A stretch of DNA of 22,522 bases. Origin: a virus. A model generated the notes under the pieces. That model was not told where the DNA came from. It ran no database searches and saw nothing but the letters and a program-made list of their open reading frames with translations. Below, in pieces: positions 1 through 22,522 of this stretch; position 1 is the first letter of the stretch, and each line of letters opens with the position of its first letter. The DNA is taken from IMG/VR virus record IMGVR_UViG_3300025131_000476, positions 1 through 22,522 of that record. The stretch is one strand, 5' to 3'. The translations under genes were made by a program, and so were the position numbers.

Positions 1-76
1 TAATGTATCTAGGAAACGTGAAAGACAGGTTGCTGAAATGTTAAGTTCTAGTGAATGGTTAGGATTATATGAATAA
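1..76 (+). CDS. C-terminal end of an upstream gene (partial)
   Basis: Reading from base 2 there is an open frame of 24 residues that ends ...SEWLGLYE before a TAA at 74-76. It overlaps the next gene's ATG at 69, the same tight packing seen elsewhere in the window. The tail is charged and ends in an aromatic, acidic segment. The body of the protein lies outside the window, so no function can be assigned. By position it belongs to the plus-strand gene series that continues to 996. Confidence 0.55.
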   Translation, partial: NVSRKRERQVAEMLSSSEWLGLYE

Positions 77-395
77 TGGTAATGAAGGACTTGAAAATCT
101 AAAAGAGCTAGAAAAACTAGAGTTAATTATTAATAAGTTTAAGCAATTAATTACTGAACAGGAATCTGAAATTGAAACTCTTAAAAAAGAGATTGCTTTA
201 GTTAGAGAAGATGGTCAAATTGAAATTCTAAGATTAAATAAGTTGTTAACAGAAGCTATCTTTACAAGAGAACAACGTATAAGAGAACTAGAGCAAATCA
301 GTAAAGAGCATCAAGATCAAAATGGTAAACTTCAAAAAAGATTATCTCAGTATGAAGATAAAGCTGCACATTATAGAAGAAAGGCAGTACTATGA
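69..395 (+). CDS. Coiled-coil protein, unknown function
   Basis: The product has 108 residues. Nearly the whole length is charged heptad-like sequence rich in Glu, Lys, Leu and Ile (about residues 8-95), which suggests a long coiled coil. There are no Cys, no membrane segment and no catalytic motif. An AGGA lies 5 bases before the ATG, which supports this start. The gene overlaps the upstream partial gene by 8 bases and the next gene by 4 (ATGA), so translation is probably coupled. It could be a scaffold, an oligomerisation partner of a replication protein, or a host-interaction protein. I do not recognise a family. Confidence 0.7.
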   Translation: MNNGNEGLENLKELEKLELIINKFKQLITEQESEIETLKKEIALVREDGQIEILRLNKLLTEAIFTREQRIRELEQISKEHQDQNGKLQKRLSQYEDKAAHYRRKAVL

Positions 396-607
396 AAGTT
401 ATGATAAATAAAGCTGAAGAAGTAAATAAAATGGAAAATCGTTTAGATGATGTAAAAGAAGCTATTGTACAGTTAGAAGATATTATAAAGAAAGGGCGTT
501 TACATGATGCAGATTCTTTAGAGTTGCAAAAATGGCTTAAAAGGTATAAATCTGATGCAGAACAATACGATGTTCATTTAACAGAAATGAGGCAAGCACG
601 TGGATAA
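392..607 (+). CDS. Small coiled-coil protein, unknown function
   Basis: The product has 71 residues, is highly charged and is predicted helical throughout (ENRLDDVKEAIVQLEDIIKK is an amphipathic heptad stretch). It starts at the ATG in the ATGA overlap with the previous stop. An in-frame ATG two codons later is possible, and another precedes residues MENRLDD. It is the second of three tandem small helical proteins. No domain is recognised. Confidence 0.65.
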   Translation: MKVMINKAEEVNKMENRLDDVKEAIVQLEDIIKKGRLHDADSLELQKWLKRYKSDAEQYDVHLTEMRQARG

Positions 608-785
608 TATGGAAAATAAACTAAGAGCTATAGTTGCTACCAAGCAATTAGAAGTTGATACATTAAAACGTAGACTAAGAGAAACGGAGGATAAGTTAGC
701 ACATGAATATAACACCAGACTCAGAGCTGACAAGACTAGAAAAAAGACAGTCAGGGTTACAGAGAGTAGCGACAGCGATAAATGA
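600..785 (+). CDS. Small basic helical protein, overlaps two neighbours
   Basis: The product has 61 residues. I chose the GTG at 600 because a GAGG lies 7 bases upstream; an ATG at 609 is the alternative. Residues 3-40 look helical and charged, followed by a basic stretch (RADKTRKKTVR) and an Ser/Asp tail. It overlaps the previous gene by 8 bases and the next by 83 bases in another frame, so one stretch of DNA encodes two proteins. The overlapped part is the low-complexity C-terminus, a common arrangement when only one of the two frames is strongly constrained. Function is unknown. Confidence 0.5.
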   Translation: MDNMENKLRAIVATKQLEVDTLKRRLRETEDKLAHEYNTRLRADKTRKKTVRVTESSDSDK

Positions 786-996
786 TTTAACTATTTATGG
801 AATATATCCTACAAATTTTCCAAAATTAGTTAATGCTTTAGAGCATAGTAAAGATCATATTAAAGCTGAAATACAATCTACTAAAAAACGTATCATTGAA
901 TTAGGTGGACAGACTGTTGAAGAAACTTGGACAGATCCTCTAGTTAATGAATTCAAAGATAAAATCATTGATAGTTATGCAAAAAAAGGAATTTAA
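703..996 (+). CDS. Small protein, unknown function, last gene of the first plus-strand block
   Basis: The product has 97 residues and starts at an ATG preceded by a strong GGAGG at 686-690, about 12 bases upstream. Helical charged regions flank a central segment with Gly, Pro and aromatic residues (DLTIYGIYPTNFPKLVNAL), so it is more fold-like than its upstream neighbours. The first 27 codons overlap the preceding gene in another frame. The good ribosome site supports this being real. The gene ends just before the structured gap at 997-1174. I do not recognise a family. Confidence 0.65.
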   Translation: MNITPDSELTRLEKRQSGLQRVATAINDLTIYGIYPTNFPKLVNALEHSKDHIKAEIQSTKKRIIELGGQTVEETWTDPLVNEFKDKIIDSYAKKGI

Positions 997-1060
997 GAAT
1001 TCTATTTTATTTGGCTAAGTTCTTAGTGATCAAATCATATGACCAAGTAAGTAGACAGAG

Positions 1061-1080
1061 CCTGGTGGGAGACTGCCAGG
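1061..1080 (+). other. Short hairpin in the convergent gap
   Basis: CCTGG (1061-1065) pairs with CCAGG (1076-1080), extended by one T-G wobble around an 8-base loop. No T run follows, so it is not a simple terminator. It is the first of three hairpins in a 178-base gap. Confidence 0.45.
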
Positions 1081-1086
1081 TTCGTT

Positions 1087-1128
1087 AAGCCAATCAAGCG
1101 GTCGCTATATGTTAATACATTGGCTTTT
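1087..1128 (+). terminator. Candidate rho-independent terminator for the first plus-strand block
   Basis: AAGCCAAT (1087-1094) is perfectly complementary to ATTGGCTT (1119-1126), and T residues continue to 1128. The 24-base loop can hold a small inner hairpin (AGC-GGTC-GCT at about 1098-1107). It lies 90 bases past the stop at 996 and points the right way to end that block. The long loop and short T run keep confidence moderate. Confidence 0.4.
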
Positions 1129-1136
1129 AATAGGGA

Positions 1137-1169
1137 GGGAGTTAAATTGATATAAGGCTTTTAGCTCCC
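1137..1169. terminator. Hairpin near the end of the minus-strand cluster
   Basis: GGGAGTTAAA (1137-1146) pairs with TTTAGCTCCC (1160-1169) to give 10 base pairs, one of them G-U, around a loop of about 13 bases. It sits six bases beyond the stop of the 1175-1453 gene, where a terminator for the minus-strand cluster would be expected. No clear T run follows on the minus strand, so it could be an RNA-stability or processing element instead. Confidence 0.35.
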
Positions 1170-1174
1170 TTGCC

Positions 1175-1453
1175 TTAAATCCAATTCTTAGGAATACAAA
1201 TAACTTCCCCAAATTCAATTGACTTATCATCAGGATCTTTAGAGTAAGTACCAAAGATCTTTATATGATCGTCAGTATCTTCAAAGATCCAACCCTTAGA
1301 TTTAGATAGAGCTGGTCTCAGCTTCTTCATCTGTTCAAAGTTAAGCCAACCTGTATGCGATTGAGCATCTCTCCAATTGAGAGTATCTTTAATAGGTTTG
1401 TAAGGAAAATCTGGACTAGGTTTTCTCTTTTTAATGTAACGTCTTTTTACCAT
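1175..1453 (-). CDS. Small protein, unknown function, last gene of the minus-strand cluster
   Basis: From the ATG at 1453 the product has 92 residues. A longer form from a TTG at 1489 would add 12 residues but overlaps the upstream gene more. I prefer the ATG, which has a GGAG just upstream although the spacing is short. The N-terminus is very basic (MVKRRYIKKRKPSP). The rest looks like a small alpha/beta fold with conserved-looking segments (WLNFEQMKKLRPAL, SKGWIFEDTDDHIKIFG, EFGEVICIP). It overlaps the upstream gene by 23 bases. The basic start hints at nucleic-acid contact, but that is inference. Confidence 0.6.
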   Translation of the reverse strand: MVKRRYIKKRKPSPDFPYKPIKDTLNWRDAQSHTGWLNFEQMKKLRPALSKSKGWIFEDTDDHIKIFGTYSKDPDDKSIEFGEVICIPKNWI

Positions 1454-1712
1454 GGCTCCAGATGAACGTATCTTGATCGTTCTCTTCAAATTTTCTAATA
1501 ACGTCTACAGGTACTTCTTGACCTTCTTCTTCAAAAACAAGTTGAAGGTAAGTACTGTATATAATAGCTAAAGCCATAGCGTCTGCTGCTCGTACTGATA
1601 AACCAGGGTGTTGAGACCTGATAAAATCACCGATAGCATTAGGTTTTATATCCTTGATAAATTTATCAGAATATAATTTCTTATTAGTTGGAAATTTAAG
1701 TATTGAAGCCAT
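1431..1712 (-). CDS. Small protein, unknown function
   Basis: The product has 93 residues and starts at an ATG preceded by AGAGGTG, a good ribosome site. The central region is helical and hydrophobic (RAADAMALAIIYSTYLQLVF), followed by an acidic segment (FEEEGQEVP). It is probably soluble: the hydrophobic stretch is short and mixed with polar residues. It is the fourth gene of the cluster headed by the DnaA-like protein and follows the HNH gene by 32 bases. I do not recognise a family. Confidence 0.65.
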   Translation of the reverse strand: MASILKFPTNKKLYSDKFIKDIKPNAIGDFIRSQHPGLSVRAADAMALAIIYSTYLQLVFEEEGQEVPVDVIRKFEENDQDTFIWSHGKKTLH

Positions 1713-1744
1713 AATTTTTACACCTCTGGCGAGGATAATACATT

Positions 1745-2170
1745 CTATAGTTTGGGTTGCACTATAAAGTCAAGATGCTTTTTGATCTTAGGTACAAGAT
1801 TGTGATAGAGCTTAACCCAAAGGATTGTTTCATCTTCAAAGAAAGCTAAAGACTTCTTTTGATCTAAATGGTACTGATATAGTGTGTTAGCTATGTGTTC
1901 AGTATCTATATCTAGATATTTCCAGAAATCTTTCTCACCTTTACCACAGGTATGAAGTTGAGAATGATGTATGAAACATAGAGGAATAGCCCATTGATCA
2001 CCAGTCTTTTGACCAAAACCTCTAGGCATAGCAAATGTTAAATGATGTGCCTGACAGGGTTTAGTAAAGCAGAGAATACAAGGCTGACTACTTACCCATT
2101 TCAGGTATTTTATATCTTTTAGCCTTTGTACCTTGTCCCCTGATAGTATTTCTAACTTTTTCGTACCCAT
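1745..2170 (-). CDS. HNH-like zinc endonuclease (DUF968 / phage P1 Ref-like)
   Basis: The product has 141 residues. A zinc-ribbon HNH-type pattern is visible: C31-x2-C34, then A-H-H at 41-43, GD at 57-58, and C65-x2-H68-H69-x3-H73 followed by FW at 82-83. The order CxxC, AHHL, GD, PLCxxHHxxLH fits the DUF968/Ref-like group of phage nucleases; P1 Ref is a RecA-dependent HNH nuclease. Likely role: endonuclease in recombination or DNA processing. The first 83 bases overlap the upstream DUF6456-like gene in another frame and I see no ribosome site before this ATG, so the exact start is uncertain. The nuclease core begins at about residue 20 regardless. Confidence 0.75.
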   Translation of the reverse strand: MGTKKLEILSGDKVQRLKDIKYLKWVSSQPCILCFTKPCQAHHLTFAMPRGFGQKTGDQWAIPLCFIHHSQLHTCGKGEKDFWKYLDIDTEHIANTLYQYHLDQKKSLAFFEDETILWVKLYHNLVPKIKKHLDFIVQPKL

Positions 2171-2588
2171 AATAAATAGCTAGAGCAGTTAATCCTTCAT
2201 GAACATTATTAGATGCTCTACGTTCTGTTATACCAAATTTGTGAGCAATTTCAATGATACCATAATTCTCCCAGCAAAAGAACTTGAGAATTTTTTCATA
2301 GTGAGATCCAATCTCTTCACTAATTCGTACCATTTCAAAAATGGCTCCAAGTTTAGAGATTAACATATCAGGTTTAGAACCATCTATTCTAACATCTTGA
2401 ACACATGATTTAAGTCCTGATGTAGCAATCTCACAGAGTCTTCTGTATCTAGAACCTGCTTCATACTTATTAACAGAAATAAGTTTACGATGTAACATAT
2501 AGGAAAGACGGGATTCTCTAATGTTATACCAGACTTTCTTCTTATTAATAATAGTAGATATGAGTTCAGGCTTTTCTATCTGACGCAT
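2088..2588 (-). CDS. DUF6456-like helix-turn-helix protein
   Basis: The product has 166 residues. The N-terminal part (about 30-60, NKYEAGSRYRRLCEIATSG) and the C-terminal part (about 105-145) match the layout I know from DUF6456 proteins of alphaproteobacteria and their phages: a helical segment with a KFFCWENYGIIEIA-type region, then an HTH-like helix pair ending EGLTALAIYYG. A DNA-binding transcriptional role is likely by family resemblance but not shown by the sequence alone. It starts at an ATG that shares its A with the stop of the DnaA-like gene (TAATG), which suggests coupled translation. It overlaps the HNH gene downstream. It could control this cluster or the divergent exonuclease-SSB operon. 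Confidence 0.65.
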   Translation of the reverse strand: MRQIEKPELISTIINKKKVWYNIRESRLSYMLHRKLISVNKYEAGSRYRRLCEIATSGLKSCVQDVRIDGSKPDMLISKLGAIFEMVRISEEIGSHYEKILKFFCWENYGIIEIAHKFGITERRASNNVHEGLTALAIYYGYEKVRNTIRGQGTKAKRYKIPEMGK

Positions 2589-2881
2589 TAATTAGATTTA
2601 TAAAACCTTTCTAATTCTTTATCAACAAACTCTTTAAAATTAGAGTTAGACTGATAAAATTTAGATAAACGATAAACTCTGTTTTTATGCTTACATCCAT
2701 GGAAACGAGCAATAAGGCTCTTGCACCCATACTTGTGTGTAGGCTGCAATAGCCAACATAAGATGATAGAAAGATTATAGTTCTTATATTCTTCTCTATC
2801 TCTGATATCCTTTTTGCCTTTCAAGGCATCTAAGGATATGTTATAAGTTTTTGAACAATACTTTTGTATACTAGAAATCAT
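2588..2881 (-). CDS. DnaA domain IV-like DNA-binding protein
   Basis: From the ATG at 2881 the product has 97 residues, about the size of the isolated DnaA C-terminal domain. The order of elements fits that domain: an IQKYCSKTYNISLDAL helix, a GKKDIRDREEYKNYNLSIILCWLL long helix, a SLIARFHGCKHKNRVYRL recognition helix (compare the DnaA signature GGRDHTTV), and a final helix. There is no AAA+ ATPase part. Likely role: sequence-specific DNA binding, perhaps as a phage origin binder or regulator. In-frame starts at 2971 or 2917 would reach into the divergent exonuclease gene. No ribosome site precedes 2881, so the start is uncertain. Confidence 0.65.
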   Translation of the reverse strand: MISSIQKYCSKTYNISLDALKGKKDIRDREEYKNYNLSIILCWLLQPTHKYGCKSLIARFHGCKHKNRVYRLSKFYQSNSNFKEFVDKELERFYKSN

Positions 2882-2888
2882 AAGGAGG
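2867..2888 (+). promoter_or_regulatory. Possible -10 box and strong ribosome site of the exonuclease operon
   Basis: TATACT at 2867-2872 resembles a -10 box but no convincing -35 is visible. AAGGAGG at 2882-2888, six bases before the ATG at 2894, is a near-perfect ribosome site and decides the start of the exonuclease over an in-frame TTG at 2864. Only 12 bases separate the two divergent start codons. Confidence 0.4.
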
Positions 2889-2893
2889 AAATT

Positions 2894-3658
2894 ATGCTTA
2901 ATATTGAATATCGACATTCTGCATCTAAAGGTAATACGTTTATTGATTGTCCGCCATTTTGGATAATCCATGAACTATATGAACATGAATCTAAACCAAA
3001 TGCGAGGATGAAGATGGGACTAGCTGCTGAAGAGGCAGCATATTATTCACTTAAACAAAAATTAAGTGAAGATGCTACCACAAAAATAGCTAAAGACAAA
3101 TATATTTTAACACATGAAGGAAATGAAGATGATGATGAATGTGTATGGTCTGCACATATAGCCAACAGATTCGTTAATGAGTTAAAACAATTTGGTGAAA
3201 TGGTATCTTGGCAGAATGAAAAACAAGTACCAGGTAAAAAATGGGGACTAAAATATGATGTAGTGGGTAAAACTGACTTCGAATTCGAAGATGTTATAAT
3301 TGATACTAAAGCTACAGCATATATTAGAAGACTAAAGGCAGGGCATGTAGATCCTAAATGGTATCCAAAAGAGGCTGATTTAAGACAACAATTCTTATAT
3401 CGTGAACTTTTTGGTAAGAATACTGCGTTATTATACTGTTCATATAAGGATTCTCATGCAGTAGATTTGGCAGATAGAATAGGTTATTTAGAACAAATGC
3501 TACAAGCCTTTAGAACAATAGAACATATCTTAAAGATAGCGAAAAATAAGAAGGATATTGTACGAATGTATCCCTTGACATTCGACAATTTCCGATGGAA
3601 AGGATCTCCTGATGCAAAGGAATTCGCTACAAAGGTATGGTCAGAGGCTTTCAAATAA
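2894..3658 (+). CDS. PD-(D/E)XK family exonuclease (Cas4/RecB-like)
   Basis: The product has 254 residues. Nuclease motifs are in the usual order: a MGLAAEEAA helix with E46 or E47 after G42, GKTDFEF with D128, IIDTKAT with D137-x-K139, and a later helix LRQQFLYRELFG with Q165/Q166 and Y169. This is the layout of PD-(D/E)XK exonucleases of the RecB/Cas4 type found in many phages. Likely role: 5'-3' or end-processing exonuclease in phage recombination or replication. There is no Cys cluster typical of Cas4 iron-sulphur forms. It is followed 61 bases later by the SSB-like gene, which suggests a recombination pair. The start is set by AGGAGG. Confidence 0.8.
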   Translation: MLNIEYRHSASKGNTFIDCPPFWIIHELYEHESKPNARMKMGLAAEEAAYYSLKQKLSEDATTKIAKDKYILTHEGNEDDDECVWSAHIANRFVNELKQFGEMVSWQNEKQVPGKKWGLKYDVVGKTDFEFEDVIIDTKATAYIRRLKAGHVDPKWYPKEADLRQQFLYRELFGKNTALLYCSYKDSHAVDLADRIGYLEQMLQAFRTIEHILKIAKNKKDIVRMYPLTFDNFRWKGSPDAKEFATKVWSEAFK

Positions 3659-3666
3659 TGTATAGA

Positions 3667-3694
3667 TTTGTATGCATAAAATCGGAAGTATAAT
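3667..3694 (+). promoter_or_regulatory. Candidate promoter before the SSB-like gene
   Basis: A perfect TATAAT lies at 3689-3694. Upstream, TTTGTA (3667-3672) or TTGTAT (3668-3673) gives a 15-16 base spacer. It sits 25 bases before the start codon in the only gap between the exonuclease and this gene. In AT-rich DNA such matches arise by chance, so confidence is moderate. Confidence 0.4.
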
Positions 3695-3719
3695 TAAACA
3701 AATAAATAAAAGGAGTAAA

Positions 3720-4178
3720 ATGGAAACACAAACATTTGAATGTAAATTTAAACGTGCATTTGAAAAAGACAATGGTGGTGTAACTTTATACATTACTAAA
3801 GACGATGGTACAGATATGACTATATATGGTGAAGCTCTAGGTACTTCAAGATGGCAACAAGGTGCCAGATTAAAGATAGCAGCTCAACCAGTTAGGACAA
3901 GCAAGAATGGTAAACAATATCAAACTGCTACATCTATTGAAAATCTTGATGGTGAAGTAGCTGTACCAGAAAATAATATGGTAAGTCCACAAGGAGTTAA
4001 AACTGTTAAAGATTTAAGTGCTCAATGGAAAGAAAAATACAGATTAACTATGAGTAACTTATTAGCATCTTGGTTAAGTTCTGGAAAAGAATTAACTCCA
4101 GAAGCTCACAAGACTATAGATCTAATTGTTAGAGATATATTAGATGCTAAATATGACGGAGAAGTAGCTCCGTTCTAA
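3720..4178 (+). CDS. Single-stranded DNA-binding-like protein
   Basis: The product has 152 residues and starts at an ATG with AGGAG 4 bases upstream. An upstream in-frame ATG at 3672 lacks a ribosome site and is less likely. Residues 1-75 read as short beta strands with polar turns (TFECKFKRAF, VTLYITKDDG, MTIYGEAL, RLKIAAQPVRT, KQYQTATSIE), consistent with an OB fold. The last residues DGEVAPF resemble the acidic, Pro-Phe-ended tip that SSB uses to recruit partners. Residues 95-145 form a helical part that is not classic SSB. Its place beside the exonuclease supports a recombination role. The assignment rests on fold-like features, not a clear family signature. Confidence 0.6.
   Translation: METQTFECKFKRAFEKDNGGVTLYITKDDGTDMTIYGEALGTSRWQQGARLKIAAQPVRTSKNGKQYQTATSIENLDGEVAVPENNMVSPQGVKTVKDLSAQWKEKYRLTMSNLLASWLSSGKELTPEAHKTIDLIVRDILDAKYDGEVAPF
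4156..4173 (+). other. Hairpin at the 3' end of the SSB-like gene
   Basis: ACGGAG (4156-4161) pairs with CTCCGT (4168-4173) around a 6-base loop, inside the last codons of the gene. No T run follows, so it may stabilise the mRNA or pause transcription but is not a standard terminator. Confidence 0.35.
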
Positions 4179-4235
4179 ACCGAATAGTTGTGCATGACTC
4201 CCTTTAATACCCAATACATAATCATGTACGACTTG

Positions 4236-4300
4236 CTAGGTGGGAGTGTTAATTAACTATGAAAGGAAAATTGTTAAGAAACTATATGGCTCCCACCTGG
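4236..4300 (+). ncRNA. Strong hairpin, candidate structured RNA or processing site
   Basis: AGGTGGGAG (4238-4246) is perfectly complementary to CTCCCACCT (4290-4298). Wobble pairs on both sides extend this to about 12 pairs, closing a 41-base AT-rich loop that contains the palindrome GTTAATTAAC (4248-4257). It lies in the 147-base gap 4179-4325, with no T run and no open reading frame of note. A second CTCCC at 4198-4202 could compete for GGGAG at 4242-4246. It could be an RNase III-type processing site, an mRNA stabiliser, a switch or a small RNA. I match it to no known RNA family. Confidence 0.45.
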
Positions 4301-4325
4301 TTAACTAAAAATTAAGGAAAATAAT

Positions 4326-4565
4326 ATGAATAACGATGACGTATGGAATAGTAATAATATAGGTAGTATAGATAAAAAAATAAATCAGTCAGCCAAGGAT
4401 AATTTAGATGGTTTAGAAAGCAGTTTAAATCACATGAAACTTATGGATCTTGAAGAATTTCAAATTCAAGCAAAAGAAATGATTGATGATTGCTCAAAAG
4501 AAGAAATTAAAAAAGTTCTTAAATTACTTATTGAGATATCAAGGAACTCTTATGAAGAAGAATAA
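4326..4565 (+). CDS. Small acidic helical protein, unknown function
   Basis: The product has 79 residues. It starts at an ATG with AAGG about 8 bases upstream, just after the structured gap. The N-terminus is polar and Asn/Asp-rich. The second half is helical with Leu/Ile spacing (KLMDLEEFQIQAKEMID, KEEIKKVLKLLIEIS). It ends in a Glu run. It is the first gene of the second plus-strand run of small proteins. No family is recognised. Confidence 0.6.
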   Translation: MNNDDVWNSNNIGSIDKKINQSAKDNLDGLESSLNHMKLMDLEEFQIQAKEMIDDCSKEEIKKVLKLLIEISRNSYEEE

Positions 4566-4567
4566 TT

Positions 4568-4771
4568 ATGGAAATAATAATGTTAATAATCCATTTATTA
4601 AATGGAGAGATAGCAAAGATCCCTATGGGGATTATTGCTAGTGAACTTACTTGTAGTAGTGCTTTAGAAAAAATAGTAGATACTCAAGAAGATAAAACAG
4701 CTATTGCTTTTAATGGTGTACAAGTAATAGCTTATTACTGTAAGAACAATAAAGGAGATTGGATACCATGA
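4568..4771 (+). CDS. Small protein, unknown function
   Basis: The product has 67 residues from the ATG at 4568, or 63 from a second ATG four codons later; the ribosome site is weak for both. The pattern (LIIHLLNGEIAKIPMGI, KTAIAFNGVQVIAYYCK) looks like a small beta-rich soluble domain with alternating hydrophobic residues. It overlaps the next gene by 4 bases and lies 2 bases after the previous one, so it is part of the same transcript. Function is unknown. Confidence 0.5.
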   Translation: MEIIMLIIHLLNGEIAKIPMGIIASELTCSSALEKIVDTQEDKTAIAFNGVQVIAYYCKNNKGDWIP

Positions 4772-5094
4772 TAACAGAAGATAGATTAGAACAGGCTTTA
4801 AAGTATATAGCTGATACTGATGAGAGTAGTGCTGAAGCAAGTGCTAATGTTAAATACTTGGATAGACTTCTTAAAAGAAAAAAAGCATTATTCATTACAG
4901 GTGAACAAACTTTAAAGTCTATCTCTGCCAAAGAACAGGGATTCTATGCATCAGATACTTATAAGAATGCAGTAGAAGAATTATTTAATGCAGATGTTAA
5001 GGCTGCTACAATGGAAAATAAAAGAGATAAAGAAGGTCTTATAATAGATTTATTCAGAACACTAGAGGCTAGTAGACGTAAACATAATATATGA
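4768..5094 (+). CDS. Helical protein, unknown function
   Basis: The product has 108 residues. I chose the ATG at 4768 because AAGGAG (4752-4757) lies 10 bases upstream; an in-frame TTG at 4759 would sit inside that site's spacing. The sequence is alpha-helical and charged throughout, with motif-like segments (ANVKYLDRLLKRKKALF, EQGFYASDTYKNAVEELF, NKRDKEGLIIDLFRTLEASRRK). The regular pattern and strong ribosome site suggest a conserved phage protein, perhaps involved in DNA metabolism by position, but I cannot name a family. It overlaps the next gene by ATGA. Confidence 0.7.
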   Translation: MITEDRLEQALKYIADTDESSAEASANVKYLDRLLKRKKALFITGEQTLKSISAKEQGFYASDTYKNAVEELFNADVKAATMENKRDKEGLIIDLFRTLEASRRKHNI

Positions 5095-5321
5095 TTTATA
5101 AGTTTAAAGTATGGTCTTGGAAACCTATGTATACAGAAATTTATCTTGTTGCTTTAGAAGATGATGAAGCTGTTAATACTTTTAAGAAATTAAATAAAGA
5201 TGAATTTGTTTGGAAAGTAGATTCAATGAGAAATGAAAGAGTTACATATGAAGTAATTAAAGATGCACAGATGGAACCAAGAAAAGATACAGAGAATACA
5301 GAATCAAGAACTGAGTCCTGA
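5091..5321 (+). CDS. Small protein, unknown function
   Basis: The product has 76 residues and starts in an ATGA overlap. The first half is a beta-type pattern rich in aromatics (YKFKVWSWKPMYTEIYLVALED) and the last 20 residues are a polar, probably disordered tail (EPRKDTENTESRTES). That tail is the part that overlaps the next gene in another frame for 59 bases. Function is unknown. Confidence 0.6.
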   Translation: MIYKFKVWSWKPMYTEIYLVALEDDEAVNTFKKLNKDEFVWKVDSMRNERVTYEVIKDAQMEPRKDTENTESRTES

Positions 5322-5622
5322 AATTTGTTTATGGAAAGGTGTTTTTACACAAGCTCTATCAGATGCTATATATGATGGATCTCGTTTAGATTATCTTCAT
5401 TGGAAAAGAAGAGCCATGGTTTGGCTAACTTCTTATTCAAAAGATTTCCAAATGGTTATGATGTTTGCCGAATATGAACCTGCTTATATGTTTGGTAAAT
5501 TAACCAAAGCAAATAAAGAAGGATATTTTATAATGACAGAAGAACAAAATAATATCTTATGTAAAATAGTAGAGTATAAACCTAAAGTAAAATATAAACC
5601 GAGGTTTAAATTAAAATTTTAA
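5263..5622 (+). CDS. Small phage protein with a LWKGVFTQAL...DF motif, unknown function
   Basis: The product has 119 residues from the ATG at 5263. Residues from about 20 onward (LWKGVFTQALSDAI, HWKRRAMVWLTSYSKDFQMV) resemble a widespread group of small phage proteins with a WxxVxxQAxxDA, then ARxWL, then DFxxV layout. I recognise the pattern but not a confirmed role. The first 18 residues overlap the upstream gene and may not be translated; a later non-ATG start is possible. The C-terminus is very basic (KYKPRFKLKF). Confidence 0.6.
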   Translation: MHRWNQEKIQRIQNQELSPEICLWKGVFTQALSDAIYDGSRLDYLHWKRRAMVWLTSYSKDFQMVMMFAEYEPAYMFGKLTKANKEGYFIMTEEQNNILCKIVEYKPKVKYKPRFKLKF

Positions 5623-5861
5623 TGACAAATAAAGATATGTTTAAAGATACTACTTATCAAAGTTTACATAGACAGGTTGATGGAAATCACTATAAGAAAT
5701 TTAAAATTGAACCTGCACATTTCATTAGTGAAAATCATTTAGAATGGGCTGAAGGTGAAGCTATTAAATATATTTGCAGACACAAACTAAAAGGTAAAGA
5801 GCAAAGTATTAAAAAAGCTATTCATTGTCTTGAGATGATTCTTGAGAGAGACTATGATTAA
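5622..5861 (+). CDS. DUF3310 family phage protein
   Basis: The product has 79 residues. The core QVDGNHYKKFKIEPAHFI (18-35) followed by WAEGEAIKYICRHKLKG (about 42-58) and KKAIHCLEMIL (64-74) matches DUF3310, a small helical phage family often annotated as nucleotide kinase-like without firm evidence. The size is normal for the family. It starts in a TAATG overlap with the previous stop. Its 3' end is overlapped for 44 bases by a convergent small gene on the minus strand, marking the switch to the late block. Confidence 0.8.
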   Translation: MTNKDMFKDTTYQSLHRQVDGNHYKKFKIEPAHFISENHLEWAEGEAIKYICRHKLKGKEQSIKKAIHCLEMILERDYD

Positions 5862-5997
5862 CTTTTTTTCTGCTATACTTAGTCTTATCTTTAAATCTTT
5901 TATGCTTATGTTCTGGTAATGTTCTAGCAACAGGGTTTCTGTTAGCTGATTCTTTTAATTTCTTATAATAATTAGGATGATGCCAGGCAAAAGTCAT
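5818..5997 (-). CDS. Very basic 59-residue protein, last gene of the late block
   Basis: Reading the minus strand from the ATG at 5997 gives 59 residues to a TAG. The segment NRNPVARTLPEHKHKRFKDK resembles many tiny Lys/Arg-rich phage proteins that carry an NPVA(R/K) stretch followed by a basic DKxKxxxR region; function unknown, nucleic-acid or ribosome contact plausible. It starts in a TAATG overlap with the Cys-rich gene upstream, which supports translation. The last 14 codons run antisense into the end of the DUF3310 gene. Confidence 0.55.
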   Translation of the reverse strand: MTFAWHHPNYYKKLKESANRNPVARTLPEHKHKRFKDKTKYSRKKVNHSLSQESSQDNE

Positions 5998-6152
5998 TAA
6001 TCGTCAGCATCATCTCCAACACAGAAGTCGTCTTCAGTAGTGTATGCCTTTGGTTTACAATTGCAACCAATACAGTCGCAATCCACAACTATTTTGTGTT
6101 CGTCATTTTTATTACAATGACACAAATGTTCGCATCTTTTACAATTATTCAT
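5997..6152 (-). CDS. Cys-rich 51-residue protein, probable metal binder
   Basis: The minus strand from the ATG at 6152 encodes 51 residues with nine Cys: C4-x2-C7, C11-x-C13, C25-x-C27-x2-C30-x-C32, and C44. The tail is acidic (GDDADD). The spacing suggests two metal-binding knuckles, most likely zinc, possibly an iron-sulphur site. No known fold is recognised. It overlaps its downstream neighbour by one base (TAATG). I see no clear ribosome site before the ATG. The dense Cys pattern is unlikely by chance in AT-rich DNA. Confidence 0.65.
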   Translation of the reverse strand: MNNCKRCEHLCHCNKNDEHKIVVDCDCIGCNCKPKAYTTEDDFCVGDDADD

Positions 6153-6180
6153 ATTAACCCTATATACTAAATGGTTTAAT

Positions 6181-6339
6181 TTATTTTTTTATCTTAAAGA
6201 AATCTTCAAAAAAATCTTGCCAAAACTTCTGAACTTGTTCTTGATACTTCTTTGCTTTTTCAGGTTGTTCATTGGTAAATTTTTCCACATAGACTTTCCA
6301 CTCTGCATAAGTTGGAATTTCTAAATCGAATTTAAACAT
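6181..6339 (-). CDS. Small amphipathic helical protein, unknown function
   Basis: The ATG at 6339 is preceded by AAAGGAG, a strong ribosome site, and gives 52 residues. The sequence is helical with many aromatics and Lys/Glu (YAEWKVYVEKF, KKYQEQVQKFWQDFFEDFF), loosely like a phasin-type or surface-active helix. There is no signal peptide. Length, ribosome site and composition support a real gene. Function is unknown. Confidence 0.6.
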   Translation of the reverse strand: MFKFDLEIPTYAEWKVYVEKFTNEQPEKAKKYQEQVQKFWQDFFEDFFKIKK

Positions 6340-6370
6340 ATTTTCTCCTTTCTTTTTCTTAATTGTTTAT

Positions 6371-6565
6371 TCATTTCACTTGATTCCTTACACTATCTAT
6401 GAAGTTATAAACACGACCAAATTGTTTATCTATATTCATTAGTTCGTTCTGCATCATACTTACTATTGTTTGTATTTCAATTAAAGTAATTAATACCCAT
6501 GTACTCAAACCCATTAAAATAGTTCCTAACAGTCCAATTAAAACTGTATTAGTTTTCCTTGTCAT
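6371..6565 (-). CDS. Single-pass membrane protein, possible spanin-like
   Basis: The product has 64 residues. A short basic start (MTRKTN) is followed by one hydrophobic segment (about 7-32, VLIGLLGTILMGLSTWVLITLIEI) and a polar helical tail (SMMQNELMNIDKQFGRVYNFIDSVRNQVK). The N-in, C-out anchor with a periplasmic helix is the layout of a small inner-membrane spanin subunit or another lysis accessory. That role is inference from topology and from the holin nearby. Its ATG overlaps the stop of the zinc-ribbon gene upstream. Confidence 0.65.
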   Translation of the reverse strand: MTRKTNTVLIGLLGTILMGLSTWVLITLIEIQTIVSMMQNELMNIDKQFGRVYNFIDSVRNQVK

Positions 6566-6735
6566 TTATTAAACATCTTTAATGATGCTCCTGAATTGTG
6601 ATAACATTTTAAACAAGCTCTTTCCTTTGATGCAAAGTAGACGTATGAATCTGTATTAACTAATTCTTTGTTACACCATTTACATGGTCCAACATTAAAT
6701 TCTCTATTTGTTTTTACCCACTTTTTCTTTTGCAT
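6562..6735 (-). CDS. Zinc-ribbon-like 57-residue protein
   Basis: The minus strand from the ATG at 6735 encodes 57 residues. Two Cys knuckles are visible: C18-x2-C21 (PCKWC) and C41-x2-C44 (CLKCYHN), 19 residues apart, a typical small zinc ribbon. A basic N-terminus (MQKKKWVKTNR) would suit nucleic-acid or protein binding. It overlaps the upstream coiled-coil gene by 32 bases and the downstream membrane gene by ATGA. The ribosome site is weak. The role is unknown; such ribbons in phages can bind RNA, DNA or a host enzyme. Confidence 0.65.
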   Translation of the reverse strand: MQKKKWVKTNREFNVGPCKWCNKELVNTDSYVYFASKERACLKCYHNSGASLKMFNK

Positions 6736-6913
6736 CTATTTCTTCAGTAGCTTTATCTAAATCATCAGTTGTATGTTCTAATTTTTGCAAAGCTCGTTTA
6801 AGTGCAGCATCTTTTGATTTGCCTGCATCTTCGAGTTCTGAAATCTGAGTTCTCAAGTTCCTAACTTGTTCTTTATACTCGTTGATAATTTCTTGGTAAT
6901 CTGCTTTGAGCAT
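6704..6913 (-). CDS. Coiled-coil protein next to the holin
   Basis: The product has 69 residues with heptad-like Leu/Ile spacing from start to end (YKEQVRNLRTQISELEDAG, LKRALQKLEHTTDDLDKAT). There is no membrane segment. It follows the holin gene by three bases, so it is probably co-translated. It could be a cytoplasmic partner of the lysis proteins or a structural accessory; no family is recognised. Confidence 0.6.
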   Translation of the reverse strand: MLKADYQEIINEYKEQVRNLRTQISELEDAGKSKDAALKRALQKLEHTTDDLDKATEEIDAKEKVGKNK

Positions 6914-6916
6914 GCA

Positions 6917-7306
6917 TTACTTAGGCTTCTTCATGATATTAGCACCCTTCAATCCATAGATAGCTGAAACAACTCCTATGAAGATTGCTTGATACCAATA
7001 AGGGAGATTATTAAAATATGAAAAAAATAGATCTAATCGTTCACGAACATCAGGAGAGTCAGAGAACACAGAATAAGCCAATAGCAAGATAGGCAAAGAT
7101 ACAAGAAGGAGGACAAATTCGTCTTTCCAGCCCTTCTCATTAGTTTCAATAATTTTGCTTTTAAATTCAATTTCGCCTCGGCTCATTTTTTCTGCGTGCA
7201 CACGTTGTGCATCAGACATTAGCATTTTTGTTTGTTGTTTGTTTTTATATATATGAGTACCAACTTTAAAAGCCATACTCAATAAATTAATTATTGGTAA
7301 TGCCAT
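6917..7306 (-). CDS. Holin-like membrane protein
   Basis: The product has 129 residues. There is a weak hydrophobic start (MALPIINLLSMAFKVG), a charged helical middle, and two clear membrane segments at about 64-81 (VLLLVSLPILLLAYSVF) and 103-121 (YWYQAIFIGVVSAIYGL), ending in a basic tail (MKKPK). Size and layout resemble three-helix holins of phages and gene-transfer agents. Holins form lesions in the inner membrane that start lysis. The lysozyme-like gene lies about 1 kb upstream on the same strand. The start has AGGAG about 9 bases upstream and overlaps the NADAR stop (TAATG). Confidence 0.7.
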   Translation of the reverse strand: MALPIINLLSMAFKVGTHIYKNKQQTKMLMSDAQRVHAEKMSRGEIEFKSKIIETNEKGWKDEFVLLLVSLPILLLAYSVFSDSPDVRERLDLFFSYFNNLPYWYQAIFIGVVSAIYGLKGANIMKKPK

Positions 7307-7698
7307 TATAATTTACTCCTTACGTGTTTTAGTAATTCAGGAAATTTAGTTTTCCAAATTCCTCTGTCCTGTACATGAGAAAATTCAGCTTTGCCAGTTG
7401 CTTTTAATGCAGCAAGAGCTGTAGGATTCTGTTCAAAAGATCTTCTCATAAGACTTCTCATTAAATTAATATTCCAATTATCTTTGGTATAAGTACCTGG
7501 AGCTGTAAATTTAGAACCTTCTTTCCAGGGTTTCTTATATATACCTTCATTAATTGTTTTATTTTTTAATGTTTGATAACCATGTTCTACAGAAACAAAG
7601 TCTAATTTCTTACCTTTAATATTTAAAGAAAAAGGTCTTTTAGCTAGATTGCTTAGATTAGCATATTGTCTAGCTCCATAGAAAACATTAAGTTTCAT
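7306..7698 (-). CDS. NADAR domain protein (YbiA/DUF1768-like)
   Basis: From the ATG at 7698 the product has 130 residues; AGGAG lies 7 bases upstream of this ATG but almost touches an alternative ATG at 7704, so I prefer 7698. NADAR features are clear: Y12-ANLSNL near the start, FVSVEHGYQ with E38-H39, DNWNINLMRSLMRRSFEQNP, and TGKAEFSHV..DRGIW near the end. The family acts on ADP-ribose-linked substrates; bacterial DarT-linked NADAR proteins remove ADP-ribose from guanine in DNA, and YbiA-type members are N-glycosidases. Here a role against host NAD or ADP-ribosylation defence is inferred. It overlaps the SLOG gene (TAATG). Confidence 0.8.
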   Translation of the reverse strand: MKLNVFYGARQYANLSNLAKRPFSLNIKGKKLDFVSVEHGYQTLKNKTINEGIYKKPWKEGSKFTAPGTYTKDNWNINLMRSLMRRSFEQNPTALAALKATGKAEFSHVQDRGIWKTKFPELLKHVRSKL

Positions 7699-8186
7699 TA
7701 CCATTCTCCTTTTTTAATTTTTTCTAAGGAAGATTTAATAAGAGATGAACTAGCACCTGGCTGTGCAATTATTTGTCCAGGTATTCCTCTTTGTATAGAG
7801 TATTGTATAGAATTTGCTGTACCTCTACTTTTACCATCCCAAAAAGCTACTACTTTATCTGAATTATCTATAATAGTTTTATTTCTTGTATAAGCAGCTA
7901 CTCCATAAGCCTTTCTACTCTGTGGACTATAACGATTAAACTTATCATAACCATATTTTGCTGCTAATTCTAAATCAGGTGGATGTGGTTCATAACCTTT
8001 TGTTCCTAATCTAGATAATGCCCATTCTTTTCCAAAACGATCAGCTCCAGTTACTTCTTCACCTGAAACTACTTTTGAAATTGGAGTTTTAGTGTGGATT
8101 GTATCTAATTTTTTAAAGACAAATTCTTTTGCACCACTAGGGTTTTTCCAAAATTTTAATCTAGATCCTACTACACCAAGTTTCAT
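7698..8186 (-). CDS. SLOG superfamily protein (YspA/YpsA-like, DprA-related Rossmann fold)
   Basis: The product has 162 residues. Visible signatures: G4-x2-GSR (7-9) in the first strand, VVSGEEVTGADRFGKEWA (39-56) like the IVSGGARGADRLAE motif of YspA/YpsA proteins, RN at 101-102, D110, and AFWDGKSRGTANSI (114-127). These form the nucleotide-binding face of the SLOG fold. The usual second Gly of the SGG motif is Glu here. SLOG domains bind NAD- or nucleotide-derived ligands, as in the ThsA sensor of Thoeris. It is joined to the NADAR gene by a one-base overlap, so the two probably share a substrate or pathway. The precise ligand is unknown. Confidence 0.8.
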   Translation of the reverse strand: MKLGVVGSRLKFWKNPSGAKEFVFKKLDTIHTKTPISKVVSGEEVTGADRFGKEWALSRLGTKGYEPHPPDLELAAKYGYDKFNRYSPQSRKAYGVAAYTRNKTIIDNSDKVVAFWDGKSRGTANSIQYSIQRGIPGQIIAQPGASSSLIKSSLEKIKKGEW

Positions 8187-8293
8187 TTCTTTTTAAATGT
8201 ATATACTTTACCTGTTCTTGTACCAACATAACGAAGATGATCTCTCTTCTTCCATCGTTTGTCCCAAGCCCAGCTATTCAATTTACTTCCCAT
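8183..8293 (-). CDS. Basic 36-residue protein before the SLOG gene
   Basis: The minus strand from the ATG at 8293 encodes 36 residues with a Trp/Arg/Lys-rich core (SWAWDKRWKKRDHLRYVGTR) and a Lys-rich end. Its TGA overlaps the SLOG ATG (ATGA), which favours translation and coupling. It starts five bases after the lysozyme-like stop. The ribosome site is weak. It could be a genuine microprotein or a leader that couples translation of the SLOG-NADAR pair. Confidence 0.45.
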   Translation of the reverse strand: MGSKLNSWAWDKRWKKRDHLRYVGTRTGKVYTFKKK

Positions 8294-8298
8294 GCTTT

Positions 8299-8745
8299 CT
8301 ATGAAGCCGAGGAATTTGTCTCGTAACCATCCCATGCTCTATACATCCCTTCTACTAAAAGTTCATCGGTAAATGGCTGTTGACCATTTTCCATTCTGAT
8401 TATGGACTTTACCAGAGGTAAGTAATCTTTCATACTATTTTCTAGTTTGTCCATTGGATTAAAACCTGTTTCTTTACAAACAAATTTAATATAAGCGTCA
8501 GTATCATTCTCACTTGGAGGTGCCCATCTTGCGATGATATCCTCAGTTGTGTTCTTTTTGTGGTGAAAACGATAGACTAAGAGTATACGCATTAAAGCCC
8601 GTATACCCCAAACGGATTCCTTAAAAACACAAAAGACTGGATCAGATTGCTCTGATGCCAGCCCATCCCAGTCAGTACCTAATTTGATATTGCCTGGATT
8701 CTTGTTTCTAATTCCTCTCGGTAATTTTTCTGTTCCATCTGCCAT
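8299..8745 (-). CDS. Lysozyme-like / peptidoglycan-processing phage protein (RGIRNxNPGNI family)
   Basis: The product has 148 residues. The start RGIRNKNPGNIKLGTDWDG, then F-VWGIRALMRILLVY, then TTEDIIARWAPPSENDTDAYI and GFNPMDKL match a phage protein family often labelled structural protein P5 or lysozyme-like. The conserved Arg-Asn-Asn-Pro-Gly-Asn and RWAPPxEN segments suggest a hydrolase fold. With a holin downstream, it is the best endolysin candidate in the window, or a virion-borne wall-cutting enzyme. The catalytic residue is not certain from sequence. Its first codons overlap the phosphoesterase gene by 38 bases. Confidence 0.65.
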   Translation of the reverse strand: MADGTEKLPRGIRNKNPGNIKLGTDWDGLASEQSDPVFCVFKESVWGIRALMRILLVYRFHHKKNTTEDIIARWAPPSENDTDAYIKFVCKETGFNPMDKLENSMKDYLPLVKSIIRMENGQQPFTDELLVEGMYRAWDGYETNSSAS

Positions 8746-9421
8746 TATGTTTTAATACCATTGGGATCAACTTTGGTAGTCCATTGATGATCACAGCGGT
8801 TCCTATTACAGGTCTAGTCTTTTGAAGTTTGTTATACTCAAAAGCTAAACTCTTCATGTTGATTAAACAACCAGTCTGGCAAGCCCATAATAATTCATTA
8901 GGGTTGCTCCAATACTGGATACTATATGAAGTATGATAGTGTCCCTGACAGGTACACATCCCATACTGTTGTGCTACTTTAAGCACATCTTTATATTTAC
9001 CATGGCAGAAGTAAATGTTTTGACCATTAGATGCTTTGATAATCAAATCTTCGTGCCAGGTCCAGCCTGGTCCCACACCTAACATTTCATTATAAGTTTT
9101 GAAAAGTTCGTGTGGAATTCCGTGTCGTGTTGCTTTCCTAAAAACTAAACTTCCATGGTTAGAATCTAGCAAATACATTTTAGGAAACATCTTATGTAAT
9201 TTCTTAAAGAATGTTTTAGCTTTATCTAATTCATGGCTAGGAGAGTACAAGCCTGGATGATGATCGTGAAAAGAAATACTATGCCAATCCAGTTCATCTC
9301 CTATATTGACAATACAATCAGGTTTATATTCTTTCCTAATTGCATCTAGAAAGTCAAGTGTATCTGGATGATGATAGGGTGCATGAAGATCGCTTATGCA
9401 AAGTATTGATTTTCGAAGCAT
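8708..9421 (-). CDS. Calcineurin-like metallophosphoesterase
   Basis: The product has 237 residues. All core metal-binding motifs are present in order: D11-x-H13 (SDLHAPYH), G41-D42-x2-D45 (GDELDW), N88-H89 (SNHGS), H140 (CHGK) and G160-H161-x-H163 (GHYHT). The family uses two metal ions to cleave phosphoesters in nucleic acids, nucleotides or proteins. Similar genes are common in marine phages; the substrate is not visible. It sits between small exported proteins and the lysozyme-like gene, so it is probably expressed late. No ribosome site is evident at the ATG. Confidence 0.85.
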   Translation of the reverse strand: MLRKSILCISDLHAPYHHPDTLDFLDAIRKEYKPDCIVNIGDELDWHSISFHDHHPGLYSPSHELDKAKTFFKKLHKMFPKMYLLDSNHGSLVFRKATRHGIPHELFKTYNEMLGVGPGWTWHEDLIIKASNGQNIYFCHGKYKDVLKVAQQYGMCTCQGHYHTSYSIQYWSNPNELLWACQTGCLINMKSLAFEYNKLQKTRPVIGTAVIINGLPKLIPMVLKHNGRWNRKITERN

Positions 9422-9474
9422 ATTATTGCTTGTACAATTATTTCGTGTATAAATCTAGTAGTAGATGTACAACT

Positions 9475-9693
9475 TTATGTACTAGGTCTTTTATCAGGTG
9501 TGCAATAAAATTTTATATAAACACCATTTCTATTAACCTGTTCTTTTCCTACTTCTATGGTTTTTCTTTTTCCTTCATCATAACCAGCTACCATACAGGC
9601 ATACCAACTAGAATAAGTTTCAGGCATAACGTGTGGTTGCATACATTGATTATGAACCGCACTACAAAAAAGCATAGTTAGCATAATTTTCAT
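9475..9693 (-). CDS. Small Cys-containing protein with a short signal-like N-terminus
   Basis: The product has 72 residues. The N-terminus (MKIMLTMLFCSAVHN) is short and hydrophobic, like a signal peptide or lipoprotein leader. The rest contains three more Cys (QC17, YAC33, FYC64) and conserved-looking blocks (SSWYACMVAGYDEGKRK, GVYIKFYC). The pattern resembles a group of small exported proteins common in marine phages. Periplasmic disulphide-bonded roles such as outer spanin or lysis helper are possible. It starts in a TAATG overlap with the previous gene. Confidence 0.6.
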   Translation of the reverse strand: MKIMLTMLFCSAVHNQCMQPHVMPETYSSWYACMVAGYDEGKRKTIEVGKEQVNRNGVYIKFYCTPDKRPST

Positions 9694-9887
9694 TATGAAA
9701 CTAATATGCTTTTAACCACCCACATTAGGTTTCCTAACGCCATAAAACTAACAGCCCATATAATCTTATATATTGTATCAATTCGTTTAGCTAAATGGCA
9801 AACGTGATTATCTAATTTAGTATTAATAACCTTTAATTCACCATATATTTTAAGAATTTCTTCTTTATTTTCTGTATGTCTGCTCAT
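9693..9887 (-). CDS. XhlA-like small membrane protein
   Basis: The product has 64 residues: a helical charged part (EEILKIYGELKVINTKLDNHVCHLAKRID) followed by one membrane segment (YKIIWAVSFMALGNLMWVV) at the C-terminus. This order, helix then C-terminal anchor, is typical of haemolysin XhlA-like phage lysis accessories. It lies right after the 1,093-residue virion gene and before the exported small protein, overlapping both. The role is inferred from topology and place. Confidence 0.6.
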   Translation of the reverse strand: MSRHTENKEEILKIYGELKVINTKLDNHVCHLAKRIDTIYKIIWAVSFMALGNLMWVVKSILVS

Positions 9888-12800
9888 TAAAATAATGTTT
9901 CGTAAGGAGACCTTACTAATCCTTTCATTTTATATTGTGATGTTCTTGGTCCTTTATATCTAGGATGACCAAGTTGTCCTAGTACAAAATCTACTGCTGT
10001 ATCGGCTGCAAGATCGGCACTAAGCCCATCTCGTTTTAAGCCTTCAGCAACATTTTGTGATGCTGTTTGTAACCATATAGGTAAGAATCTCCTACCAACA
10101 TGACCACCTATCTTTAAACCCTTCTCAATAGCTTCATCATCTTTCTTAGTGATGTTTGGACTCCACTTAGTAGTTAGGTATTGTTTGTTTGTTAATGTTT
10201 CTATAACTACCCTGGGTAATGATCCCATCTTTTTAAGACCAGTAGCCTGTGGAGCTGTTATCCAATGGAAAGGTTCCATTAACTGTTTAGAGAAAGTAAG
10301 TACTTCACCATCTCCTAAGTCAATTCTAGTTGGATCTGTATTCTCTAAAATAGAGTGTCCACTAAATATATAGTTTAAAACAGATCCTGCAGCTGCGTAT
10401 GTTAATGCAGCCTTTGCAAAATAAAACTGATACATTCTTCTTAGACCTGGATCAGATTCAAATGCAGGTAATGATTTTGCAATAATTCTTATATTAGATA
10501 TTGTCCAGTCTGGAGCAAACATTAGCAATTGCATATAGCCTCTAGAGCCAGGTGCAAAGGTAGTTTGCATTATACTTTTAAGCCAAGGAGTTTGTATCCT
10601 GTTCGCTATGTGTTCCCAGTTTTGTCCACCAAATGCATCGTTTGCAAATTGTGATGCTTGTGTAGCTTTTTGATAAATACGTGCCTGACTATCACCAGGC
10701 ATAATCTTCATAGCATTAGGTTTACCTAAGATAGTATTTTTATTTAAAACTGATAAAAATGTATGTAGTTTAGCTTGTGTAAATACTCTGTCCCAAGTGA
10801 TAGTATCAAACCATCTAAATACTTTTTCTGCTTTACCACCAGTAGAAATACCAAAGTGTCTTTTTAATGCAGTATCAATTCCTCTTAAGTTATAATAAAA
10901 TCTATCAAATCCTATATCTTCAGGTGTTGATATTTGTAATCCTGTTCCTCTAGCAAATTGTATAACATCTCTAAAACCATTTTGTTCTAAAAATTCTATT
11001 GCATTAGGAAGAGGTGGTCCAATAAAATCTTTAGGTAAGGTAGAAGGAAATTGTTTACTATAAGTTTTAGGATCACTAATTAGTTTTTCTAATTCTGCTT
11101 TAGATCTTGGATTTAATACTTTACCAATAAATTTAGGTTTAACTCCAGCAAACCACATACTTTCAACAAGTGCTCCTGCATGAAAGAATGAAAATCCTAC
11201 AGCTAATCTCTTCATCATTAAGTTAGTAGTAAAGAGTGCTGACATAAAAGGAGCTTCATCAGTAGCATCAAAAACCATTCTTAATGATTTTTCCATTCCC
11301 TTATGAATATAAGGAAATCCATCTTTACCTTCAAAATAAGGATGTTTAAATTGTATATAGTTTTGATTGATGGGTGCTTGACCTTTTCTAATAAGAAGGG
11401 GGGATCCTGCTATTTTTGAGGTTTCTAAACTTCTAATTAAAGATCTAGTAGATAATGCTTTGCCCGCTGCGTTACCATATATTTTAATTAATTCTACAGG
11501 ATCATCAAACCCTAGCTTGATTTTAAATCCTTTTTGAAGTCCTGCATTAATATCTCCAAATACACCACGTTTAGCAAATTGAAATTTACCTGATGGACCA
11601 GTTATAGTTTTGTCAAAATCTCTAACAAATCTAAATGGTTGTAGTTGAGGATTATAATGTGCCCATAATAAAGGAAGATAATTAGCTCTTTTATTAAAAA
11701 TTAATTGACCACCATCTTTAGCATGTTGACCAAAAGTTGATTCAAAACTATCAAAAACTTTTCTAATAGCTTCAGCAGCTTCTGGTAATTTAGGATCTAT
11801 TTTTTTTAATTCATTTATGGATATTGGTTTTAATTTACTATTGTATTGAAATGTTTTTCTATCTACTTTAGCTCTAGTTAAATAATAAAATAATAATTTT
11901 CTTGCATCTATAGCATCAGGAATCATTAATTTAATTTTATTAGCTAATTCATATGCAGCAGAGTTTAATTTAACTGTACTAAATTTAGCTGCATCTAATG
12001 TTGCTTCTGCTGATATAGCAGCTGCATCGAAATCTTTAGGCATTTGCTTAAGTCTACTAACAAGAAATCTACCTGCCAAATATACTGCTGCACCAGCTCC
12101 CGCACCTTTAGCTGTTGCTAATAATTTTTCATCTTCTGCTGTTAAGAATTGTGCAGTAGCACCTATAGCAGCAAGAGAGCCACCAGTTTTAAGTGCTGCA
12201 TTAATAGACATATCTTTAGCATTTTCATTGATAGTTCTTAATGCTGCAGTCATATCTGCTTTAATATCATCAAATTTATCAGGATTTAATATAGTTTTAT
12301 ATTGTACTTTGATTTCTTCAACAAGATCATCTACTGAACGATAGATACCATTCTCATTAGGATCTAATAATTTTGCTAATTTTTTAGGATCAGCTCCATG
12401 TTTTGCTAAAACTTTGCTTTGAATTTCTGTAATTTTAGATGGATGAAGTCCAGTCATTCTTTGAGCTATTCCTCTCATTCCTGCAAAACCTACAGATATT
12501 AAAGCTCCTGCTGTTGCACCTAATGTAGTTTCAATACCAACTCTTTTAGGATCTAATGTTCTATCCTCTCCAAGTTGCCATGTAGTTGAAAATACAAAAG
12601 GTAATCCAAGAGTAGCTATGGCTCCAACTTTTATATCAGCCATGTTATCAGCTTTTTTTGCTGATACTGTAGTCATACTAAGATTCTTAGCTCTTTTTAA
12701 TCTAATAGCATTAACGACACCTCTACCTAACCTGTGCCATCCAAGAGGCATAACCATAAGCCATGGATCTGCCATTAACATATTAACTAATTCCGCACCA

Positions 12801-13168
12801 AACATCTTAGGATTGGCTTTAATCATATTACCAATTTCCTTAAAGTCTATTGATAGAGAGCCTTCTTCCAATAGATAACCAAATCGTTTTAATTTACGTT
12901 CAGCTTCCTGGTAGATTTTAGATCCTTGTTGATCTGGATTATTTCTTATCCATTCTAATGCTTCCTGTGCTTGTTTCTTTTTAGTGTTACCTGTTATCCA
13001 TTGATAGAAAGATGCAGGTAAGGATTCCTCTAACATTAAATGATAGGGGTTCCTTAGAGACTGGAAAAATCCAGGCGTTGCATCCTTGACTGGTTCTTTT
13101 AAACCATCAGGTATTGAACGAACTGGATCTCTAAGTTTGAATTCATTAACATTGATATCATTAGCCAT
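9887..13168 (-). CDS. Very large virion protein, probable DNA-ejection/internal protein
   Basis: The product has 1,093 residues. It is helical and charged, with several hydrophobic Gly/Ala-rich stretches (ATLGLPFVF, TTLGATAGALISVGFAGM, GAGAAVYLAGRF, YFAKAALTYAAAGSVLNYIF). The C-terminal third holds aromatic motifs (NLMMKRLAVGFSFFHAG, WDRVFTQAKLHTFL, GSRGYMQLLMFAPDWTISN) that I associate with large phage internal or ejection proteins. No lytic transglycosylase or protease signature is evident. Its size and its place at the end of the internal-protein series resemble the giant ejection protein (T7 gp16-like role) of podoviruses, by analogy only. Its ATG directly follows the stop of the Lys-rich gene upstream. 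Confidence 0.65.
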   Translation of the reverse strand: MANDINVNEFKLRDPVRSIPDGLKEPVKDATPGFFQSLRNPYHLMLEESLPASFYQWITGNTKKKQAQEALEWIRNNPDQQGSKIYQEAERKLKRFGYLLEEGSLSIDFKEIGNMIKANPKMFGAELVNMLMADPWLMVMPLGWHRLGRGVVNAIRLKRAKNLSMTTVSAKKADNMADIKVGAIATLGLPFVFSTTWQLGEDRTLDPKRVGIETTLGATAGALISVGFAGMRGIAQRMTGLHPSKITEIQSKVLAKHGADPKKLAKLLDPNENGIYRSVDDLVEEIKVQYKTILNPDKFDDIKADMTAALRTINENAKDMSINAALKTGGSLAAIGATAQFLTAEDEKLLATAKGAGAGAAVYLAGRFLVSRLKQMPKDFDAAAISAEATLDAAKFSTVKLNSAAYELANKIKLMIPDAIDARKLLFYYLTRAKVDRKTFQYNSKLKPISINELKKIDPKLPEAAEAIRKVFDSFESTFGQHAKDGGQLIFNKRANYLPLLWAHYNPQLQPFRFVRDFDKTITGPSGKFQFAKRGVFGDINAGLQKGFKIKLGFDDPVELIKIYGNAAGKALSTRSLIRSLETSKIAGSPLLIRKGQAPINQNYIQFKHPYFEGKDGFPYIHKGMEKSLRMVFDATDEAPFMSALFTTNLMMKRLAVGFSFFHAGALVESMWFAGVKPKFIGKVLNPRSKAELEKLISDPKTYSKQFPSTLPKDFIGPPLPNAIEFLEQNGFRDVIQFARGTGLQISTPEDIGFDRFYYNLRGIDTALKRHFGISTGGKAEKVFRWFDTITWDRVFTQAKLHTFLSVLNKNTILGKPNAMKIMPGDSQARIYQKATQASQFANDAFGGQNWEHIANRIQTPWLKSIMQTTFAPGSRGYMQLLMFAPDWTISNIRIIAKSLPAFESDPGLRRMYQFYFAKAALTYAAAGSVLNYIFSGHSILENTDPTRIDLGDGEVLTFSKQLMEPFHWITAPQATGLKKMGSLPRVVIETLTNKQYLTTKWSPNITKKDDEAIEKGLKIGGHVGRRFLPIWLQTASQNVAEGLKRDGLSADLAADTAVDFVLGQLGHPRYKGPRTSQYKMKGLVRSPYETLF

Positions 13169-14011
13169 TTACTTTTTAGTAAGTTTTTTCTTCCATATAT
13201 CCCATTTAGGATCAGTATAAAATTTCTTTCTAGCAAAGAAGGAAGTTTTTCTAGTTTTAGGATGAGTTAGTCTTTCTATAAACGTAGTTCCACCTTTTAT
13301 TTCTTGAGTTTTGCCTTTTGATAATATTTTACTTACACTATGAAATGGATCAAAACCTTCTCTTGGTTCACTAGGTAAACCTTTTCTTTTAGCAAATCTC
13401 ATTGAGGTTAATCCCTTCATTGATTCGCTTTCTTCAGAAGTAAAAAACCCAGGTTTAAGTTTAGAAGGTTTTATTTTTGGTCCTTTAACAACTCCACCAA
13501 TACCAATATTTAATTTTTTACCTAATTTTTTAGCACGGATTAAACCTGTTTTTTGAGCTATACCAAATTCTTTAGTTAATGCTTGATCAGTAAATTTTTT
13601 AACTTGTTTTCCAAATTTAGTTCTTTTAATAACTGTTATTTTTGGTGGACTTGGTTGTAGTCTAGTAGGAGGTTTAGACCAAACAGTGGTTTTTTTGAAA
13701 AGTTTTTCTCCTTTTGCTTTTCTGATTTTAATATGCTGTGCAACTTTTGTTCTTACTTCTTTTCTCTTTCTGAGAAAAGTTGCAGTTTCTGTAGTTCTAC
13801 CTGCTTTAAGAGTTAAGTCTTTAATTCCTGGATGTGATGGATCAAATGGAGGTTGTATACCAAATATTGATTTTTTTTTAGGATCATATCTAAATAATTG
13901 TCTTTTTTTTTGTTTAATTATTGCTTTTGGTTTATCAGGTTTAGATGGAGCAACTTTCTTAACTCCAGTAAACCTTTTAGATACACCTCTGATGATGAAT
14001 CTTTTAATCAT
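13169..14011 (-). CDS. Lys-rich basic virion protein, possible DNA-binding internal protein
   Basis: The product has 280 residues with extremely high Lys/Arg content throughout (KKRQLFRYDPKKK, FLRKRKEVRTKVAQHIKIRKAKGEK, KPKIKPSKLKPG). Much is likely disordered, with short hydrophobic anchor motifs and Pro-rich patches. There is no enzyme signature. Charge and position between virion proteins suggest a capsid-internal DNA-compacting or ejected protein. The sequence is low-complexity, so homology searches may mislead. No clear ribosome site precedes the ATG. Confidence 0.55.
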   Translation of the reverse strand: MIKRFIIRGVSKRFTGVKKVAPSKPDKPKAIIKQKKRQLFRYDPKKKSIFGIQPPFDPSHPGIKDLTLKAGRTTETATFLRKRKEVRTKVAQHIKIRKAKGEKLFKKTTVWSKPPTRLQPSPPKITVIKRTKFGKQVKKFTDQALTKEFGIAQKTGLIRAKKLGKKLNIGIGGVVKGPKIKPSKLKPGFFTSEESESMKGLTSMRFAKRKGLPSEPREGFDPFHSVSKILSKGKTQEIKGGTTFIERLTHPKTRKTSFFARKKFYTDPKWDIWKKKLTKK

Positions 14012-14030
14012 AATGTTTATTTGTTAATTG

Positions 14031-15287
14031 TTATTCGAAATATTCAGGGAATCTATTTCTGAGAATCTTCTCAGATCTAGTTCTGGATACTTGTTGTAAT
14101 TGTGGATTTGCTGCTAATAGCATAGCAAATATTCTTGAGTCGTCATTGGATAATATCTTGCCTGATTCTTTTGGTAGGAAATACTCTGGTCCACCTTCTC
14201 CTACGATTGCATGTTGTCCTTCTTGTATTTGACCACCTTGAGCAAAACCTACGTAGCCTTTTAATGGATTTTTTTTATTAATTTTAGGTTTATTGCTGTC
14301 CAGCGTTGGAATTTCTTGTGTAGTTTGTAATGTAGAATCTGTAAACCAAGTACCACCTTTTTTCTTAAATCTACCTTTGTCAAACATACGCTTAAGAATT
14401 TGAAGTTTTTTTGTTGTATCGTATACAACTTCAGGTGCACCTGGTTTTTTGTTTTCCTTTAATTTTTTAATTTCTTTCTGTAATTCAACAGCTATTTCTT
14501 CTGATGCTAAATCCCATTTGAATTCCATTTTCCTTTCACCTTTAAGAAAACCCAAGAATTTTTCTGCATTACTAGGACCAGATATATCCATTGATTGTAA
14601 TAAAGATTTAACTTCTGCAACATCTGTTGCTGTAACTTCAATAGGAGCTTGTTCTCTGTCTTTTAATATTTGTTTATAATGAGAAGATATACCTGCTGCT
14701 TTCATTACATTATTTAATGCACCAGATCCTAAAGTTTTACCTTCAGCTCCAGCTTGCATGAATGCTAATCCCATTGTAAATGCAGGGTTAGCCATAAGAC
14801 CTTCAAAACCACCTTTTTCTTTCCAAGATGCTACAGCATCAGCCATGTTGAATTTAGAATTAAACTTATTAGCTAGTCCTTGCCACCAACTAGGATCTTC
14901 TCCTTGTTTAGTTCCAGCTCCACCTCGCATAATATCATCTTTATATACTGTATTAGTTGGTGCATCAGGTGTTTGTTTTTTTGCTAAAGCTGTAGCTCTA
15001 GTACCAGGTGTTATAAGATTTCCTTGTGCATCTTTTGGATATGGTCTACCTAATCTATCTTTTGCTGGACCTTTAGGAGCTTGATCATAAGTTCCTTTTT
15101 GAGTAATTTGTCCTAGTCTATTTTTTGTATCTGGCATTAATCCTGTATAAGCATTATCAGGAGCTTGATAGCCCTGCATACCTATTCTAAGTCCAGGTCT
15201 ACCACCAGCTATTTGTAATGATTCTCTATCTTCTTTATTTTGACTATATCTATTTTTCCATTCTTGCCATGTGTCTAATAAACCCAT
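14031..15287 (-). CDS. Virion protein with tape-measure-like C-terminal motif
   Basis: The product has 418 residues. The first third is polar and likely flexible. A middle segment (PAFTMGLAFMQAGAEGKTLGSGALNNVMKAAG) looks like a short membrane-active helix. At about 348-381 there is a FAQGG...AIVGEGGPEYFLP...GKILS motif, which is known from the C-terminal part of tail tape-measure proteins and from internal proteins of podoviruses. It therefore probably takes part in tail assembly or DNA ejection. It starts in a TAATG overlap with the gene upstream. Confidence 0.6.
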   Translation of the reverse strand: MGLLDTWQEWKNRYSQNKEDRESLQIAGGRPGLRIGMQGYQAPDNAYTGLMPDTKNRLGQITQKGTYDQAPKGPAKDRLGRPYPKDAQGNLITPGTRATALAKKQTPDAPTNTVYKDDIMRGGAGTKQGEDPSWWQGLANKFNSKFNMADAVASWKEKGGFEGLMANPAFTMGLAFMQAGAEGKTLGSGALNNVMKAAGISSHYKQILKDREQAPIEVTATDVAEVKSLLQSMDISGPSNAEKFLGFLKGERKMEFKWDLASEEIAVELQKEIKKLKENKKPGAPEVVYDTTKKLQILKRMFDKGRFKKKGGTWFTDSTLQTTQEIPTLDSNKPKINKKNPLKGYVGFAQGGQIQEGQHAIVGEGGPEYFLPKESGKILSNDDSRIFAMLLAANPQLQQVSRTRSEKILRNRFPEYFE

Positions 15288-16471
15288 TATAATATTCCTT
15301 TATTTAAACTGTTGTCTTTTAACCAATTGTAAAACGGACTTTGATTAACTGCCAATTGTCCTACTGAACCAGGATTACCAAGTGTCTGTGCTACTTTAGC
15401 CTTTGCGTTAGCATAAGCTGAATGAAAGTTAAATCCTTGTGTCCCTTGTCCTAAATTTGCATACCATGCAGCTGCAACTGAAGCAGGTTGTCCTGTACCT
15501 GAAGCTATATAGGGAGCAGCGGGAGCTAATTGTGTCATAGCTTCTCTTTCACTAGGTGTAGCTCCACCAGTAAGCATTCTATTTCCACCTTCTCCATAAT
15601 CACCTGTTCTTGGATTATATACATCTCCTGTATAACCCAATATATTCATGGCTTGTTTATTTTTATATTTATCGTGTAAACCTTTACCCATTGTCATTAG
15701 AACTCCGCCAGATTTAACTACTGTATCTAATGGATTATTTCTAAATTGATCTTCAAAAGTTTGGGCTGTATCTTCATTAATACTGGAAGTATATTTACTG
15801 TATTTTGTTTGACCTTTTACATAATCTAGCGAAGAAGATAAATTATCCATAACAAAATCTTTAGCCTGAACATCACCTGTTCCCTGTTTGGTTCCAACTA
15901 ATTGTGAATTTTGTATAGCTTGTAATTGGTTTAATGTATTTATTTTATCTTTATCGCTTACTTCTCCTGAGTTTAAATAGGCTTCTAAATTAGATTTTTG
16001 ATAATCTGCAGCTGATATAGTTCCTGTTGTTTGTTGAACATCAAAAGTTCCAGTTTCTGCATTATAGTTATTAGATGTTATTTGACCTTGACCTGCAGCG
16101 TCACTTTCATAATCAAATTGACGTGCTCTTGCTTCTCGATCAAGTTGTTCTTGATTTGTAATTTGTGTTGGTGTATCTGCATGAGGTGAATGAGTCTGTC
16201 TATCATCACCGCCATTGCCGCCATTGCCGTCATTGCCGCCTGAAGGTCCACCTACATCACCTCTATCTGGTCCTCCATAACTTTCAGAAGGAGAATAGCT
16301 TTGATCTCTTGGTGGATAAGCTGGTATACCTGAATTGGTTACAACTTCTTTACCACCTTGATCTACTAAAGATTTTCCTTCATCAGGTGTAATGTAAGCT
16401 AGGTAATGGCTTTTGCCATCTACAACTTTATTTACAGGTGCGTCTGAGACGCTACCACCGCTACTTGGCAT
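15287..16471 (-). CDS. Gly/Asn/Ser-rich virion protein
   Basis: The product has 394 residues. Residues about 50-120 are low-complexity, Gly/Asn/Asp/Pro-rich with a GGN repeat. The middle is Gln/Asn/Thr-rich, and helical parts follow (DKDKINTLNQLQAIQNSQ, MTQLAPAAPYIASG). The end, PFYNWLKDN, is hydrophobic. No enzyme motif is seen. It is probably an internal or tail component. AAGGAAAA just before the ATG supports the start. It follows the 33-residue membrane microprotein gene by 9 bases. Confidence 0.55.
   Translation of the reverse strand: MPSSGGSVSDAPVNKVVDGKSHYLAYITPDEGKSLVDQGGKEVVTNSGIPAYPPRDQSYSPSESYGGPDRGDVGGPSGGNDGNGGNGGDDRQTHSPHADTPTQITNQEQLDREARARQFDYESDAAGQGQITSNNYNAETGTFDVQQTTGTISAADYQKSNLEAYLNSGEVSDKDKINTLNQLQAIQNSQLVGTKQGTGDVQAKDFVMDNLSSSLDYVKGQTKYSKYTSSINEDTAQTFEDQFRNNPLDTVVKSGGVLMTMGKGLHDKYKNKQAMNILGYTGDVYNPRTGDYGEGGNRMLTGGATPSEREAMTQLAPAAPYIASGTGQPASVAAAWYANLGQGTQGFNFHSAYANAKAKVAQTLGNPGSVGQLAVNQSPFYNWLKDNSLNKGIL
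16208..16240. repeat. Short GCC/GCCATT tandem repeat inside a virion gene
   Basis: Near-perfect copies of a GC-rich unit of 6-9 bases (ccgccattg type) run for about 33 bases and encode the GGN-type stretch of the 394-residue protein. The in-frame unit could expand or contract without a frameshift. It stands out in AT-rich DNA. Confidence 0.6.
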
Positions 16472-16480
16472 TGATTTTCC

Positions 16481-16582
16481 TTAATTGATTAATGCTATAA
16501 GAATAACAATAACTATAATAACGCCTATAGTTATTTTTTTATGTTCTTTAGCTAGTTTGTATATTTCTTTAATTTGTTCCAT
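16481..16582 (-). CDS. 33-residue single-pass membrane microprotein
   Basis: The minus strand from the ATG at 16582 encodes MEQIKEIYKLAKEHKK followed by a clear membrane segment ITIGVIIVIVILIALIN. The ATG is in a TAATG overlap with the stop of the 247-residue gene, and AGGAGG lies about 10 bases upstream, although it is also inside that gene's last codons. Charged helix plus membrane anchor in 33 residues is typical of a deliberate small membrane protein and hard to get by chance. Its place among virion genes is unusual for a lysis factor; it may be a minor virion or membrane-channel component. Confidence 0.65.
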   Translation of the reverse strand: MEQIKEIYKLAKEHKKITIGVIIVIVILIALIN

Positions 16583-17325
16583 TATAATAATCCTCCTAGT
16601 AATCCCATTCCACCACCAATAAGTGCTCCCATGCCTCCAGTCATTCCTAACATTGGACCTAAAGCAGCTCCTGACATAGCTCCTCCTGCTGCCATACCCA
16701 TAGCATTAGGCGGTGGTGCTTGTGTTGTTTGTTGTTGAGTTGGTAATCCAAAAGCAATTGGTGCAACAGTATTATAATACTGAGACAATGCTTGTTGGGG
16801 TGCCATTTGTTGTTGAGCCTGTATATCTTCTAAAGCTCCTCCTACTGCTGTTAAACTTGGTACTCTTTGAGCAGTTTGAAGTTGTCTTCCTCTTTCTCTT
16901 TCCAGTTGACCAAATGCATAAGGTAATGCTTTTTGTGCAACTTGTCCTGTTACTGTAGCCTGTGAAAGAGGACTTCCTGGAGTTCTACCTGCTCCACTAA
17001 ATTGTCCAGCAACATTAGAATATATATCTTGAGCAGATTGTGCAATCATAGGAGATAAGAAAGGATTGGTATACTGTCCTTGTATAGTACCTAATATTTG
17101 TTGGTTAGCAGCATTAGCTATTTGCTCTTGCGATGCTAATCCTTGTAATGTTTGTGTTGTTGGTGGTACATATCCTGCAGCAGATGGACCTTGACCATAG
17201 ATTGTACCTGCTTCAGATAAAATCTGATTTAATCCAGGTTGTGCTGGTCCATAAGGTTCTGCTTGTTGAATGGTAGTGGTTTGTCCACCGCTACCGCCTG
17301 ATGATCCTCCTCCTATAAAACTCAT
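16582..17325 (-). CDS. Gly/Gln-rich internal virion protein
   Basis: The product has 247 residues: a Gly/Ser-rich start, a Gln/Ala-rich helical middle (NPFLSPMIAQSAQDIYSNVAG, LSQATVTGQVAQKALPYAF, LERERGRQLQTAQRV), and a Gly/Ala/Met-rich hydrophobic end (about 205-247) that could insert into a membrane. This matches internal virion or DNA-ejection proteins next to GNAT-like genes in many podoviruses. It starts in an ATGA overlap with the GNAT-like gene and has AGGAG about 11 bases upstream. Confidence 0.65.
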   Translation of the reverse strand: MSFIGGGSSGGSGGQTTTIQQAEPYGPAQPGLNQILSEAGTIYGQGPSAAGYVPPTTQTLQGLASQEQIANAANQQILGTIQGQYTNPFLSPMIAQSAQDIYSNVAGQFSGAGRTPGSPLSQATVTGQVAQKALPYAFGQLERERGRQLQTAQRVPSLTAVGGALEDIQAQQQMAPQQALSQYYNTVAPIAFGLPTQQQTTQAPPPNAMGMAAGGAMSGAALGPMLGMTGGMGALIGGGMGLLGGLL

Positions 17326-17762
17326 TTTTCTTTTTTCTCCTTTTGTTTTTCTAATAATACATGGCTTTCTTTATAACCGAATGGTTTCATAACTCTTTTC
17401 CATCCTGGTCTTGCAATCAATTCTATTGAATCGCATTTGTTTATCCATGCAAAATCTTCTATGTGCTTAATTAAACCTTGCCATTTTTCACGATGTTTTC
17501 CTGTCATAATTTTGATATTCAAACATCTTCTTAATGGTCGTTGTATTATTTCTGTTACCACTACTCCATAGTATTTGGAGTCCTTATCAGCTTCTGAATC
17601 CCAAAGAATCCATAACTGCATTTTTGTTTCTTTAATCCATTTCTTTATATGTTCTGCTAAAGCATATCCATTAGATCTGTTTAAAGCATTGGCAATATCA
17701 GTTCTAACAATACTCCAAGCAGGATCTAAACTTTTTACAGGTATATTAATTAATTGGATCAC
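17322..17762 (-). CDS. GNAT-like acetyltransferase domain protein
   Basis: The product has 146 residues, starting at a GTG that overlaps the previous stop (GTGA). The beta-type segment YYGVVVTEIIQR, the helix GLIKHIEDFAWINKCDSIELIARPGWKRVMKPFGYKES and the short length fit the small GNAT-like proteins that lie before an internal virion gene in podoviruses. The classic acetyl-CoA-binding RxxGxG/A loop is not obvious (GKHREKWQ occupies that region), so catalytic activity is uncertain. It may have a structural or assembly role. The C-terminus is Lys/Glu-rich. Confidence 0.6.
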   Translation of the reverse strand: MIQLINIPVKSLDPAWSIVRTDIANALNRSNGYALAEHIKKWIKETKMQLWILWDSEADKDSKYYGVVVTEIIQRPLRRCLNIKIMTGKHREKWQGLIKHIEDFAWINKCDSIELIARPGWKRVMKPFGYKESHVLLEKQKEKKEK

Positions 17763-18085
17763 GTAATAACTAAATAACTTATTCCTATATGTGTTGAATC
17801 TGAAGAACTCATTGTAGCTTTTAAACTGTCCGATGCTTCTAGCACTAAAGGGACTGTTAAAATCTCAACTGCAGTATTAGCAGAAAGTATTTGAGTTTTC
17901 AATATTGTATATTCTGTGCTGGCTGAATTATCAGATAAATCCATAGATACTGTAGGGGTATTAGCAGTATTGTTAGTAACTCTAATGGATCTTATAATAA
18001 TAGTTTCAGTAGAAGCTGCTGTTAATAAAGCAGTTTCATCAGTTGTTGCTAATGCAACCCCTTTAAATTTGTAACTATTAGCCAT
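17759..18085 (-). CDS. Small beta-rich virion protein
   Basis: The product has 108 residues, almost all beta-type: TIIIRSIRVTNNT, TVSMDLSDNSAS, AVEILTVPLVLEASDSLKATM, IGISYLVIT. The pattern (IRSIRVxNxT, then a VP strand and ASDSLKA) is typical of small beta-sandwich proteins in phage tails or capsid decorations. There is no good ribosome site just before this ATG, but a strong one lies upstream in front of a 22-codon overlapping frame, which suggests coupled translation. Confidence 0.6.
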   Translation of the reverse strand: MANSYKFKGVALATTDETALLTAASTETIIIRSIRVTNNTANTPTVSMDLSDNSASTEYTILKTQILSANTAVEILTVPLVLEASDSLKATMSSSDSTHIGISYLVIT

Positions 18086-18117
18086 TTATTAATATAACCA
18101 TGCCTCCCTACAAACAT
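18049..18117 (-). other. 22-codon leader reading frame with a strong ribosome site
   Basis: The minus strand shows AAGGAG seven bases before an ATG at 18117, opening a 22-residue frame that ends inside the 108-residue gene, 37 bases past its start. The 108-residue gene itself has no nearby ribosome site. This may load ribosomes for the downstream gene by coupling. Whether the peptide has its own role is unknown. Confidence 0.35.
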
Positions 18118-18149
18118 GATTGTTTCTCCTTGTTAAAATGTGATTTGAT

Positions 18150-18908
18150 TTATTCTACTAAATCCCAGCTTGTTGTTTCTTCGTTCCATCTATATGCTTT
18201 TCCATCATCAGGATAAGCAACTGATGCTTCTCGCACTTTTTCTCTTGCATATCTTTCAGCCGCTACAGATAAGTTCACCAACGCTTGATTTTTTACATAC
18301 TCAGCACCTATATTATATTTTTGATGCCATGCTAATGTTCGTTGAGAATACTCCTTGTCTTTTACTAATTTTGATTCAGAAGTCTTAAGTCCAAAAGTTA
18401 TTATAACACGCCTCCAAGGAGCATCAGGACTAAGCCTGCTTACACCATGAGGAACACCCCCTGCATTTACAAGACATTTATTAAATGTAGGAACTTCTCC
18501 ACGTAGTCCAAGACCTTCCAAATCTTCATATAAAAAAATACCTCCCCAATCTATATTCCACACAGGATTTAAAAAAAGTATAGAAGCAAATGTGTAGTGT
18601 GCATCATCATGCCACCCAATATAGCCTCCTGGTGGGTATAAATAATATTGTGATTGCTGGGGAGGGGTAGCTTCTTCCCATGTTAATCCTGCTTTTTCTT
18701 TAAGTGTTTGATGAATAGAAGCAGTAAACTTATCAGGTAATGGTAAAATAGGCACTGGAGATGTAGCACGTTGAATCTGCTGCTTCCATTGGAGACTAGT
18801 TTTCCATCTAGGCTCTTGAGTCTTAAGGGAGGCATCTACATAGACCTCAATCTCATTAATTAACTTAAAATCTAAGAAATTATTAAAAGATTTAAGAATT
18901 TGTTTCAT
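18150..18908 (-). CDS. 2OG-Fe(II) oxygenase (prolyl 4-hydroxylase-like)
   Basis: The product has 252 residues. YYLYPPGGYIGWHDDAHY carries H100-x-D102, the first two iron ligands. GGVPHGVSRL gives distal H154, and PWRRVIITFG gives R166/R167 for 2-oxoglutarate binding. The order and spacing fit the Fe(II)/2OG dioxygenase fold common in marine phages. The enzyme probably hydroxylates a protein or nucleic acid. The C-terminal 60 residues are an added helical part ending in PDDGKAYRWNEETTSWDL, nearly the same as the end of the adjacent 128-residue protein. It overlaps that gene by 17 bases. Confidence 0.8.
   Translation of the reverse strand: MKQILKSFNNFLDFKLINEIEVYVDASLKTQEPRWKTSLQWKQQIQRATSPVPILPLPDKFTASIHQTLKEKAGLTWEEATPPQQSQYYLYPPGGYIGWHDDAHYTFASILFLNPVWNIDWGGIFLYEDLEGLGLRGEVPTFNKCLVNAGGVPHGVSRLSPDAPWRRVIITFGLKTSESKLVKDKEYSQRTLAWHQKYNIGAEYVKNQALVNLSVAAERYAREKVREASVAYPDDGKAYRWNEETTSWDLVE
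18159..18212. repeat. First copy of a 54-base direct repeat encoding a WNEETTSWDL tail
   Basis: This stretch is the end of the 2OG oxygenase gene. By my alignment it matches 18910-18963 at about 46 of 54 bases without gaps. Both copies encode PDD(G/D)KxYxWNEETTSWDL at a protein C-terminus. Confidence 0.7.
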
Positions 18909-19278
18909 TTAAATCCCAGCTAGTCGTTTCTTCATTCCAGCTATATCTTTTATCATCATCAGGTTTAGCAACTGGTGCTTCCCAACGACAAGTATCTTCA
19001 TTTAAAGTCCATGATTTAAAAGGTTTTGGTGAAATAAAAGCATCTCTGGTTGAATCATACTTATATCCTTTACCAGCGTAATTTTTTCTAAAAGGTGTTC
19101 CTCCTAACGTATGAACTCCGCCTTTTGTATTATAAGAAGTTTGAACCCAAACATCTCTTGTTTTATATAAAGTATTTAAAAAATCTATTCCAGCTTGTTC
19201 GGTTGTTGCTATGTCGTTTGATACAACATGAACAGCTGTAACTTTACTTCCTATTCCTAATTTTGCAAAATGTGCCAT
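18892..19278 (-). CDS. Small fibre-associated protein with NEExxxW repeats
   Basis: The product has 128 residues. The start MAHFAKLGIGSKVTAVHVVSND, the VWVQTSYNTKGG, FRKNYAGKGYKYDSTRDAFISPKPFKSW segments and the tail match a protein that is widespread in marine phages beside tail-fibre genes. Two related C-terminal half-repeats are visible: SWTLNEDTCRWEAP and YSWNEETTSWDL. It is probably a virion or fibre-tip component. It starts three bases after the tail fibre with AGGA upstream. Confidence 0.65.
   Translation of the reverse strand: MAHFAKLGIGSKVTAVHVVSNDIATTEQAGIDFLNTLYKTRDVWVQTSYNTKGGVHTLGGTPFRKNYAGKGYKYDSTRDAFISPKPFKSWTLNEDTCRWEAPVAKPDDDKRYSWNEETTSWDLNETNS
18910..18963. repeat. Second copy of the 54-base direct repeat
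   Basis: This copy is near the end of the 128-residue gene and encodes KPDDDKRYSWNEETTSWDL. See the first copy at 18159-18212. The two are 751 bases apart in the same orientation, so recombination between them would remove the oxygenase body. Confidence 0.7.
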
Positions 19279-19281
19279 AAA

Positions 19282-22200
19282 TTATCCTGTGTAACTCCCA
19301 TCTGCGTTAAATATTAAAATTGTTTCATCTGCGACACTTGATGTGTCTATAGTTGGCGAACCTGTTGTTGTTCCTGAATAACTTGCATCAGGTATTCTTA
19401 AAATTACCACGCCACTTCCACCATCACCAGAGCCATCTACAACTTTTGATGCACCACCACCTCCGCCAGTATTTGCAGTACCATTCCCACCATTTGTTCC
19501 ACCACCACCAGTACCAGCTGCACCGACAGTTCCGTCACCTGGAGAGCCACCACCTCCTCCTCCTCCACGAGTTACAGCAGAACCAGTAATTGAACTTGCA
19601 AGACCTGCTCCACCATCTCCTCCTGTTCCAGAATTTGATGCTGAATCTCCGCCTACAGCACCAGCACCACCGCCGCCACCGCCGCCATATCCATTTCCAT
19701 TCGTTGACGCATCTCCACCATCATAACCTTGATTAGCAGTACCATCTCCTCTTGCACCTGATGAACCAGCACCTCCACCACAGCCACCATCACCTCCATC
19801 AGCTAGGTTTGTATCACCATATCCACCACCAGCAGAAGTTACTGTCGTTATTCCAGAACCAGATATACTTGAGTCGCTTCCAGTTGAACCTCGTTTTTCA
19901 GATGCAGAGCCACTATAATCTGTTGCTGCTGCACCACCAGCACCGATTGTTATTGTGTATTGTGTTCCTGATGTAGCAGTTAATACAGTTTCAGTTGAAG
20001 CACCTCTTCCAGATGTTTCTGAACCAAAGGAATTTCTATATCCTCCAGCTCCTCCACCACCACCATAAAGAAAGGCACTTCCTCCTCCACCAGCAACAAC
20101 TAAATATTCTATCTCATATGAAGGTGGATTTATTGCTGGAGCGGTGTTATCATTAACTCCTGTAGCCGCTACCCAACCTTGTGTAGCATCTACATAAACT
20201 ATTTTAATTCCTTGTCGTTCAACACTTAATGTCCCATCATCGGTTGAACCTTTTATTTTTTCTGAACCATCTGCTGTAAGAGTGACATTATTAGTATCCC
20301 AAGTTCCAGCATAATCCACTAATTCTATTGTATCTCCAACTGAACCAGCTGGAAGTGTAACTGTACATGCTTGTGCAGTCGTATTGACAGGATAACCATT
20401 CCCAGCAACCGCTGTAAATGTGGCTCCTGTTTCTACGGATTGCCAAGATGTGCCACCACCAGAAGCATCTTCAAAAGCTGGAGCTGCACCAGCACCAGCA
20501 GAAGTTAAAACTTGTCCATCGTTTCCAGTTGCTATCGCTACTGGATCGCCACTTGCATCGTATGAAATTATATTACCATCAGTTCCTCCAGCCATGTATG
20601 CCAAAGTAACTGCATTGTCTTTAATAGAAACCGCTCCTGAACTAACATCAAAATCTGATGAGCTAAAAGATGCAACACCTTTATTGGATGTGCTGGCATC
20701 TTCACCAGAAATAGTAACTGTGTCTGTGGCTGTTACCGCAGTATCAATTCCTTCTCCAGCAGCAACGACCATTGTATTGCTATCTGCTACTGTTTGAGTT
20801 GCTGAGCCATCGGACAATGTAAAATTAGACATTGTGCCTTTTGCATCCAACTGGGTTTGAATATCAGAAGTAACTCCGTCTAATCTTTGATACTCTGCAT
20901 CGCTGACTGTTCCATCTGCAATTTTAGCCGCACCAATGCTGTTTACTCCAATGGTAATTGTTCCAGCAGAAGTAACAGGTGTGCTGGCAATTGTAAATTC
21001 TGATGATCCAGCGTCTCCTAAACCTACTGAAGTTACTGTTCCAGAATTGGAAGGGGTAACTCTACTAAATGAAATTGAATCTGAATCTAATGTTGCATCG
21101 TTATCTGTAGTACAAAGCCAGAAAGTATTATCATTGGTTGTTCCTTGATTGATAATAACCATCTGTCCAGATAATTCTGAAATGGTATTGAAATCCGTAT
21201 CTCTGCTAGCTGCTCCTGATGCAACAACGGTATAAACTCCGTTCTGACTACCAGTAGACTGATCTTTAAGTAAAACCCTATCCCCTGTTGCAAGGGTAAC
21301 ACCGTCTAGCGTATCTCCGTTTTCAAGTGCCGATGCAATGGTTACGTTTGCAGTTGATGCCGCTTCGCAAAGGATTCTTGTTTTTAAACCTGTAACAAGA
21401 TTGTCAACATAGGTTGTTGTAGCCTTTGTGTCCATTTGGGTTTGAATGGCAGAACTAACACCATCCAGATAACCCAGTTCTGTTTCTGTTACATCCGATA
21501 CTGCAATCTTTTGCGAACCGTTAGAAATAACAGCCCTGTTTGCTGTTAAAGATTCTGTATCAATTGTTGTAGCTGAACCTGTAATGGTTGCCTGTTTAGC
21601 GTCTAGCTGTGTTTGAATTGCGGATGTTACTCCACTCACATATCCCAACTCTGTATCCGTTGTAGCTGAAACAGCCACCTTCTGAGATCCGTTGGATATT
21701 AATGCTCTTGAAGCTGTTAATGATTCAGTGTCAATGGTAGTGGCAGATCCTGTTATGGTCGCCTGCTTTGCATCCAATTGTGTTTGAATGGCACTTGTAA
21801 CTCCTGAAACATATCCTAGTTCGGTATCGGTTGTTGCCGATACTGCAATTTTCTGTGCTGCGTTGGAAACAACGGCTCTACTAGCTGTCAGTGATTCAGT
21901 GTCTATGGTTGTTGCCGATCCAGTGATTGTTGCCTGTTTAGCATTAATCTGAGTTTGAATGACAGAGGTTACTCCGTTTAAATAATCGAATTCTGTTGAA
22001 GAAACATTTCCACCGCCAATTTTAGCGGCACTAATTCCTGTAGGTATTGAATCGTTGGTGCTAGTTATAATTCCTACATAAACAGAGGTAATGGCTTCAT
22101 TGGATAATGAACCGCTATCCCATGTTACGTTGACTGTGGTATTGGTTGAAAAGGATGTGCTGGAAACAGTTCCATAAATTGTGCCTGGTGATGATGCAAC

Positions 22201-22482
22201 TAATTTAATTCTTCTGTTTGCATGATAGACGGATGTAACATCCACTCCGTCAACAGTAAAAGCTGTAGCAGAAACATAAGTCGCAGTATAGGTTCCTGCA
22301 CCGTCTCCATATTCTACCCATTGTCCGTCATTATACCATTGTCTAATGTCCGCCATCACATCTCTGAAGGCGTTATTAATATTTGATGGTAGCATACCCT
22401 CTGCAACAGATACTGAGTTTGTTCCTGTTGTTGAGTTGCTTGCTGCTGTTGTGTTGTATTTACCTATATATGTTCCTGACAT
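19282..22482 (-). CDS. Large tail fibre with tandem repeats and Gly-rich receptor-binding end
   Basis: The product has 1,066 residues and starts after AAGGAG. Domains in order: an N-terminal EGMLPSNINNAFRDVMADIRQWYN segment (about 28-51) seen in many marine phage fibres, likely for virion attachment; tandem 57-residue repeats (about 164-354); a beta-rich GDTLDGVTLATGDRVLLKDQSTGSQNGVYTV region; another GVTSDIQTQLDAK copy; and from about 781 a domain starting YEIEYLVVAGGGG with long Gly runs to about 1,027. Such Gly-rich parts can form polyglycine-II bundles in phage adhesins and bind receptors. The last 40 residues are a short cap (SVADETILIFNADGSYTG). Base composition looks less AT-rich than its neighbours. 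Confidence 0.85.
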   Translation of the reverse strand: MSGTYIGKYNTTAASNSTTGTNSVSVAEGMLPSNINNAFRDVMADIRQWYNDGQWVEYGDGAGTYTATYVSATAFTVDGVDVTSVYHANRRIKLVASSPGTIYGTVSSTSFSTNTTVNVTWDSGSLSNEAITSVYVGIITSTNDSIPTGISAAKIGGGNVSSTEFDYLNGVTSVIQTQINAKQATITGSATTIDTESLTASRAVVSNAAQKIAVSATTDTELGYVSGVTSAIQTQLDAKQATITGSATTIDTESLTASRALISNGSQKVAVSATTDTELGYVSGVTSAIQTQLDAKQATITGSATTIDTESLTANRAVISNGSQKIAVSDVTETELGYLDGVSSAIQTQMDTKATTTYVDNLVTGLKTRILCEAASTANVTIASALENGDTLDGVTLATGDRVLLKDQSTGSQNGVYTVVASGAASRDTDFNTISELSGQMVIINQGTTNDNTFWLCTTDNDATLDSDSISFSRVTPSNSGTVTSVGLGDAGSSEFTIASTPVTSAGTITIGVNSIGAAKIADGTVSDAEYQRLDGVTSDIQTQLDAKGTMSNFTLSDGSATQTVADSNTMVVAAGEGIDTAVTATDTVTISGEDASTSNKGVASFSSSDFDVSSGAVSIKDNAVTLAYMAGGTDGNIISYDASGDPVAIATGNDGQVLTSAGAGAAPAFEDASGGGTSWQSVETGATFTAVAGNGYPVNTTAQACTVTLPAGSVGDTIELVDYAGTWDTNNVTLTADGSEKIKGSTDDGTLSVERQGIKIVYVDATQGWVAATGVNDNTAPAINPPSYEIEYLVVAGGGGSAFLYGGGGGAGGYRNSFGSETSGRGASTETVLTATSGTQYTITIGAGGAAATDYSGSASEKRGSTGSDSSISGSGITTVTSAGGGYGDTNLADGGDGGCGGGAGSSGARGDGTANQGYDGGDASTNGNGYGGGGGGGAGAVGGDSASNSGTGGDGGAGLASSITGSAVTRGGGGGGGSPGDGTVGAAGTGGGGTNGGNGTANTGGGGGASKVVDGSGDGGSGVVILRIPDASYSGTTTGSPTIDTSSVADETILIFNADGSYTG
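21421..21993 (-). repeat. Tandem 57-residue (171-base) repeats in the tail fibre
   Basis: Three full copies and a partial fourth follow one another at residues about 164-220, 221-277, 278-334 and 335-354. The unit reads ELGYVSGVTSAIQTQLDAKQ then ATITGSATTIDTESLTASRA then a SNGSQKxAVSATTDT end. The first copy begins EFDYLNG and the fourth breaks off after DTK. Protein identity is higher than DNA identity, with synonymous changes between copies, so the repeats are old and maintained. Confidence 0.85.
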
Positions 22483-22490
22483 AATTCTCC

Positions 22491-22522
22491 TTAATTCATA
22501 AACCAGTTAAATGCTTTGTTGT
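22491..22522 (-). CDS. C-terminal end of an upstream minus-strand gene (partial)
   Basis: On the minus strand the last bases read ...NKAFNWFMN and stop at a TAA (22491-22493), eight bases before the tail-fibre ATG. A second frame ending in TGA at 22496-22498 is possible. Only about ten codons are visible. By gene order a tail tube or nozzle protein would be expected here, but the sequence cannot show it. Confidence 0.35.
   Translation of the reverse strand, partial: NKAFNWFMN

What the first reader, a model, noticed from the sequence alone, without database searches (positions are those of the whole stretch)
18150..19278. 2OG oxygenase and fibre-associated protein share the same C-terminal tag
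Both proteins end in PDD(G/D)KxYxWNEETTSWDL, encoded by 54-base direct repeats about 85 percent identical by eye. The tag may be a docking motif that brings the oxygenase to the fibre, or attaches both to the virion; the oxygenase could then modify a fibre or surface protein. Two divergent half-copies in the 128-residue protein suggest that the motif repeats and spreads.
Basis: partly seen in the sequence, partly recalled or inferred. Interest (0 to 1): 0.5.

Follow-up and report, generated by a model that had tools for sequence, protein, structure and literature searches.

The report
Fibre-protein hairpin fused onto phage oxygenase
In a marine phage, an oxygenase gene sits behind the tail-fibre gene and has picked up the end piece of its neighbour, a small fibre-linked protein, at a point where a related phage differs by a swapped fibre tip; this suggests that such oxygenases may work on the fibre rather than on host metabolism.

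Summary
Both proteins end in the same 24-residue segment (61 of 72 nt identical). The segment belongs to the 128-residue protein's family (phrog_7759, here F128), found behind fibre genes of mostly marine phages and predicted with high confidence to hold three beta-hairpins, the tag being the third. On the oxygenase it is a fusion: a 48%-identical homologue lacks it, and no second tagged enzyme turned up in the loci read.

Its origin is visible. A close relative (L097) lacks the oxygenase, and its F128 3' end plus downstream DNA matches the oxygenase's 3' end. Fibre tip, F128 and oxygenase differ as one block with a junction inside the tag; it is not simply a copy of its neighbour.

Docking is untested but gains indirect support. 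2OG oxygenases often follow fibre-F128 modules (41-61 of 131 first genes, against 4-7 of 81 upstream); in a second sample they occur in 6 of 9 F128-bearing and 4 of 29 F128-less groups. One F128 locus led to a PLOD-like enzyme paired with Lys-rich collagen-like fibres. I favour fibre-directed modification, with the tag as a recombination-born handle.

The parts
18150..18908 (-). 2OG-Fe(II) oxygenase-like protein, 252 aa, with C-terminal tag
   Evidence: PF13640 E=2.6e-4 (below Pfam cut-off); H100, D102, H154 shared with the L003 homologue
18159..18230 (-). tag on the oxygenase (EASVAYPDDGKAYRWNEETTSWDL, residues 227-250)
   Evidence: 61 of 72 nt identical to the F128 tag; absent in the L003 homologue
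18171..18188 (-). inferred right-hand crossover inside the tag; from about 18188 downward the DNA matches L097's F128 3' end and what follows it, with one mismatch in the rest of the tag
18892..19278 (-). F128, small fibre-linked protein, phrog_7759
   Evidence: E=1.3e-37; AlphaFold2 pLDDT 96.5
18910..18981 (-). tag on F128, holding hairpin 3 (residues 112-123 at 18910-18945)
18976..19014 (-). hairpin 2 of F128 (SWTLNEDTCRWEA, residues 89-101)
19030..19065 (-). hairpin 1 of F128 (YKYDSTRDAFIS, residues 72-83)
18603..18611 (-). codons 100-102 of the oxygenase: H100 and D102, predicted iron ligands
   Evidence: invariant columns (two sequences); role from 2OG oxygenase family knowledge
18447..18449 (-). 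codon of H154, predicted third iron ligand
   Evidence: invariant column (two sequences); role inferred
19282..22482 (-). tail-fibre-like protein, 1066 aa, with glycine-rich C-terminal domain
   Evidence: (PF21722 E=3.1e-16)
18188..20297 (-). block that differs from L097: fibre C-terminal part + F128 + oxygenase (neighbouring DNA 95.7% identical over 1324 bp on the fibre side and 98.8% over 2850 bp on the other)
17759..18085 (-). 108-aa conserved protein marking the right flank of the variable slot
17322..17762 (-). 146-aa protein (weak acetyltransferase-like match) used as anchor for the second sample

Best explanation
F128 is a small fibre-linked protein that follows a fibre gene, usually one per fibre, and ends in a string of Trp/Tyr beta-hairpins. 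In this phage the fibre tip, F128 and a 2OG oxygenase form one exchangeable cassette. The oxygenase gained F128's last hairpin because the right-hand crossover of a cassette exchange lay inside the conserved 3' end of F128, leaving an F128 end attached in frame to the oxygenase (the junction is shown; the order of events is inferred). The oxygenase most likely hydroxylates a residue in the fibre tip or in F128 during assembly, and the added hairpin, of the kind in which F128 ends, most likely holds it at that assembly (inferred, not tested).
For: Junction: L097 matches the window at 98.8% over 2850 bp on the right and 95.7% over 1324 bp of the fibre gene on the left; the right match begins inside the oxygenase tag, where L097 has its F128 tag. 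L097 has F128 followed directly by the 108-aa gene and no oxygenase. Fusion is lineage-specific: the 48% homologue in L003 has no tag. Module: [fibre][F128] occurs 1-3 times in a row in the loci listed. Association: PF13640 in 41, PF13759 in 18 and PF13532 in 2 of 131 first genes downstream of the last F128, against 3, 4 and 0 of 81 genes upstream of the fibre. Second sample, picked by the 146-aa protein: 6 of 9 F128-bearing groups have a 2OG gene against 4 of 29 (one-sided Fisher p=0.0045); without this phage 5 of 8 against 4 of 29, p=0.0115. The 2OG models of that test came from F128 neighbourhoods; a Pfam and PHROG scan of the 17 non-fibre genes in the other F128-less groups listed no 2OG family (the PHROG list showed 25 of 32 families). 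Precedent for fibre as substrate: in L160 a GT25 + GT_PLOD + 2OG protein follows F128 and a fibre with a run of 94 Gly-X-Y triplets; 51 of 57 loci of that enzyme family with at least 2 kb upstream hold collagen-like sequence, 13 of 14 groups, with Lys in 27% of Y positions and about none in X; comparison sets 0 of 71, 2 of 84, 6 of 117. Hairpin: three hairpins predicted, block pLDDT 96-98 over residues 71-120.
Against: No virion, binding or enzyme data. A junction at the tag explains the shared tag without any docking. The tagged oxygenase was seen only in this lineage (window, L001, L002; no DNA difference over the 1384 and 1520 bp compared), so there is no test of selection on the tag. No other tagged enzyme was found among the loci read. 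The 2OG neighbour is not universal: 3 of 9 F128-bearing groups lack one, and 4 of 29 F128-less groups have one. The model of the oxygenase is poor (mean pLDDT 39). The collagen case concerns another 2OG subfamily, and only 11 of its 80 loci (12 by core or tag) contain F128. The crossover-at-the-tag pattern is weak elsewhere: of 26 swap-like pairs 14 have the tag more alike than the core.
Confidence: 0.42

Rival explanations
1. Recombination scar only. The tag is a leftover F128 3' end, fused in frame by cassette exchange; it has no function on the oxygenase, which works without it as its homologue presumably does.
For: Junction inside the tag; homologue without tag; tag on an enzyme limited to one lineage in the loci read; no change between three contigs, so recent or one lineage; in 26 swap-like pairs of relatives mean identity rises from 0.73 in the core and 0.76 in the tag to 0.91 just after the stop.
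Against: The fusion keeps the part of the oxygenase that aligns with its homologue up to about residue 217 and adds one complete hairpin unit in frame; the upstream half of the tag fits other phages' tags better than L097's, so a tag may have been present before the last crossover.
Confidence: 0.38
2. The oxygenase acts on the host surface or on host metabolism (receptor masking, 2-oxoglutarate or DNA-repair roles), and sits in the fibre cassette because it is part of a host-recognition island.
For: Published readings: phage 2OG enzymes linked to 2-oxoglutarate metabolism or DNA repair, glycosyltransferases in the host-recognition cluster of pelagimyophages read as host O-chain modifiers; an island survey lists Fe(II)-dependent oxygenases with inferred function host recognition.
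Against: Does not explain pairing of PLOD-like enzymes with Lys-rich collagen-like fibres or that the oxygenase differs together with the fibre tip.
Confidence: 0.17
3. Simple duplication of the neighbouring F128 3' end inside this phage, with no exchange.
For: Tags 61 of 72 nt identical and 751 bp apart.
Against: Two other phages' F128 tags are as close (62 and 61 of 72), and the oxygenase 3' end and the DNA behind it match L097's F128 end, not the window's own F128 end.
Confidence: 0.03

Closest known systems
PHROG phrog_7759 (unknown function)
   Same: F128 matches it over its whole length (E=1.3e-37)
   Different: The family has no assigned function; the oxygenase carries only the last hairpin of it
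Fibre plus downstream chaperone/adhesin pairs (lambda Stf-Tfa, Mu S-U, T4 gp37-gp38; recalled)
   Same: Small gene directly behind a fibre gene, differing together with the fibre tip
   Different: No Pfam match to E=1; no PDB fold hit at E<=0.001 (best 0.73); the 13 BFVD hits at E<=0.001 are uncharacterised or unnamed, and a tail fibre assembly protein appears only at E=0.46
2OG-Fe(II) oxygenases of marine phages (phrog_61, phrog_81; PF13640, PF13759)
   Same: Same superfamily by weak profile match, same slot behind the fibre in many phages
   Different: This oxygenase is a rare subfamily (one homologue, 48% identical, found in viral contigs) and is tagged
Collagen lysyl hydroxylase/glycosyltransferase LH3 (PLOD3) and its mimivirus homologue
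   Same: The L160 enzyme matches LH3 (E=3.3e-24) and the solved hydroxylase 6ax6 (E=4e-6) and lies beside a Lys-rich collagen-like fibre
   Different: Concerns related loci, not the window's oxygenase, which has no glycosyltransferase domain
Phage tryptophan halogenase (prnA of cyanophages)
   Same: A halogenase-like gene lies between F128 and the oxygenase in L003; others behind F128 in L057 and L225
   Different: None between fibre and 108-aa gene in the window

Membership tests
phrog_7759 (F128) | Full-length profile match | tested here: met
   residues 1-124 to profile 1-121 of 125, E=1.3e-37
phrog_7759 (F128) | C-terminal Trp hairpin in family members | tested here: met
   Y112 0.97, W114 1.0, N115 0.97, E116 0.99, W121 1.0 in 68 aligned sequences
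2OG-Fe(II) oxygenase superfamily | Pfam profile above curated cut-off | tested here: not met
   PF13640 22.3 bits against 27
2OG-Fe(II) oxygenase superfamily | HxD...H iron triad | tested here: met
   H100, D102, H154 invariant, but only two sequences
2OG-Fe(II) oxygenase superfamily | Double-stranded beta-helix fold | tested here: inconclusive
   mean pLDDT 39
2OG-Fe(II) oxygenase superfamily | Iron- and 2OG-dependent activity | not testable with these tools
   needs protein
Tail fibre chaperone (Tfa/gp38/PF16778) | Sequence profile match of F128 | tested here: not met
   no Pfam match to E=1
Tail fibre chaperone (Tfa/gp38/PF16778) | Gene directly downstream of the fibre, usually one per fibre | tested here: met
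Tail fibre chaperone (Tfa/gp38/PF16778) | Needed for fibre folding | not testable with these tools
   needs genetics

The most novel reading that the evidence does not exclude
Marine phages carry exchangeable fibre-tailoring cassettes: behind each fibre sits F128, whose Trp-hairpin tail is a common docking handle, and behind that a changing set of protein-modifying enzymes (2OG hydroxylases, PLOD-like lysyl hydroxylase/glycosyltransferases, sulfotransferases, tryptophan halogenases) that decorate the receptor-binding fibre. The window's oxygenase is a natural fusion that shows the link by carrying the handle itself.
Probability: 0.27. Interest if true: 0.85.

Novelty: new variant of a known kind. 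Interest (0 to 1): 0.55.

Why it matters
2OG oxygenases recur in marine phages and, in the papers whose passages I saw, are mostly read as metabolic or DNA-repair genes. If they modify the fibre, phages would have post-translational control over receptor binding, and a long-puzzling 'auxiliary metabolic gene' would get a testable job. The PLOD/collagen pairing gives an immediate test in cultured phages (CRP-6, S-CAM9, S-PRM1).

Tried and rejected
Rejected: own-phage duplication as sole origin. Rejected: filing F128 under PF16778 or Tfa; no profile match. Two members of the upstream control set matched PF16778 (which ones was not shown); the three repeat-rich F128 relatives L115, L141 and L181 did not match it at E<=0.1 when scanned. 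Recalled and not tested: likeness of the tag to the GB1 hairpin.

Led nowhere: oxygenase homologues in named phages (none; only partial, mostly weak hits); alignment-based search for more oxygenase relatives (the same three loci); the L003 oxygenase in bacterial genomes (none confirmed); oxygenase structure; solved relatives of F128 (none significant) and of the oxygenase (best E=0.42). The ungapped breakpoint table misleads where lengths differ and was replaced. In one search only 14 of 26 swap-like pairs have the tag more alike than the core (means: core 0.73, hairpin 2 0.71, tag 0.76, first 60 nt after the stop 0.91; random pairs 0.57, 0.63, 0.57), so a junction in the tag is not a rule; the rows share loci and are not independent.

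Dropped rows and biases: one search left out L002, L127 and the window, loci with F128 on both strands, and all but one locus per 90% F128 group, leaving 161; 131 had a downstream gene of 100 aa or more on the same strand and 81 an upstream one. Of the 131, L001 and L003 were fetched with the oxygenase query and L004 and L006 with its tag; L089 and L091 were opened by hand, L089 partly because a 2OG gene was annotated there (its 2OG gene lies before F128 and counts in the control). Pfam counts are per family and may overlap in one protein, hence the ranges. One search used 48 of 71 loci (at least 3.5 kb upstream), in 38 groups; its 2OG models were built from F128 neighbourhoods, checked afterwards. 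Of the 80 loci one (L283) is L160's own contig.

Full report
What is there. On the minus strand a 1066-aa fibre-like gene (19282-22482) is followed by F128 (18892-19278), then, with a 17-nt overlap, a 252-aa 2OG-oxygenase-like gene (18150-18908), a 108-aa gene and a 146-aa gene. Residues 227-250 of the oxygenase and 24 residues near the end of F128 are homologous: 61 of 72 nt, 19 of 24 residues by my count. tblastn of the oxygenase against its own record finds the second copy at E=1.2e-7.

What the tag is. Its AlphaFold2 model (68 sequences, pLDDT 96.5) has an alpha/beta N-terminal part and three hairpins, strands 73-75/80-82, 91-93/98-100 and 112-115/120-123; the tag holds the third. Aromatic and turn residues recur across the three units. 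No PDB fold matches at E<=0.001; the 13 BFVD matches at that level are uncharacterised or unnamed. Longer F128 relatives (L115, L141, L181; 275-325 aa) carry further such units, and the tag ends other small proteins that match phrog_7759 only at their C-terminal part, such as L176, L184 and L185. So the tag is F128's own repeat unit.

The oxygenase tag is the exception. Among tag-bearing reading frames of L001-L211 the only enzyme was this oxygenase, in the window, L001, L002 and L127 (L127 and L002 are one contig). In L212-L366 it was again this oxygenase alone, in L212, the same contig. The homologue in L003 (48% identical) ends about where the tag would start and lies behind F128 and a tryptophan-halogenase-like gene.

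How it arose. L097 is a near relative: 98.8% over 2850 bp on the right and 95.7% over 1324 bp within the fibre gene on the left. It has F128 followed at once by the 108-aa gene. Its match to the window resumes inside the oxygenase's tag: from TGG AAC GAA onward L097's F128 3' end, stop and the DNA behind it equal the oxygenase's with one mismatch in the tag, while the window's own F128 3' end differs there. Relative to L097, then, the window differs by one block: fibre C-terminal part, F128 and oxygenase, with one junction in the fibre gene and one in the tag. The upstream half of the oxygenase tag is closer to some other phages' tags (EAPVAYPDDGK in L118) than to L097's, so either the donor oxygenase was already tagged or a third allele took part. 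Window, L001 and L002 show no difference over the 1384 and 1520 bp compared, so the event is recent or the sample is one lineage.

Is the oxygenase linked to fibre and F128? In F128 loci the layout [fibre][F128], one to three times, is often followed by oxygenase clusters. Taking the first gene behind the last F128 (131 of 161 loci kept after thinning), PF13640 is found in 41, PF13759 in 18 and PF13532 in 2; for the gene before the fibre the counts are 3, 4 and 0 of 81. Four of the 131 had been fetched with the oxygenase query or its tag. A second sample was chosen by the 146-aa protein: of 38 groups, 2OG genes occur in 6 of 9 with F128 and 4 of 29 without (one-sided p=0.0045; p=0.0115 without this phage). 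Because the 2OG models came from F128 neighbourhoods, I listed the non-fibre genes of 120 aa or more within 3.5 kb in the 29 F128-less groups: 30 genes in 14 groups, 13 of them in the four groups already counted. The other 17 showed no 2OG family in Pfam and none among the 25 of 32 PHROG families shown. The link is clear but not exclusive: oxygenases also sit behind other fibre types.

What might the substrate be? Other first genes behind F128 match sulfotransferase (3 of 131), tryptophan halogenase (2 of 131) and GT_PLOD and GT25 (1 of 131 each). The last two lie in one 599-aa protein of L160 together with a 2OG stretch; it matches human LH3 at E=3.3e-24 and the solved hydroxylase 6ax6 at E=4e-6. 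Beside it lie F128 and a fibre with a run of 94 Gly-X-Y triplets such as GQKGQKGEVG. Of 80 loci of this enzyme (L160's own contig included), 57 have at least 2 kb upstream and 51 of these hold collagen-like sequence, 13 of 14 groups; of the 23 with less upstream DNA, 7 do. Over 4116 triplets Lys fills 27% of Y positions and about none of X, while comparison sets have such runs in 0 of 71, 2 of 84 and 6 of 117 loci. Four named records opened of 11 matched (CRP-6, S-CAM9, S-PRM1, S-8S53; the last three are related cyanophages) all show it: Lys in Y in 26 of 97, 22 of 59, 23 of 59 and 24 of 55 triplets, none in X. Lysyl hydroxylases act on Lys in the Y position (established knowledge), so here enzyme and fibre look like enzyme and substrate. 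In these four records the small gene behind the fibre is not an F128 relative by profile. This supports fibre-directed modification for a neighbouring enzyme family; for the window's oxygenase it is analogy.

Judgement. Shown: the shared tag, its family, its hairpin model, the junction, the gene-neighbour association, the collagen/PLOD pairing. Inferred: that the oxygenase works on the fibre tip or F128, and that the tag holds it there. The plain rival, a recombination scar without function, is nearly as likely.

Literature. I saw search listings and passages of seven papers: PMC2984593, PMC5628999, PMC9004378, PMC11288001, PMC10611076, PMC7029224, PMC3909814. Six of them read or list phage 2OG enzymes in a metabolic, DNA-repair or nucleic-acid setting; PMC3909814 lists Fe(II)-dependent oxygenases (8 genes) among island genes with inferred function host recognition. 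In the listings I saw no report of a phage lysyl hydroxylase acting on a fibre; the two papers holding both 'lysyl hydroxylase' and 'cyanophage' concern, by title and start of abstract, other subjects. The library is open-access only, and the listings showed 12 of 32 and 12 of 285 papers.

Noticed in passing
L160:8308-12531 (-); L283-L362; named records L363-L366: A PLOD-like protein (GT25 + GT_PLOD + 2OG stretches) next to Lys-rich collagen-like tail fibres in marine phages, including CRP-6, S-CAM9, S-PRM1 and S-8S53; Lys almost only in the Y position of Gly-X-Y. Possibly a more interesting finding than the one given.
   Followed up: partly
L003:551-2101; L057:5693-7180; L225: Tryptophan-halogenase-like genes directly behind F128 and near 2OG oxygenases; F128 is rich in conserved Trp.
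   Followed up: no
L045/L085, L038/L060, L056/L086, L060/L067: Pairs of related F128 genes in which the tag stands out as different (53-55% nt identity) while the core (87-93%) and the DNA 60-300 nt downstream (85-98%) stay alike: the tag may be exchanged on its own. Hairpin 2 (74-93%) and the first 60 nt after the stop (62-92%) vary; two pairs share L060.
   Followed up: partly
L035, L042, L106: Sulfotransferase-like genes as first gene behind F128 (L106 by Pfam, the others by clustering with it).
   Followed up: no
L226:2570-3118, L233, L238; also L105, L132, L170: A conserved family of about 170-180 aa (PKGFEI motif) behind F128, followed by oxygenases in L226, L233 and L238; the L226 member has no Pfam match at E<=0.1. 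Looks like another cupin/2OG-type enzyme by eye only.
   Followed up: no
window 21424-21996: Three 231-nt copies spaced 171 nt in the fibre stalk. The high-identity blocks with L097, L001 and L002 all begin at about window 21618, inside these repeats, and beyond it the fibre start is only about 77% identical: a further exchange point or an assembly effect.
   Followed up: no
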